The notes beneath the pieces were generated by a model that ran no database searches, was not told the origin of the DNA, and saw nothing but the letters and a program-made list of their open reading frames with translations. The translations under genes and the position numbers were made by a program. Below are positions 1 to 64,000 of a stretch of DNA of 64,000 nucleotides, piece after piece (position 1 is the first letter of the stretch; each line of letters starts with the position of its first letter). Source of the DNA: Candidatus Melainabacteria bacterium (GTDB lineage Bacteria; Cyanobacteriota; Vampirovibrionia; Obscuribacterales; Obscuribacteraceae); the NCBI GenBank assembly GCA_003153555.1, contig PLZS01000101.1:1-64000 (forward strand), given 5' to 3'.

Positions 1-422
1 GCAATATCGTCAGAAGCATATTGTTTAAGTTCAACTGCAATTTCTTCCAATGATTTCTGATCAGGCGACTTGACCAAACCGAAGAACACTAAGGGCTTGC
101 CGTCGACCAATCTCTCGACCGTTAAGCCGGCGGCCACGTGGGGAAATGTGTAAGTTCCACCCCACGGCAAAATAATAGTTCTGCTCAATGCATTCGATCG
201 TTGCACCATACCTATCGCCTTAATTAGGATCGCTGTATAGGTCACATCATGTCCTAAGAGATGGAGGTGATCTTTTATACCCTCTGCCCGCGTCATATCG
301 ATATCACAAAACAGATAAGAGGGAACAGCTTCTCTGCCAAATATGCTTATCAGATCTAGGACATTCCACCGGCCGCGTGCCACCTCTGATATCGATTGAG
401 ACGGAGAAGAAGGATTATGCAT
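1..422 (-). CDS. 2-oxoacid dehydrogenase acyltransferase (catalytic-domain)-like protein, partial (C-terminus beyond window edge)
   Basis: Manual reverse translation from ATG at 422: MHNPSSPSQSISEVARGRWNVLDLISIFGREAVPSYLFCDIDMTRAEGIKDHLHLLGHDVTYTAILIKAIGMVQRSNALSRTIILPWGGTYTFPHVAAGLTVERLVDGKPLVFFGLVK...; resembles the CAT-like acyltransferase fold. Not on the ORF track because it runs off the window. Confidence 0.6.
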   Translation of the reverse strand, partial: MHNPSSPSQSISEVARGRWNVLDLISIFGREAVPSYLFCDIDMTRAEGIKDHLHLLGHDVTYTAILIKAIGMVQRSNALSRTIILPWGGTYTFPHVAAGLTVERLVDGKPLVFFGLVKSPDQKSLEEIAVELKQYASDDI

Positions 423-440
423 CTTATCTACCGCTAAGAC

Positions 441-941
441 TTAGGCTAAAGAGATAACAAGAACGCCTTCGGCATTGCTTTCACTATTTTTCATTGTTGC
501 AGGAGGCAATCTCAAAACAACAACTGAACAAGGTGCCAGTGCCACCACAGCCGATGAAACACTACCGAGCGTAAAGCGAGAAATCCCCTTTCGGCCATGC
601 GAGCCCACAATTATTAAATCCGCTGGCCACTCACGGGCTATCTGAACTACTCTATCGCAAGGATGACCTTCCAACACTTCTGTCGTAATTTGTATAGGGA
701 ACTGCTCGGCATTGTTGATTCTGCTGGACATATCCGCTACCAAGTTTTCGGACTCGACACGTTCATTTTCGATCAAGCTGTCAAAGAAAGGAAGGAAAGT
801 CACTTCAGAGCTGTCCAGGAGCTGATTTTCAATAACATGTATAACTTTGCACATAGTATCGGAATTCCAATTGTGCGCGTTTACGAATTCCGCAATCACT
901 TTGTTGAAATCTAAACTGTCAACCGCTATCAAAATTTTCAT
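441..941 (-). CDS. Universal stress protein (UspA family)
   Basis: MKILIAVDS start and GSHGRKGISRFTLGSVSS (G-2X-G-9X-G[ST]) nucleotide-binding motif; internal Met chosen as start. Confidence 0.9.
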   Translation of the reverse strand: MKILIAVDSLDFNKVIAEFVNAHNWNSDTMCKVIHVIENQLLDSSEVTFLPFFDSLIENERVESENLVADMSSRINNAEQFPIQITTEVLEGHPCDRVVQIAREWPADLIIVGSHGRKGISRFTLGSVSSAVVALAPCSVVVLRLPPATMKNSESNAEGVLVISLA

Positions 942-1154
942 GGTCACAAGCTCCTTGCTCTGTGGATTTGCCGGTACCAGTAATACTTTGACAGAAGAGA
1001 GCACATTACGCCTCCGCCGAAGTACCGAGTTGTATCGACCAACCGGCTGATCATCCCCACAGATTCGGGAGTCGCTTCGACATTACCCCTTTAGGTCGAG
1101 GTGCATTCAACTCGGGACGTATAGAGTCATTTTGAGAGAAGGAGATTTAAGAAG

Positions 1155-1682
1155 ATGAGACAAATGTGTTCGCTTGCATTAACCATTGATCCTCGAGATG
1201 GACAGCAAATCTTGCTGCTTACAAATGCGGAGGAAACAAGGACAATTCCCATTTCCGTGACTCTTTCAGATGCCCACAATATTAACTTAGCCCTAAGCAG
1301 CTTAAGCACCTTCCGACCGCTTACTCACGAGCTTATGGTCAATCTAGTTAGCCAATTAGGGCAAACATTTGCCTGCGTCGAGATTGATTTGGGCGGCGAC
1401 GGCGCCTTTTTCGCAACCATTAAGATTAAGCAAGCAGGCAGTCGTAGTCAGGACAAGGTGATTTCACTTATTGCTAATCCAGCAGACGCTATTGTTGTAG
1501 CAATTAGAGCTCGAGTACCAATTTTTGTTTCAGAACAAGTTATGGCTACGAGTGTTTCTCTGAACAAGAGCACGGATGAAGTGGAGCGGAAACAATTCAA
1601 ACAGTTTGTTGAGACGCTGAAAGCATCTGATTTCAAAATCGAAGGGCTTTCGAATCCGACAGAGAATGAACTGATGAGCTAG
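1155..1682 (+). CDS. Bifunctional nuclease (BFN/DUF151) domain protein
   Basis: RPLTHELMVNLVSQLG..., ...ISLIANPADAIVVAIRARVPIFVSEQV pattern typical of DUF151. Confidence 0.75.
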   Translation: MRQMCSLALTIDPRDGQQILLLTNAEETRTIPISVTLSDAHNINLALSSLSTFRPLTHELMVNLVSQLGQTFACVEIDLGGDGAFFATIKIKQAGSRSQDKVISLIANPADAIVVAIRARVPIFVSEQVMATSVSLNKSTDEVERKQFKQFVETLKASDFKIEGLSNPTENELMS

Positions 1683-1764
1683 ACTGATGAGCAAAATGTT
1701 CTATCAACCCAACAAAAAAACCTGGGTACACCAAGCCTAAAGCTAATAGTAGGAGAAGAGCTAA

Positions 1765-1971
1765 ATGACAGCATCTACGAAAGAAGAACATGAAAAGAAG
1801 GCTATACAGAAATCGAGCGAAAAAAACTCGACACCAGTATCTAGTCAAGACATAACTGAAAGAGCCTACAAATACTTCGTCCATCGGGGCTGCGCACACG
1901 GCTTTGATGAAGAGGATTGGTTCAGAGCCGAACAGGAATTGATTGACGAAGCTATCGGCAAAACGACTTGA
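1765..1971 (+). CDS. DUF2934-type small protein
   Basis: ITERAYKYFVHRGCAHGFDEEDWFRAEQELIDE. Confidence 0.65.
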   Translation: MTASTKEEHEKKAIQKSSEKNSTPVSSQDITERAYKYFVHRGCAHGFDEEDWFRAEQELIDEAIGKTT

Positions 1972-2137
1972 GCAGATGCCGCTGGTATTTGACTCCTAGC
2001 CTTTGGTATTGTTAGTGTCAATCTTGCTGCAGCTCTTAAGCTGCAGCTTAAACGCATCCACTCTAAATTAAATGCAAGGGCAATGATACCCTGACACCAA
2101 AGATAGTGCTAAACCGAAAACGGCCGTAGACCCGTAA

Positions 2138-3529
2138 TCAAAATATGATTACATCTTCCAATTTCGGCTTTTCACATTCAATGTCGAATCGATGTTTAAT
2201 CTGATAGGCCAATTCATTAATTGAGTGACTTTCGCCGTGCGTCAGCACCACTCTTGGATGATGCGCGGCCATTGGTTCTAGCCATCTGAGAAGATCTGAC
2301 TGGCCGGCATGCGCGCTAAAACCGCCCAGCCCCTTAACGGTAGCTCTTACATGCACAGTTTCCCCAAGAATTTTTACTGTTGAAGCACCTTCAATTAGGT
2401 CGCGTCCCAAACAGCCCTTTGCCTGATAACCGACAATAATTACAACAGTTTCTGGACTACCCAGACAATGGCGCAAATGGTGCAGAATTCGTCCTGCGTT
2501 GCACATTCCTGCACCAGCCAGGATGAGACAGGGACCATCGATAGCATTTAAAGCCTTTGATTCGATTGCTGTCTCGCAAGTTTTTAAAGTAGCTAAATCC
2601 GTGCGAAGCTGACCACTGTTCTCTAAACTTCGCGCCTCTTCATCCATAAATTTTAAATGCTTTGTATAAAGCGAAGTTGCTGCGATAGCCATAGGACTAT
2701 CCAGATAAATCGGAAATGGAGGAACCTTCTTATCGCGGAACATAGCCGCCATGTGATAAAGAATTAGCTGTGCCCTACCTACAGCAAAAGTAGGTATGAG
2801 AATTTTCCCCTTTTTATTCACTGTTGTAATAATCAAATCCTCAAACTCAGCGAGCGTATCTTTCAATGATTTATGCTGGCGATCGCCGTATGTGGATTCC
2901 ATAAATACAAGATCGGCACTGTTCAATCGAGCTGGGTCACGAACTATAGGCGCGTTCCACTGACCAAGGTCACCCGAGAATACGATTTTCTTTTTGCCAC
3001 CGTCTGCATCGATTACTAATTCGATGCATGATGAACCAATGATGTGACCGGCCTCGACGAATTGGCACTGAATACCCGGCGCAATCTGCAACCATTGGTT
3101 GTAGTTAACAGGTTCAAATTGTCTACATACCTGGGTCACATCGCGCACCCGGAAAAGCGGATTGATCAGTCTTTGTCGATTTCGCTTCCGCTTTTGATTC
3201 TCCTTGTCTGTATCGTATTCTTCAATTCTTGCCGAATCGTTCATAATCAGGCTTGCTATATCGATCGTACCTTCGGTAGCAAAGATTGGCCCTGAATACC
3301 CCGCTTTAATGAGTAAAGGCAAACGACCGCAGTGATCGAGATGTCCATGCGTCAGTAACACCGCATCAAGTTTTTTGGACAATATGTTTGAGGGAATTCG
3401 ATTTTGCCTTTCCAGTCGTTCTGATCCCTGAAACATTCCACAATCAATCAATAACCTCGTTGAATTCGTTTCTAGGAGATAGCAAGATCCCGTAACCTCC
3501 TCGGCCGCACCATATAAAGTGATTTGCAT
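2138..3529 (-). CDS. MBL-fold / beta-CASP RNA-specificity-domain metallohydrolase (YSH1/CPSF-like)
   Basis: LLTHGHLDHCGRLP, SGDLGQWNAPIVRDP, IPTFAVGRAQ, GYQAKGCLGRDL, FSAHAGQSDLL motifs. Confidence 0.9.
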   Translation of the reverse strand: MQITLYGAAEEVTGSCYLLETNSTRLLIDCGMFQGSERLERQNRIPSNILSKKLDAVLLTHGHLDHCGRLPLLIKAGYSGPIFATEGTIDIASLIMNDSARIEEYDTDKENQKRKRNRQRLINPLFRVRDVTQVCRQFEPVNYNQWLQIAPGIQCQFVEAGHIIGSSCIELVIDADGGKKKIVFSGDLGQWNAPIVRDPARLNSADLVFMESTYGDRQHKSLKDTLAEFEDLIITTVNKKGKILIPTFAVGRAQLILYHMAAMFRDKKVPPFPIYLDSPMAIAATSLYTKHLKFMDEEARSLENSGQLRTDLATLKTCETAIESKALNAIDGPCLILAGAGMCNAGRILHHLRHCLGSPETVVIIVGYQAKGCLGRDLIEGASTVKILGETVHVRATVKGLGGFSAHAGQSDLLRWLEPMAAHHPRVVLTHGESHSINELAYQIKHRFDIECEKPKLEDVIIF

Positions 3530-3642
3530 TCTGCTCCTCTAATATGCCGCTTCTTGAAGACTAAGTTCCCGGACTTTACGCGATCCAAAACAATATTGGA
3601 GCAACCGAGAATTATAGCGACAAATTTAGGAGTTTAAACGCT

Positions 3643-4554
3643 CTAGATAATCACACGCGTCTTGGCTGTCAGCTTGGTTTTATTTCGCACAATCTCAACT
3701 GAACTCGGAGCATGAGACGAGACGGCGTCGGCGACGCTGCCAAGCAAAATTTCCTCTATCCCTCTGCGTCCGTGCGTTCCCATCACGATCACAGCGGCAT
3801 TCCATTGCTTTGCTTCTTCCAGAATCCGCACACGCGCATCGCCCTCAAGTACTTCATATGATGCACTTCCTTCGCCAAACGCCAAATTTAGCCGATTCAC
3901 ACGCTGTCTCAAGGCACAAGCTACGTTTGACATAACATCTTCCTTCTGGGCGGCCAATCCACTTGCCAGCGCCGGATCAAAAAAGATGTACTTGGACTCT
4001 TCGCTGACAACAGAAATGCACTTAAACCTGGTACCCTCTGGCCATGACGACTCCACAACATGCTGCAGAATATAGGCAGAATCCATAGAATTCTCCGATT
4101 CGTCCAGGGCAATGAGGACATGATTGCTGGACATGTTATCCGAGGTCACATGCCTTACAATGCGCACCGAGCATGGTGACTCAAGCAATACAGCACGAGA
4201 GATGCTTCCCCAAAGAAATCGGGTCAGGCCGGTTCGCCCGTGTGATCCCATAACAATGAGATTTGCTTTGAATTGGTTCGCCATTTGGATGATCATCTGA
4301 TCTGGATAACCAATTACCACATCACCTGAAACTTTAGTTTGAGGCAACGCTGTTTGCACTTTATCCACTACTGAAGCGATATATTGACGCGCTTGCTCCA
4401 ACGCCTTTTCTTGATGGATAGCCAATTGCGGGTCAAACACATCAACAACAGTTACTGCTTTAATTTCTGTTCCAGAGCCATATTCCATTCGCATCACCGA
4501 TTCAATAGCGGCTTGTGAGCATAGTGATGTATCGGTCGCAATTAGGATATTCAT
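3643..4554 (-). CDS. Tandem-domain universal stress protein
   Basis: Two Usp domains, GSHGRTGLTRFLWGSIS and GTHGRRGIEEILLGSVA. Confidence 0.9.
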   Translation of the reverse strand: MNILIATDTSLCSQAAIESVMRMEYGSGTEIKAVTVVDVFDPQLAIHQEKALEQARQYIASVVDKVQTALPQTKVSGDVVIGYPDQMIIQMANQFKANLIVMGSHGRTGLTRFLWGSISRAVLLESPCSVRIVRHVTSDNMSSNHVLIALDESENSMDSAYILQHVVESSWPEGTRFKCISVVSEESKYIFFDPALASGLAAQKEDVMSNVACALRQRVNRLNLAFGEGSASYEVLEGDARVRILEEAKQWNAAVIVMGTHGRRGIEEILLGSVADAVSSHAPSSVEIVRNKTKLTAKTRVII

Positions 4555-4654
4555 TCCAGAGCCTCTCTATTAGTAATTTAACTAGGTCGCCCTTTTCTCC
4601 AATCGAAAGCAAGGACCGCCGGCGGGATTGAAATTCAGTTCGGCGTAATCATGT

Positions 4655-5122
4655 TTAGGAAGAAGACTCCTTATGGGCATCGCTTTTCAGGCGCACAATG
4701 AGAACTGAACAGGAAGCATGAGAAAGTACAGCTAGAGACACACTTCCCAACATTAACTTGCTGAAGCCGGTCTTTCCATGGGATCCCATTATAATTAAGT
4801 CGGCTGCCCATTCTTGAGAGAACTGTAGTATGACTTGAGCAGCACGTCCCTCTATAACTTCCTCTCGAACCGGCGCAGATTTAATTTGATCTCGGATTGT
4901 GTTAGCAGTGTCACCAACGAGCTTTTTCGCATTTTTCCAGCTCGTCTCGAACATCTCATCTAACATAGGACCAGGCAAAACAGCCATCATACTGCCGATT
5001 TTTAAAGATTCAACTGCGCTCAAAACAACGAATTCCGAATTAGTACTCCACTGACTTTGGACAACGAAATTACCAATAGCACGAGCATATTCTGATTCAT
5101 CGACGGCGATCAAAATCCTCAT
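4655..5122 (-). CDS. Universal stress protein
   Basis: MRILIAVDESE...GSHGKTGFSKLMLGSVS. Confidence 0.9.
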   Translation of the reverse strand: MRILIAVDESEYARAIGNFVVQSQWSTNSEFVVLSAVESLKIGSMMAVLPGPMLDEMFETSWKNAKKLVGDTANTIRDQIKSAPVREEVIEGRAAQVILQFSQEWAADLIIMGSHGKTGFSKLMLGSVSLAVLSHASCSVLIVRLKSDAHKESSS

Positions 5123-5133
5123 GGCAACTCCCG

Positions 5134-5610
5134 CTAGTGAGACGAAGATTTCTCAGCCTCGGCTGCCAATGCCTCGATCTTCTTTTGTGGAACTCGAACA
5201 AGTATCACTGTGGATTGCGCCTCTGACAAAACAGAAAGTGACACGCTGCCAAGCGATGTTCGATTGGCATTGCTGCGACGTCCATGAGAGCCAAGCACTA
5301 TTAGATGAGCCGGCCATTCCGCCGCTTCCTTCAAAATCTCCTCTCGTGGCTCACCATGACGAATGAACTGCGAAACATTGGTCTCCGGAAGCACTTTATG
5401 AATCCTGACAGCGACTTGCTCTAACAATTCTTTGCTGTCAGTCTGTTCTTCACGCTCCCACTGAGCCTCTGTGTAAACATCGTCATCCGATGGATCTATT
5501 ACATGGATAAGCTTGAACTGCGTGTTTGGAGCCCAGTGATGGTTAACCACAAAATCAGAAATTACCTTTCCGTAGAAATTTCCATCTATTGCTAATAGTA
5601 CGTTTGTCAC
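5134..5610 (-). CDS. Universal stress protein
   Basis: MTNVLLAIDGN...GSHGRRSNANRTSLGSVS. Confidence 0.88.
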   Translation of the reverse strand: MTNVLLAIDGNFYGKVISDFVVNHHWAPNTQFKLIHVIDPSDDDVYTEAQWEREEQTDSKELLEQVAVRIHKVLPETNVSQFIRHGEPREEILKEAAEWPAHLIVLGSHGRRSNANRTSLGSVSLSVLSEAQSTVILVRVPQKKIEALAAEAEKSSSH

Positions 5611-5983
5611 AATAAAACCTCGTAGGAAAGCCCAAAATCATGCACTAATCGTACTACTCAAATCGGTATTTCACCTCGTCCGGAAGATTGAACCAATTTT
5701 GAAAAGATGACAATGGTCGCCTAACCTCGTTGGCAGCTTCGATCCAAGCCTTTATTTTCTGATTAGAAACGTTTTCTGAGTTCGCAAAATAGCTTCATTC
5801 ATGCGCACCATAATTGATAGCACCTACTCCTAATCTAATTCGCAACGCTAAAGCAGTCAAAGCATCATCAAACTCAGCCTATGGAACGATGTTTTGAATT
5901 CACACCGAACAATAAAATAGCGAGGAACACTAGACGCGCAGTGGACCAGCCATTTATCAGAGCAGCGGGGGCTAACGAAAAAA

Positions 5984-6763
5984 GTGTCAGGGGCTATAAC
6001 CATTTCGATTATCAACATCCTCTCATCCTTGATCGTTCTGTCTGGATACTCTATGCACATGCCCGAACCAGATATGCAGACGAGAGGCGAGCTACTCATC
6101 GGCACCCCCGAAGAGAAATTGAGTTACGAAATCAATCATGTGAATACTGTCGAAGATCTAAGAAATCTAGCTCGTGGACTAGATCAACTAGCCCAAATTT
6201 ACGATGATGAGCATCGTTATATCGAAGCGGAAGTCGGCTATCTTTTGTCCATAGAATTTCTACAGCGAACGCCGATAAAAAATGATCCAGAGCTTGGTCT
6301 TGAATATCAAAGATTGGCGGCCCATTACGCAAAAGTTGGTGACCTTGCGCTGGCAAGGAAGGCAAATTTAAAATCACTGACGATCCTAAGGGCTCATGCG
6401 ACCGACAATCCGTTGCTGCTGGCAATAGTTCTGCATAATCAGGCTTGGTTCGAGATTCGCGCAGGAAAAATTGCTAAGGCGGAGCAATATCTGCTTGAAA
6501 GTCTAACTATGCTAAAGCAGAAGGTAGGTCCAAAACATTTTCTGGTTGGACTTGCTGCTAACGCGATTGCAGAGCTGTATATGAAACAAGGTAACTTAAG
6601 CAAGTCTGAAGAGTATTTTAAGATGGCTTTGGAAAATATGCCGCACTCACCAGAAACCAAGGTGGTTACGAAAGAGATAACGTCGAACTACGTTTCGGTG
6701 CTTCGCAAATGCCATAAATATAGCGCAGCTAAAGAACTGGAAGTGCAAGTGCATGCGAACTGA
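5984..6763 (+). CDS. TPR-repeat protein (start uncertain)
   Basis: Repeated helical TPR-like units (AEQYLLESLTMLKQKVGPKHFLVGLAANAIAELYMKQGNLSKSEEYFKMALE). Confidence 0.7.
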   Translation: MSGAITISIINILSSLIVLSGYSMHMPEPDMQTRGELLIGTPEEKLSYEINHVNTVEDLRNLARGLDQLAQIYDDEHRYIEAEVGYLLSIEFLQRTPIKNDPELGLEYQRLAAHYAKVGDLALARKANLKSLTILRAHATDNPLLLAIVLHNQAWFEIRAGKIAKAEQYLLESLTMLKQKVGPKHFLVGLAANAIAELYMKQGNLSKSEEYFKMALENMPHSPETKVVTKEITSNYVSVLRKCHKYSAAKELEVQVHAN

Positions 6764-6913
6764 AACACCGGTAATGCTCATAGACAATACCTCAGCCTAC
6801 GCAACCTCATCCGCACGAGTGAACCCAAAGAACGATGTCTTTGTTTCTCCATCCGACTATAGTGTGAGGGTTAGTCAGGCATCGAGCCTAGAATCTCTTC
6901 TGGAGTAACAGCT

Positions 6914-7204
6914 ATGTTTCCTCAACTTATTTCAGCAATGTGTATAGGATTATTCTTCGGTGTTTTAACTGAGTCTTTCGAAGACGTGCATGAACACGCT
7001 GGACACGTCCTCCTCGGCTGCAGTTTAACGCTAGCTTTGCTGACGGCCTGTTTCTTTTTACAATCAGTACGATTTTATGGCGAGGCCGCTAATGCGATCG
7101 CAGTGCTTTGTTTAGGGAGTGTGATTGGATGGAAGTTAAGTGATGGGATAAACAGGCAGTGGCGTGAAAAAACACAAAAGAGTGACAACTCACAGCCCCG
7201 ATGA
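6914..7204 (+). CDS. Small hydrophobic (membrane) protein
   Basis: Hydrophobic helices; ORF of 96 aa. Confidence 0.5.
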   Translation: MFPQLISAMCIGLFFGVLTESFEDVHEHAGHVLLGCSLTLALLTACFFLQSVRFYGEAANAIAVLCLGSVIGWKLSDGINRQWREKTQKSDNSQPR

Positions 7205-7315
7205 CTCTTACTTCGTCTGTTTCCCTCTGGGCAATTTGAATTAATCGTTGGTCGATAGCTCGAATCGTTCCAAGACACTAAACTGTGCACTGTCCGACGA
7301 GTATTGAGAGAACAA

Positions 7316-8224
7316 ATGAAAGCACACAATCTTCTGGTAGTTATGCTATCCCTGACTTTCTTGTCAGGTACCACTGCAATATCGTCCAAGCTGCAAAGCG
7401 ATCAGACGATCGCCAGCAAATCTCGTAACGCTTCAAAGAAGCCGAAAGCAGTGGCGCCAGGAATTACCCAGTTAAGCGGAAACCAGGATGATGTTCCAAA
7501 GCCCTCTCAAGAAGTCTTAGACTTGTTGGAAAATATGAATCAATGCGCCGGCACTGTGCAGCACTATAGGCTGCCACCAACAGGTTACACGCCACCGCCC
7601 GAATCAGATCTCAGCCGTGAGGGAAAGCAGCTCTACACTAGGCTTGAATGCGCCAGCTGCCATAAGATAAAAGGACGGGGTGGCACATTAGGTCCACCGC
7701 TTGATGGTATTGGTGGCGCCAGGGGCGAACAATTCATTACCGCACACCTCTTGGATCCAGAAAAACAGATGCAAGAATTCCCAGATCTGTTTGGAGGCAG
7801 GCCTAACATAATGCCGCATCCCGGTGTTAGCTTAAAAGATGCAAAGTTGATTGCCAGCTATCTTCTCACTTTGCCGGAACCAGAAAATGGATTTCTCATT
7901 TCAGCGCATCCTAAGCCTGTCGTTAAACCCCAAAAGACGCACAAGCTACCACAAACAAGTTCAGCAAGTTCTGATTCAATTACAGATGGTCGAACATTGT
8001 TTCTCAGCCACGGCTGTGCAGCATGTCACACGCTCAATAACAGCGCGTCCAGGTTCGGTCCTCGACTAGATGGAATTTCATCCCGCCGAACTCGCCAAAC
8101 AGTTGAAGAGGCTATGCGAGGCGGCACCGACGAGCCAGAAATGAATTTCCGAGTATTGCATCTAAATAATGAGCAATCCAAGCATATTGTGGATTTCCTC
8201 ATGGACTTGCCTAGATCAAAATAA
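7316..8224 (+). CDS. Secreted di-heme c-type cytochrome
   Basis: Two CXXCH motifs (CASCH, CAACH), each followed by GPxLDGI; N-terminal hydrophobic leader. Confidence 0.88.
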   Translation: MKAHNLLVVMLSLTFLSGTTAISSKLQSDQTIASKSRNASKKPKAVAPGITQLSGNQDDVPKPSQEVLDLLENMNQCAGTVQHYRLPPTGYTPPPESDLSREGKQLYTRLECASCHKIKGRGGTLGPPLDGIGGARGEQFITAHLLDPEKQMQEFPDLFGGRPNIMPHPGVSLKDAKLIASYLLTLPEPENGFLISAHPKPVVKPQKTHKLPQTSSASSDSITDGRTLFLSHGCAACHTLNNSASRFGPRLDGISSRRTRQTVEEAMRGGTDEPEMNFRVLHLNNEQSKHIVDFLMDLPRSK

Positions 8225-8621
8225 GCACTCTGGCGAATGTTTTTTTTGCGAAAGTTTGAGCATAGTGCAGAATGTTTTCAACACGTTTGGTCACTATTTC
8301 AACGAAAAATCAGCCTTTCGAATGATTGCCTTAACAATGTTTGTGACCGACTTACTCACAGCCGCTAAATTCAGACGAAAGTTTGAAACATTACATACGC
8401 AGGAGAACTTAGCACACGAACGAATCACCAATTTTACTATCGACCAACCATTTGTAAGAGTAAATGGCAATGTGGCAACCGTCTCATTTGTTTTGATAAA
8501 AGAGGTAGCAGGAACCCCGCCACAGAAATTCGAATCGCATTGCACTGATGTCTTTATAAAAAATGGCGGTGATTGGAAAAAACTTCATTACAGGGGTGAC
8601 AACTGGAAGTTGATTCAGTGA
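8169..8621 (+). CDS. SnoaL/NTF2-like small protein (start uncertain, overlaps upstream gene)
   Basis: ITNFTIDQPFVRVNGNVATVSFVLIKEV...HCTDVFIKNGGDWKKLHYRGD pattern. Confidence 0.45.
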   Translation: MSNPSILWISSWTCLDQNKHSGECFFCESLSIVQNVFNTFGHYFNEKSAFRMIALTMFVTDLLTAAKFRRKFETLHTQENLAHERITNFTIDQPFVRVNGNVATVSFVLIKEVAGTPPQKFESHCTDVFIKNGGDWKKLHYRGDNWKLIQ

Positions 8622-8786
8622 GAAGGTCTGACTGAAACGTTTTCAGCTGTGCCGGATCAATTGTTCCAGTGTCATTCCTTTGACGTACCTGTGGCTGCTC
8701 GGACAAAAGTCACTCTACAGATGGAGGCGAGGATCAATGGAGCCGAACTAAGCTGTAATAAGGTAATTCTTACTGAGGCTGATGAT

Positions 8787-9500
8787 ATGAAATTTGCCAA
8801 TCGAACAATTGCCGGACAGCAATTAGCTCAGAAGCTTGCCCAATTTTTGTCTAGCCAATTCAATCTGGCTTATAGATCAAATCTACTCGTAGTTGGTCTG
8901 CCTAGAGGCGGTTTGCCCGTCGCTCTCGAGGTTGCGCGCCAATTGGATTGCCCTCTTGAAATAATTGTTGCGAAGAAACTTCCCTTCCCAGGTCAACCGG
9001 AATATGCCATCGGAGCCGTATCGTCTGATGGCGTGATCTTCACGGATCCATCCATACCACAAGATTTACGCTGGCAATCATACGTAAAGGAGCAGCAACA
9101 GAGTCTGCTTGAACGCACCAAGAAAATCGAAGAACAATTTCACAAACTTGCAGGGCACAACAAAATCTCCTTCAAAGGCAAGAATGTCATTTTGGTGGAT
9201 GATGGTATCGCGACAGGCATGACGGCATTTGCAGCTATTGGAAGTGCAAAACTCCGTGGTGCCAGCCGCACGATCATGGCGGCGCCAGTCATGAGCAGAG
9301 ATAGCTATCGCCAGTTGCAAGATTACTGCGACGAAGTCGTAGCAATTAGCTTACCTGAACACTTTGTTTCAGTAGGACAGCATTATCTTAACTTCGATCA
9401 AACTAGCGACGAAGAAGTTGTGCAGTCCTTGAAAGACAGCGCATTCTTCGGCATTCAGCCTGGAGTCTCGAAAGAAGAATCAAGGGTCTCGAACTTTTAA
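8787..9500 (+). CDS. Phosphoribosyltransferase family protein
   Basis: VVGLPRGGLPVALEVARQL, VILVDDGIATGMTAFAAI (PRPP-binding loop). Confidence 0.85.
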   Translation: MKFANRTIAGQQLAQKLAQFLSSQFNLAYRSNLLVVGLPRGGLPVALEVARQLDCPLEIIVAKKLPFPGQPEYAIGAVSSDGVIFTDPSIPQDLRWQSYVKEQQQSLLERTKKIEEQFHKLAGHNKISFKGKNVILVDDGIATGMTAFAAIGSAKLRGASRTIMAAPVMSRDSYRQLQDYCDEVVAISLPEHFVSVGQHYLNFDQTSDEEVVQSLKDSAFFGIQPGVSKEESRVSNF

Positions 9501-9586
9501 CAGCTGCTCTACACAGATAACAATGTTAAACGACACTACATGCGATGCGCGAAAGAACTAACAACAATCACCAGGAGTACATTATC

Positions 9587-9958
9587 ATGAACAAAAAGGG
9601 CCTATCTCGTCCAGGCGCGATGCTGATGGCTGCTGCCGCAGTGCTACTAACGCTTGCCGCCATTGGACCTATTGTAATGGCAGCCTCAACCCCTAGCCAC
9701 GAGTGGTCGATGATTTTGACAGGTCCTTCCGCTTTAGCTATGTCAGCAGCTGGTCTGTTTAGTTTGCTGCTTTATGCAGTCGGTTATCTTAAATACTGCA
9801 GCAGCAAGGGCTATAGCACATGGCTTGCTCTCTGGTTATTGCTTGGCAATATGCCAGGGTTTGTAGTGCTTTTATTGCTACCAGATTTGCATGAAATTAA
9901 AGGCGAAGTAAGTAGTCCGAACAAAGCTATGCACAAAGAAGTAGTGACCTCGAAGTAA
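9587..9958 (+). CDS. Small integral membrane protein
   Basis: Multiple hydrophobic segments; AGGAG upstream of ATG at 9587. Confidence 0.55.
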   Translation: MNKKGLSRPGAMLMAAAAVLLTLAAIGPIVMAASTPSHEWSMILTGPSALAMSAAGLFSLLLYAVGYLKYCSSKGYSTWLALWLLLGNMPGFVVLLLLPDLHEIKGEVSSPNKAMHKEVVTSK

Positions 9959-10127
9959 ACAATTGGCGGGGGAAAAATTCAAAGAAAGGCATGGCACGAG
10001 CTAAATCTGAAAAGTCATACCAAAGGAGTATGGATATTCATCCCTCGGACTCATGACGAACTTGCTGCAAACTATCATGATGTATTTATATTTAGCATTC
10101 GAACCCTAGAGTTGCTAAGGAGGACTA

Positions 10128-10766
10128 ATGATTGAGCTATTTCACTCAACTGGCATCGATATGCTAAAAGAGCAGCTACTGCATCATGAACAAAAGAAGC
10201 GCCTCAGTAGCATGAAGAAGTATAGTCTCGAGCGTGATCGCAAAAATCACAACGACTTCCTATGCAAATTTCAAAGTGTTGATGACCAAGATGATCACTT
10301 GCATCGAGTAGAACATCATGGACTTCATTTCTGGACGCGCTGCTTTTCTGGAGAAAAGCCTTCTGGAGTAATTCATAACGACCGGATGCCCGAGCATGAA
10401 TACGGGACGTACGAGGAACGTGACCCGATGCAGACGCTTCTTCTCATTCCCTCTACTGATTCGATTAAGATTGCTCCTGGATCACCGAAGCACCCAACAA
10501 CAGATTCTGAAGCCATGCAGCGATGGATAAACTTGATGCGTTTAGGTCAGGCAGCCCTGCGTTACAGAGAATATGCAGAAGCCGAGCGCATGTTCCGCTC
10601 GGCACTGTCTGAGGTAGGCAAACGGGCCACCGGCAAACAACTATATGAAACACTCACAGCTCTTGCGCAGGCGTTATTAGCGCAGAACAAGCCTGCCGAG
10701 TCCGCCAAATTACTTGAGAGCGCAAAAAGAATTCAATATTCTGACTGCCCGGAACAGGGCGAATAA
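10128..10766 (+). CDS. TPR-like protein
   Basis: C-terminal TPR-like region GQAALRYREYAEAERMFRSALSEV...LAQALLAQNKPAESAKLLE. Confidence 0.6.
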   Translation: MIELFHSTGIDMLKEQLLHHEQKKRLSSMKKYSLERDRKNHNDFLCKFQSVDDQDDHLHRVEHHGLHFWTRCFSGEKPSGVIHNDRMPEHEYGTYEERDPMQTLLLIPSTDSIKIAPGSPKHPTTDSEAMQRWINLMRLGQAALRYREYAEAERMFRSALSEVGKRATGKQLYETLTALAQALLAQNKPAESAKLLESAKRIQYSDCPEQGE

Positions 10767-10893
10767 CTGACAGTAATTTCAAATTGAAAACCTTGCCATA
10801 ATTACAGCCGCCCATGATCACGATCGAGGCGGGTCTGGAGACCCGCGCCATTCCAACTGTTCGACTAAACGACAGTCAGTCCAGATCTATTTA

Positions 10894-10921
10894 GATCTCT
10901 TTAGCGCTCTCTAAAGAGATC
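10894..10921. terminator. Hairpin, 11-bp perfect arms GATCTCTTTAG / CTAAAGAGATC
   Basis: Perfect inverted repeat between convergent genes ending at 10766 (+) and 11099 (-). Confidence 0.6.
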
Positions 10922-11098
10922 GTTTCTGTCGTTTTCTGCATTTTGAAGGAACACAATAACCATGCTATTCCACAGTGGCACGACACGGATTGAAACCATG
11001 GGAGCTTAGCATCTGATATCAAGCTACCGATCCGATCGCCGCTCTAAAGGCAATCAGGTAGGCGGGGAAATGAAACTTTAGAGATCACAAAGTTGCAG

Positions 11099-12073
11099 TC
11101 ATAGTTGTGGTGACTGAGTAGTGCTAACTTTCTCCGATTTTTGGTTTGTTGATTTTAATGAATGCTCGACAGTCTCTTCTGGATAAAACAGCATGTTTGG
11201 CAGAGTCAGATGTTGTATGAACAACTCAGGCGATGAGCCGAAGATTGTAATCCGCTTTCCGCCAATTTCTCGTGTTGGTATTACCACAAGACTATCTGAG
11301 TAGGCGTCAAGTTCCACTCTGACCGGTCTATGTGACCAAAGAGATGAGTTCTCATCAACCGTAAAATCGCCAAACAGAGCCACCTCTATTTCTATGCTTG
11401 CCAGTTCTGTATGGGCCTTTCGCAAATCTCGAATCAGATTTTGCGGAGATTCTTCGTGAACTCCAGTTGCTAAGCAAACCAGCTGTGGTTTCAATCCTAA
11501 CAAGGAGGCAGTTCGCAGGCACGCATCAACATACTCAATATTCAAATGATCAACCGAAATCAAAATCTTGAGTGCCTTCCACGGCTGCCAACGTTCTTGC
11601 ACTACGAGCAGTGGACGTGTACATTCGAGCGCTAAACCCTCGGCAACTGAAAGCCTGAGGTATCGACTTCGATCCTCTATCGGCTTGGTTCGGGTCGGTG
11701 CATGACCACAGATGACTAGATCGTGCCCTTTGGCCCTACTACAGATCTCGTGAACAGGATTTCCTTCATCAATCACGCAATCGCTTTTAATCTTTTCTGC
11801 GCCTGCCATATCCTCATACTTGTCAGCTAACTTCTTTGCCAATTCACGTAATGAATTACACAATGTCTCGTAGGCAGTTACATATAGACCACTGCCAACA
11901 AGTCCCGGTTTATCATTGCCCAAGAGTGCCCAAGCACTACGCGTATCCACTACGTGTTGTGCCACTACATTCGCATCTGTTTGACCGGCTAATTTCCATG
12001 CTAATTGCGCGGCCTCATAAGATTGTTCCGAGCCACTCAGGGCTAGCAAAATTGACATCTTATTCATCATCAC
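11099..12073 (-). CDS. Tandem Usp-fold protein lacking canonical ATP-binding motif
   Basis: MSILLALSGSEQSYEAAQLAWKLAGQTDANVVAQHVVD..., Usp topology but no GxxGx9GS. Confidence 0.7.
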   Translation of the reverse strand: MMMNKMSILLALSGSEQSYEAAQLAWKLAGQTDANVVAQHVVDTRSAWALLGNDKPGLVGSGLYVTAYETLCNSLRELAKKLADKYEDMAGAEKIKSDCVIDEGNPVHEICSRAKGHDLVICGHAPTRTKPIEDRSRYLRLSVAEGLALECTRPLLVVQERWQPWKALKILISVDHLNIEYVDACLRTASLLGLKPQLVCLATGVHEESPQNLIRDLRKAHTELASIEIEVALFGDFTVDENSSLWSHRPVRVELDAYSDSLVVIPTREIGGKRITIFGSSPELFIQHLTLPNMLFYPEETVEHSLKSTNQKSEKVSTTQSPQL

Positions 12074-12273
12074 TTCTCCTGTAATGGCTCAATTGTGACG
12101 AATTTCTATATTTTGCACATCAATCGGTCGGACTAAGTCCTTCTGTTCTCGCAGGATGAGGGATGGAGCAGGCGTATCGGATGATTGCATGCCAGTCCAC
12201 ATAAAGGAGGATGCCACTCCGGGAAAGTTTTGCAAGAATAGGATAGGATCATCATTCACGCCTAGGAGATGTT

Positions 12274-12777
12274 ATGAAAGTTCTGATTGCAATAGATAGT
12301 TCCGAATGTTCGGAGTTCGCCTTAGATTCAATCGCTAAGCGTTCATGGCCGGAAGATACACAGTTTCGAGTTATCACTGTTGTGGAGCCCGCATATATTC
12401 AGGCTCCTTTAAATGGAATATACGCAGAACCGATGATCGCAGCTCAAATCGAATTCGAAAAATATTGTCGTGAGCGAATCAATGACAAGGTTACAACGTT
12501 GAAAACAGCGCTTCCTGATCATCAAATATCAGGAGATGTTCTACTTGGACCGACAGCTGAATGCATTATTGACGATGCAAAAAAATGGAATACAGATTTG
12601 CTTGTAGTTGGCTCTCACGGTCGTACTGGCTTGAACAGATTTTTTCTAGGCAGTGTTGCAGAGCGAGTAGCGAGCCATTCTCCTTGCTCAATTGAAATTG
12701 TCAAACAAAAAGTTGCTTCTTCAAAGTCAAAGCCAGTGGAAGCAACCGAGACTACTGCCGTGGGAGGCAAGTTGTGA
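12274..12777 (+). CDS. Universal stress protein
   Basis: MKVLIAIDSSECSEFAL...GSHGRTGLNRFFLGSVAERV. Confidence 0.92.
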   Translation: MKVLIAIDSSECSEFALDSIAKRSWPEDTQFRVITVVEPAYIQAPLNGIYAEPMIAAQIEFEKYCRERINDKVTTLKTALPDHQISGDVLLGPTAECIIDDAKKWNTDLLVVGSHGRTGLNRFFLGSVAERVASHSPCSIEIVKQKVASSKSKPVEATETTAVGGKL

Positions 12778-12778
12778 A

Positions 12779-13273
12779 ATGAAAGTAATTATCGCTCTTG
12801 ATCAAACCGAATTCGCTACACAGATTATAGAAACGGTCACCAAACGGCATTGGCCCAAAGATACACAATTCAAAGTGTTGACAGTGATTGAACCCCTCCA
12901 ATGGGAAGCCGTCTCTTGCATCGAATGGAACGACCTTGCCCAGAAGGCGCTGGAGAAACGAAAGCATTTCGCTCACGAAAAAGTAATGGAGGCCAAGCAC
13001 AAGATCAGTGAGGCAATAGCCAATTGCACTGTTCATGTCGAAACCAGGCAGGGCAGCCCTCGCAAAGAGATCATCGATGCAGCTACCGACTGGATGGCAG
13101 ACAAAATCGTTTTAGGAGCGCACGGGCATTCCCCCAACCGTTTATTTGGAGGAGATGTGTCACGCTCGGTGGCACAACAATCTGGCTGCTCGGTGGAATT
13201 GATTAGACTAAAAAATTTGGCGCATAAAGAGAGCGAGCCTAAATCAGCGCTCCCGGGTGCTCTCTCCAAATAA
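12779..13273 (+). CDS. Universal stress protein, divergent nucleotide loop
   Basis: MKVIIALDQTEFATQII...GAHGHSPNRLFGGDVSRSV; start overlaps the stop of the previous gene's frame by 1-2 nt. Confidence 0.82.
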   Translation: MKVIIALDQTEFATQIIETVTKRHWPKDTQFKVLTVIEPLQWEAVSCIEWNDLAQKALEKRKHFAHEKVMEAKHKISEAIANCTVHVETRQGSPRKEIIDAATDWMADKIVLGAHGHSPNRLFGGDVSRSVAQQSGCSVELIRLKNLAHKESEPKSALPGALSK

Positions 13274-13286
13274 GCCCTAAAATTGG

Positions 13287-13321
13287 TCCCATGCTAGCGC
13301 AAGTCCCCTTGCGCTGCATGG
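13287..13321. terminator. Hairpin CCCATGC-t-AGCGCAAG ... CTTGCGCT-GCATGGG
   Basis: Interrupted inverted repeat immediately downstream of the Usp gene. Confidence 0.5.
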
Positions 13322-13482
13322 GCTTGCCGATTTGGAACGATCTTTGGTATCAGCCGATTGACGTATTGAGCATTTTCGCGTTTGCAGAACTGAAATACTC
13401 AGATTGGATGATGTGTAAACCATAAAGAACTGAGATTCTAATGGCAGTAGAGGCCCAGACCAATATCAAGGAGATCGCACCG

Positions 13483-13977
13483 ATGAAGGTTTTAGTGGCA
13501 GTGGATGATTCAGATCTCAGTAAGCAAATGATTGGAGAGATAACAACCCGGCAGTGGAATCTGAAGACGCAATTTCTGATATTGAATGTGGTGTCATTAC
13601 CAACGGCAGATTATTGGCAAGACTGGGGACTTTCAGTTTGGCCAGAATTGAAAGAGAAACTCATCGCCGAGTCGGAAAGCCTTGTACAAAAACATGTTGT
13701 ATATTTGAAAGAGAAACTTGGACCTGAATTTGCAGTTGAAAGCAAAGTGCTCGAAGGGCATACGTGTGATTCGATCATTCAGACGGCCAAAGAGTGGCAC
13801 GCCGATCTGATCATGGTGGCTTCGCACGGACGTAGCGGGATTGAAAAGTTCTTCTTGGGCAGCGTTGCAGAAGGTTTGTTAATCCAATCACCGTGTTCGC
13901 TAGAAATTATCAAAATCAAATCAAAAGCGCCAGGCAACAAAAAGGCAAGTGCGATGAGCGGAAGTTTGGCGCATTGA
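13483..13977 (+). CDS. Universal stress protein
   Basis: MKVLVAVDDSDLSKQM...ASHGRSGIEKFFLGSVAEGL; internal Met used as start. Confidence 0.9.
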   Translation: MKVLVAVDDSDLSKQMIGEITTRQWNLKTQFLILNVVSLPTADYWQDWGLSVWPELKEKLIAESESLVQKHVVYLKEKLGPEFAVESKVLEGHTCDSIIQTAKEWHADLIMVASHGRSGIEKFFLGSVAEGLLIQSPCSLEIIKIKSKAPGNKKASAMSGSLAH

Positions 13978-14084
13978 TGTTGGCAGCAGACTGTTTCTTG
14001 CTTTCTAAAGCGGCCTATTCGCTTCGGTTGAATCTCATTTAGGAAAAGAAACAGTGAACAGATTCCCGCTACTAGGAGAAGGTT

Positions 14085-14624
14085 ATGCAGGGCGCACGAT
14101 TACTTAGCAATATGGAATGCAAGCACAAGCGGCTCAGTGAGCCGAACGGGTTGGCTCTGATCACAATCGGCAATTCCTTAAGAGGCGACGGCGGCGTTGC
14201 CGCAGCTCTTTCTCATTGCCTGCCAGAGCATTTAGCCAGAGAAGTGTGCCGGTTCGATCTTGGATCCTACTCCGGCGTTTTGCAAGAGTGCCTGATCTAT
14301 CATAAAGCAGCCATCATAATTGATTCCACAAGCAATGATACCGCGCCTGGTACCGTATCAATTGTCGATGTCAGTCATATTCTAGATCAAACAGAACTCC
14401 TAAACCTGCGTTCGTGTCATGGTTTTTCGCTATCTGAGGAAATGCGTTCAGCCAAAAAAAGAGGCCGACTGCCAAAAAGAATTATTTTCTTTGGTGTCGA
14501 AATTGACAAAACTGATTGGAATGACAAGTTAAGCCCAGAGCTGGAAGCCAAACTGCCGAAGTTAGTAAATAAGCTCTCTTTTCTTGTAGCCAAAGTAGTG
14601 GAGACTTTGAATCGCGATGCATGA
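14085..14624 (+). CDS. Hydrogenase maturation protease-like protein (M52 fold), non-canonical
   Basis: LITIGNSLRGDGGVAAAL, AIIIDSTSND, CHGFSL; next gene is hypA (overlapping). Confidence 0.75.
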   Translation: MQGARLLSNMECKHKRLSEPNGLALITIGNSLRGDGGVAAALSHCLPEHLAREVCRFDLGSYSGVLQECLIYHKAAIIIDSTSNDTAPGTVSIVDVSHILDQTELLNLRSCHGFSLSEEMRSAKKRGRLPKRIIFFGVEIDKTDWNDKLSPELEAKLPKLVNKLSFLVAKVVETLNRDA

Positions 14625-14991
14625 AGCAGCTATAGCCAAAAATATTCTTCAATTTGTCAACAACAGGATTGCCGAAACGCCTTACATAGAAAAAGCGACA
14701 AAGGTACAGGTGCTCATTGGAGAATTGCGAAACGTTGATGACGAGCTACTAAAATTCGAATTTGATTGTCTAAAGACACTTTATCCAGGCTGCAGTTCAT
14801 GCCATCTGGAAATTGAATCAATCAAAGCCAAAGCCTTTTGCAACAAGTCCAAGCACTTGTATCATCCAGAGTCTGAGCTTAAATATCGTTGCACTAAATG
14901 CGGTGGTGATATAGGCAACTTAGTCTGCGGTGAAGAGTTAGATGTAATGAAAGTTACCCTTAAATGCCTCTTAAATGCCTTCCTTACATAG
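14617..14991 (+). CDS. hypA: Hydrogenase nickel-insertion protein HypA (divergent Zn site)
   Basis: MHEAAIAKNIL N-terminus, VQVLIGELRNVDDELLKFEFD, C-terminal RCTKCGGD. Confidence 0.85.
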   Translation: MHEAAIAKNILQFVNNRIAETPYIEKATKVQVLIGELRNVDDELLKFEFDCLKTLYPGCSSCHLEIESIKAKAFCNKSKHLYHPESELKYRCTKCGGDIGNLVCGEELDVMKVTLKCLLNAFLT

Positions 14992-15177
14992 AACATACAA
15001 CTTAGAACACACAACATAGAAGAAACAGAAACCGCAGAATTGATTGAACGCTCGCATTGAAGGCACTAATTATTCAGTGCTCCATATCCTTGACATGCTG
15101 TCTGATTTCCTTCGCTCTTGCCAGAGTCGACCAAACTCACGAGACATGCAGCAGAAGTCATTTAATCGAGTAAACTC

Positions 15178-15801
15178 ATGTCAGATCTTGATTGCATTCT
15201 GACAATAAAGAAAGGGCTGCAAAAAATGTCGGCAAGAACCATGAACAGGACCAATACCCCGCGGGTAGCACCTTCAGCTATCAAGCTGCCCTCCGAAGAT
15301 AAGCGCTGGCGTATAGTGGCGGCGACCATGCGGCGACACGGATACGCACAAAGTTCCTTGATCGAGATTCTACACACAGTGCAGTCCAGCTTCGGCTACT
15401 TGGATAAATCATCTCTGGCTTTTGTTGCACATAGTTTGCGCGTTCCTTTGAGTAAGGTATATGGTGTTGCTACCTTTTACAGCATCTTTCGGCTGAAGCC
15501 ACACGGCAAACATACTTGTGTAGTGTGCATGGGCACTGCTTGCTACATCAAAGGTAGTGCCAAACTACTGCAGACCTTGGAACAAAAATATGCGATCAAG
15601 TTGGGTGACACTACAGCTGACAACAAAGTTTCTCTCCTCGAGGCTCGCTGCCTCGGCGCCTGCGGCATAGCCCCTGCTGGTATTTTTGATGGCGAAGTGC
15701 TGGGAAACCTAACCTCTGAAACAATTGATGTCCAATTAAAAGATTGGTTAGCAGAATCAGAATCAGACCCAGAATCAGTAAACATCAAAACAACACTTTA
15801 A
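15178..15801 (+). CDS. hoxE: Bidirectional [NiFe]-hydrogenase diaphorase subunit HoxE (NuoE-like)
   Basis: CMGTACYIKGSAKLLQTLE...LEARCLGACGIAPAG thioredoxin-like 2Fe-2S pattern. Confidence 0.92.
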   Translation: MSDLDCILTIKKGLQKMSARTMNRTNTPRVAPSAIKLPSEDKRWRIVAATMRRHGYAQSSLIEILHTVQSSFGYLDKSSLAFVAHSLRVPLSKVYGVATFYSIFRLKPHGKHTCVVCMGTACYIKGSAKLLQTLEQKYAIKLGDTTADNKVSLLEARCLGACGIAPAGIFDGEVLGNLTSETIDVQLKDWLAESESDPESVNIKTTL

Positions 15802-15823
15802 GAAAACAGTGTGAACAGAGAAC

Positions 15824-17518
15824 ATGAATACAAACAACAAAGGCACTCAACCAATACTATCAAGCGACGAACTAGCTGCAGTGGCCGCTCATGAGTTAGA
15901 AAAACAATCGAAATACAAACAGCGCATATTTGTCTGTATGGGCACTGCATGTCAGTCGGTGCAGAGCGCCGCGGTTTTGGATGCGCTTCACGCCGAAGTC
16001 AAGTCCCGAACAATAGAAGATCATTGCCTAGTCTCTGCCGGAGGGTGCCAGGGCAACTGTGCAAGCGCACCACTGGTCTCGGTTCCTAATCAAGATATTC
16101 TCTACCAGGAAGCCAAGCCGGCTGACGCTAAAGATATTGTTGACTCTCTGAATGGCAATCCAGTGGCTCGCATTCTATGCGACAACAAGACTCACTTTTT
16201 TACCAAACAACAACGTGTCGTGACGAATCACCGCGGTTTACTAAATCCAGAAAGCATCGAAGATTACATTGCGGCAGGTGGTTACAGCACTTTGCTAAAT
16301 ACACTTTCTGAGTCATCCCCAGATGCAGTCATAAAACAGGTGACTAAAAGTGGGTTGCGTGGACGCGGTGGGGCAGGCTATCCAACCGGTCTAAAATGGA
16401 GCACTGTAGCAAAAGCACCTGCCGATCAAAAATATGTCATCTGCAATGCCGATGAGGGCGATCCCGGTGCGTTTATGAACCGCAGCGTTTTGGAAGATTA
16501 CCCTTTTCGAGTGCTAGAAGGCATGACCATTGCCGCCTACGCTGTCGGTGCAACTCAAGGCTTTGTCTATGTGCGTGCGGAATATCCGTTGGCAGTAAAG
16601 CGAGTGGAAGCTGCTATCCGGAGTTCCGAAAAACTCGGACTATTAGGCGATAAGATTGGCTCTACCTCATTTTCATTTCGCATAGAAATTAGACTCGGAG
16701 CCGGTGCTTTTGTCTGTGGCGAGGAAACGGCACTGATCTCGTCCATAGAAGGAGGCAAAGGTTTGCCATGCCCGCGTCCACCCTATCCAGCCGAATCCGG
16801 ATTGTGGGGCAAGCCGACTCTGATCAATAACGTTGAGACCTATACAAACATTGTGCCGATCATGACCAATGGTGCCGATTGGTATGCGGCAATCGGCACA
16901 GCTCGTAGCAAAGGTACAAAAACATTTGCCCTGAGCGGCAGGATCAAAAACACTGGATTAGTCGAGGTGCCTCTGGGAACATCGTTACGAGAAATGATCT
17001 TTGATATCGGGGGCGGTGTGCCAGAGGGGCATGAATTCAAAGCGGTTCAGACTGGTGGACCGGCTGGCGGTTGCATACCGGCAGAGCATCTTGATGCCAG
17101 TATAGATTATGAATCATTGATGGAACTCGGTTCGTTCATGGGTTCAGGCGGCATGATTGTTATGGACGATAGCTCTTGCATGGTAGACGTAGCCAAATTC
17201 TTTATGCAGTTTTGTATGGCCGAGTCCTGCGGCAAGTGCATTCCCTGCCGCGTGGGCACAGCTCACATGCACGACATGCTTGATCGGATCACCAAAGGCG
17301 AGGGAACGATGGAAGAGCTGGCACAATTAGAATCCCTTTGCGACGTGGTCAAGTTTACGAGTCTTTGCGGTCTCGGTCAGGGAGCACCAAATCCGGTGCT
17401 TAGCACTTTGCGCTTTTTCAAATCGGAATATCTAGCGCACATCGTTGGACATGTATGTCCCGCTGGTGTCTGCGGTCCAATCGGTCAAGACATCAGGAGG
17501 CCAACATGCGCGTTGTAA
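15824..17518 (+). CDS. hoxF: Bidirectional hydrogenase diaphorase subunit HoxF (NuoF-like)
   Basis: SGLRGRGGAGYPTGLKW, CNADEGDPGAFMNR, GAGAFVCGEETALISSIEG, ESCGKCIPCRVGT. Confidence 0.95.
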   Translation: MNTNNKGTQPILSSDELAAVAAHELEKQSKYKQRIFVCMGTACQSVQSAAVLDALHAEVKSRTIEDHCLVSAGGCQGNCASAPLVSVPNQDILYQEAKPADAKDIVDSLNGNPVARILCDNKTHFFTKQQRVVTNHRGLLNPESIEDYIAAGGYSTLLNTLSESSPDAVIKQVTKSGLRGRGGAGYPTGLKWSTVAKAPADQKYVICNADEGDPGAFMNRSVLEDYPFRVLEGMTIAAYAVGATQGFVYVRAEYPLAVKRVEAAIRSSEKLGLLGDKIGSTSFSFRIEIRLGAGAFVCGEETALISSIEGGKGLPCPRPPYPAESGLWGKPTLINNVETYTNIVPIMTNGADWYAAIGTARSKGTKTFALSGRIKNTGLVEVPLGTSLREMIFDIGGGVPEGHEFKAVQTGGPAGGCIPAEHLDASIDYESLMELGSFMGSGGMIVMDDSSCMVDVAKFFMQFCMAESCGKCIPCRVGTAHMHDMLDRITKGEGTMEELAQLESLCDVVKFTSLCGLGQGAPNPVLSTLRFFKSEYLAHIVGHVCPAGVCGPIGQDIRRPTCAL

Positions 17519-18213
17519 CTCTTACAGTTAACGGACAAGAAATAAGCGGCGGAGATGACGAAAACATTTTGCACGTAGCTCGTGACCACGGCATAGAAAT
17601 CCCCACTTTATGTCAGCTTGACGGGATCTCCGAATGGGGCGGTTGCCGTCTTTGCTTAGTGGAAGTAGAAGGCAATCCCAAGCTCTTACCATCTTGTGTT
17701 ACCAACGTCAGTGAAGGCATGGTTGTAAACACGGACTCACCACGTCTAGCTGGTTATCGCAAAACAATAATAGAGATGCTGTTCACAGAGGGCAATCATG
17801 TCTGTTCAGTCTGTGTATCAAACAACAATTGCGAATTGCAGGATGTTTCACAAGAGCTAAAGATTGACCATATTTCCTTGCCTTACCGCTATCCGCACAA
17901 AGAAGTGGACGCATCACACGAACGTTTCGTTTTTGATCCGAATCGTTGCATCCTTTGTACGCGCTGCATCAGAGTTTGCGACGAGGTAGAAGGTGCGCAT
18001 ACGTGGGACATTGCCGGTCGAGGAATTAAATCTCAATTGATATCTGATTTAAACCAGCCCTGGGGCGAGTCGCCCACGTGCACAAGCTGCGGTAAGTGTG
18101 TGCAAGTCTGCCCAACAGGCGCACTTTATGAAAAGGGCATGGCCACTGGTGAAATGGTAAAAGATCCCAAGTTCCTTGTATATCTGGCAGAAATGAAAGA
18201 AGACAAATCATGA
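17506..18213 (+). CDS. hoxU: Bidirectional hydrogenase diaphorase subunit HoxU (NuoG N-terminal-like)
   Basis: CQLDGISEWGGCRLCLVEVEG, FDPNRCILCTRCIRVCDEV, CTSCGKCVQVCPTGAL; start at internal Met after AGGAGG. Confidence 0.93.
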   Translation: MRVVTLTVNGQEISGGDDENILHVARDHGIEIPTLCQLDGISEWGGCRLCLVEVEGNPKLLPSCVTNVSEGMVVNTDSPRLAGYRKTIIEMLFTEGNHVCSVCVSNNNCELQDVSQELKIDHISLPYRYPHKEVDASHERFVFDPNRCILCTRCIRVCDEVEGAHTWDIAGRGIKSQLISDLNQPWGESPTCTSCGKCVQVCPTGALYEKGMATGEMVKDPKFLVYLAEMKEDKS

Positions 18214-18746
18214 GCCCCATAAGTAAACCGCTACCTAAACTGGCAACTGTGTGGCTCGATGGATGCTCAGGCTGTCACATGTCTTTACTGGACATGGATC
18301 ATCGACTTCTCACCTTGCTCGAGCAAGCAGACTTGGTCTACAGCCCGCTTGTCGATCAAAAGAATTTCCCAGAAGACGTGGATATCACTCTTGTAGAAGG
18401 AGCAGTCAGTAGTGAGGATGATCTGGCGAAAATATTGAAAGTGCGCGCCCAGACAAAAATACTTGTCTCGCTTGGTGATTGCGCTGTTACTGCAAACGTA
18501 CCGTCGCTTCGCAATCCGATCGGGGTAAAAGCTATTTTGGATCGCGTCAGTGCCGGAGCGGTAACAAAACAACCAGATACGGTGCCGATACTATATCCTC
18601 AGGCCAGACCTGTGCACACAGTCGTAAAAGTAGATCTTTTTGTACCGGGCTGCCCACCCTCGGCCGACACTATATACACAGTAATTACCGAGCTTTTGGC
18701 TGGACGGCAGCCGGATTTATCAACTCTGACTCGATTCGGACTTTGA
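18210..18746 (+). CDS. hoxY: Bidirectional hydrogenase small subunit HoxY
   Basis: ATVWLDGCSGCHMSLLD...VSLGDCAVTANVPSLRNP...FVPGCPPSADTIY. Confidence 0.94.
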   Translation: MSPISKPLPKLATVWLDGCSGCHMSLLDMDHRLLTLLEQADLVYSPLVDQKNFPEDVDITLVEGAVSSEDDLAKILKVRAQTKILVSLGDCAVTANVPSLRNPIGVKAILDRVSAGAVTKQPDTVPILYPQARPVHTVVKVDLFVPGCPPSADTIYTVITELLAGRQPDLSTLTRFGL

Positions 18747-18776
18747 TATTTCGACGCTCACTATCAGGAAATGCGC

Positions 18777-20189
18777 ATGAGCAAGATAATCACAATTGAT
18801 CCAGTGACCAGAATTGAAGGTCACTCCAAAATAACCATTCATCTTGATGACAATGGGGAAGTTGCCGAGGCGATCTTTCACGTTACACAATTACGCGGGT
18901 TTGAAAAATTCGCAGAAGGTAGACCGTTTCATGAGATGCCTTCATTAATGGCAAGAATTTGCGGCATATGTCCAGTCAGCCATTTAGTGGCTTCATCAAA
19001 GGCGTGCGACATGCTCATGTCAGTGCGCATTCCGCCAACAGCCGTAAAACTCAGACGCATCATCAATCTAGCGCAGATTGCTCAGTCTCACGCTCTGAGC
19101 TTCTTCTATCTTTCATCGCCGGACTTACTTCTGGGAATGGATTCGAATCCTGCAAAACGAAATATCGTCGGCGTGGCCAAGGAAAATCCTGAGCTGGCAC
19201 GCAACGGCATACATCTGCGTGCTCTTGGACAGGAGATTATCGAGCTCTTGGGTGGCAAAAAGATACATCCTGGCTGGGTAGTAGCAGGTGGTATCAGCCA
19301 TGCACTATCTGCAGAGCACCGGAATCACATTTTAGGCAAGCTGCCAGAGGCTATCAAAATAGCTGAGTCCACTCTTTTGTGGTTCACAAAACAACTGGAA
19401 AAATTTAGCGAAGAGATATCAGTTTTTGCTAACTTCCCGGGATTATTTATGAGCCTAGTGGGAGATCAAGGAGAACTTGAAACTTATGATGGACACTTGC
19501 GCTTAGCCGACGAGCAAGGCAACGCGATCGTAGAGAGATTGCCACCGGCAGAATACAAATCTATTATTGATGAAGCACAAAACCCTCATAGCTATCTCAA
19601 ATCGCCTTATTACAAACCTCTGGGTTACCCAGCCGGCATGTACCGAGTCGGACCGCTGGCGCGCTTACATTTGGCAAAGAGTTGCGGTACGCCAAAGGCA
19701 GATCAGGCATTTGCCTCATTCCAAAAACTGGATCATAAGAGCGCCTTTCATTATCATCTGGCAAGATTAATCGAAATCCTTTATGCCTTTGAAATGATTG
19801 AGAAACTGCTGCACTCAGATGACATATTGGATTCTCACGTCCGCGCCTTTGCCGAAGCCAATGCTCATGAAGGTTTCGGTGTGTCCGAGGCGCCGCGCGG
19901 CACGCTCATGCACCATTACAAAATTGACGACAACGGTCTTATAACATATGCAGATTTGATCATTGCCACAGGTCACAATAACTTAGCGATGAATAAGGGC
20001 ATCACCCAAGCCGCCAAACACTATATCAAGTCCGACAAATTGACAGACGGTATTTTAAACCGCATTGAGGCGGTGATTCGCACATTCGATCCGTGTTTGA
20101 GCTGTTCGACCCATGCGATCGGACAGATGCCGCTGGATATTCAGCTACTCAGCTCAGAGGGCACAATCATAGACCGAGTCAAGCGCTGA
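18777..20189 (+). CDS. hoxH: Bidirectional hydrogenase large subunit HoxH
   Basis: DPVTRIEGHSKI, RICGICPVSH, C-terminal DPCLSCSTHA + cleavable tail. Confidence 0.96.
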   Translation: MSKIITIDPVTRIEGHSKITIHLDDNGEVAEAIFHVTQLRGFEKFAEGRPFHEMPSLMARICGICPVSHLVASSKACDMLMSVRIPPTAVKLRRIINLAQIAQSHALSFFYLSSPDLLLGMDSNPAKRNIVGVAKENPELARNGIHLRALGQEIIELLGGKKIHPGWVVAGGISHALSAEHRNHILGKLPEAIKIAESTLLWFTKQLEKFSEEISVFANFPGLFMSLVGDQGELETYDGHLRLADEQGNAIVERLPPAEYKSIIDEAQNPHSYLKSPYYKPLGYPAGMYRVGPLARLHLAKSCGTPKADQAFASFQKLDHKSAFHYHLARLIEILYAFEMIEKLLHSDDILDSHVRAFAEANAHEGFGVSEAPRGTLMHHYKIDDNGLITYADLIIATGHNNLAMNKGITQAAKHYIKSDKLTDGILNRIEAVIRTFDPCLSCSTHAIGQMPLDIQLLSSEGTIIDRVKR

Positions 20190-20208
20190 CAAGCAGAGGG
20201 TTGGTGCC

Positions 20209-20676
20209 ATGGCATGGCTAGTCATAGGCTTTGGAAGCGATGTATGTGGCGACGACCGTTTTGGTCTGGTGGTGGCACAGGCGGTGGCAAAGGAAAACCT
20301 GTCAGTCGACATCCTGACTCACAGAATTCTCGGTCCGGAACTGATCGCAAACATTTGTCGCGCTGATGGTGTGATCTTCGTCGATGCCAGTGCATCATTA
20401 GAAGCGGGAGCGCTAGAGTGCATCAACCTTCAAGACGCCAGCTTGGCAAGCTCTAGAGAAAGCAAGCAAAGCAGTTCGGCAATCGCCGTCAGCCATCATT
20501 GCGATCCCCTAACTCTAATGCAATTAGCTGAGACCCTGTACGACAAGCGGCCGCCCGCCTGGCTGTATGTTGTGGGAGGTTCCGATTTCAGTTTTTCTGA
20601 GAACATGAGCGCAGCGGTAGAAGCGCGAGTGGCCGAAGTGGCAGAGAAAATAATTGGTCAGATCGACGTTTCTTGA
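20209..20676 (+). CDS. hoxW: Hydrogenase maturation protease HoxW
   Basis: WLVIGFGSDVCGDDRFGLVVA, FVDASASLEAGA, SHHCDPLTLM; directly follows hoxH. Confidence 0.88.
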   Translation: MAWLVIGFGSDVCGDDRFGLVVAQAVAKENLSVDILTHRILGPELIANICRADGVIFVDASASLEAGALECINLQDASLASSRESKQSSSAIAVSHHCDPLTLMQLAETLYDKRPPAWLYVVGGSDFSFSENMSAAVEARVAEVAEKIIGQIDVS

Positions 20677-20821
20677 AACCGATAAGACAGCAGCGTGTAA
20701 AATGTGCTAACGGTTCGGTCAGAAGCGCGTTCGTCCTTTCGATTGATTATTCGGGTAAGGTTTTGGTGTGTAATGCCAATACAACAAAGTGAACTTCGTC
20801 CAAATTTGAAAGGAAGAGCTG

Positions 20822-22144
20822 GTGACTCAGACGATCATGCCTAGGACTAGCTGGCAACAAGACTATGCGAGAAAAGTCGTCAGTGCTGAAAAGGCTGTAC
20901 TAGCCATCAAATCTGGTGACACCGTTTACATACAATCTCACGCCGCTGCCCCAGAACCTATAATCGACGCGATGGTGAACAGGTCTGATCAGTTAAAAGA
21001 CGTGAGTCTTATGCATATTATGACTCTCGGTAAGGCTGCGTATGCCCGAGAGGAATTCGCAAAATCATTCAAGCTGCACGCACTTTTCATTGGCTCAAAT
21101 ACTAGACATGCAGTTAACGATGGAAGAGCCGACTATATTCCCATTTTTCTCAGCGAAATTCCCAAACTATTTACCAGCAATCACGTGCCTTTAGATGTGT
21201 GCTTGATTCAGGTCTCCCCGCCCGACGCACATGGCTTCTGTAGTTATGGCGTATCCGTCGACTGCACAATAGCCGCACGCAAAGCGGCACGCATCGTAAT
21301 CGCCGAAGTCAACAAGCAGATGCCTCGTACGCTCGGTCGCTCTTTTGTGCATGTCAGCAGGCTCGATTATATTGTTGAAACGGACAGACCATTGCAAGAA
21401 TTAGCTCCGGCTGTACCAACAAGCATCGATGAGGCAATTGGCAGAAACGTATCATCTCTGGTAGAGGACGAGGCTACGATACAGCTAGGCATTGGTGCGA
21501 TTCCAAATGCAGTGCTGCAGTATTTAACCGACAAACGAGATTTGGGCGTTCACAGCGAGATGTTGTCGGACGGAATAGTCGACTTAATTGAACTTGGCGT
21601 CGTCACCAATGATGCCAAAACAATCCTGCCTGGCAAAATCGCGGTGACATTTGTATTGGGTACAAAGAGACTTTATGACTTCGTCGATAACAATCCGCTG
21701 GTCGAATTTCAAACAGTCGACTTCATCAACGATCCATTCATAATTTCCCAAAATCATAAGATGACCGCAATAAATTCAGCCCTCGAAATAGACTTGTCTG
21801 GACAGGTCTGTGCGGACTCGATTGGCAATTATCTGTACAGCGGTGTTGGCGGGCAAGTGGACTTTATCAGAGGTGCATCACGGGCCAAAGAAGGCAAGGC
21901 GATCATCGCTCTACCTTCAACAGCGAAAAACGGGGCCATCTCTAGAATCGTCGCCACCCTCGGCCCGGGCAGCGGTGTAGTAACAACGCGAGCCGATGTG
22001 CATTATATCGTCACTGAATACGGTATAGCACAACTGTTTGGAAAAACTCTGGCGCAAAGAATGCGCGCACTAATCGACATAGCTCATCCCGACTTTCGAG
22101 AATCTTTGGAAAAGCAATATTTCAAAAATCACCCGAAAGAATGA
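20822..22144 (+). CDS. Acetyl-CoA hydrolase/transferase family (4-hydroxybutyrate CoA-transferase-like)
   Basis: SGDTVYIQSHAAAPEPIIDAM, GIGAIPNAVLQYL, HSEMLSDGIVDLIE, VTEYGIAQLFGKTL; GTG start. Confidence 0.9.
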   Translation: MTQTIMPRTSWQQDYARKVVSAEKAVLAIKSGDTVYIQSHAAAPEPIIDAMVNRSDQLKDVSLMHIMTLGKAAYAREEFAKSFKLHALFIGSNTRHAVNDGRADYIPIFLSEIPKLFTSNHVPLDVCLIQVSPPDAHGFCSYGVSVDCTIAARKAARIVIAEVNKQMPRTLGRSFVHVSRLDYIVETDRPLQELAPAVPTSIDEAIGRNVSSLVEDEATIQLGIGAIPNAVLQYLTDKRDLGVHSEMLSDGIVDLIELGVVTNDAKTILPGKIAVTFVLGTKRLYDFVDNNPLVEFQTVDFINDPFIISQNHKMTAINSALEIDLSGQVCADSIGNYLYSGVGGQVDFIRGASRAKEGKAIIALPSTAKNGAISRIVATLGPGSGVVTTRADVHYIVTEYGIAQLFGKTLAQRMRALIDIAHPDFRESLEKQYFKNHPKE

Positions 22145-22302
22145 TTAAGTAGCCATGCTCAAGTGATCAATTCGGGCGCCGAGCCTCAACATCAAAAAAT
22201 TGCAGTCTAAGTGAGAAATCAGCCTTTCGGTCGATATCTAAAACTTGCTGAAAAAGCACAATGCGATCATTGAGTCCAAAGTAACAGTAGGGTCATAGAA
22301 TC

Positions 22303-22641
22303 ATGCGACTACTCAAATCAATTTTGCTGCTTTTCGATCCAGCACAACAATGGAAATATCTCTTCTTTGCGCTCTTTCTAGTCGGGCTAGAGTTAGTTTA
22401 TACAGGTTACGATCTCGTTTTCACATCGCGAGGAATTGCGGAATATATTGTTTGTCTGATAGTTATTCCAGTTGGCTTACTTCTCACAGCGATCGGTGCT
22501 ATTGCCATGTGCGACCTCATCGGCATCCACATAAATAAGGCATCGATAAATGAACAGGCGACGATTGCACCAGGGGCAGTGCCAGAAAGAGGGACTTTAC
22601 TTCAGAACCGCGAAACGGAAAAACTCTCGCCTCAAATTTAG
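22303..22641 (+). CDS. Small membrane protein
   Basis: Two hydrophobic segments; stop overlaps the convergent regulator's stop (TTAG). Confidence 0.5.
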   Translation: MRLLKSILLLFDPAQQWKYLFFALFLVGLELVYTGYDLVFTSRGIAEYIVCLIVIPVGLLLTAIGAIAMCDLIGIHINKASINEQATIAPGAVPERGTLLQNRETEKLSPQI

Positions 22642-23411
22642 ACGAGTCCACGCCGCATGGCATGAACAGCAGCCTGAGTACGATCGTCAACGGCAAGTTT
22701 ATTCAATATATTTCGCACATGGGTCTTTGCGGTGGCCAAAGAGATAATCAGCTTATCAGCGATTTCCTGATTAGACAGTCCCTCTACGATTAGCTTTAAA
22801 ACTTCGAGTTCCCGTGGCGAAAGCGGCTCAGGAAGAGGTCTTCCCAAGAATGCGGACATCTCCTTTGCACTGTCAGATGCAGGCGACAAGACGGGCTCTA
22901 AGGCTTGTGCAAGTGCTGGACGAGGGGCAGATTGCTCGTTTGATGGCGCGGGCGTAGACTCCTGCGTGTAGTGTTTCAACACCCGGCTGGCGATCGAGGC
23001 GTCTAACCACGCATCGCCCGCATTAACAGACCTGATCGCAGTGTAGAGGCGGTCCGGTGCTACATCCTTAAGGCAGTATCCTGAGGCACCCGCCGAAAGG
23101 GAAGCTAGTATGTCGCGATCATTATCATGTTGAGTAAGCATAATGATTTTGATGGACGGATCTCTTTCAATAATCTTTCTTGCAGCTTGAATGCCATCCA
23201 TAACTGGCATGCCGACGTCCATCAGTATGACATCCGGCTTGAACTGCTCAGCCTGGCTAACAGCTTCTTCACCATTAGCAGCTTCGCCAACTACAGAGAT
23301 GTCAGTTGTTCTTTTGAGCGCCGTTCTTAACCCAATCCGCGTCAAAGCGTGGTCTTCTACGAGCAAGACTTTGATAGTACGAGGTGTTTCGTCGGTAGGT
23401 TGTTCAAACAT
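22638..23411 (-). CDS. NarL/LuxR-family response regulator
   Basis: VLLVEDHALTRIGLR...DVILMDVGMPVMDGI...LKDV; LSPRELEVLKLIVEGLSNQEIADKL HTH. Confidence 0.93.
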   Translation of the reverse strand: MFEQPTDETPRTIKVLLVEDHALTRIGLRTALKRTTDISVVGEAANGEEAVSQAEQFKPDVILMDVGMPVMDGIQAARKIIERDPSIKIIMLTQHDNDRDILASLSAGASGYCLKDVAPDRLYTAIRSVNAGDAWLDASIASRVLKHYTQESTPAPSNEQSAPRPALAQALEPVLSPASDSAKEMSAFLGRPLPEPLSPRELEVLKLIVEGLSNQEIADKLIISLATAKTHVRNILNKLAVDDRTQAAVHAMRRGLV

Positions 23412-23544
23412 GATTAGCCATGAGCGCAGGACAATTTATTATATATTAGAGTCGTAAGGAAGCGATGCTGACCGGTGGACTTGGCAAGCAGACATTTGGC
23501 CAGGAAGACCCATCTCTGCACAAAAGCAAAAGTGAGTTGCATGA

Positions 23545-25158
23545 ATGAGTGTTTCTAACGACGAAGACTTAGTTGCCCTTAGTCTAAATGATAGAGAAAT
23601 TGAACTTCGTAAACAATGGCTACAGTTGGGCGAAGAGGAAGAAAAAATCATCAGGGAGCAACTGGATCCAGTGATCAGCGATCACGTGGACGATCTGATG
23701 GATGAAATGTACCGCCATTTTTTGAAATTTGAAGATACTCGGTCATTTTTTCCAAACGAACACGTGTTGAACCATGCCAAAGCAGCCCAAAACCAGTACT
23801 TCCGAAGACTGACCAAAGGTGACTACGATGCCGACTATGTGTCCGATCGATTGCATATTGGCACAACTCATCACCGAATTGAACTGGATCCAAAATGGTA
23901 CCTAGGTGCCTACAACCACGCTCTTGTTTTTTTGTTTCCGACTATTGTTAAGCAATATGGCGCTGATTCACAAGGGTTGTCGCAAGCACTGTCAGCATTC
24001 TCGAAAGTCATTTTTTTTGATATGACACTAGCTATCGAGAGATACATAAGTGCAAAAGAAGCATCTATTCGTAAACATCGCGATGCCATAAGCGACCTTG
24101 AAACAGAAAGACGAGTCACTAAAAGCATTTTAGAAAGTGCGCCGATCGGCATAGTCAGCTTGAATAACGATTTCAATTGCGTGGAATGCAATGAAGAATT
24201 TATTGAAATCTTGCCGTCGGCAATTAGAACTGAAGTGATTGGAACATCACTCTTCGAAATTATACCGGGCTTGAATCGTGCGCTCTTCGAAGAAGTGATC
24301 AAGTCAGGACAACCTTGTCGGAGGATCGCAGATGCTGTGCCACTGTCTGGACAAGACACCACTTACTGGGATTGGGCAATTTGGCCGGTCAAAGATGATG
24401 CAAGCAAAATTACAAGCCTGGTTGCCATGTTTGCAAATGTTACGGACAGAGTACTACTTCAGCAACAACGAGAAGACTTTGTCGCCACACTAACACACGA
24501 TTTGAAAACACCTGTGCTAGCGACTAACAGAGCCATCCAGTTTCTTTTAGATGGTGACTTTGGAGATGTGTCGAGCGCACAAAAAGAGATCCTTGAAACG
24601 GTATTGCAAAGCAACACGTCACTTTACAGCCTTGTTCAAACGCTCTTAGACGTCTATCGTTTCGACAGTGGCGTCAAAGAGTTAAAAATTACGAGATGCA
24701 ATTTAGCCGCCATGATTATGCAAATGGTGACCGAAATTATGCCGCTAGCTCAGGAAAAAGGGGTTGCCCTAACTGCGACGGTACCCGGAGATGCTGACGA
24801 TGTGTCATGCGACGAGGCCGAAATCAGAAGAGTGCTGCAAAACTTCATTGACAATTCACTTAAGTTTACGCCGACTGGTGGTTCGATAACGGTCAACATG
24901 AATCAAAGTGACAAGGAAACTGTGATCAGTGTCGCTGACACAGGTAAAGGAATACCAGATGAGAACCTGCCAAAATTGTTTCAACGCTTCTGGCAGGCTG
25001 GTTCCACAGGCAGATATTACGCAAGCACAGGACTCGGTCTCTATTTATCCCGACGAATCATCGAAGCGCATGGTGGCAAAATTTGGTGCGAAAGCAGTGT
25101 CGGTCGCGGTAGTACGTTTCACTTTTCGATAAAATCCTTCAATGAGGATGCCTGCTAA
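23545..25158 (+). CDS. Globin-coupled sensor histidine kinase (protoglobin-PAS-HisKA-HATPase)
   Basis: N-terminal globin: HLYRH-type helices and THHRIELDPKWYLGAYNHA; central PAS; DFVATLTHDLKTPVLATNR H-box; FIDNSLKFTP, DTGKGIPDENLPKLFQRF, GLGLYLSRRI. Confidence 0.9.
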   Translation: MSVSNDEDLVALSLNDREIELRKQWLQLGEEEEKIIREQLDPVISDHVDDLMDEMYRHFLKFEDTRSFFPNEHVLNHAKAAQNQYFRRLTKGDYDADYVSDRLHIGTTHHRIELDPKWYLGAYNHALVFLFPTIVKQYGADSQGLSQALSAFSKVIFFDMTLAIERYISAKEASIRKHRDAISDLETERRVTKSILESAPIGIVSLNNDFNCVECNEEFIEILPSAIRTEVIGTSLFEIIPGLNRALFEEVIKSGQPCRRIADAVPLSGQDTTYWDWAIWPVKDDASKITSLVAMFANVTDRVLLQQQREDFVATLTHDLKTPVLATNRAIQFLLDGDFGDVSSAQKEILETVLQSNTSLYSLVQTLLDVYRFDSGVKELKITRCNLAAMIMQMVTEIMPLAQEKGVALTATVPGDADDVSCDEAEIRRVLQNFIDNSLKFTPTGGSITVNMNQSDKETVISVADTGKGIPDENLPKLFQRFWQAGSTGRYYASTGLGLYLSRRIIEAHGGKIWCESSVGRGSTFHFSIKSFNEDAC

Positions 25159-25594
25159 GTTCTTGCAGCAAAAGATCAAATAAAGCTGGAGCAAATCTAC
25201 TGCAATCATGCGAGTTCACGTTGATCTTCGTTTTCTCTCTGGCGTTGCATTCCTTCGCGTAGTCAGCGGCATCTTCTTGCAAAACCGCCCAAATTTGCTC
25301 TTTGTCTAATTTGGGGACATCAGGTCGCAGCCCTCGCTCTTCGCAATACCGGGCGACTACATTTCGAGCCGTCGCCATGCAGGCACAAGGGTGTGCACCC
25401 GAAGAAGGCAAGATTTCGTTAATGGATTGCCTATCTACAAGTCCAAATTCGCAGGCACTGTTAGCAATAGCTTCTGGAGCCGCTCGGCCGCAAGAAAGAA
25501 GGCCATGCACAAACAGCCTCGCATTTGGAAATTTCAAAGACCTATTCATGAGTGATTCCGCTTTGTGCCTTGCTAATTTCCTATTCAACCCCAA
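25139..25594 (-). CDS. Hypothetical protein
   Basis: 151-aa ORF, convergent overlap with the kinase gene. Confidence 0.5.
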   Translation of the reverse strand: MGLNRKLARHKAESLMNRSLKFPNARLFVHGLLSCGRAAPEAIANSACEFGLVDRQSINEILPSSGAHPCACMATARNVVARYCEERGLRPDVPKLDKEQIWAVLQEDAADYAKECNAREKTKINVNSHDCSRFAPALFDLLLQELSRHPH

Positions 25595-25754
25595 TTTAAG
25601 GATAATCTCAAATTCGCTAATCCGTCATCATTCCTCAGGCGTAGATCGAAGCAGCCGAAGTGTAAAAAAAAATAAATTCAATAATTCCTTCCGCAGGATG
25701 ATGGCCGCGACGCTCATCCCTGTCAAAGTAAAGCTTCTTGCATACCGAGGCAAA

Positions 25755-25982
25755 ATGAACATTTCAATTCACGAGCTAAAAAAAGCGCTCTTTGTTTTGC
25801 AAATCTTGATCGGTATTTTTCTCATTGGCGTTTCCATATATTTATTTCAAAGCGCTGATCTAGAAGCTGAGCCAATCAGCCAGCTTTTAACCGGCATTAT
25901 TCTCCTGGTGGTAGGCATCTGTTCCACTTTTTTCGGCGTCGAAACTTATCTCTTACGAGACGACCCAGAAATTTGGCGTTGA
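25755..25982 (+). CDS. Small membrane protein
   Basis: MNISIHELKKALFVLQILIGIFLIGVSIYLF...LTGIILLVVGICSTFFG; internal Met of the longer ORF. Confidence 0.5.
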   Translation: MNISIHELKKALFVLQILIGIFLIGVSIYLFQSADLEAEPISQLLTGIILLVVGICSTFFGVETYLLRDDPEIWR

Positions 25983-25991
25983 CTGATATCC

Positions 25992-26552
25992 TTACGTAAT
26001 CTCCTTAATCTGTGAGCTAAATTCTATTGCCGCCTTCTGCCCTGCGGCGGAGCCAGTGTCGATGCCTTCTTGAATAGTGATCAAGTGCTTGCTCGGGTTA
26101 CAGAAAAAATGATGAATGAATGGGCGCAAATCCCGCATACGATCATCTTCATGCTCAACAAAAGAGTTAAGATCAACTGCAATTATGCCATCATGTTTCT
26201 CTAACTCATGCAACGCATCCCGCAGCCCTTGAGACGGCTTACCGAAGTCAACAAACGTTTGCGCTAAGCGAAACCCATGTTGAGTGCAGTAGGCAGCAAT
26301 TAGATTGGTCTGCTCATCCTTGCTAAGGTGATCTTGTCCGCCAATGCGTATGTATGCCACCAAACTGGCCTCATGTAGGGGCCGCGATGGCGCGCGCAAA
26401 CTGTTTTTGGACCAAGGGTTACTTAAAGTGTGGCAATGACAAAGCTTGGCAGAGATGTCTGGCTCACACGAGCACCGCCCCTCGCTTACTGGATCATAGG
26501 AACAAGGCTGGGCTCTGGGAGTATCGAGGCTCTTGTTGTTATTATTGGGCAT
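25992..26552 (-). CDS. Serine-recombinase (resolvase) N-terminal-domain-like protein, apparently catalytically inactive
   Basis: VAYIRIGGQDHLSKDEQTNLIAAYCTQHGFRLAQTFVDFGKPSQGLRDALHELEKHDGIIAVDLNSF: resolvase fold with nucleophile Ser replaced. Confidence 0.65.
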   Translation of the reverse strand: MPNNNNKSLDTPRAQPCSYDPVSEGRCSCEPDISAKLCHCHTLSNPWSKNSLRAPSRPLHEASLVAYIRIGGQDHLSKDEQTNLIAAYCTQHGFRLAQTFVDFGKPSQGLRDALHELEKHDGIIAVDLNSFVEHEDDRMRDLRPFIHHFFCNPSKHLITIQEGIDTGSAAGQKAAIEFSSQIKEIT

Positions 26553-26571
26553 GGTCTAGTCTCCGGTGTGT

Positions 26572-26724
26572 CTAAAAGGAACTACGCTCAGCGCATGATT
26601 CATCTGCGCGTTTTGGCATACGCCGGTTGCCAGCTTCTTCGAAGCCCCATCGATCAATCAAAAAGATCATAAGTGGAAATGTCAGCACGATTAGAAGAAT
26701 AATTATCATCATTATGTCGAGCAT
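26572..26724 (-). CDS. Single-TM small protein (50 aa)
   Basis: Manual translation MLDIMMIIILLIVLTFPLMIFLIDRWGFEEAGNRRMPKRADESCAERSSF; 20 bp upstream of the resolvase-like gene; below ORF-track size cutoff. Confidence 0.45.
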   Translation of the reverse strand: MLDIMMIIILLIVLTFPLMIFLIDRWGFEEAGNRRMPKRADESCAERSSF

Positions 26725-27078
26725 GCACAGGTCTGCCTTTTGTTCGCGGCTAAGTGGAGAAGATCATATTGCCATATAACCTCGGGTGAATCATCATCCC
26801 CAAGACGTATTCATCTCCATCGTCCGATGATGATTCCCATTACATTCAAGCGAACTTTCGGGCTTTGTTGGTTGCAGCATCTTGTCCAGGAATGATGTCT
26901 TTCGAACAAACGTAGATACATTGGCTAAGCACCGCATTTGCGCAGCATCTAACCGCTCAGCCTTCAGAAGGCTGCGGTGTTATTCCTGATTACGCTATGG
27001 TCAACTAATGAAGCATCTGTGTCGGTTCAACGCTCCTTATCTGACTGCTATACTAGAGCATGAGGAATCAACATTCCG

Positions 27079-29817
27079 ATGAATACTAGCCCTCTGATCA
27101 TTCAGACAGCCAATGCTGAAAATACTTTGACTGCGCAGTACCCTGATCGCTTCGATACAGACATCTCGCGCGGACTAACAGCCGAACAGGTCGCCGAGAA
27201 TCTACTAAAGTATGGATACAACGAGTTGCGTCAGCACCATGGCGCTAGCACACTCACCATTCTTATACGTCAATTTCAATCTACCGTCGTCGCTCTACTT
27301 TTGGTGGCAGCAGCAGTCTCATTGCTTACGCGTGAATTCGTCCAAGCAGGGGCAATTTTTGTCGCAGTGCTTATAAATGCTGTAGTCGGTTTTATTACCG
27401 AGCTAAAAGCAAAAGTTTCACTTGAAGCTCTCGAAAATTTAGCTGGTCCAACAAGTCGTGTTATTCGTGATGGAAAACAGCAGGAGCTGCCGGCCAGAGA
27501 GTTAGTACCAGGCGATGTGGTACTACTCGATTCAGGAGCACGTGTACCAGCCGACACATTATTGCTCGAAGCAGCTTCGTTAAGTCTAGAAGAATCGATG
27601 CTTTCTGGAGAAAGTGTGCCTGTATTTAAAGAACAGGTCTCGGATACCAATCAAGAAAAAGAATCCCAGCTTGCCTTTCAAGGCACGCTGGTGCTCACGG
27701 GCAGAGCCACAGCGCTAGTGACAGCAACCGGAAATAATACAAAACTGGGGAGCCTGGGCGAACTATTGGAGCAGACTATTTCAACTCGCACTCCGCTTGA
27801 ACAACAACTTGAAAAGCTGGGTCAGCAGTTGACTTGGTTGACTGTTGGTTTGTGTGTTGCATTATTTTTGATCGGACTACTGCACCACGCGAACCTCTGG
27901 TTAATGTTGCAAACCAGTATTGCACTAGCAGTGGCGGCTATCCCGGAAGGTCTGCCTGTAGTCTCAACTTTAGCATTGGCTGAAGGAACACGAAGAATGA
28001 TCAAAGCCGGGGCCTTGATCCGGCAACTAGCTGCGGTGGAAACCCTCGGTTGCACCACTGTAATTTGTAGCGATAAGACCGGCACCCTCACCGAAAATCA
28101 AATGTTAGTCACTGATTTGATCCTGCAAAAGCGGCATCTGACAGTCTCTGGTGAAGGCTATGAACCGATCGGCGAACTTTCCGAAAACGGAGCGCCGTTG
28201 TGCTCAGTCGACGACAAACTGCTGGTTGATTTATTACGAGTAGCGGCGTTGTGCAATGATGCCAAAATCGAAAATCATGACGGAGAATTGCAATGGCACG
28301 TTCACGGAGATCCTACGGAGGGAGCACTTCTCACGGCTGCTGGCAAAATCGATCTCGATCACAAGCAACTTCTTTTGCAACATCCACGAGTATTTGAAAT
28401 ACCTTTTGACCTTAATCGCAAGCGCATGACCACGGTGCACAAAAAAGATGAAGACCATATTTTCTCCTGCACGAAAGGGTCACCGGAAACCATTCTCACT
28501 CTTTGCAGTAGGGTCGCTGCGGCGCAGGGCGCAATCGTGCTTAGTGAGTCAAACAAAACTTGGTTCTTGGAGCAAAACGATGCTCTTGCACAGCGGGGTT
28601 TGCGTGTGCTCGCAGTAGCAACCAGAAGTCTGCCAGCCGACGACAGTCAACTTTCTGCTGAGAAAATCGAAAAGGACCTAATCCTCTTAGGTCTGATCGG
28701 CATGGCAGATCAGCCACGAGCCCATGTAGAAGTGGCTATTAAATCGTGCCAAGATGCCGGCATTCGAGTGATCATGGTGACAGGCGACCAACCATCCACC
28801 GCCGCTGCGATTGCGCGCAAGCTCAACATCCTCGACAAAGCAGAGTCTTCGTCTAATAACTTGAGTGGAGCAGAACTAAGTTCGATGAGTGATAAGGAGT
28901 TACAGCAAGCACTTATCGGAGCGCAGGTATTAGCCAGAGTCAATCCAGAGATGAAACTAAAAGTGGTGCAAAGTTTGCAGCAAATGGGTGAGATCGTCGC
29001 GATGACAGGCGATGGTGTCAATGATGCTCCGGCACTGCGTCAAGCAAATATAGGCGTTTCCATGGGACGCTCAGGCACCGCACTGGCCAGAGAAGCTTCC
29101 AATATGGTGATCACTGACGACAATTTCGCAAGCATCGCCAAGGCTGTTGAACAAGGACGAATCATCTATGGAAACATTCGTCAGGCGATTGCATATTTAC
29201 TCACGGCGAGCATGGCCTCAGTTTTATCAGTATTTGCTTTAGTTATGATTGGTGAAAGCTCCGCATTCTCGCCGCTGCAATTGCTCTGGTTAAATTTGAT
29301 CATGCACATTTTTCCAGGCATTGCACTTGTTCTTCAGCCAGCTTCAACTGACGTAATGAGCCGCCCACCACGTGGTCCAAAGGAACCACTTCTAACTCGG
29401 TCAGTTCAATTGCAAATTTTCGTCAGGAGCATTATCGTAACCTTAGCCGTCATTGCTTCGATGTACTTAGCCGGATCCTTGACATTGCCCGGTGTGCAAA
29501 CCATGGCGTTCGCAACTCTGTCTCTCAGTCTGATATTTCAAGCTCTATCCTGGGCTTTGGTGCAGCATTCGAAAAATGGGATACAATTTCGCTTGCTCTG
29601 CAATAAGACTATGGTTACTAACATCTGCACCTCACTGTTTTTGCTTGCAATTTCAATCTACCTCCCCCCACTCCAAGCGATTCTTGAAAGTTCTGCACTA
29701 TCTGCCTCCGAGCTTGCCGTTGTATGTGCGTGTTCTCTAATATCGTTCACAGTCACATTAATGCCGTGGCCTCGATTGTCCTCCAGACCATCCGGTACAA
29801 TCAATCAGTCGGTCTAG
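27079..29817 (+). CDS. P-type cation-transporting ATPase (type II, Ca2+-ATPase-like)
   Basis: [53 protein letters not shown]. Confidence 0.94.
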
Positions 29818-29834
29818 AAACGTCAGGAGAATAT

Positions 29835-30350
29835 ATGAGAGTTCTTGTTGCAATCGATGGTTCCGAGTGTTCTGCTTTCGCTCTCAATTCAGTTATTAAG
29901 CGATCATGGCCTAAAGATGCGGAGTTTCGCATTATCACAGTTGTAGAACCGGCATATATTCAGGCACCATTTGGCGGATCATATGTAGAACCAATGATGG
30001 AGCTCCAGGTTGAATTCGAAAAATACTGCCGTGAGATGATCAGTGAGAAAGTTGCACAACTCAAAAAGGTATTTCCTGACCATGAAGTATCAGGAGAGAC
30101 TTTGGAGGGAATCGTGTCTGCTTCCATTCTCGACGAAGCAAAAGGTTGGAATGCCGACTTGATTATCGTTGGTTCGCACGGTCGCAAAGGCGTAAACAAA
30201 TTCTTTCTAGGTAGCGTTGCGGAAAGAGTAGCGTACAATGCAAAATGCTCGGTTGAAATCGTCAAACAAAAGGCCGATCCAGAAAAGTCTATGCAAACGG
30301 ACGGACAAGAATTGACAGTCCCCAAAAATGACGAAACCGAGTCAGCATAA
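29835..30350 (+). CDS. Universal stress protein (close paralogue of 12274..12777)
   Basis: MRVLVAIDGSECSAFAL...GSHGRKGVNKFFLGSVAERV. Confidence 0.92.
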   Translation: MRVLVAIDGSECSAFALNSVIKRSWPKDAEFRIITVVEPAYIQAPFGGSYVEPMMELQVEFEKYCREMISEKVAQLKKVFPDHEVSGETLEGIVSASILDEAKGWNADLIIVGSHGRKGVNKFFLGSVAERVAYNAKCSVEIVKQKADPEKSMQTDGQELTVPKNDETESA

Positions 30351-30396
30351 TTAAGCTAATGCGTCCAAACCGTTTCCCTCGGATAACAAGATAGTC

Positions 30397-31638
30397 ATGC
30401 TCGATTTTATAGAACCAGCCAGTTCAGACCTTATTGTCAAAGCTACCCAAACCCTATGGCCAGCATATGCTAAAGCTATTGGGAGACATCTGTATCTGCA
30501 GGTTTCGGAAGAAGTTTTGAGCACTTTTCAATCGCTTAAGGGACAGCCCTTGCTGATCTGCGCGAACCACTCAGCGCACGAAGACCCAGCCGTTCTCTTT
30601 ATTTTATCGACTTTGGTTTCTCAGCAATTTCGATTTTTGGCAGCGAGAGAGAGTTTTGGTGCAAAAAATACCTGGTACGCAAAATGGCTTCAAAAGATAG
30701 GTTGCTACTCAGTGGAAAGGGGAGTAGCAGACAGTCATGCTTTCAAAGCAACGCGAAATCTTCTGATTCAAGGAGCCAACAAGATTGTCGTCTTCCCGGA
30801 AGGAGAAGTAACTCATCAGAACAATTACCTTATTGAGTTTGAAAACGGACCTGAACACATCGGCTTGTCAGCTCAGGAGGATTTGAAAAAGAGTAACAGC
30901 GAGCAACACGTTTTTATCATTCCCCTCGCCCTGACCTATAAGTATTTAATTGACGTGAGACCAAAATTGACTGAGGCGATCGTCGGCATCGAAGCAGCGC
31001 TAGGATACGAGGAGAAGTCCACCAACTCTCTGAAGCAGCGAATTCAAAAGGCATTTTCTGCCATGCTTATTAAGCTTGAGGCCGAACACAATTGTTCGCC
31101 AACACCTGAGACAAACTTCGAAGACAGAATCAACTCGTTGCGTGAACACTTAATTTCCGAAACAGAATCATTTCTGCAAGTTGAACTACCGAAAGATCTG
31201 CCGCAAGTACACAAAATACATATATTGAAAAACAAATTCGCAGAGAAAAGCTGGTGTCACGAGGAAAAACCTAAGTATGTTCACTTTCACTGTCGACAAT
31301 GTCCGACAGAAACAGAGCAGCTTTATTACAGGCAACTCAAGCAAGCCACCAACTTCCTGGCGCTAGGCAATCATAGTTTCGACCACGACCTAACGCAAGA
31401 AGAAGCAGCGGAACTGCTCAGCATTCTGGAGCACCAAGTCCTGGGAAAGGTATTACTGAGGCGTCCCGAGACAATATTGATCGGTGCAGCGTCAGCAATG
31501 AACCTAGACGAATTTAGCACGCTCTATGAGAATGACAGAAAGAGCGGCATCCAAGCAGTCAAATTGGAACTGGGGCAGAGGCTGAAGCAAAGGCTCCTTG
31601 AGCTGGAAAAAAGTCAAGAAGTATTTCTTGTTAGTTGA
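30397..31638 (+). CDS. PlsC-like 1-acyl-glycerol-3-phosphate acyltransferase domain protein
   Basis: LLICANHSAHEDPAVLF (NHxxxxD), VVFPEGEVTHQ. Confidence 0.78.
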   Translation: MLDFIEPASSDLIVKATQTLWPAYAKAIGRHLYLQVSEEVLSTFQSLKGQPLLICANHSAHEDPAVLFILSTLVSQQFRFLAARESFGAKNTWYAKWLQKIGCYSVERGVADSHAFKATRNLLIQGANKIVVFPEGEVTHQNNYLIEFENGPEHIGLSAQEDLKKSNSEQHVFIIPLALTYKYLIDVRPKLTEAIVGIEAALGYEEKSTNSLKQRIQKAFSAMLIKLEAEHNCSPTPETNFEDRINSLREHLISETESFLQVELPKDLPQVHKIHILKNKFAEKSWCHEEKPKYVHFHCRQCPTETEQLYYRQLKQATNFLALGNHSFDHDLTQEEAAELLSILEHQVLGKVLLRRPETILIGAASAMNLDEFSTLYENDRKSGIQAVKLELGQRLKQRLLELEKSQEVFLVS

Positions 31639-31895
31639 CAGAAGACACGAACAACTGGAAATTCCTGAATCGGGTGAAAGCGCCAATCAGCAGCGACGAA
31701 AAATGGATTGATCTGCGAAAGAAGTCTCTGCTGGACGTGATACAACATTTTGGTGCAGGTCATAGTCACTGAATACGGTGGCGTAGAGACGTAGAGATTC
31801 GAAGACGCAAATGCTAACAAAGATTGCCTGAATCAGGAAAGCCGCAGGCTTATGACCCGCGGCTCTTACCAGTTACTCTTATTGACTGAACGCGA

Positions 31896-32435
31896 TTACT
31901 TCGAAGCTACAGCGCCGACAAGTTCGCTATGCACTGTTGATGTTTCCGCTTTGTTATTGTCGAGGATTGCTTTGGCGCGCTCGACTTCTTCACGAGTTCC
32001 GTGAGCAATAACGAGGAATTTATCAGCTTTCAGAGCAGTCTCATACTTGAGCACACTATCTTTCGGGATACCAGCCCCAACGAGGGCTGCGCCAAATGCA
32101 CTCACACCACCGACTACAGCAGCTGTTTCAAGGGCTCCTATTAGCCAACTGACAATTGGTCCACCAATCATTACTGGGCCGATACCTGGAATGAACAGAA
32201 AAGCCGATCCGAAAACCAAACCCCAAATCCATCCCCAGAAGGCCCCAGCTTTTCCCCAATTTGCGACTTTGTCGCCAAGGTTATAATATCCAACCACCTG
32301 TTCTTCAGTGTGGTAATCCTTTCCAACAATGCTCAGCTTCTTCATGTCGAAGCCTGATTTTTGAAGTTCCTTAACAGCCTCTTCGGCTCCGGTATGGTTT
32401 GTGAAAACCGCTACCACGGACTCATTCTCTGCCAT
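31896..32435 (-). CDS. General stress protein 17M/DUF1269-like membrane protein
   Basis: VVAVFTNHTGAEEAVKELQKSGFDMKKLSIVGKDYHTEEQVVGYYNLGDKVANWGKAGAFWGWIWGLVFGSAFLFIPGIGP. Confidence 0.75.
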   Translation of the reverse strand: MAENESVVAVFTNHTGAEEAVKELQKSGFDMKKLSIVGKDYHTEEQVVGYYNLGDKVANWGKAGAFWGWIWGLVFGSAFLFIPGIGPVMIGGPIVSWLIGALETAAVVGGVSAFGAALVGAGIPKDSVLKYETALKADKFLVIAHGTREEVERAKAILDNNKAETSTVHSELVGAVASK

Positions 32436-32878
32436 AATTCATTTCCTCAAATTTCTGAACGCAACTTATTTACTTCTCGACGGCTACTGATGAAGAGAAG
32501 GGTTCTAACGGATGCCTTAGTGCGGCGATTTTACCACCATAGGCAAGATCAGGCTAAAAATTCGATCAATTTCTTTAGTTCTCGATGTGAAACATCCGGC
32601 GTTCCTATTGCAAATCGAGCGGATGTCCATCGCCCAAATTTTCAACAACATAGTATGTTCGACTCTTCTCTTTAGTATCAACCGATCGGCGGATTGATAT
32701 TCCTCAATTCAAGTTTTAAAGCAGCGTATTGTTTATTTCGCCATAGTCGTCAAATCAGCTGTGATCATTATTCATTTAGCTGAGAATAAAAAGTTGTTGA
32801 AAGAAAATCCGTAATCCAGACTTTATGCAGAGGAATTATTACAATGGTAGGCTCCCGCGGCATCACTAGGAATTACTG

Positions 32879-33649
32879 ATGGAAACAGCGTCCCCAACAA
32901 TATTGATTTTCACAGACGGCGCATGCACAGGCAATCCTGGACCAGGTGGATGGGCGAGTATAGTCTCATTGCCTGATGGAACCGTTCACGAACTGGGTGG
33001 TGGCAACCCAGCGACAACTAACAATCGCATGGAAATGGCAGCTGCGATCCGAGCGCTAGCAATGCTGGAGCTTACAGAGGCAAACAAGATCATTCTCTAC
33101 ACCGACTCAACTTATCTAATTCGTGGTATCACTCAGTGGATTTGGGGTTGGCGCTCGCGTGGATGGAAGAGCGCCGAAGGAAAAGATGTAGCAAATCGGG
33201 ACCTGTGGGAAGAGCTATTAAGACAAGTGACAAGACTCAAACCTTCTGCCCTCGAATGGAAGTATGTCCGCGGACACGCGGGTTATCCAGGAAACGAACG
33301 CTGTGATGAAATAGCAGTATCGTTCGCAAAGTTCAAACCCGAGCCACTATATGTTGGACCGCTCGATGGCTACTTTGTGGATTTAAATGATTTACCTGAT
33401 GAACAGGCGTTACCTGAACCGAAAAAAGCTGGGGTTAAAAGCAGCAGCAGCGGATCGAAAACCGCTTCAGGTCCAGTCACTTATTTAAGCTACCACGGCG
33501 GCATCGTAGAGCGGCATTCAACATGGGCAGAGTGCGAACGGCGAGTTAAAGGGCAATCAAACGCGAAGTTCAAGAAGATCAAATCGGTACAAGAGGAAAG
33601 AGAAACTTTGACCGGTTGGGGATTAGACGGAAAGTCCATTATCAATTGA
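32879..33649 (+). CDS. rnhA: Ribonuclease HI with C-terminal viroplasmin-like domain
   Basis: FTDGACTGNPGPGGWASIV, ATTNNRMEMAAAIRAL, YTDSTYLIRGI, VRGHAGYPGNERCDEIA; C-term YLSYHGGIVERHSTWAECERRVKGQSNAKFKKIKS. Confidence 0.92.
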   Translation: METASPTILIFTDGACTGNPGPGGWASIVSLPDGTVHELGGGNPATTNNRMEMAAAIRALAMLELTEANKIILYTDSTYLIRGITQWIWGWRSRGWKSAEGKDVANRDLWEELLRQVTRLKPSALEWKYVRGHAGYPGNERCDEIAVSFAKFKPEPLYVGPLDGYFVDLNDLPDEQALPEPKKAGVKSSSSGSKTASGPVTYLSYHGGIVERHSTWAECERRVKGQSNAKFKKIKSVQEERETLTGWGLDGKSIIN

Positions 33650-34249
33650 TCCGAGCATCAAATAAGATAGCTCGTCGCCGAATTCCTTTCTTGGGGATCT
33701 CGTGCTGTTTTAAATGTTTGCCTCAGCAATGCGAACACCATCCATGACATCACCAGGTTGCCAACAGACACGAGTTTAAATTTATCAGCCTGTCAAATCA
33801 ACTCTTGCAAAATGCTGGTTAAGTTTTCTGGCAATGCGTCTGTTTTACACTCATGTCCGATGTTTGCAATGATGACTCGACCAGACATGATTTGGTATTT
33901 TGCGCAGTATATTGCCGATCGAGAAAAACAAAAACTGGGCGTGCGACCAATAGTAAAAGTAAGAGCCCTGGAATCTCTAAACCTTCGACCGGTCCAAGAT
34001 TTTATAGATCCTTCAGTCGATCTAGCTGCCCAAAAGGATAGCGGGATAATGCCACCAACCTGGATCGTTCCCATTCAACCACTGATTTCACCTAATAATA
34101 ATAAATGAACCAGCCCCGACTCCATCGGGCGAGCGCCGGTAGTAGTCAAGCCAATTAGTTACATCTTTTAGTCGGTTTGGCAAAAAGAAGGAACCGAATC
34201 GACATAGCTCCGTCCCTGCTAAAGAGAGATAATTTAGAGAGGGTCGTAA

Positions 34250-34660
34250 ATGAAACGAATCTTGGTTTTGTTAGGAATGTTCTTGTGTACGTTCAGCTTC
34301 AGCTTTGGACAGTCCGCATATGGGCAGACGACTGGTGAAATTGCCAAAGGTAACTGCACATCATGCGCCGCTTCATGCCAAAAGACAATTGACTATTGCA
34401 CCAAGAAAAAAGGTAAATACTCAGAAGCGAGTGTCATGAACTCGTTGAAAGATTGTATTACGGCGTGCAAAATGACTTCGGATTTTCTGAACCGAGGTTC
34501 CGTAGGACTGCAAGCTAAAACATGTGACTTGACCGTGCAAGCTTGTAATGAGTGCGCCAAGTCGATGGACAAATTCAAGACCGACAATACAATGCAAGCA
34601 TGTGCGAATGAGTGCAGAAAGTGCGTCGGCAATTGTCAGAAATTATCGACCAACAAATAA
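34250..34660 (+). CDS. Secreted Cys-rich four-helix-bundle (Csp/DUF326-like) protein
   Basis: Signal peptide MKRILVLLGMFLCTFSFSFGQSAYGQ; 13 Cys in the mature part, helical spacing CxxCxxxCxxxxxxC ... CxxxCxxCxxxC. Confidence 0.7.
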   Translation: MKRILVLLGMFLCTFSFSFGQSAYGQTTGEIAKGNCTSCAASCQKTIDYCTKKKGKYSEASVMNSLKDCITACKMTSDFLNRGSVGLQAKTCDLTVQACNECAKSMDKFKTDNTMQACANECRKCVGNCQKLSTNK

Positions 34661-34675
34661 ACGATTACTGATTTT

Positions 34676-34713
34676 CACGGAACTAGCAGACATGTGTGCC
34701 TGCTAGTTCCGTG
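34676..34713. terminator. Hairpin, 14-bp perfect arms CACGGAACTAGCAG / CTGCTAGTTCCGTG
   Basis: Inverted repeat 16 bp downstream of the 34250..34660 stop. Confidence 0.6.
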
Positions 34714-35007
34714 TCTTGTGGTCGAAATCTATCATCAGTGCCTTCGAGCGAAAACCGCGCCTCAGTAAAGAGACAAATCGAATCTGCTGCAGACTCGCTA
34801 GCGTTGAGTTAGTGAAAAGAAAACGACGTGTCTAATGAACAAGAGCTGGAGTGCTCATTATGGACACGTACCGAAACTTTGGCAGTCTATACCTGTTAGG
34901 TTCAAGTCGAGGGGACGAACATTGCCACCCTTGCACTCGATGGTGGTGAAGCCAAAAGTGGCATTGCCAGGGGCATCAGAAATCCCAAATTTCACGCTTC
35001 GCAATAT

Positions 35008-35748
35008 CTACCAGGACTGCTCTTCCCAATCGGTGAGTTCTGCTCGGTTAATCAATCCTCGACGGAATGCCAGATTGAGGGCGCGGCAACGATGGTTGTA
35101 TTCATCTTCATCGGAGGCGCCTTTGCTGGAAATTCCGAACTTCGTATAAAGACACTTCAGACGAGCCTGAACAGCTTTTTCAGTAATGTACAATCGCTTC
35201 GCCGTTGCCTTGTCAGTGAAGCCCAAGGCGATGCAGACAAGCACCTCAAACTCTGCTTCGGTCAATCCAGTTGCACCATTTTCGGTGCGGCGAATGATTC
35301 GTTGAATGCGTGGATGAATCCAACAATCGCCGCTGAGTACCGCTTTAGTGGCATCAATTACTTGCTGATCCGTTGAATCCTTTAAGACATAACCAAATGC
35401 GCCATCTGCAGGAACAAGTTTCCACAACTTCCGAACAAATATTTCGTCGGAATGATTAGAAAGAATGATGACGCCGGTATGTGGAAACTCTTTCAATATT
35501 TGCTCAGCAGACTTGATACCAGATAAGACCGGCATTTCGATGTCTAGAAAAACCACTGGTGGTCTGTGTTCCCGCACCAACTCAAGGGCCCTCTGCCCAT
35601 CCTGTGCTTCATAAATGGGAGCTAGATGCTCGAGATTTTTGCTCAGCAATTCTCTCAACCAAGTTCGCTCGCGGTCTTGATCGTCGGCAATTACAATTCC
35701 CACGATGGAGAACTCCATGATTTTTCTGGATGATACAGACTGAATCAC
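35008..35748 (-). CDS. NarL/LuxR-family response regulator
   Basis: IVIADDQDRERTWLRELL, VVFLDIEMPVLSG, ILSNH, VLKDS; GLTEAEFEVLVCIALGFTDKATAKRLYITEKAVQARL HTH. Confidence 0.9.
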   Translation of the reverse strand: MIQSVSSRKIMEFSIVGIVIADDQDRERTWLRELLSKNLEHLAPIYEAQDGQRALELVREHRPPVVFLDIEMPVLSGIKSAEQILKEFPHTGVIILSNHSDEIFVRKLWKLVPADGAFGYVLKDSTDQQVIDATKAVLSGDCWIHPRIQRIIRRTENGATGLTEAEFEVLVCIALGFTDKATAKRLYITEKAVQARLKCLYTKFGISSKGASDEDEYNHRCRALNLAFRRGLINRAELTDWEEQSW

Positions 35749-36362
35749 TATTGTAGCCTGTTTAGAATTTGCTTACTGATTTGCTTCAGCGTTGTGAAGA
35801 CACCAGGACCCGTTGAAGCTATGGACTCAAAGGATGTAATTTTCCCGTCTGGATTGAGATCATTTTCCATCATCTCCAAGTTCATCGCCGTGGATAGATC
35901 CCTTTTGTTGTACTGCAATACATAAGGTATGGATTCCAATGTCAATCCATAACTTGACAGATTCTCTTTCATATTCAGCAAGGATTCGATATTTTCATTG
36001 CGGCGAATGATGTCGGAATCAGCGACAAAGACAATTCCATCAGCGCCATTTAGAATCAGCCTGCGACTGGCGTTGTACTCAACCTGACCGGGCACGGTGT
36101 ACATCGAAAATCGGGTGGTAAAACCTTGCACTTTACCAAGGTCCAGTCCAAAATAATCGAAGAACAAGGTTCGCTCGGTTTCCGTCGCCAAGCTGATAAA
36201 ATCGCCCCTGGTTTCAGGAGACAGCTGACTGTAAATGAACTTCAAATTTGCGGTTTTGCCACCAAGACCGGTGCCATAGTAGACGATCTTGCAATTTATC
36301 TCTCGAGTCAATATGTTTATCATTGCCATTTTTAGAATCTTCCTGTAAACAGCCAAGGACAA
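35748..36362 (-). CDS. MglA-like small GTPase (Ras superfamily); start probably 36323-36329
   Basis: IVYYGTGLGGKTANLKFIY (P-loop), MYTVPGQVEYNASRRLIL (MglA-type G3), LQYNKRD (NKxD). Confidence 0.9.
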   Translation of the reverse strand: MSLAVYRKILKMAMINILTREINCKIVYYGTGLGGKTANLKFIYSQLSPETRGDFISLATETERTLFFDYFGLDLGKVQGFTTRFSMYTVPGQVEYNASRRLILNGADGIVFVADSDIIRRNENIESLLNMKENLSSYGLTLESIPYVLQYNKRDLSTAMNLEMMENDLNPDGKITSFESIASTGPGVFTTLKQISKQILNRLQ

Positions 36363-36413
36363 GTCCTCACCACCGGACAGGAAGTGTGAGTCTTGTTCTC
36401 AGCCTAGTATTGC

Positions 36414-36448
36414 ACCAGCTTGGCGGACAAAATGTCCGCCAAGCTGGT
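36414..36448. repeat. Perfect hairpin, 16-bp arms ACCAGCTTGGCGGACA / TGTCCGCCAAGCTGGT, 3-nt loop
   Basis: Read directly; sits between kinase stop (36504) and mglA-like start. Confidence 0.85.
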
Positions 36449-36503
36449 CATTTCGATACTACGATTATTTCACTCGAGATCAGATAGCGGAATGTGGTGC
36501 CTC

Positions 36504-38126
36504 TTAAGGATCACATAGGGTGCACCCTAAATCCGCTGGTTCAAAACAACGAAGCGAGATCGTGACTAAAGTTCCGCTCGCAAAAGAAACGGCATTTTCC
36601 CACGCAACTTTTGCACCGATTCCGCTCGCTCGCTCGCGAATGTTTTTCAATCCCCGCGACAGAGTATTGCCAGAACCTTGGATGCCTTTGCCATTGTCCT
36701 CAATACAAACCACCAATTGATCCGTAATTTGTTTCACCGTAACAAGCGCATGTGTTGCCTGGGAATGTTTTTCAATATTGTTTAAGGCTTCCTGAGTGAC
36801 TCGATAAATCGCGAATTTTGTTTCCTGAGAAATGTCGATTTGTTCGGGCAGTAGGTTCGAACAGACAGAAGTTTCGATCAGACTTGCTCTTCTAAACCTA
36901 TCGACAAGTGTTTGGATCGAAGCTATTAAGCCAGCCTCAGCTAACAGTCGCGGATGGAGCTCAGACATTATGCCAGTCACTCCAGCTGCGATTACTGCCA
37001 TTCGTGTATCCACATCATCAGTGATCAAATGATCACCATACTGATGGGCAAGAAAAACTATCTGTTTCAAGCGCGGCAAAATCAAATTATCGATATCATC
37101 AGATATTCTTTTACGCTCCGACTCAACGGCTAGATTTTCAAAGAGTGCACGATCTTGATTAATCAATCGAGCCCATTCTTCTTTTGCATGAATGAGGATG
37201 TTATCTAGCTCGACGAGTCTTGCTTGTGACAGGTCTCCTATCTCCTCGGGAGCGCTGTGCTGAGCCGTAAATGGATCCTCAGGGATTGAAATGATCAAGT
37301 CATATGGAAATTGATCGCGGATGCCGACAGCCCCTAACTCCATTTTCGCTCCCGCCAAGACACACCAAGATTCGAACGAATCGAAATCAGCTTTCTCGGA
37401 CGTTATCCACTCAGCAGAGGAAACTAATTTGTCGGCACATCTAACAGTAATAATGGTTCTGCCGTCGATGCGATTGTAGTTGACCATGAGTATGTCATTT
37501 TTTGATTCAGCGAACATTCGCAAGACAGCTTGCATGGCGCGATAGATACAAAGTTGCTGCAACCCTGAGAGTGCGCAGTCTTCAGTTTGTTCGAAAAACA
37601 GCACAAATCTTCCGCAAATGCGCACATATCTCTTGCAGATATTGTCTAGCGCTGCGACAAGCCCCAATTCTTCCAGATCCACGGGATGGAGTTCGCCAAG
37701 TAGATCCCTGAACGCCGCGATGGCGCTATGCACCTCATCAAGCAAGGCATTAACAACTATCTTTTCTTCTGATTGCATTGAGCGGATCAGTCTTGCTAAC
37801 AAAGGCAATATTTCATCGTGCAGGTCTTTAGCGACCCGGCGCCGTTCTTGCTCGACTGCTTTGAATTCGAAATCGAACTGAATAGTGCGCGCCTCTGTTG
37901 ACCAGCGTGTGCCCAAATCATGCACGCGAGCATTGACTGCGGAGCGATCATTTGTCGGTCCAGATTGATTCGACTGCTCAACTGTCGTAAATGGAACGCC
38001 TATTTTGGTCCGCACCAAGAGTGAAGAATACTCCAACCAAAGCTTCTTCATGGTGAGCAGTGATTGCAGTCGCGGCGGCAGTACAACCGCTGAAATCTGT
38101 TCACAGTGTAAGGGACGCTGTAGCAC
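36504..38126 (-). CDS. Sensor histidine kinase with tandem HisKA_3/HATPase modules
   Basis: Module 1 EQERRRVAKDLHDEILPLLARL...; module 2 ESERKRISDDIDNLILPRLKQI...YRVTQEALNNIEKHS...EDNGKGIQ...RGLKNIRERA. Confidence 0.85.
   Translation of the reverse strand: MLQRPLHCEQISAVVLPPRLQSLLTMKKLWLEYSSLLVRTKIGVPFTTVEQSNQSGPTNDRSAVNARVHDLGTRWSTEARTIQFDFEFKAVEQERRRVAKDLHDEILPLLARLIRSMQSEEKIVVNALLDEVHSAIAAFRDLLGELHPVDLEELGLVAALDNICKRYVRICGRFVLFFEQTEDCALSGLQQLCIYRAMQAVLRMFAESKNDILMVNYNRIDGRTIITVRCADKLVSSAEWITSEKADFDSFESWCVLAGAKMELGAVGIRDQFPYDLIISIPEDPFTAQHSAPEEIGDLSQARLVELDNILIHAKEEWARLINQDRALFENLAVESERKRISDDIDNLILPRLKQIVFLAHQYGDHLITDDVDTRMAVIAAGVTGIMSELHPRLLAEAGLIASIQTLVDRFRRASLIETSVCSNLLPEQIDISQETKFAIYRVTQEALNNIEKHSQATHALVTVKQITDQLVVCIEDNGKGIQGSGNTLSRGLKNIRERASGIGAKVAWENAVSFASGTLVTISLRCFEPADLGCTLCDP
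36516..36529. promoter_or_regulatory. Palindrome TAGGGTGCACCCTA (candidate operator upstream of mglA-like gene)
   Basis: Perfect 14-bp palindrome; 3' extension AAT shared with the copy at 38225. Confidence 0.55.
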
Positions 38127-38224
38127 GTCGCCTCCTAACTAAATTTTTCCCGACACGCCAATGCCTTACTTCGATTCTCTCACAACAATGCGGATGGTGT
38201 GATAGGAGGACTCAGAACTCGGAG

Positions 38225-38240
38225 TTAGGGTGAACCCTAA
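38225..38240. promoter_or_regulatory. Palindrome TTAGGGT-GA-ACCCTAA (candidate operator upstream of kinase gene)
   Basis: 7-2-7 inverted heptamers about 100 bp upstream of kinase start. Confidence 0.6.
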
Positions 38241-38266
38241 ATAGAATCCAAAGAATACAAAGAGTG

Positions 38267-38282
38267 ATATCGCATACGGTGC
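38267..38282 (-). repeat. Intergenic palindrome-family member (minus: GCAC CGTATGCG ATAT)
   Basis: See GCAC-N8-GTGC finding. Confidence 0.45.
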
Positions 38283-38491
38283 GAACGTGCACCTTGTTCA
38301 ATGCATCCACTCACGTCAATGTAAGATGAGAGAGCCCTTGCGACTAGGGCTGTTCGGTCCATTTCAACAGAAAAGGATTAGCTCAAGGTTAGTACTCGGT
38401 TAAACCTACTTGTTGGCTGGATCAACATGCAGCAGAGAAGACTATACTTTAATTATCCGAAGAGTCGCATTAGACCATCAAAGGAGCGAAC

Positions 38492-38983
38492 TTGGCTGAA
38501 CGCGTATCGGCGACTCTTCTAAACGCTTTCGGGTCTGTTATACAAGGACAGAGCGACAAGCTGGGTAAGTTCTTCTTCTTTGGGGGCGTAATCCTGCCTC
38601 TTCTGGCAGTTGTGTTCGAAACAACAACTCACTTCTGCGCCAGCCATTTCTTTGATCCATTTCCTTCTGCCAGTCACGTAGTTCTCTTTCTGCTGATTCC
38701 GTTCACCAATTTCCTGGCTTGGTCGACGCAACACAGAGATATGTCGCAGCACTACAGCTTCATGGCCCTGGCCACTGGCATGGCGGCAGGCATCGGCATC
38801 ATGTACAGCCTAATGTTCTTGCCCATTCTCGGGTTGTCGCTCGTTTTTGCCGTCGTTGGGGGATTCGGGCTGCTTGGGCTTGCTCCAATCTTGGCGCTGC
38901 CTTGCACTTTCAGAAGTGAAAAAAGAGTGTGCAAGCTCGCCCTACAGCGCAACCAGTTCATGATGCAAGAAAAGAAGATCTGA
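38492..38983 (+). CDS. Multi-TM N-terminal part of an exosortase-system protein (possible remnant)
   Basis: Four hydrophobic segments; immediately upstream of PEP-CTERM-like ORF and exosortase. Confidence 0.55.
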   Translation: MAERVSATLLNAFGSVIQGQSDKLGKFFFFGGVILPLLAVVFETTTHFCASHFFDPFPSASHVVLFLLIPFTNFLAWSTQHRDMSQHYSFMALATGMAAGIGIMYSLMFLPILGLSLVFAVVGGFGLLGLAPILALPCTFRSEKRVCKLALQRNQFMMQEKKI

Positions 38984-39516
38984 AGAACGCATTCAAATAC
39001 AGCAAACATCATGTTGTTCTCAACGACTTTATGATCAGTGCAGGTCCGCAAGAAATGCTTGAAGGGCTAAGCTACGGCAGCTCCCTAATCCGCGTGGCGA
39101 GATATGGATCAGTCGACTCGGATCTACAGAACCTTTTTAAGACATGGGAAGATCAAGAAAATTCGAAGCTCGCCGAGTACGCGCGATTCCCTGTTGATGA
39201 CGCGAAATCGATCACAGCTTGTTACTTGACCGATGCTAGTCTCGCTCAAATTAATGCCAATCAAGAGATTCTAACTCAACTCGAAATTGCAAAACCCGCA
39301 GAAAATGATCAAGCACAATTACTAGCACGCGACTATCATTTAGTTAGCCCAATCTCAAGTGCGATCGTCACCGAGGTTCCTTCGTACACAGAAATGACGG
39401 TGGCCACTGCTGTCTCACCGGAGGCGGACACCTGGCTTCTGCTAGTTGTCGCTGGCGGAATGATCTTTATGGGCATCTATACTCAAAGGCGCAAACCGAG
39501 GTCTTCTGCGGCATGA
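38929..39516 (+). CDS. PEP-CTERM-like sorted protein (C-terminal tripartite signal)
   Basis: C-terminus SPEADTWLLLVVAGGMIFMGIYTQRRKPRSSAA: PE motif, TM, basic tail; stop overlaps the exosortase start. Confidence 0.65.
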   Translation: MQARPTAQPVHDARKEDLKNAFKYSKHHVVLNDFMISAGPQEMLEGLSYGSSLIRVARYGSVDSDLQNLFKTWEDQENSKLAEYARFPVDDAKSITACYLTDASLAQINANQEILTQLEIAKPAENDQAQLLARDYHLVSPISSAIVTEVPSYTEMTVATAVSPEADTWLLLVVAGGMIFMGIYTQRRKPRSSAA

Positions 39517-40943
39517 CAAAAGCGCTGTTAGCTGTATATCAGAATCCGTCCTTTGCCTTCGTACAGTTGGCTGCTCTGTTAATTGCATTTTGGCCAGTTT
39601 GGCATTGGTATTGCGAACGCCTGTTCGATCGTTCGGATGAGCCCCTCGGCATAGTTGCCTTAATTACAGTGTTGTCCTTAGCTGGATGGAGATACCTAGC
39701 AAGCGAACGAGGCGGAATTAAAAGTCCCACCACCCCTATGTCAGAAGACTCTATGTGCAAGATTGTTACTCTGTCGATGCTCATTTGCTCGTATTGCCTG
39801 ATTCTGCCCATCGCCTCGCCCATGGTGAGCGCTTTGTTTGCTATGGCGGTTATTGGAATTTGCTTGTGTCGTGCAGACAATAGATATCGCCCCATATTTG
39901 GTGACAGCGCCCTAATCATTCTTTCATTGCCCATGGTGGCGTCATTGAATTTTTACTTGGGCTATCCAATGAGAGTGCTTGCCTGCCATCTAGCGTCAGC
40001 AATGCTCAATCTTGGTGGACTGGCTGTAAGCGCGCAAGGAACGGAGATCCTTTCGAACAATTCAATAGTTGGAATAGATCCACCTTGCAGTGGCATCAAA
40101 ATGTTGTGGGTTGCCCTTTACCTAACAGCCACGTTTGCATCAGTGCGCGGTTTGAAGACTCTGCCGACAATTAAGGTCTTGGTGTTGTCTCTGGTGGCTG
40201 CGATTGCCGCTAATGCCTTACGAGTCAGTTCTTTGTTTTACGTCGAATCTGGCATCATTGAAGTAGGGACCGCCTGGCATAGCATCGTTCACTCGGGTGT
40301 CGGAGTGGCGGTCTTCGCGCTATCTGCAGCAGTGCTGATGAAAATTACATACAGTCTGCCTGAATCTGAGCTCATTCAACAAATCGCAACGCCGAAAACT
40401 CAGACACCTGATGCTACAGCCAAACATGCACCAATCCTGATCATAAGCTTTATCTCTTTATGCATGTTGGCGGCATCCATACCGCTCATTTACAGGTCAG
40501 AACCAATCAAGGAGAGCAATAGTGTGTTTGCTGGTTGGCCAACTCAATTCGAAGGACAAAGGCTGCAACAAGTGAAGTTGTCGGAATTGACTGAACGATT
40601 TGCCCAGGAGTTTCCGGGCAAAATCGCAGTTTACACAACGGGCAAGAGCAGAATTGTCTACAGATGGGTGACTCAAGCGACAAGACAGCTACATCCATCA
40701 TCCACATGTTACAAAGCCAGTGGTTACGAAATCAAATGGCTTCCTGAAAATTTAGACGCGAACAACAATAAATGGGCCGCATTCGAGGCCACAAAAGGAT
40801 CCGAAAAGCTTCTGGTCCGCGAACGCCTATTCGATCAAGAAGGTCACAGCTGGACCGATGTGTCGTCATGGTATTGGTCAGCCGTGCTAAATCAGTCAAA
40901 ATCTCCCTGGTGGTCAGTATCGGTAGCCGAACGCATTGAGTAA
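39513..40943 (+). CDS. Exosortase family transpeptidase with C-terminal exosortase-associated domain
   Basis: Multi-TM; GIDPPCSGIKMLW (Cys), ANALRVSSLFYVE (Arg), AWHSIVHSGVGV (His). Confidence 0.85.
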   Translation: MTKALLAVYQNPSFAFVQLAALLIAFWPVWHWYCERLFDRSDEPLGIVALITVLSLAGWRYLASERGGIKSPTTPMSEDSMCKIVTLSMLICSYCLILPIASPMVSALFAMAVIGICLCRADNRYRPIFGDSALIILSLPMVASLNFYLGYPMRVLACHLASAMLNLGGLAVSAQGTEILSNNSIVGIDPPCSGIKMLWVALYLTATFASVRGLKTLPTIKVLVLSLVAAIAANALRVSSLFYVESGIIEVGTAWHSIVHSGVGVAVFALSAAVLMKITYSLPESELIQQIATPKTQTPDATAKHAPILIISFISLCMLAASIPLIYRSEPIKESNSVFAGWPTQFEGQRLQQVKLSELTERFAQEFPGKIAVYTTGKSRIVYRWVTQATRQLHPSSTCYKASGYEIKWLPENLDANNNKWAAFEATKGSEKLLVRERLFDQEGHSWTDVSSWYWSAVLNQSKSPWWSVSVAERIE

Positions 40944-40972
40944 AATGGTCTGACCAGCCAGGATTTTTAGCG

Positions 40973-41264
40973 ATGCAATTTCAAATTCTAGTATTCGATG
41001 GCTTCGAGGAAATGGACGTCTTCGTTCTGCCACATCAAACCTATCGCTTTTAGAAGAGCTTCATCAAGGCGGCGTAAATGTTATCCAAGCACGGGTTGTG
41101 GACGACGGCGATATCATCACTGCCGGTGGTATCACAAGCAGTCTCGATTTAGGAGTCTGGTTAGTACAAGATTTTCCGGTGTGGACAAAGCCCTGGAAGT
41201 TTCACGCAAACTTGAGTTTGAACCAAGAGGTTGCGTCTGGCAGAGTAAGGAGAATGACATTTGA
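40973..41264 (+). pseudogene. DJ-1/PfpI family pseudogene (internal deletion plus frameshift)
   Basis: MQFQILVFDGFEEMDVF (frame 2) / SLLEELHQGGVNVIQARVVDDGDIITAGGITSSLDLGVWLVQDF (frame 1) / SGVDKALEVSRKLEFEPRGCVWQ (frame 0). Confidence 0.85.
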
Positions 41265-41590
41265 ACAACGCATTTGGACTCAAAAGAAAAACGGAGCAAT
41301 CCTTAGTGCAAGCACAGAAACTAATTGCGGGCGGTGATTATGCTGCCGCAGAACAAATACTCAAAACAGCATTGGATGTTTGGCGAAGCAACTCAGGAGC
41401 GAGGCAAGATGAGGGACCTCTGATTATCGGGTTGGGCAAATGCTTAGAAGCCCAACGAAAATACGAAGACGCGTATGAGCTCTATATGGAATCGCTGAAC
41501 AATTTGACTGGTAAAACCTATGACGACGTGTACACAAGTTTTCTGTATTTGAATGAACGAATGGGAACGTTCACGAAAAAAGATTACTGA
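41261..41590 (+). CDS. TPR-like protein
   Basis: AQKLIAGGDYAAAEQILKTALDVWR...LGKCLEAQRKYEDAYELYMESL; TTG start. Confidence 0.6.
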   Translation: MNNAFGLKRKTEQSLVQAQKLIAGGDYAAAEQILKTALDVWRSNSGARQDEGPLIIGLGKCLEAQRKYEDAYELYMESLNNLTGKTYDDVYTSFLYLNERMGTFTKKDY

Positions 41591-41686
41591 ACTCGATTCG
41601 ATTCAACACTTGATTAAGTGTGGGCTGGTCTCTAGCCTTCACGAGTGATCGTTGTGTAATGGTGCCATCAGCTTTGGAGAAACACC

Positions 41687-42220
41687 ATGAAACGAAATCT
41701 CATCGCGAGCTTGTTGCTCGCGTCATTGTCAGCGGCGCCTGCATGTTTTGCCACCGACGATACCGTAGACTTCTTTTACGGACAAACAGGATATGAGGAA
41801 AATGCTCTGATAATGGTTCCCGATGCAGAAACTCAAAAAAGGATTTACGAATCGGTGCTCACAGGTGACGCCTGGAAACTGGCATTTACTCCCAATTACA
41901 ATCTTCTCTCCAAATACGACAGCGATACCAGTCTGAATTGCAATAAATGGATTCTGATGACGATTGCAGCTGCCCGGACGCACGATTTCAACCCTAATCA
42001 TGCGCTAAACGAGATTCGACGAGGATTCGAACCGGCAAGGCTTCATCTGAATTTTATCGAGAAACAAGTCGTTAAGCACAAGCCTAATGTGCGAAGGTCA
42101 GAATTGCCAAGCCATGGTGCAATTCAGACCGTGACGCCCGAGAGCCTCTATTACTCAGGGCTTTTCACGAAACGAATCTTCACAGTTTGGCCCACTTCTT
42201 TGCCGAAGCAGAATCTGTAG
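41687..42220 (+). CDS. Secreted hypothetical protein
   Basis: Signal peptide MKRNLIASLLLASLSAAPACFA. Confidence 0.55.
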   Translation: MKRNLIASLLLASLSAAPACFATDDTVDFFYGQTGYEENALIMVPDAETQKRIYESVLTGDAWKLAFTPNYNLLSKYDSDTSLNCNKWILMTIAAARTHDFNPNHALNEIRRGFEPARLHLNFIEKQVVKHKPNVRRSELPSHGAIQTVTPESLYYSGLFTKRIFTVWPTSLPKQNL

Positions 42221-42301
42221 AATTGCATCTAATATTCTTGCCGGCGCGAGCTAGTGCGAACAGCTAGTGACCCAAACGCCCTCCGGCTATGGCTTTCGAT
42301 A

Positions 42302-42333
42302 GCATGTCTGCACCATATTAGGTGCAGACATGC
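42302..42333. repeat. 13-bp perfect inverted repeat GCATGTCTGCACC-ATATTA-GGTGCAGACATGC
   Basis: Read directly; core GCAC CATATTAG GTGC. Confidence 0.85.
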
Positions 42334-42369
42334 AAACATTGCCAGTTGCAGATTGCCGTTTAATCAGTC

Positions 42370-42385
42370 GCACTTTATATGGTGC
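42370..42385 (+). repeat. Intergenic palindrome-family member GCAC TTTATATG GTGC
   Basis: 4-8-4 arms. Confidence 0.55.
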
Positions 42386-42593
42386 AATGCATTTTTCCGG
42401 CATTTCACGCTGACTTCACTTATAAGCAACAAAACGCGAAATGGTGTGCTGTGTTGCGAATCAGAACTTTCAGATCAGTTCACTCTTTCCCATTGGAGGA
42501 ATATGTATAGCCGATCACTATATAGATATAGCAGTAACCAAAGGCATTCCTGATCAAGAATAGCTTGAACTTTGTTTCCCCCAGGTAATCGTT

Positions 42594-42896
42594 ATGTCCA
42601 ACATCGATAAAATACTGAGCTGCTGTAACTGCAACTCCTCCTTCGTTTTCACAGGCGGCGAGCAAGATTTTTTTCAGGCCAAAGGTCTGACAAATGAACC
42701 AAAACGCTGCCCTAATTGCCGCATTCTAGTGAGAGTTCAACGTAGCGGCAAAGACATAGCAACCACAGCAGAAGTCGCGTGCGCCGATTGTGGATTGCAA
42801 ACAAGAGTACCTTTTCAACCGAAAGGATACAGACCAGTCTATTGCAGCACATGCCTGCGAACACATAAAGACGAATTGGTCGCCGCTATAGTCTAG
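42594..42896 (+). CDS. Zinc-ribbon (CxxC-x-CxxC) protein
   Basis: CCNCNSSFVFTGGEQDFFQAKGLTNEPKRCPNC and CADCGLQTRVPFQPKGYRPVYCSTC. Confidence 0.8.
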   Translation: MSNIDKILSCCNCNSSFVFTGGEQDFFQAKGLTNEPKRCPNCRILVRVQRSGKDIATTAEVACADCGLQTRVPFQPKGYRPVYCSTCLRTHKDELVAAIV

Positions 42897-43419
42897 TGCC
42901 CGCCTGTTCCACAATCGCAACGCAGTTCAAGATGCGTTGTTAGAGGCTATGCGTTCTCTCTTAGCGAGATGTTCGCCTTTAACTGCAACATAATCGTCGG
43001 AGCAATTCTTCGAACATGTTATTCATGCCAGCTCTCTGCGACGAGAAGTCCATCGGAATTGGCAGGCCACGTCGGCGGACTGCGACAACTGATGAGCTGG
43101 AGTCAAAGCACAGTCCTTGAAATGTCGGTGTTCGTACGAACGTCAGTGTCGGTTGGGTTTTGGCACTAGCTAAAATACCGTAGCGTCAATTTTTTGACCA
43201 GCTTCAGCACCACTTTCGATACCAAAATGAAGATTGAAACTCTGCTTCAAACTGCTATTACACGCAAATGTATTGATTCGGCTAAGAACGAACAAATTCT
43301 TCGTATAGCAATGTATTGCAGCAATTCCACGATTTTCATCAAAATCCTAATGCAGACTGATAAAGTACATTAGGCACCCCAAAATTTTTCACGTAAACCA
43401 CAAACGCACAGGAGCATAA

Positions 43420-43821
43420 ATGAAAAGAATAGTATTAGCAGCGGCCGCCACGATGGTCTACGGCTCGGCGGCACTTGCGCAAACTTCGACCACGGCCACA
43501 CACCAATCAAACACTGCTACTAACGCAGCAGGCACAGCTCACCACTCAGCAACGACTGTCAAGCAGTCCGACGCAACTGGGCAACACGCAGCTACGACTG
43601 AACATACATCGGTTCAAGCTGGCGGCGAATCAGCTCATAAGACAACTACTTCCGAAGCGCATGCTACACCAGGTGGAACAGCGGTCCGTTCTTCGACATC
43701 GGCAAGTCATGTCTCCCCAGCCACCGGCACAGCCGTACATCACACATCGACCTCTGAAAAGACTGCATCTCCAACTGGCGCAACCTCTAACAGCAGCTCG
43801 AGTACGACCGTCGCTCACTAA
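43420..43821 (+). CDS. Secreted Thr/Ser/His/Ala-rich low-complexity protein
   Basis: Signal peptide MKRIVLAAAATMVYGSAALA and repetitive T/S/H/A composition. Confidence 0.65.
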   Translation: MKRIVLAAAATMVYGSAALAQTSTTATHQSNTATNAAGTAHHSATTVKQSDATGQHAATTEHTSVQAGGESAHKTTTSEAHATPGGTAVRSSTSASHVSPATGTAVHHTSTSEKTASPTGATSNSSSSTTVAH

Positions 43822-43841
43822 GCTGAACGATAACAATACCC

Positions 43842-43871
43842 AAAAGGAGTCGACCTCAGTCGACTCCTTTT
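43842..43871 (+). terminator. Rho-independent terminator, AAAAGGAGTCGAC-CTCA-GTCGACTCCTTTT
   Basis: 13-bp perfect stem, 4-nt loop, T-rich 3' arm, 20 bp after the stop. Confidence 0.85.
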
Positions 43872-44351
43872 CCATGTATAGATCCCGCAAAGATTGCTCT
43901 GTACTGGTTCCGCGACTGTTAACTGAATGTTATTTAACCGACGCATACTCTGGCAATAGACCTCGCTGGATTTGTCGTTAAGGAGTTTCCAAAGATAGGC
44001 ACAGTGGACTATAAACTCGACGAGATTTCCGCTGCAGAACGGAAATTGTATACACAAAAAATTAGCGACAAGCACTAAACTGCCTCGCACAAGTTATGGG
44101 TACCGGCGGCATCATCGAGAAATCGGTGGTGCCCGACCGTTTGTGGCGTTTTCGAGTCCAATCGGACTCGAACAAGTTTGCTGGCTACCGCAATGAATGG
44201 CAATTTGTCTGGCTTGACTCTGCTCCAGCAACGAAAGAGGAACCATTGGCAACTGACTACCGTCCACACCCCTCGGTGAGATGTCTGCGCAGACTGCGCA
44301 AACGGCGACCATTATTGGTATCAAACCAATCCATTAGAATTTAGGTGAAAT

Positions 44352-45023
44352 ATGACACTGTCAGTAAAGCGGATCATTCCGATCGCACTCGTTGCCGCGT
44401 TTGCATTCGGACCCCATGCCGCTCAGGCTCAAAACGACTATCAGCAAGCACAAAAGCAGCAGCAATTCCAAGACTGGGCACACAATAATCCTGATTGGAC
44501 ACGTTCCCATTCCGCTCAATATCAGAAATGGATGAAACATCCAGAATACGCCGACCAAAATCGCTCGCAATGGGAGAATTGGCGGTCTGGCAAGAACAAT
44601 AACAACAATGGCAAAAATTCATTCCAAGATTGGGCTCGAAAAAACCCGAATTGGGTTCAATCACACAATGATAGATATCAATATTTTCTGTCTCATCCCG
44701 AAGACGCAAATCGAAATCGTCATGAATGGGAAAACTGGCAGAACCCGAACACTAATGTAGCTAGTGGTGGTGGATTCGCTAACTGGATTCAGAACAACAC
44801 AGGCTGGGCGCAGGCGCATCCAGATCGACATCAATACTTCTTGCAACATCCACAAGAGGCTGATCAGAATCGCCACGAGTGGGAAAATTGGCACAATAAT
44901 CAAAATGCAGCCAACATTCCTCATCATGAAGTCGATCAAAATCTAAACAACAGCAATAAACCATTAGATGGCAGGCCTATGGATGCAAATCAAGAACATC
45001 AACAATACGAGCACAACCACTAA
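44352..45023 (+). CDS. Secreted Trp/His/Asn-rich protein with three ~40-50 aa repeats
   Basis: Repeats: FQDWAHNNPDWTRSHSAQYQKWMKHPEYADQNRSQWENW / FQDWARKNPNWVQSHNDRYQYFLSHPEDANRNRHEWENW / FANWIQNNTGWAQAHPDRHQYFLQHPQEADQNRHEWENW. Confidence 0.8.
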   Translation: MTLSVKRIIPIALVAAFAFGPHAAQAQNDYQQAQKQQQFQDWAHNNPDWTRSHSAQYQKWMKHPEYADQNRSQWENWRSGKNNNNNGKNSFQDWARKNPNWVQSHNDRYQYFLSHPEDANRNRHEWENWQNPNTNVASGGGFANWIQNNTGWAQAHPDRHQYFLQHPQEADQNRHEWENWHNNQNAANIPHHEVDQNLNNSNKPLDGRPMDANQEHQQYEHNH

Positions 45024-45169
45024 CAGCGGGCTAACTAGTTAGTTTACTAACTAGCCTATAAACAATGGGGACTTAGGCGGCTTGAGATTGTCAGGCCGCT
45101 TTGTTTCTTGGATGAGCTATCGGGCAAACGCAAACAGTCGCGAATTGATTTGACACGAATTCATTTGAT

Positions 45170-45212
45170 ACCGCATTTAGTGCAACTCAAAATGGATTGC
45201 ACTGAATGCGGT
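45170..45212. repeat. Large inverted repeat of two palindrome-family units (ACCGCATTTAGTGCAA...TTGCACTGAATGCGGT)
   Basis: 16-nt arms, 15/16 complementary, 11-nt loop. Confidence 0.75.
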
Positions 45213-45542
45213 GCAGATTGATAATTTGAAAAATGAAGGCAAACGGTCTCAAAATCCTTCCAGCCTTTACGACCTTTCGTCCTCAGTTATCAGAAACTGG
45301 CCCTTGATAAGGATGACAAGATCCAGAGAGAAGAGAAAAAGTGGCAATTTTGAGCCGATAGGCGCGCGAAATTTATCTTCCGGGGAATAAAGAATTTGTG
45401 CCCAATCCTGACCCTGAACGAATTCAAGTGTCCGATTTTGTCTTTTTACCGCCAATTTTTTCGAAAAATTCGACATAAGTGGCAGTTTTAAGGGATCTAT
45501 TGTTTGCTCTTACAGGTCGTATACTGATTAAAGCGGCTATAT

Positions 45543-46313
45543 TTGGATCTTATGGAAGAGTCCTGGCAAAACTACAAGACACTGGGAGAACGGGCTACCG
45601 GTTCTTTAAACTATCCATACGCGGAAGCCATGTGGGCAATGGCGGTTTTGATCTCCGAAGAATTCGGGGAAAAGGACCCTCGTTACTGCTTCAGCATCGA
45701 TTGGCTGAGCCATGTTTTATTAAAACAGCAAAAATACGCTTTGGCAGAAAGGTTCTTAAGTCGCTCCTGGCGCCTAAAAACGAAGGTTCTCGGGTCCAGT
45801 CAATTGGAGCTGGCCCGAACTTTGAACACCATTGCGGAGCTCTATTACCTCCAAGGCAAGTTTTCTGATGCCGAGCAACTTTGCCGTCGAGTCTATGAAG
45901 TTTACGTGCAACAGTATGGGCGCGATCATCCGAACACTCACACAGCTCTAAGCAACGCGACGTTGCTTGAGCAAACAAATGCCGCCAGGAACGCTGCTGC
46001 CGGACTACCACAAGTTCAGCCTCAAGCTCAAGTTCAGCCTCAAGCTCAAGTTCAGCCGCAAGCTCAAGTTCAACCTCAAGCTCAGTCGGCGGCTGCCCAA
46101 TCTCTGTCGCCTTCGGGCTATCCGACTGTGCAAGCTGCCGTCGCGCAACCAATTTCACCTTCACGACCCCAACCGATTCGGCCGACCGGTGGGGATAGCA
46201 AACGCAGCAAGGAAATTTGCGAAAGCTGCGGACAGCCTATTGATGGCGATGAATGCGTGCGTTGCACGAGCACCACTCTTCGTGCTTATCGCATGGACGA
46301 GAAACTAACTTAG
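45543..46313 (+). CDS. TPR protein with PQAQVQ repeat linker and C-terminal zinc ribbon (start uncertain)
   Basis: TPR units; (PQAQVQ)n; CESCGQPIDGDECVRC. Confidence 0.75.
   Translation: MDLMEESWQNYKTLGERATGSLNYPYAEAMWAMAVLISEEFGEKDPRYCFSIDWLSHVLLKQQKYALAERFLSRSWRLKTKVLGSSQLELARTLNTIAELYYLQGKFSDAEQLCRRVYEVYVQQYGRDHPNTHTALSNATLLEQTNAARNAAAGLPQVQPQAQVQPQAQVQPQAQVQPQAQSAAAQSLSPSGYPTVQAAVAQPISPSRPQPIRPTGGDSKRSKEICESCGQPIDGDECVRCTSTTLRAYRMDEKLT
46010..46085 (+). repeat. 18-bp in-frame tandem repeat (CCTCAAGCTCAAGTTCAG), about 4 copies
   Basis: Encodes PQAQVQ repeats. Confidence 0.85.
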
Positions 46314-46326
46314 TATCAAAGTAGCG

Positions 46327-46342
46327 CCATCACGTATGGTGC
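46327..46342 (-). repeat. Divergent palindrome-family member (minus: GCAC CATACGTG ATGG)
   Basis: Partial match to the family. Confidence 0.35.
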
Positions 46343-46360
46343 AAGAATCACTTCGCGCAT

Positions 46361-46738
46361 TTACTGATTTATTAGAAACGTAGCAAAATCAGCAAAGAAC
46401 TTAAATAGGTCATCTTTGTGCGGTGCAAATTCAGGAACTGTTTCAAGTGCTTCCGTCATATTGTGCATCCACGCGTCCCGTTCCGGTACACCGATGCGGA
46501 ACGGCATGTGCCTGCCTCTCATTCGTGGATGTCCACGCTCGTCACTATAAGTGGTCTGACCACCTGTTCTCTGAATCAAAAACAGGGTGAGGTGTCTTTT
46601 CGCATCGCTTAGATCTTCTGGATACAAGGGTCGCAACAGCTTATCATTTTCGACACGCGCGTAAAATTCATCTACCAATTTGTAGTAAGGCTCAGTTTGG
46701 CCGACGTGCCGGTATATGGTCGCAATGGGATCTATCAT
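46361..46738 (-). CDS. Group II truncated hemoglobin
   Basis: RHLTLFLIQRTGGQTTYSDERGHPRMRGRHMPFRIGVPERDAWMHNMTEAL. Confidence 0.9.
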   Translation of the reverse strand: MIDPIATIYRHVGQTEPYYKLVDEFYARVENDKLLRPLYPEDLSDAKRHLTLFLIQRTGGQTTYSDERGHPRMRGRHMPFRIGVPERDAWMHNMTEALETVPEFAPHKDDLFKFFADFATFLINQ

Positions 46739-46827
46739 GCGCCAATTTTAGCGCATAGAGCGTGAGCATTCGACAATCTCGATTTTCTACTATGCTAAAA
46801 TCCAAGTTTCACAGAAGGAAAACATGA

Positions 46828-47034
46828 GTGAGCGAATTAGAGCCAATTCGTCTTGATCAGTACTTGAAATTGATGAACGCGGTCAGTTCTGGCGGCGAAG
46901 CAAAGCACCTGATTCAAAGCGGACAAGTAACAGTGAATGGCGAGATTGAAACGCGTCGAGGCAGAAAACTTGCGGCTGGTGACGTTATTAAACTAGACGA
47001 ACTGGAATTCACGGTCACCATAATCGAACCCTAG
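46828..47034 (+). CDS. S4-domain RNA-binding protein (YbcJ/YaaA-like)
   Basis: IRLDQYLKLMNAVSSGGEAKHLIQSGQVTVNGEIETRRGRKLAAGDVI. Confidence 0.88.
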   Translation: MSELEPIRLDQYLKLMNAVSSGGEAKHLIQSGQVTVNGEIETRRGRKLAAGDVIKLDELEFTVTIIEP

Positions 47035-47044
47035 TTGAACCAGT

Positions 47045-47060
47045 GCACTAAATGCGATAC
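47045..47060 (+). repeat. Palindrome-family half member GCAC TAAATGCG ATAC
   Basis: TGCACTAAATGCGRTA shared with 45168..45183 (minus). Confidence 0.45.
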
Positions 47061-47735
47061 CAAATCCAAAAATGTCTTCCACGACGCATGAGATTGCATC
47101 GCAAGCTGTGCCTACAGGATGTCCATGAGTGCGTCGTACACACCAACAACAGGGTCTGCAACAACAGCTTGTCCAGCGTGCTTGAGCATTTCATAACCAT
47201 CCTTAGAAATATTTTTGACATCTTAAAGGGCATCCTGTGGATGCAACGTCAACACATCGACTGGTAAGAAGCTAATGTCTTTGCCTACATTGATCCCGTC
47301 CTTTATTGCCGAACCGGCATCCCTCAAAGAGTTGAAAGGAATCTGGACCAAGTCCCAAGCAGCCTTGCCCACCCTGAAAGCCGGATCCAAGATGGCCAAT
47401 TCCGCTATCTTTAGGCATAAAATCTCTCCGTCATTTACGAAACAGTAACCGGCGCATGTTACTGGGACGTTACCTACCTCTCAAGGTTCTGGGTGAATTG
47501 AAACAGTCCAAAAGGAAGAAGCAAGGTGATCTGCCGGTGCGATGCCACGCTGGTTCGAAATACTCTATCCCTGTTGTCGGTGTTGACTGACATATATGCG
47601 ACGAACAAAGTTCCAAAACTTAAACACAGCAAGCATCCGCAGACTAGCCCGGAGCAAATGGTCACGGGTATAGAATTTGAGCGTCAAATAGGTTACATAT
47701 GTTAGGCGACCATGAAGCGAACAAAGCGAGAAGTT

Positions 47736-48578
47736 ATGCAAAAACGGAAGTTCGGACAGACTGGTGAAGTGGTACCAGTTATAGGGCAGGGCACATACAA
47801 ATTTTCCACGACAAAAAACGAACTTGATGCCGGCATACAAGCTCTCCAGCGCGGCATTGATCTGGGCATGACGCATATTGATACTGCAGAAATGTATCGA
47901 ACAGAAGAGGTCGTCGGTGAAGCAATCAAGTCCGTTCCGCGGGAAAAGCTGTTCATTGTCAGTAAGGTGATGCCCTCCAACGCAACCTATCAAGGGACGA
48001 TTGCAGCTTGTGAAAAATCATTGAAGAATCTGGGCACCGATTATCTTGACTGCTATTTGTTGCATTGGCGTGGCTCCATTCCGCTGTCGGACACGATCAA
48101 GGGACTAGAAAGGCTAATTGATGACGGAAAAATTCGCTCAATGGGCGTTAGCAACTTCGATGTTTATGACATAGAAGAAGCGCTTGGAATCGCTACGCAC
48201 CCGATTGCTTGCAATCAGATTCTATACAATCTGTTCACTCGGGCGCCCGAGCACCAGCTTATGCCGTTATGTGCGACAAAGAAAATTGCCGTAGTTGCTT
48301 ACACACCATTCGGCAAAACACGCATTCCCGATGTTGGCACCAAAAGTGGTGATGTATTGCATGCTCTGGCTGAAAAACACGCAACAACCGTAAGGCAAAT
48401 TATGCTTTCCTTCATTGTGCGAGACGAAAATGTTTTCACGATTCCAAAAGCCTCCAGTGAACAACATGTTAGTGAAAATGCGGGAGCGGGTAAGGTCATT
48501 CTTGAGGAAGAAGACATCAAGCAACTTGATCAGGTCTTCCCAATGCCGAAGAACAGCGAACCCTTGGAGATGAACTGA
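47736..48578 (+). CDS. Aldo/keto reductase
   Basis: GIDLGMTHIDTAEMYRTEEVVGEAI, YLDCYLLHWRG, MGVSNFDV. Confidence 0.92.
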   Translation: MQKRKFGQTGEVVPVIGQGTYKFSTTKNELDAGIQALQRGIDLGMTHIDTAEMYRTEEVVGEAIKSVPREKLFIVSKVMPSNATYQGTIAACEKSLKNLGTDYLDCYLLHWRGSIPLSDTIKGLERLIDDGKIRSMGVSNFDVYDIEEALGIATHPIACNQILYNLFTRAPEHQLMPLCATKKIAVVAYTPFGKTRIPDVGTKSGDVLHALAEKHATTVRQIMLSFIVRDENVFTIPKASSEQHVSENAGAGKVILEEEDIKQLDQVFPMPKNSEPLEMN

Positions 48579-48585
48579 ACAGCCA

Positions 48586-49923
48586 ATGAAGAAACCGCGT
48601 CTCAGTTTCTGGCAGATCTGGAACATGAATTTCGGCTTCCTCGGCATCCAATTTGGCTGGGGTCTGCAATTGGCGAACATGAGCGCTATCTACACAAAGC
48701 TTGGTGCCTCGCCTGACAGCATCCCGATTCTCTGGTTGGCTGGACCGATAACTGGATTGCTGGTGCAACCGCTCATCGGTGCAATGAGCGACAGGACCTG
48801 GAATCGCCTCGGTCGCCGCAAGCCTTACTTTTTGGTTGGTGCGATTCTGGCCAGTATTGCCTTATTTTTTATGCCTGATTCGCCAACGCTTTGGTTCGCG
48901 GCGTCACTGCTTTGGATACTTGATGCAAGCATAAACATTAGCATGGAGCCTTTCCGGGCCTTTGTATCGGATAAGCTGAACAGCGACCAAAGCACCACCG
49001 GGTTCATCATGCAGAGTTTTTTCATTGGCATTGGTGCCACTCTGGCCAATGCACTGCCACTTATCTTCCGCAAGTTTGGCATGACTGGTATCGCAGCCAA
49101 TGGCGTGCCACTAACTGTAGTTCTGTCATTTAGAATCGGCGCGGCAATGTTTTTGATCTGCGTGTTATGGACAATATTCACATCATCCGAATATCCACCA
49201 GAAGACCTTGAGGAGTTCAATAGAAAGCGCGCTGAGAACCCGGGTTTTGTTGGACTGCTCAAAGAAGTCGTTCAAGAAATCCCGCAAGCCGTCAAAGACA
49301 TGCCGTTGACGATGAAGCAGCTAGCACTGGTGCAGGTGTTCACCTGGTTGGGACTGTTTTGCATGTGGATGTTCTTCGGGCTTACAACTGCCTATCACGT
49401 CTTCAACGCACCGTCTTCAAAGTCTGAGCTATTCGACCGTGGAATAGAATGGGCCGGCTGGTGTTTTGCGATTTACTCAATCGTCTGTTTCATTGTTGCC
49501 TTTGTTTTTCCAAAAATCGCAGCAATGACGAGCAGGAAACTGTTGCACGGTGTTTCGCTGGTGCTTGGCGGACTGAGTCTTCTCTCGATCTACTTCATTC
49601 ACGACCCCACAACGCTGCAGTTTGCAATGATTGGCGTTGGAATTGCCTGGGCCTCCATTCTCTCCATGCCTTATGCGATATTGGCAGGTGCAATTCCACC
49701 CGAGAGGACTGGTGTTTACATGGGTGTCTTCAACTTCTTTATCGTCATTCCTGAAATTATCGCTTCCGTAACGTTCCAACCGCTGGTCAAATACGTCTTT
49801 CACGACAATCCACTGTATGTGGTAATGATGGGCGGTGCGTCCATGCTCATTGCAGCGGCGTTAGTCACGCGTGTGCAAGATAACGCGGACAAAACTTCTC
49901 ATCCGATCGCAGCCGGACATTAG
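48586..49923 (+). CDS. MFS transporter (SLC45/sugar-transporter-like)
   Basis: [24 protein letters not shown] signature, ~12 TM. Confidence 0.88.
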
Positions 49924-49987
49924 AGCACTTCAAAAACTTCTAAACTGATGCTGCAAGAAAAAAATGAGCTGGTTACTTGAGCTAATC

Positions 49988-50003
49988 GCACTATATGCGG
50001 TGC
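49988..50003 (+). repeat. Palindrome-family member GCAC TATATGCG GTGC
   Basis: 4-8-4 arms, intergenic. Confidence 0.55.
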
Positions 50004-50144
50004 ACAGCTGAAAATGAGCTATTTCTTCATTATGTCAAACTTGCCCCATTCGGGAGTAGCTATCGGTTGCAAGCTCGAAAATGACTCTACGAGATCAATA
50101 ATTCGAAACTAACAATTGGTATGTGCGAAAAGCTGCGGGGGATG

Positions 50145-50570
50145 TTAGCGCGTATTTTCGAAAAATTTCTTGCCCGCTTCGGCGACAGAACAGTCTTGCT
50201 CACCGCTTCCACCGCTGACGCCCACAGCGCCGACCACTTTACCGTCCTTCAACAAAGGCAGCCCGCCTCCAAACAGCATGATGCGGCCGTGATTGGAAGC
50301 ATGAATACCATAAAACTGTTTTCCAGGTTGAGACTCCTTTCCCAATGCTTCTGTGGTGATATCGAAGCAACGAGCTGTGAATGCCTTGTTGATCGAAATA
50401 TCGATGCTGCCCAACCAGGCATCGTCCATGCGAATATGCGCAACCAAGTTCCCACCGGCGTCGACAACTGCAACGTTCATCGGCTGTTTGATATCAAGTG
50501 CTTTTCGTTCGCAAATGTCAATCACTGCGCGAGCTTCAGCCAACGATATTGTTTCAATTGAATTGGTCAT
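50145..50570 (-). CDS. GlcG/HbpS (DUF336) heme-binding family protein
   Basis: SLAEARAVIDICERKALD...VAVVDAGGNLVAHIRMDDAW...KVVGAVGVSGGSGEQDCSVAEAG. Confidence 0.88.
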   Translation of the reverse strand: MTNSIETISLAEARAVIDICERKALDIKQPMNVAVVDAGGNLVAHIRMDDAWLGSIDISINKAFTARCFDITTEALGKESQPGKQFYGIHASNHGRIMLFGGGLPLLKDGKVVGAVGVSGGSGEQDCSVAEAGKKFFENTR

Positions 50571-50647
50571 ATGACGCCTCTTGTCGTATCAGGATGATGT
50601 GAAAAATATTGTACATGTTAGTCGATCTAGGAACTGCGACTGAGTTC

Positions 50648-51646
50648 TCAGGCGTTACTAATTTCTTTCACAACCTCAGCAATTCCCCACACAACTCGCG
50701 CTAAACGATCGTAGTCAACCTTGTCAGGTGTATCTTCTTGAGTGTGATAGTGGGGATAGCGATAGAACGCAGTGTCCGTAATCATAATTGCGGGATAACC
50801 GAATTTCCAAAATGCAGCATGATCCGAAAAGGCGACACCGCGAATTGACTCTGGAACAGCGACACTTTCACAAGGAAACTTTGTCGCCTTCCTAAACGAG
50901 TTGGTGAAACGGTTCAGAAAGCGCCTGGATCCCAGGTTGGAAACAAAGGAAATGAAGTCACCTTGATTTGGATAAATCAATCCAAAAACATCGTGCGGAA
51001 ACGTCTGGCTGCCCGGCTGATCAGAGAAGTAGCCCATGGTCTCAAGCGAAATCATTGAAACTACTTTCTCTTCACGCTCATGACAGAGGGATGCATATTG
51101 ATTAGCGCCCCAATCTTTGGTGCCGAAAAAAGGTGGTTCTTCATTTGTGAAGGCAACGAATCGAATTGTTCGCTCAGAATGAAAATGTGAAAGAACTCTA
51201 GCCAGTTCGAGCAATGTGGCGACACCGCTGCCATTATCATTAGCTGCCGGGCAGTCATAGACAGAATCATAGTGGGCTCCCAGGACAATGATTTCTTTTG
51301 GAGTCTTGCCACCTCGAACCTCGGCAATTATGTTTCTAGTACATAGTCGATTCGAATTAGTACTGATACCATCTGCGGTTCCGTTGTCGGCAGCTACATT
51401 CGGTACATCCACCATAAAGTCTTGTTGACTTCGCACATAATCGAATTCTGAAAAAATTTGTTCAATATATTTGGCCGCTTTCTCAAGTCCCAACGGACAA
51501 CTCGTTAAACTGCGTGCACCAATGGTTTCGGCAAGCATCGAAACATGGTCTTTCAACTTGACGCTTATTACTTTCTCTTGCTCGCTTAATGGGGAGAGCG
51601 GCTCACGACGAGATTTCCGAGCCATCAATGATCGCCTCCGCTTCAA
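50648..51646 (-). CDS. M28-family metallopeptidase
   Basis: [71 protein letters not shown]. Confidence 0.9.
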
Positions 51647-51791
51647 TTTCTACCAGCATTTCGGGCGCGATCAATTTAGAAATTTGCAACATAGATGTAA
51701 CAGGTCGAATCTCTTTGAAAAATTCCCCGTGCGCTCTGCCAACCTCTTCCCATTGAGCGATATCCAAAACGAAAATGCGAGTAGGTGAAGT
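51603..51791 (-). pseudogene. RidA/YjgF C-terminal fragment (5'-truncated)
   Basis: Open frame after an in-frame [64 protein letters not shown]. Confidence 0.8.
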
Positions 51792-51876
51792 CTACACTCC
51801 CTTTCAACCAAAAGGCAGCTCTGTGGTTTGAGCTGCCAGATTTGTCATTTTCTGACACACTTACGAACCGCTCAGA

Positions 51877-52320
51877 CTATTTCTTGCTAGCAATTTGAGC
51901 CACCGCAGCTGCTGCGATGCCGCCTAGAACGTAAAGCCCGACGGTTGTTAAGGCTGTGGCGGTGGTTCTCCTGGTTAAAAGGTCTGAATCCCTACCAAGT
52001 CCGACATTTTGAGGAACTGTGATCGCTCCCAAGCCTGCGAACAGTCCCAGGTTTATGCCCTTCAACCAGGCAGCCAATCCGGGCTTGGCACCGACTCCGC
52101 TGAAAAACACGGTGTTGGAGATAATGTCGCCGACAAAGGCGTACCTTTTGAGCTTGGCGCCTGCTGGGGGCTCAAAGCCACAAACAGTCATCAATTTTGC
52201 GACGCTGCGCATACCAAGAATGTCTAGTCGGGGCGCATTGGGCTTGGTCTTGCGAACCAACTCATGAGCCACAGTCAAAGTACAAGCGCCAGCCAGTCCA
52301 TTTATCAAAGCTCTAATCAT
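51877..52320 (-). CDS. Hypothetical membrane protein
   Basis: 147 aa, hydrophobic segments. Confidence 0.5.
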   Translation of the reverse strand: MIRALINGLAGACTLTVAHELVRKTKPNAPRLDILGMRSVAKLMTVCGFEPPAGAKLKRYAFVGDIISNTVFFSGVGAKPGLAAWLKGINLGLFAGLGAITVPQNVGLGRDSDLLTRRTTATALTTVGLYVLGGIAAAAVAQIASKK

Positions 52321-52435
52321 ATTTTCTCACTTCCGGGTTATTCACATTCTAATGCCGAGACGGTCCGAAGAAGGCGAAAGTTTCAGGTTCAGTGCTTAAA
52401 ATCGCCGATGCGCGACTTGGGTTCCATTCAAGTCA

Positions 52436-52461
52436 AATTTAAACCGATGACGGTAAAAATT
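52436..52461. repeat. Inverted repeat AATTTAAACCG-ATGA-CGGTAAAAATT (copy 1)
   Basis: 10/11-bp arms. Confidence 0.75.
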
Positions 52462-52506
52462 CTCAGATGGATGTAAACAGATGACAGGCGAAGATACGCC
52501 AGGCTG

Positions 52507-52532
52507 AATTTATACCGATGACGGTAAAAATT
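52507..52532. repeat. Inverted repeat AATTTATACCG-ATGA-CGGTAAAAATT (copy 2)
   Basis: 10/11-bp arms; 71 bp from copy 1. Confidence 0.75.
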
Positions 52533-52618
52533 ATTGATGTCGTGCCAAGGTGCAAAGGGTACTAAAGGTTCACGATTGCCAATGATAATTCATAGGACAA
52601 CCAAGGCGAGGATAAATA

Positions 52619-53342
52619 ATGTACGGTCGTAGCCATTCTCAAACAATGAAGGATGTCCATCACAGCATTGGAGACTCAGGAATCAAAGTGCTTTTTGGCG
52701 GGATCATTTTTGTTGGCCTAATCTCTTTCGTAACCTATCTCATTGACAATCAAGATATTTCGAACACTGCAGCGTGGCCGACAACCGCTGGCACCTTGGA
52801 AGAAATCGGCAACCAGGGAATGAACATGCCAATCCTTGGTCGGTACATTCCCATTGCCTGCCCGTATGCCAAATACTCTTATTCAATCGACAACAAAACA
52901 TACATGACCATGCATTACTTTCATTCGCGCTGTGACATTTCAACGTCCAGAAGTTGAAAAGCTAGACTCGTCTAGCTTCATGAAAGAGCTGGAAGCTGAC
53001 GAGGCCGCCGCTATCCGTTCTGGCGATAGAACCAAGTTGAATGAAAGAATGAGCAAAATCATGTCTGCTGACAGCGATTTTCTTCGTCCAAAATATAAGC
53101 CAATTAGAGTTCGATATGACAAAGACAACAAGGAAAAATCTCTCCTCGATCCTGCAGTTTTGCAAACGGACAAAAGTCAGCTATATACGAGCATCGCTTT
53201 GATTTTGTTAGGAGGTGTTCTTTTGGGCGGCACTTACCTTAATGAATATATGGCACGAGCCAGCAATGAAGATCCATTGCTTACGCTAGAAGGCGCGCTG
53301 GCAGCGCAGAAACAACAAAGGCGATCAGGGAATTATCGATAG
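52619..53342 (+). pseudogene. DUF3592-like membrane protein split by a frameshift (ORFs 52619..52957 and 52932..53342)
   Basis: ORF1: AAWPTTAGTLEEI...YAKYSYSIDNKTYMT; ORF2 in another frame: YKPIRVRYDKDNKEKSLLDPAVLQTDKSQLYTSIALILLGGVLLG. Confidence 0.65.
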
Positions 53343-53696
53343 TGAAACCCAAAGCCCGATACTGGCGGTTATCAGCAAAAATGGCGTCGTGAAAAGACCG
53401 ATTTTGAAGAATTCCAAGGCGCTCAGATGCTCTCCCTTTTTCCGAGCAGTTGAAATAACAAGCATTGTGGCGAGCGAGCCGGCAACTGTTAAATTAGGTC
53501 CGAGGTTACAACCAAGCAGCGCACCATATTGCGCAGCCAGGGTAGAGTGAGAATGACTGAGCACGGATATTGAAAGCAATGCCATCGGAATGTTGTTAAT
53601 CACGTTACTGCCCAAGCCTGCACCAAATGCAGTGGCAACAATTTGCACGTGAAGATTTGCGGGAATGGACATGCTTGAATCCTGAGATACGCTCAA
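53325..53696 (-). pseudogene. C-terminal fragment of an ArsB/anion-permease-like transporter
   Basis: GLGSNVINNIPMALLSISVL...GALLGCNLGPNLTVAGSLATMLVISTARKKGEHLSALEFFKIG; only ~120 aa of an expected ~400+. Confidence 0.75.
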
Positions 53697-53808
53697 AGTA
53701 CCATCAAACCGACCGACTAAAGTCCGAACTGATCCAAGTTGTCACAGTGCACGAGCTTTAATTCAGCCGAATCTTGTTGACTTTGCCAATGCTCACTGAA
53801 CCGTATCT

Positions 53809-54609
53809 TCAGCGTTGAAGATCTGGAAGCACATTGCCGTGACCGCTAGCGAAAAGTGTTCCGATAACTAAACTAAACAGTCCAGTCAGAACGCTGGTGG
53901 CGATGAACAGCGATTTAAACTTTGCAGAACTGACAAAACCCACACTCGCTAGAACAGCAACAAGCGTATTAGATACTAATAAGCCACCGATGAACGAAAG
54001 AAGAATCAGCACGCCCAACAGATGATTAGAAGAGCCACCGACAGCGGCGATCAAAAGAACTTGCGTACCTGTTTCAGCACCAAAACCATGAATCAAACCA
54101 ATTCCGAAAGCCGCGGGTGCATTGTATTGATTTAGCTCTTCGTCGGGCGGATTCTCTTTCCCCGTAATTCGACAATATAGCCAATTTTTCGCCTGGCGAA
54201 ACTTCGAGAAAAGAAACATCCATCTGCTTTGCAAAACGAACTCTCCGTCCAACGGTCGTTGCATAATGGAATAAAAGATCCAGGCACCAAGTAAGAGAAG
54301 CGTGATGCCCACGGCTCTTTCCATCAAGGGATCAATCCATTCAGGCAAAATCGCCGCGAACGACAAGGCGAGAATACCAAGCATCAGCACGATGGTGGCG
54401 TGACCAAGCGCGTAACATGAAGAAAGTCGAATCGCATTAGTTTGGCCAAAGGTTGCGACTCCAGTTCCATCGCCTCCAGTTCCATCGACTTTAGTAGCGC
54501 TGGCGGTGCCGACTATATCGGTGATAGCAGCTACATGATCCCAGTCAACACCGTGGCGGATCCCCAAGATGACAGCGTTTCCGAGAATTATTAAGGAGCT
54601 GACATCCAT
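53809..54609 (-). CDS. NiCoT-like nickel/cobalt transporter
   Basis: ILGIRHGVDWDHVAAITDIVG (HX4DH signature), ALGHATIV, GLIHGFGAETGTQ. Confidence 0.85.
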   Translation of the reverse strand: MDVSSLIILGNAVILGIRHGVDWDHVAAITDIVGTASATKVDGTGGDGTGVATFGQTNAIRLSSCYALGHATIVLMLGILALSFAAILPEWIDPLMERAVGITLLLLGAWIFYSIMQRPLDGEFVLQSRWMFLFSKFRQAKNWLYCRITGKENPPDEELNQYNAPAAFGIGLIHGFGAETGTQVLLIAAVGGSSNHLLGVLILLSFIGGLLVSNTLVAVLASVGFVSSAKFKSLFIATSVLTGLFSLVIGTLFASGHGNVLPDLQR

Positions 54610-54612
54610 CGC

Positions 54613-54939
54613 TTAGCTATCCACCGTATCCAGACATTTTGATAGATCCACAAACAACGCGGCGGCCTGGCTGTCCCACGTCGCGGCGTAATTTCCCTGA
54701 CCACCATCACTAAGACCAAACTCCTGAAGAAAATCCGTCGCCGTCACTACTCTGTCGCCTAATGCGTTGCGCATCTTGAGCAACCGACCACCGCTGGCTT
54801 GGCTAAAAACAGGCATTAACAGAAACCCTGAATCACATTTCAAAAGGGCGATCGTCTCAATTCCAGAGAAAAATCTTGTGTACAGTTCGTGCTCCACATA
54901 CACGTTGCCATTTCGAATAGAAATACTTTGCAGAGTCAT
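54613..54939 (-). CDS. Conserved-looking hypothetical in hydrogenase operon
   Basis: 4-bp overlap with the protease gene, co-directional. Confidence 0.6.
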   Translation of the reverse strand: MTLQSISIRNGNVYVEHELYTRFFSGIETIALLKCDSGFLLMPVFSQASGGRLLKMRNALGDRVVTATDFLQEFGLSDGGQGNYAATWDSQAAALFVDLSKCLDTVDS

Positions 54940-55418
54940 AATTTTTTCAAACGCTCCACAATTTTATTTACCACCAAATCAGCAGATACTTTCACCACTT
55001 CACTTAATTCCAGACCAAACGCTAAAGACTCCGCTTCGATTAAGAAGACCTGAATATCGGCAGGAAAGTCATCTTTGAAAATCTGACGACCGGCAAATAT
55101 AGCATGGTTCCATCGAAAATCGTGTAAACCAAAAGAGGGTTCTGGGCATGCAGCAAGCGCCTCTCCCGGCACTTCGAAGACAGCACCCGGTTCTGACCCT
55201 GATCGGCTTGCGTCGACGATGATTAAGGCGTTGCTTCCACGCGCTTGAAACATGACATCCATTCCACCTGTACCAGCATCAAAAATCTGGACATTGACCC
55301 GGTCTGCTTGTGACAAACGTTCTTTTAGACGTTGCACAACGTAGACACCAGCGCCATCGTCACTACGGTTTGAATTTCCACAACCAATGATACTGAGCAA
55401 ACCTGACACCTCAATCAA
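54936..55418 (-). CDS. hupW: Uptake hydrogenase maturation protease
   Basis: SIIGCGNSNRSDDGAGVYV, IIVDASRSGSEPG, GLHDFRWNHAI. Confidence 0.85.
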   Translation of the reverse strand: MIEVSGLLSIIGCGNSNRSDDGAGVYVVQRLKERLSQADRVNVQIFDAGTGGMDVMFQARGSNALIIVDASRSGSEPGAVFEVPGEALAACPEPSFGLHDFRWNHAIFAGRQIFKDDFPADIQVFLIEAESLAFGLELSEVVKVSADLVVNKIVERLKKL

Positions 55419-55428
55419 TTAGAATTAG

Positions 55429-55444
55429 GCACCATATGCGATGC
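55429..55444 (+). repeat. Palindrome-family member GCAC CATATGCG ATGC
   Basis: Lies in the gap between two hup-operon genes. Confidence 0.5.
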
Positions 55445-55459
55445 CATTTTTGACGCTGG

Positions 55460-55816
55460 TCAAATGCGCCAGAGTCGGCACCACCAATTTTCCTCAGCAG
55501 GAAGATTGATTTCCGGCAGGTTGCACCACTTGCGATGATTCAAATAATACATGCATTCCAAACATCGCATGTCTTCGACTGGATGATCCAGGAAGCCAGA
55601 GATGACAAGCTTCTTTTCCAAGTCGGACGCATCAACCTCACGCAGTTCGGCGACGATCGCATCAAACTGCACGTTGTCTTCTGGAATCGGTTCGGTAACG
55701 GTCTTTAACCCAGCCGAAAGTAATTTCGTAATTCGCTGCAGCAGCTCTTTATCCGCAGAATCGCTCACATCGAACCTCATGAATGAGAGCACTTGAGCAG
55801 CCAAATTCTTAGGCAA
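55460..55816 (-). CDS. Hypothetical, C-terminal Cys/Trp-rich, hydrogenase operon
   Basis: MRCLECMYYLNHRKWCNLPEINLPAEENWWCRLWRI: four clustered Cys. Confidence 0.65.
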   Translation of the reverse strand: MPKNLAAQVLSFMRFDVSDSADKELLQRITKLLSAGLKTVTEPIPEDNVQFDAIVAELREVDASDLEKKLVISGFLDHPVEDMRCLECMYYLNHRKWCNLPEINLPAEENWWCRLWRI

Positions 55817-55863
55817 TCAATCGGCCAGCGACTCCGCATGTCGGAGAAACCGCAGTCAATCGG

Positions 55864-57462
55864 TCAGGCGGTTCTGAATCTAGCCAGCTCCTTCCCCGTC
55901 TTGGCATCATGAGCATGCACTGTGCACACCAAACATGAATCGTACGAGCGAGCCACGTGACCTACCTCCACGGGATCATTGGGATCTTTGATTGGCGTGC
56001 CGACCAGCGCTTCCTCCATTGGTCCGCGCTCGCCGGCGGCATTGCGCGGTCCAACATTCCAGGTGGTTGGTGCAATGATTTGATAGTTCTTGATCTTGCC
56101 ATCCTTCACGTCTATCCAGTGACAGAGGGCTCCACGAATTGCTTCAGTCGCGCCCCAACCTCGACCATCTTTTTCCTTTGGTTTGATGTACCAGGGGTCG
56201 TTCAATTTAAATTCGCGCAAGCAGTGCTCGATATTGCGATAAATAGCTTTCACTTCATGCATCCGGGCAAAGTGACGCAAAAGTACACTGGCGCCACCCA
56301 TCTTCTTATACATATCTAGAACAAGAGGGTCATGGTGTTGCCAACTCTCGCCATGCTTACCGCCATACACCATCTCTCTGGCAAAGGGACCGGCTTCGAG
56401 GCGACCGAAATCAGCGTGAGAGACCGAAGTTGCCCATGAATATTTTCCATTGAAATCAGGAGTATTCTTAGCAATCGGCTTTGTCACCCGCTCAAACGGG
56501 TGAGTTGAGCCGGTTTCTTCATACCAAGCATGCTCCATATCTTCCCGGCAAAAACCCTGCTCCATTAATGTGTGAACATCCTTTTCAGCGTTGTAAGTGC
56601 CACTGGGCATCCACATCGAAGCGTTGCGATTTTCGATTGTCGGTTTCTGATACTTATCTTCGTGTGGCAAATAGCCCCACGTTACGTACCGGCCAACTCC
56701 ATTGCCGAATTTATCCAGACCGAGATCTGTACCCATGCGCCAATACATGCCGAGATCGGAATTTGCATGTTCAGGTTTTTCGTCCAACCAATTCAAGAAG
56801 TCTTCATATGTGCGAATTTCTTCGTATCTTTCTAAAGTGCAACCGAGCCAAACATTTTCAATCCAATTTTTCCGGAAGTGCTCAAGGATGCCCCATGAGC
56901 GCGTGATATCAGTCAAAGTTGGAGCGCACATAACACCACCTGGCACCATGTAGCTCGAATGTGGCCACTGCCCTCCAAACAAGGCATAAATTTCTACAGG
57001 TTTACCAGACAGCGTCACGCCAATTTCGTAGTTGGTGCCTGTGAACGGAGCGTAGCGCCTAACTGCTTCCTCGTAGTATTTGCTGTCTCTGTAATTCTTA
57101 TTCACAAAATCGATCATGAAAAGTGCATAGTGGTGCCGCGGAAGACTTTGCAAGCTTTCGGATAGTTGACCGATATTGCGAGCGAGGATGGCGTTACGCG
57201 GTACCTCTGTTTGCCAGGCTGTATCAAGCGCCCAGGCAGCGCAAGTCAAATGCGAAGCGCCACAAATTCCGCACGCTCGTGGTGTCACCACCAATCCTGC
57301 TTGCGGATCTTTGCCACGCAAAATTATTTCGAATCCACGAAACAACTCCGCTGATGTCCAGGCATTTGTTACCCGTCCATCTGTAATGTCGACACGCACG
57401 TCGAGGTCACCTTCGACACGTCCAACAGGAGAGATGTCCAGGGTTTGGGTAGTTCCCGCCAT
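55864..57462 (-). CDS. hupL: [NiFe] uptake hydrogenase large subunit (group 2a-like)
   Basis: DISPVGRVEGDLDVRV, RACGICGASHLTCAAWALD, C-terminal DSCLVCTVHAHDAKTGKELARFRTA. Confidence 0.95.
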   Translation of the reverse strand: MAGTTQTLDISPVGRVEGDLDVRVDITDGRVTNAWTSAELFRGFEIILRGKDPQAGLVVTPRACGICGASHLTCAAWALDTAWQTEVPRNAILARNIGQLSESLQSLPRHHYALFMIDFVNKNYRDSKYYEEAVRRYAPFTGTNYEIGVTLSGKPVEIYALFGGQWPHSSYMVPGGVMCAPTLTDITRSWGILEHFRKNWIENVWLGCTLERYEEIRTYEDFLNWLDEKPEHANSDLGMYWRMGTDLGLDKFGNGVGRYVTWGYLPHEDKYQKPTIENRNASMWMPSGTYNAEKDVHTLMEQGFCREDMEHAWYEETGSTHPFERVTKPIAKNTPDFNGKYSWATSVSHADFGRLEAGPFAREMVYGGKHGESWQHHDPLVLDMYKKMGGASVLLRHFARMHEVKAIYRNIEHCLREFKLNDPWYIKPKEKDGRGWGATEAIRGALCHWIDVKDGKIKNYQIIAPTTWNVGPRNAAGERGPMEEALVGTPIKDPNDPVEVGHVARSYDSCLVCTVHAHDAKTGKELARFRTA

Positions 57463-57490
57463 ATTTTAATTCCTCGTGATTTAAATCAGA

Positions 57491-58453
57491 TCAAACTACG
57501 AACATATCTTCCTCAGCCCAAGCTGGAGCAGCCGCCTTAGCGGCACCGGTATATTTGATATACGAACCTTTCTCAACACCAGTCGGCAATTCCTTAGGCA
57601 CACCCATCACTGTCTGCGTTTTGAAAACTGTGCCTGGCGCCAAATCGTGGAAAGGAAACTCCGGTTCAGTGCAACCTAAACACGGCATACCAGCCCGAGT
57701 TTTAGATGACTGACGATTCCAAAGAATACGGTTGCACGGCGAATGAGTCATTGGACCACGGCATCCCAAATCGTAAAACAGACAACCGTTACGTTGACCA
57801 AATTGCGTCATCGAAACCTTGTAAGCGAAGTGCATGTTCCGCGTGCAACCGGTTTGCGTGAAACTTTGGAAGAACGTTTTCGGTCGTTGATATTCATCTA
57901 AAGTCAAATCACCAGCCCGTCCCGTGGCAACCGCCACTAGAATTTGCGTCACCCAGTCAGGGTGCGCGGGACAACCGGGAATGTTGATCACGGGCAGTCC
58001 GGATTTGCTTTTGAACGCTTTACCAAGTGAGCCACCATGATTCTTTTTCAAAAACTGTAGTCCTTGCGAATCAGTCGGATTTGGAGCAGTCGCGGGGATG
58101 CCACCCCAAGTCGCGCAATCGCCAATCGCCACAACAAAATCGGCGACATCGGAGAGTTCCTTTACCCATTCTTTCATCGGCCGACCGGCAAAACGATTCC
58201 AGGTGCCTGAGCCGTCGGGTGCGTTGACAACGGTGCCTTCAAAAACAAAAATGTCGAGCTTTGTCTTGCCCGACACGCAATCTCTCAAGAGTTGCTGAAC
58301 ATTGTTTCCTAACTCCATCCCTAAAGATGGATGCCAGAGAATGTTGATACCAAAATCAGTGACTAAATCACAAGCGCTTGGTTCTTCGGCATTGAGAAAA
58401 GACATCGAATTGCCTGAACACGCTCCACCTTGCAGCCACAATAGGTTTGCCAT
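57491..58453 (-). CDS. hupS: [NiFe] uptake hydrogenase small subunit (group 2a-like, no Tat leader)
   Basis: NLLWLQGGACSGNSMSFLNAEEPSACDL, IGDCATWGGIPA, GCPAHPDWVTQIL, GMPCLGCTEPEFPF. Confidence 0.95.
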   Translation of the reverse strand: MANLLWLQGGACSGNSMSFLNAEEPSACDLVTDFGINILWHPSLGMELGNNVQQLLRDCVSGKTKLDIFVFEGTVVNAPDGSGTWNRFAGRPMKEWVKELSDVADFVVAIGDCATWGGIPATAPNPTDSQGLQFLKKNHGGSLGKAFKSKSGLPVINIPGCPAHPDWVTQILVAVATGRAGDLTLDEYQRPKTFFQSFTQTGCTRNMHFAYKVSMTQFGQRNGCLFYDLGCRGPMTHSPCNRILWNRQSSKTRAGMPCLGCTEPEFPFHDLAPGTVFKTQTVMGVPKELPTGVEKGSYIKYTGAAKAAAPAWAEEDMFVV

Positions 58454-58813
58454 CCGTTTTCTCCTGCTGACTAATCAAGTAATACGAATGGGATACCTGT
58501 ATACCCTGTAGCGGCAGGCGTCCACAGACCTTTAAATCATTCCACGATTCTAGATGGTCCGGCTCGTTTCCGGCTTAGAAAAACCGGGAATTAATTAGGG
58601 GTAAACCACTAAAATGTACGGGAAAACATTAGGTGTGGGCAGGACTGGCTTGTAGCCCATGAACGACATTCTGAATCCGTTTTTGGCACAGGAAACGTGT
58701 TCCTTATCTAAGTTGAATGGTATTCTTGTCTATGTCAGTTCACATGCGTCAGCAGACCTGTCACTGCTCTTGTTCATCAAGAGTTTTTTCTGTTTGCCCG
58801 AGGAGGCCCTTCG

Positions 58814-59830
58814 GTGAGTAATCAACAAGCCCATCATCACTATGAACAGGCATTGGCTGCCCTCGATGATGGCAATGCCTCCATCATCGACAAAGTAGAA
58901 ATGCTCATGGAAATAGCCATGGGACTGCAAATGAGACCGAAAACGCCCGAACAATTAATCGATGCGATATCCTTATATGAACGAGCTCTTGAGCTTTGCC
59001 CGAAAGAAGAAATATTGCTCAGCGCGCGCATTCGAGCCCGCAAAGCGACTGCACTACAGATGGTGCCCAGTGAAGAAGTCGGCTATCTGCTGCAAGCGCG
59101 TGACGAACTGGAAACGTCACTTTCTGTTCTGTCGATGCACGGCGGACTAAACGAAGAAATTGCAGAGGCACAAATAAATCTCGGACTGATTCATCAGTCT
59201 CTGGCTCAGGCTGGGCGGGCTAAAATTACTGATGCGATTGTGTTGTATCAACAGGCATTGCGTGTCTTCACAAAAGAATCTTATCCTGCCGAGTACGCGA
59301 TTCTCCACAACAATTTGGCGACTGCTTTTCTATCGATGCCAATGTCTGACGAACGTGGAAAAATGCGAGAAGCCCTAGCAGTTCAATCATTCGAGGCAGC
59401 GCTGGAAGTAATCTCGCTTGAGGAAAGTCCAAGCGAGTACGCCATGCTGCAAAACAACTTAGGCAACGCCCTGCAATATGTTTCATCTAGCCACGGCGTA
59501 GAAAACAATCTTAGAGCTCTAGATGCCTACGAAGAGGCTCTAAAAGTCCGCACTGAGCAGACTACGCCAGTTCCTTACGCCACCACAATTGCCAATAAAG
59601 CTAACTGCCTTAGAAATTTGCCGGACGACCTCAAAGAACCAACCAAAGGTAATCAACAAAGATTAGTGCAAGCGCGCTTGCTATATCGTGATGCCCAGAG
59701 AATCCTTGCTGCTTACGGAGAAAATGTCAGAGCTCAAATGTTAGGCGAAGCGTTAGCGGATGTTGAGCGAGAGCTTAGTGATAATCGGTCACATCGTGGG
59801 CAAGACAAATTTGGCAACTCGCCAATCTGA
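58814..59830 (+). CDS. TPR-repeat protein (hydrogenase accessory operon)
   Basis: Multiple TPR units; GTG start with GAGGAGG upstream. Confidence 0.8.
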   Translation: MSNQQAHHHYEQALAALDDGNASIIDKVEMLMEIAMGLQMRPKTPEQLIDAISLYERALELCPKEEILLSARIRARKATALQMVPSEEVGYLLQARDELETSLSVLSMHGGLNEEIAEAQINLGLIHQSLAQAGRAKITDAIVLYQQALRVFTKESYPAEYAILHNNLATAFLSMPMSDERGKMREALAVQSFEAALEVISLEESPSEYAMLQNNLGNALQYVSSSHGVENNLRALDAYEEALKVRTEQTTPVPYATTIANKANCLRNLPDDLKEPTKGNQQRLVQARLLYRDAQRILAAYGENVRAQMLGEALADVERELSDNRSHRGQDKFGNSPI

Positions 59831-59846
59831 AACTCGGAGGAGTTCG

Positions 59847-60086
59847 ATGGAATCCGTTCTGCACAGTCTTGCAGCCAGCGAGATAAACGCATTGACAGGG
59901 CTTGTCTGGCTCGTAGCCAGTCTCCTTTTCGGGGCACTTGCTGGAGCACTTAGTGCCATGAAGCTTGCCGGGAAAGACATCGGAAACGAGCTAGCCTTAA
60001 TGATGGGCAGCGTCTTTGGACCGATTGCCGTAATCCCAGGAGTTCTTTTGGGGTTAGTAGTACTCAAGCTCCTGGGGGCACCATAA
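59847..60086 (+). CDS. Small two-TM membrane protein
   Basis: MESVLHSLAASEINALTGLVWLVASLLFGALAGALSAMKLAGKDIGNELALMMGSVFGPIAVIPGVLLGLVVLKLLGAP; GGAGG upstream. Confidence 0.7.
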   Translation: MESVLHSLAASEINALTGLVWLVASLLFGALAGALSAMKLAGKDIGNELALMMGSVFGPIAVIPGVLLGLVVLKLLGAP

Positions 60087-60087
60087 G

Positions 60088-60312
60088 ATGTGGGATGCCT
60101 TTTTAAATGCTGTTAGCTTGTTCTTTAAAGGAAAGCTGTTCAGGGATTTTAACGAAGTAGTCAAAAAAACTTTAATCGGCAATGTAGTTGCCGCAATCTT
60201 ATTGATTGTTCTAGCCAAGTTGGGACTGCCACTGTATGTGGTGATCCCAATTGTTAGTATCGTTGCCGGGGCACTGCAGCCTTGGCTATTTAAGGATCTT
60301 AAATACGCATAG
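60088..60312 (+). CDS. Small membrane protein with amphipathic/basic N-terminus
   Basis: MWDAFLNAVSLFFKGKLFRDFNEVVKKTLIGNVVAAILLIVLAKLGLPLYVVIPIVSIVAGALQPWLFKDLKYA. Confidence 0.7.
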   Translation: MWDAFLNAVSLFFKGKLFRDFNEVVKKTLIGNVVAAILLIVLAKLGLPLYVVIPIVSIVAGALQPWLFKDLKYA

Positions 60313-60320
60313 GGGCGATC

Positions 60321-61187
60321 ATGTCATCCAGCAATTCAGTCACCGCAGAGATCACTCTTGAGAAATTGCTAAAGGACATAGAGTCTCTTGAAGCCGTGGT
60401 GGCGACTTGGGACGAGCATGAGCGTATTACCGTTGCAGCGCTGAAACGGGCTATCGACGATTTGAACAAAGAAGCATTAACGCGAGTGATTAGATCACTA
60501 AAGAATACCCCCGCGGCAATGACTGCTCTAAAGGAATCGACTGCAGACGAAGTCGTCTATTCCGTGCTTCGCCACCATGGATTAATCAAGCCCTCACTGC
60601 ATGAAAGAATTGAGCAAGCACTAGATTCGGTGCGCCCCATGCTTCAAGGTCACGGAGGTAATGTTGAGTTAGTCTCAATAGATCTGCCGTCTACGGCTGT
60701 CGTAAGACTGATTGGAGCCTGTAGCGGATGCCCGGCATCGGAACTGACTTTGAGTGAGGGGGTAGAAAAGGCGATCAAAGAATATTGTCCAGAGATTACC
60801 GAAATTGTCAAAGCGAAAGGCATTTGCACTTCCTCCGATACGCCTGTAAATTTCGTCAGCCCCTTTGCTCGTGGTCAAGACAAGAAATGGGTCTTCGCTG
60901 TCGAGTTCGAACAACTGCCAGAAGACAAGTTAGTTGTCTGTGAAGTGGAAGGGCAATCAGTAATTCTGGCTCGACTTGAAAACAACGTCGTTTGTTATCA
61001 AAATGCTTGCGCCCACCTGGGTATGCCTCTCGATATGGGTGAGGTAAGCGCGGGCGTTTTAAAGTGCCCCTACCATTCTTTCGAATATCTGCTTAAAAGC
61101 GGAGAATGCCTGACTGTGCCTGAAGTGCAACTACAAACACACGCTGTGCGGGTTGTCGACAATCGGGTGGAGGTCAGTCTTTCGTGA
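60321..61187 (+). CDS. NifU C-terminal domain-Rieske ferredoxin fusion (HucE/HhyE-like)
   Basis: HGGNVELVSIDLPSTAVVRLIGACSGCPAS (NifU CxxC); CYQNACAHLGMPL...LKCPYHSFEY (Rieske CxH/CxxH). Confidence 0.9.
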   Translation: MSSSNSVTAEITLEKLLKDIESLEAVVATWDEHERITVAALKRAIDDLNKEALTRVIRSLKNTPAAMTALKESTADEVVYSVLRHHGLIKPSLHERIEQALDSVRPMLQGHGGNVELVSIDLPSTAVVRLIGACSGCPASELTLSEGVEKAIKEYCPEITEIVKAKGICTSSDTPVNFVSPFARGQDKKWVFAVEFEQLPEDKLVVCEVEGQSVILARLENNVVCYQNACAHLGMPLDMGEVSAGVLKCPYHSFEYLLKSGECLTVPEVQLQTHAVRVVDNRVEVSLS

Positions 61188-62392
61188 CGATCAAGAAAGT
61201 CAGCCTCAAGGTTTCTCCGGAAGCTGCACTTCGCTTGTCTTCGGCTCGCGAACATTCATTCGTCAACCTGCTGGATGCAGAACCACTGGTGGTGCTTGGT
61301 GGTGAACGAAATCCAGCTGTTATATTGCCATCGATTGTACCCAGCGCCACAACGTGTTTTGGACCGCGGGGTGCATGTCTGACTTCAGCCAACGGACCAC
61401 TCTGGATGTGTGATACCGGTCATCACCGTCTACTGGGATGGCGCAGTCTTCCTGGCAATGACGCGGCCCCTGCTGATTGGTTGATCGGTCAAAAGGATTT
61501 TGCTAGCGAAGGTCGCAACGGCAAAGGCGATATCGGACCGACGACAGTAAACGTTCCTACCGGCATCTGTGCAATGGGAAATGGTTTAGCAGTAGCCGAT
61601 GCCTGGAACCATCGCATTCTTATTTGGCACAAGGTTCCGCAGAGCAGCAATGTAGAGGCTGATTTGGTGCTAGGACAATCCCACTTCGGTGCAGGCGAGG
61701 CCAATCGCGGGGCGGACCATCCAGGTGCTGAAACGCTTCATTGGCCATACGGCGTGCACTATCAAGATGGACGACTTTTCGTCGCTGATACCGGTAATAG
61801 ACGCGTGTTAATTTGGAACCAACCTCTGACCAAAAACGGACAAAAAGCCGATTGCGTTTTAGGACAGATGGATTTTTCCACACGTGATGAAAATGCCGGT
61901 GCTGCTCCAAGTGCTATGAGCATGCGCTGGCCGCACGCGATAGTATTCTGGAATGACAAATTGTGCGTTAGCGATGCTGGCAACAATCGAATTCTAGTCT
62001 GGGACGGTTGCCCGTCCATCAGCGGTTCCCCAGCCGACCTCCTTCTTGGACAAGCCGACCCTACTAACGTTGACTTCAATCAATCATTTTATTGGCCTCG
62101 ATGCAACACATTGAACATGCCTTACGGAATGACAGCCAAAGGTGCTTGGTTAATCGTTGCCGACACTGCGAACTCACGCATCTTAGGTTGGCACATCGAT
62201 CAACTGGGCACCAAAGGTGATGCCGCGGCATTGTTTGGTCAAAAGGATTTTCACGAAAAAGGTGACAATCGTTGGCAGCCGACCTGCAGTGATAGCTTGT
62301 GCTGGCCCTATGGAGTGCAGGCTGTCGACGACATGGTAGTAATTTCCGACTCAGGCAACAATCGAATATCAGTCTGGAGGTTGGCTGTGTGA
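61184..62392 (+). CDS. NHL-repeat beta-propeller protein
   Basis: Repeated VADxxNxRILIW / DTGNRRVLIWN / DAGNNRILVWD / DSGNNRISVW blades; GTG start overlapping previous stop. Confidence 0.88.
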   Translation: MTIKKVSLKVSPEAALRLSSAREHSFVNLLDAEPLVVLGGERNPAVILPSIVPSATTCFGPRGACLTSANGPLWMCDTGHHRLLGWRSLPGNDAAPADWLIGQKDFASEGRNGKGDIGPTTVNVPTGICAMGNGLAVADAWNHRILIWHKVPQSSNVEADLVLGQSHFGAGEANRGADHPGAETLHWPYGVHYQDGRLFVADTGNRRVLIWNQPLTKNGQKADCVLGQMDFSTRDENAGAAPSAMSMRWPHAIVFWNDKLCVSDAGNNRILVWDGCPSISGSPADLLLGQADPTNVDFNQSFYWPRCNTLNMPYGMTAKGAWLIVADTANSRILGWHIDQLGTKGDAAALFGQKDFHEKGDNRWQPTCSDSLCWPYGVQAVDDMVVISDSGNNRISVWRLAV

Positions 62393-64000
62393 CCAAACAA
62401 GCTCAACTCGATGAGAAGACAGCGGTGGGATGGTCCATCAGAGTGCGCGGCACCGTCCAGGGTGTAGGATTTCGACCGATTGTTTTCAAACTGGCGAATG
62501 ATTTCGGCATTCGGGGGCACGTTCTCAATGACGGTGAGGGTGTATTAGTTCAAGCCTGGGCTGCAGAGCCCGAACTAAGAGAATTTGTGCAAGCAATACA
62601 AAGTAATTCGCCACCACTAGCTCGCATTGAAAGCATAGAGCACTCGCCGATTTCCGAAAACAACACTGAGATTCCAGTTAATTTTGTAATCACTAAAAGC
62701 AGCGATGCGGGTTCAGCTAAGACTGCCGTTTCAGCAGATGCAGCCACTTGCAGCGCTTGTATTGAAGATGTACTCAGCCCCTTCTCTCGCCGCTTTCGCT
62801 ACCCTTTTACGAACTGCACTCACTGCGGTCCGCGACTCTCGATCATCCATTCTATCCCCTACGATCGATCAAGCACCAGCATGGCAGTCTTCACGATGTG
62901 CGTCGATTGCCAACGCGAGTATGACGATCCCGCTGACCGACGCTTCCATGCTCAACCGAATGCGTGCCACGCTTGTGGACCGAGAGCATGGCTTGAGCGG
63001 AGTGATGGTCGCGTGCTTTGTACGGAGAGCTTGAGTCAACTCGATCAAGTTGATGCAGCTGGGACACTGATTCAGCGAGGTGAAATTGTCGCAATTAAAG
63101 GAATTGGCGGCTTCCACCTAGCCTGCGACGCAACTAACGAAGAAGTGGTGGCAAAACTACGCGAGCGTAAGCATCGTTATCACAAGCCTTTTGCTTTAAT
63201 GGCTAGAGACTTAGCAATAATAGAAAAATACTGCCTCGTAAGCGAGCTAGAAGCCAGCCTCCTCAAGGATCCTACAGCACCAATAGTGGTGCTCCACACA
63301 ATTGATAGCGAAAGTCAAAAACCGCTCGCTGTCGCGGCTTCAGTTGCACCGGGACAGAAGACTCTCGGTTTCATGCTGCCATATACACCACTACATCATC
63401 TCTTGCTGAAACGAATAAGCAAACCAATAGTGCTGACATCAGGCAATCGGTCCCAAGAGCCACAGTGTATCGATAACGATCTTGCAAAAGAGAGATTATG
63501 TGATATCGCTGATTACCTGCTGCTGCACAATCGGGACATAGTAAACAGACTTGACGACTCAGTAATCCGAGTAGCTTGCGGCGAGCCCTCCTATCTTCGC
63601 AGGGCGCGAGGCGCAGCGCCAGCCCCAATACCTTTGCCAAACGGTTTTGAAAATGCACCAGATGTGATTGCCATGGGCGCTGAACTAAAAAATACTTTTT
63701 GCTTGACCAAAGACGGCAAGGCAATAATGTCACAACATATTGGAGACTTGGAAGATGCGAGGACGTATGCTGATTACAAGCATAGTCTTGCGCTCTACAA
63801 AAAGAGCTTTCAGCATAACGCGAAGCGCATCGCCGTGGATCTTCATCCAGAATATTTATCCAGCAAATTAGGCAGAAGTGAAGCTGCCAAGCAAAATTTG
63901 TTCTTAGATGAAGTGCAACACCACCATGCCCATATCGCCTCCTGCATGGCTGACAATCAATGGCCAATCGATGCCGGTCCCGTATTAGGAGTATCGCTAG
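62389..64000 (+). CDS. hypF: Carbamoyltransferase HypF (partial, C-terminus outside window)
   Basis: Manual translation from GTG: VTKQAQLDEKTAVGWSIRVRGTVQGVGFRPIVFKLAND...CSACIEDVLSPFSRRFRYPFTNCTHCGPR...FHAQPNACHACGPRAW...IKGIGGFHLACDA; absent from the ORF track as no stop in window. Confidence 0.95.
   Translation, partial: MTKQAQLDEKTAVGWSIRVRGTVQGVGFRPIVFKLANDFGIRGHVLNDGEGVLVQAWAAEPELREFVQAIQSNSPPLARIESIEHSPISENNTEIPVNFVITKSSDAGSAKTAVSADAATCSACIEDVLSPFSRRFRYPFTNCTHCGPRLSIIHSIPYDRSSTSMAVFTMCVDCQREYDDPADRRFHAQPNACHACGPRAWLERSDGRVLCTESLSQLDQVDAAGTLIQRGEIVAIKGIGGFHLACDATNEEVVAKLRERKHRYHKPFALMARDLAIIEKYCLVSELEASLLKDPTAPIVVLHTIDSESQKPLAVAASVAPGQKTLGFMLPYTPLHHLLLKRISKPIVLTSGNRSQEPQCIDNDLAKERLCDIADYLLLHNRDIVNRLDDSVIRVACGEPSYLRRARGAAPAPIPLPNGFENAPDVIAMGAELKNTFCLTKDGKAIMSQHIGDLEDARTYADYKHSLALYKKSFQHNAKRIAVDLHPEYLSSKLGRSEAAKQNLFLDEVQHHHAHIASCMADNQWPIDAGPVLGVSL

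Follow-up and report, generated by a model that had tools for sequence, protein, structure and literature searches.

Introduction

Group 1 hydrogenases use a membrane cytochrome b. For the soluble group 2a hydrogenase Huc of Mycobacterium smegmatis, membrane attachment and quinone access are provided by HucM (MSMEG_2261; DUF1641, PF07849), a coiled-coil stalk of about 19 kDa that touches the membrane surface and is encoded upstream of hucS. In the Huc structure, Tyr229, Tyr301 and Lys212 of HucS contact menaquinone (PMC10017518). A small partner of a similar kind is ForE of the Bacillus subtilis ForCE system, through which a soluble Fe-S oxidoreductase reaches menaquinone (PMC8808070).

The cyanobacterial uptake hydrogenase HupSL is bound to the membrane although it has neither a signal peptide nor a transmembrane domain, and a third subunit, embedded in the membrane, has been postulated; how the enzyme is held at the membrane and transfers electrons to the quinone pool is a stated gap (PMC6616624). 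Two small genes of Nostoc PCC 7120, asr0689 and asr0690, belong to the "extended hyp-operon" described in 2008. Each of these small proteins has two predicted transmembrane regions, and a role of the asr0689-alr0692 cluster in HupS maturation has been suggested (PMC2408588, PMC3126725). Here we analyse a locus of this type in a 64,000-nucleotide stretch of a Candidatus Melainabacteria genome (the window), with a focus on its two small membrane proteins, s1 and s2.

Results

The window carries an operon on the forward strand whose first gene encodes a TPR protein (58814-59830, +), with Pfam TPR matches, homology to alr0691 and Npun_R0367, and 47-53% identity to the proteins at the equivalent place in cyanobacterial loci. 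It is followed by s1 (59847-60086, +; ATG, 79 aa), s2 (60088-60312, +; ATG, 74 aa), a homologue of alr0692 that we call HucE (60321-61187, +; NifU, PF01106, E 2.3e-24, and Rieske [2Fe-2S], PF00355, E 5.5e-17) and an NHL-repeat protein homologous to alr0693 (61184-62392, +; PF01436, E 3.2e-21). The genes are tightly packed, with 16 nt between the TPR stop (59830) and s1, 1 nt between s1 and s2 and 8 nt between s2 and HucE, whose stop overlaps the start of the NHL gene (61184); a GGAGG ribosome-binding site precedes s1. Open reading frames, spacing and hydropathy thus agree with the preliminary description, which had placed two small membrane proteins between the TPR and NifU-Rieske genes. Because homologues of both keep this order in 30 cyanobacterial loci, six alphaproteobacterial plasmids and nine relatives from the same order, s1 and s2 are not chance reading frames.

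Divergent from this operon, on the opposite strand, lie the genes for the group 2a small subunit HupS (57491-58453, −; HucS of 7uur/7utd, E 2.9e-156), the large subunit HupL (55864-57462, −; HucL of 7uus/7utd, E 5.6e-186, far above its matches to other hydrogenases) and the maturation protease HupW (54936-55418, −; TIGR00072, E 6.9e-36). Two further genes were noted on this strand. Between hupL and hupW, a Cys-rich 118-aa protein (55460-55816, −; CLEC, C-terminal CRLWRI) without an assigned family is found in some relatives and missing from others. Adjoining the hydrogenase genes is a 266-aa membrane protein (53809-54609, −) that by eye resembles a nickel permease (HGVDWDH motif) and had no Pfam match at E 0.01.

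Among solved structures, HupS and HupL come closest to the group 2a enzyme Huc of M. smegmatis, and the window HupS retains the equivalents of the menaquinone-contact residues (K212, Y227 and Y298), which together place the enzyme in group 2a. The earlier remarks on a missing Tat leader and a missing cytochrome b were borne out: HupS begins at the mature domain (MANLLWLQGGACSG) without a Tat leader, and a search of the whole assembly gave no hydrogenase cytochrome b above the curated cut-off, TIGR02125 matching only below it.

The small proteins belong to a family that already has a name. Along its full length, s1 matches NCBIfam NF052670, the "asr0689 family" (profile positions 1-71 of 71, E 4.6e-22), but its 77.8 bits fall short of the curated cut-off of 95 bits, and it is therefore best described as a divergent homologue and not filed as an equivalog. 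For s2, which matched no Pfam or NCBIfam family, the relationship comes from tblastn, with 31-46% identity to genes at the asr0690 position; asr0690 itself has no curated model. The gene order TPR, s1, s2, NifU/Rieske, NHL beside hupSL is that of the asr0689-alr0693 operon and is identical to Nostoc punctiforme R0367-R0363, in which Npun_R0366 and Npun_R0365 are the counterparts of s1 and s2. Judged by sequence, neither protein is new: s1 is a divergent homologue of Nostoc asr0689, and s2 of asr0690. The word "uncharacterised", applied to them earlier, thus holds for their function and not for their family, given the match of s1 to NF052670.

The locus also differs from that of Nostoc. Its host probably lies outside the sampled oxygenic cyanobacteria, among non-photosynthetic relatives, hyp genes were not seen directly after the NHL gene in the window, and no nifH scored above cut-off in the window genome, an 87%-complete assembly. 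A link to nitrogen fixation as such, which we considered, is unsupported in view of this last result.

Hydropathy gives two TM-like segments in 49 of 50 s1 sequences (residues 19-37 and 60-78 in the window) and at least one strong TM-like segment in every s2 sequence, with a second, weaker one by helix prediction. AlphaFold2 models, both single-sequence and of low information, consist of helices at 2-41 and 45-75 for s1 (pLDDT 78) and at 2-13, 16-45 and 49-73 for s2 (pLDDT 75); in the latter, a basic hydrophobic N-terminus is followed by two helices. The start of s2 had been called amphipathic, a term that does not survive comparison with same-residue shuffles, as its helical hydrophobic moment does not exceed theirs (P 0.36-0.97 in the window; family median P 0.88). 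The segment is better described as hydrophobic and basic, with a net charge of about +2.8 in the family.

The invariant residues are mainly Gly, Pro and Leu: G33, G46 and G54 in s1 (34 homologues aligned) and M1, L11, G15, L17, G61 and P65 in s2 (38 homologues aligned). Apart from the start Met of s2, neither alignment contains a conserved His, Cys or Met, and His is entirely missing from 45 of 50 s2 and 27 of 50 s1 sequences, a pattern that argues against a haem or Fe-S subunit. It bears directly on the idea that s1 and s2 form a haem- or Fe-S-bearing electron conduit in the membrane, by analogy with the cytochrome b of group 1 enzymes, a component that the window does not have. Neither protein offers the conserved haem-ligand His of HupC/HyaC-type cytochrome b, TIGR02125 reaches only sub-threshold scores in the genome, and we give this idea almost no credence.

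Searches for more distant relatives returned little. That s1 and s2 are paralogues was ruled out (hhalign probability 0.4%). Pfam matches below cut-off, to Bestrophin-like sequences for s1 and to DUF1097 and BofA for s2 (the latter two in only 1-2 of 38 members), are read as chance likeness between hydrophobic segments. PDB profile searches with s1 and s2 gave no useful match, and the best Foldseek match of the s2 model had an E value no better than 6.6.

Within the phylum, s1, s2 and a HupL at least 70% identical to that of the window were found in the same 38 of 294 genomes, the three genome lists being compared by eye. The prospect that homologues might be widespread without hydrogenase genes was thereby examined, and only one genome, G339, departs from the pattern. 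In the order of the window, s2 occurs in 11 of 53 genomes, ten with such a HupL, plus G339. This fragmented genome has two 7-kb contigs (L152, L153) with TPR-s1-s2-HucE-NHL next to u118-hupW-u108; neither hupSL nor a HupL of this type was found in it, and about 130 bp lie where hupSL usually sits. G007 and G050 have hydrogenases (about 40% identity) of a different subgroup, with no s1/s2 operon in the stretch examined.

The genes s1 and s2 lie next to each other, in most cases with those for the TPR protein and HucE on either side (30 cyanobacterial loci plus four longer ones). In eight genomes (G146, G150, G187, G272, G054, G237, G177 and G282), hupL lies about 0.1-2 Mb from s1 and s2 on one contig, so linkage alone does not explain their association with HupL. 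Where hupSL sits apart, s1 and s2 remain with TPR and HucE, and their direct partner may therefore not be HupSL.

We compared two types of enzyme. Type A, with HupL at least 70% identical to that of the window (Cyanobacteriota, Alphaproteobacteria), carries s1 and s2 and never HucM; type B is the Huc-like branch, with HupL about 55% identical (Mycobacterium, Thermus, Bacillota, Chloroflexota and others), sampled here as 80 loci from a Thermus-led HupL alignment plus three plasmids. The Mycobacterium protein encoded upstream of hupS matches both HucM of the Huc structure (7uus_Q, E 2.9e-34) and PF07849, so HucM belongs to DUF1641. HucM was present in 69 of the 83 type B loci, whereas s1 and s2 were present in none. 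Of the 14 loci without HucM, seven have less than 1 kb upstream of hupS, and the seven with at least 3 kb are actinobacterial and Huc-like (L076, L089, L092, L107, L110, L128 and L129). Conversely, DUF1641 is absent from the whole window assembly and from all 38 genomes with s1 and s2, and the six alphaproteobacterial plasmid loci (HupL 73-78% identical), plasmids being the only source of type A sampled outside Cyanobacteriota, have s1 and s2 and no HucM. The view that neither small protein resembles HucM is upheld, since neither matches DUF1641 and the two systems never occur together in the sample.

Type B operons keep TPR, HucE and NHL. Whereas type A loci have two small membrane ORFs, 72 complete type B spans from HupL to HucE contain no convincing one, and an isolated small ORF in L123 reads as spurious. 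A separate observation concerns the s1/s2 slot between TPR and HucE, which in most of the non-actinobacterial type B loci examined holds a conserved soluble protein of about 125 aa (L044, 11732-12109; also L050, L052-L054, L056, L060, L061, L063, L065, L068, L072, L075, L077 and L105), without a Pfam match in the three tested.

Both versions occur within the order of the window. All nine fetched type A relatives (HupL 79-90% identical) have s1 and s2 in a locus without HucM, and all three type B members, from one genus (L149-L151, G326-G328; HupL 53-54% identical), have HucM and neither s1 nor s2, so the feature tracks the enzyme and not the host. In the HupL tree, a branch with 100% support sets the s1/s2 loci apart from the rest, and the choice between s1/s2 and HucM requires a single change; the exclusivity thus counts as one evolutionary event, however many genomes show it, which is the chief statistical limit of the comparison. 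Another feature of the type A branch could explain it. Close to that split lie only two Bacteroidota plasmids, both without either system, on long branches flagged by the program. These plasmids, from Runella and Hymenobacter (L047, L048), are group 2a-like, with HucM, s1/s2 and HucE all undetected in the locus. Together with the seven Huc-like loci without HucM, they indicate that neither adapter is universal.

The three menaquinone-contact residues are kept in 18 of 18 type A and at least 84 of 85 type B HupS sequences. Only a few HupS positions tell the types apart. Except for one at 115, they cluster late in the protein (N206, A210, a deletion of two residues at 220, D228 and 281-314), and those at 206-228 flank the quinone-contact residues. 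As a pattern in the alignment, the 206-228 differences would fit a changed quinone-delivery partner.

Discussion

We consider it slightly more likely than not that s1 and s2 together serve this branch of group 2a hydrogenases as a small adapter, integral to the membrane, in place of HucM. In mycobacterial Huc, the DUF1641 subunit is both the stalk to the membrane and the conduit for quinone; here, s1 and s2 would jointly do this for a soluble, cytoplasm-facing enzyme. By docking HupSL, along with HucE and the TPR protein, to the membrane, they would let quinone enter the pocket beside the distal Fe-S cluster of HupS. This assignment draws on several observations: both proteins have membrane character, their genes sit in this operon, they co-occur almost perfectly with this HupL branch and do not overlap with HucM, and the quinone-contact residues are conserved. 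It also gains support from two precedents: ForE, a second DUF1641-type protein, links a soluble formate dehydrogenase with menaquinone (PMC8808070), and cyanobacterial HupSL, membrane-bound without a TM domain, has a postulated third subunit (PMC6616624). The earlier suggestion of anchoring or quinone access thus remains the best reading of the co-occurrence and of the non-overlap with HucM, while binding of HupSL or HucE, membrane localisation, formation of a pair and delivery of quinone are parts that we infer. The presence of s1 and s2 in G339 without a detected hupSL counts against it.

The proposed job is the one assigned to HucM, but the proteins are unlike. HucM is a stalk at the membrane surface, whereas s1 and s2 are two integral membrane proteins of about 8 kDa each, encoded before HucE and without sequence similarity to HucM. 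ForE likewise shares the proposed role and differs in being of the DUF1641 type, in having no TM segment and in serving a different enzyme. As s1/s2 and HucM have no common sequence or predicted fold, any replacement of one by the other would be analogous.

The main alternative is the published one, in which s1 and s2 serve as assembly factors that aid the insertion of Fe-S clusters into HupS or shield those clusters. It was put forward from the position of the genes between hupSL and hyp and their co-transcription with hyp genes (PMC2408588, PMC3126725), and s1 and s2 also adjoin a NifU-domain protein. However, type B operons have TPR, HucE and NHL without s1 and s2, so they are dispensable for HupS maturation as such, and no Cys or His is conserved in either protein. 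We regard this proposal as unlikely, and weaker than that of a membrane adapter.

It is also rather improbable that what s1 and s2 anchor is the HucE (Rieske)/TPR module and not HupSL, with HucE relaying electrons at the membrane. Such a role would suit their company, which remains TPR and HucE even where hupSL is elsewhere, and the requirement of HucE for Huc activity in M. smegmatis (PMC6883350). Yet type B enzymes have the same HucE without s1 and s2, and with the quinone-contact residues kept in HupS there is no obvious need for a Rieske relay. A role as transporter or ion channel for the hydrogenase, for instance in nickel import, would agree with small helical hairpins and with an early annotation as possible ABC-transporter parts (PMC2408588). 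We find this very unlikely, as neither protein matches a transporter family, the operon contains no ATPase and type B enzymes manage without the pair.

If s1 and s2 are a membrane adapter, group 2a hydrogenases may use two unrelated membrane couplings, the Huc branch having a DUF1641 stalk and the other branch, to which the sampled cyanobacterial uptake hydrogenases belong, two integral micro-proteins; we hold this broader claim to be evenly poised. A split of this kind within group 2a appears to be new, and neither it nor an adapter role for s1 and s2 was found as an earlier proposal in the open-licence PMC literature. The split lets one predict, for a given group 2a enzyme, whether it should assemble in the HucM manner, a point of relevance to heterologous expression. 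It also provides two named candidate genes for hydrogenase membrane coupling in the genetically tractable Nostoc. If the proposal is true, s1 and s2 would be the missing membrane-embedded third subunit long postulated for cyanobacterial HupSL.
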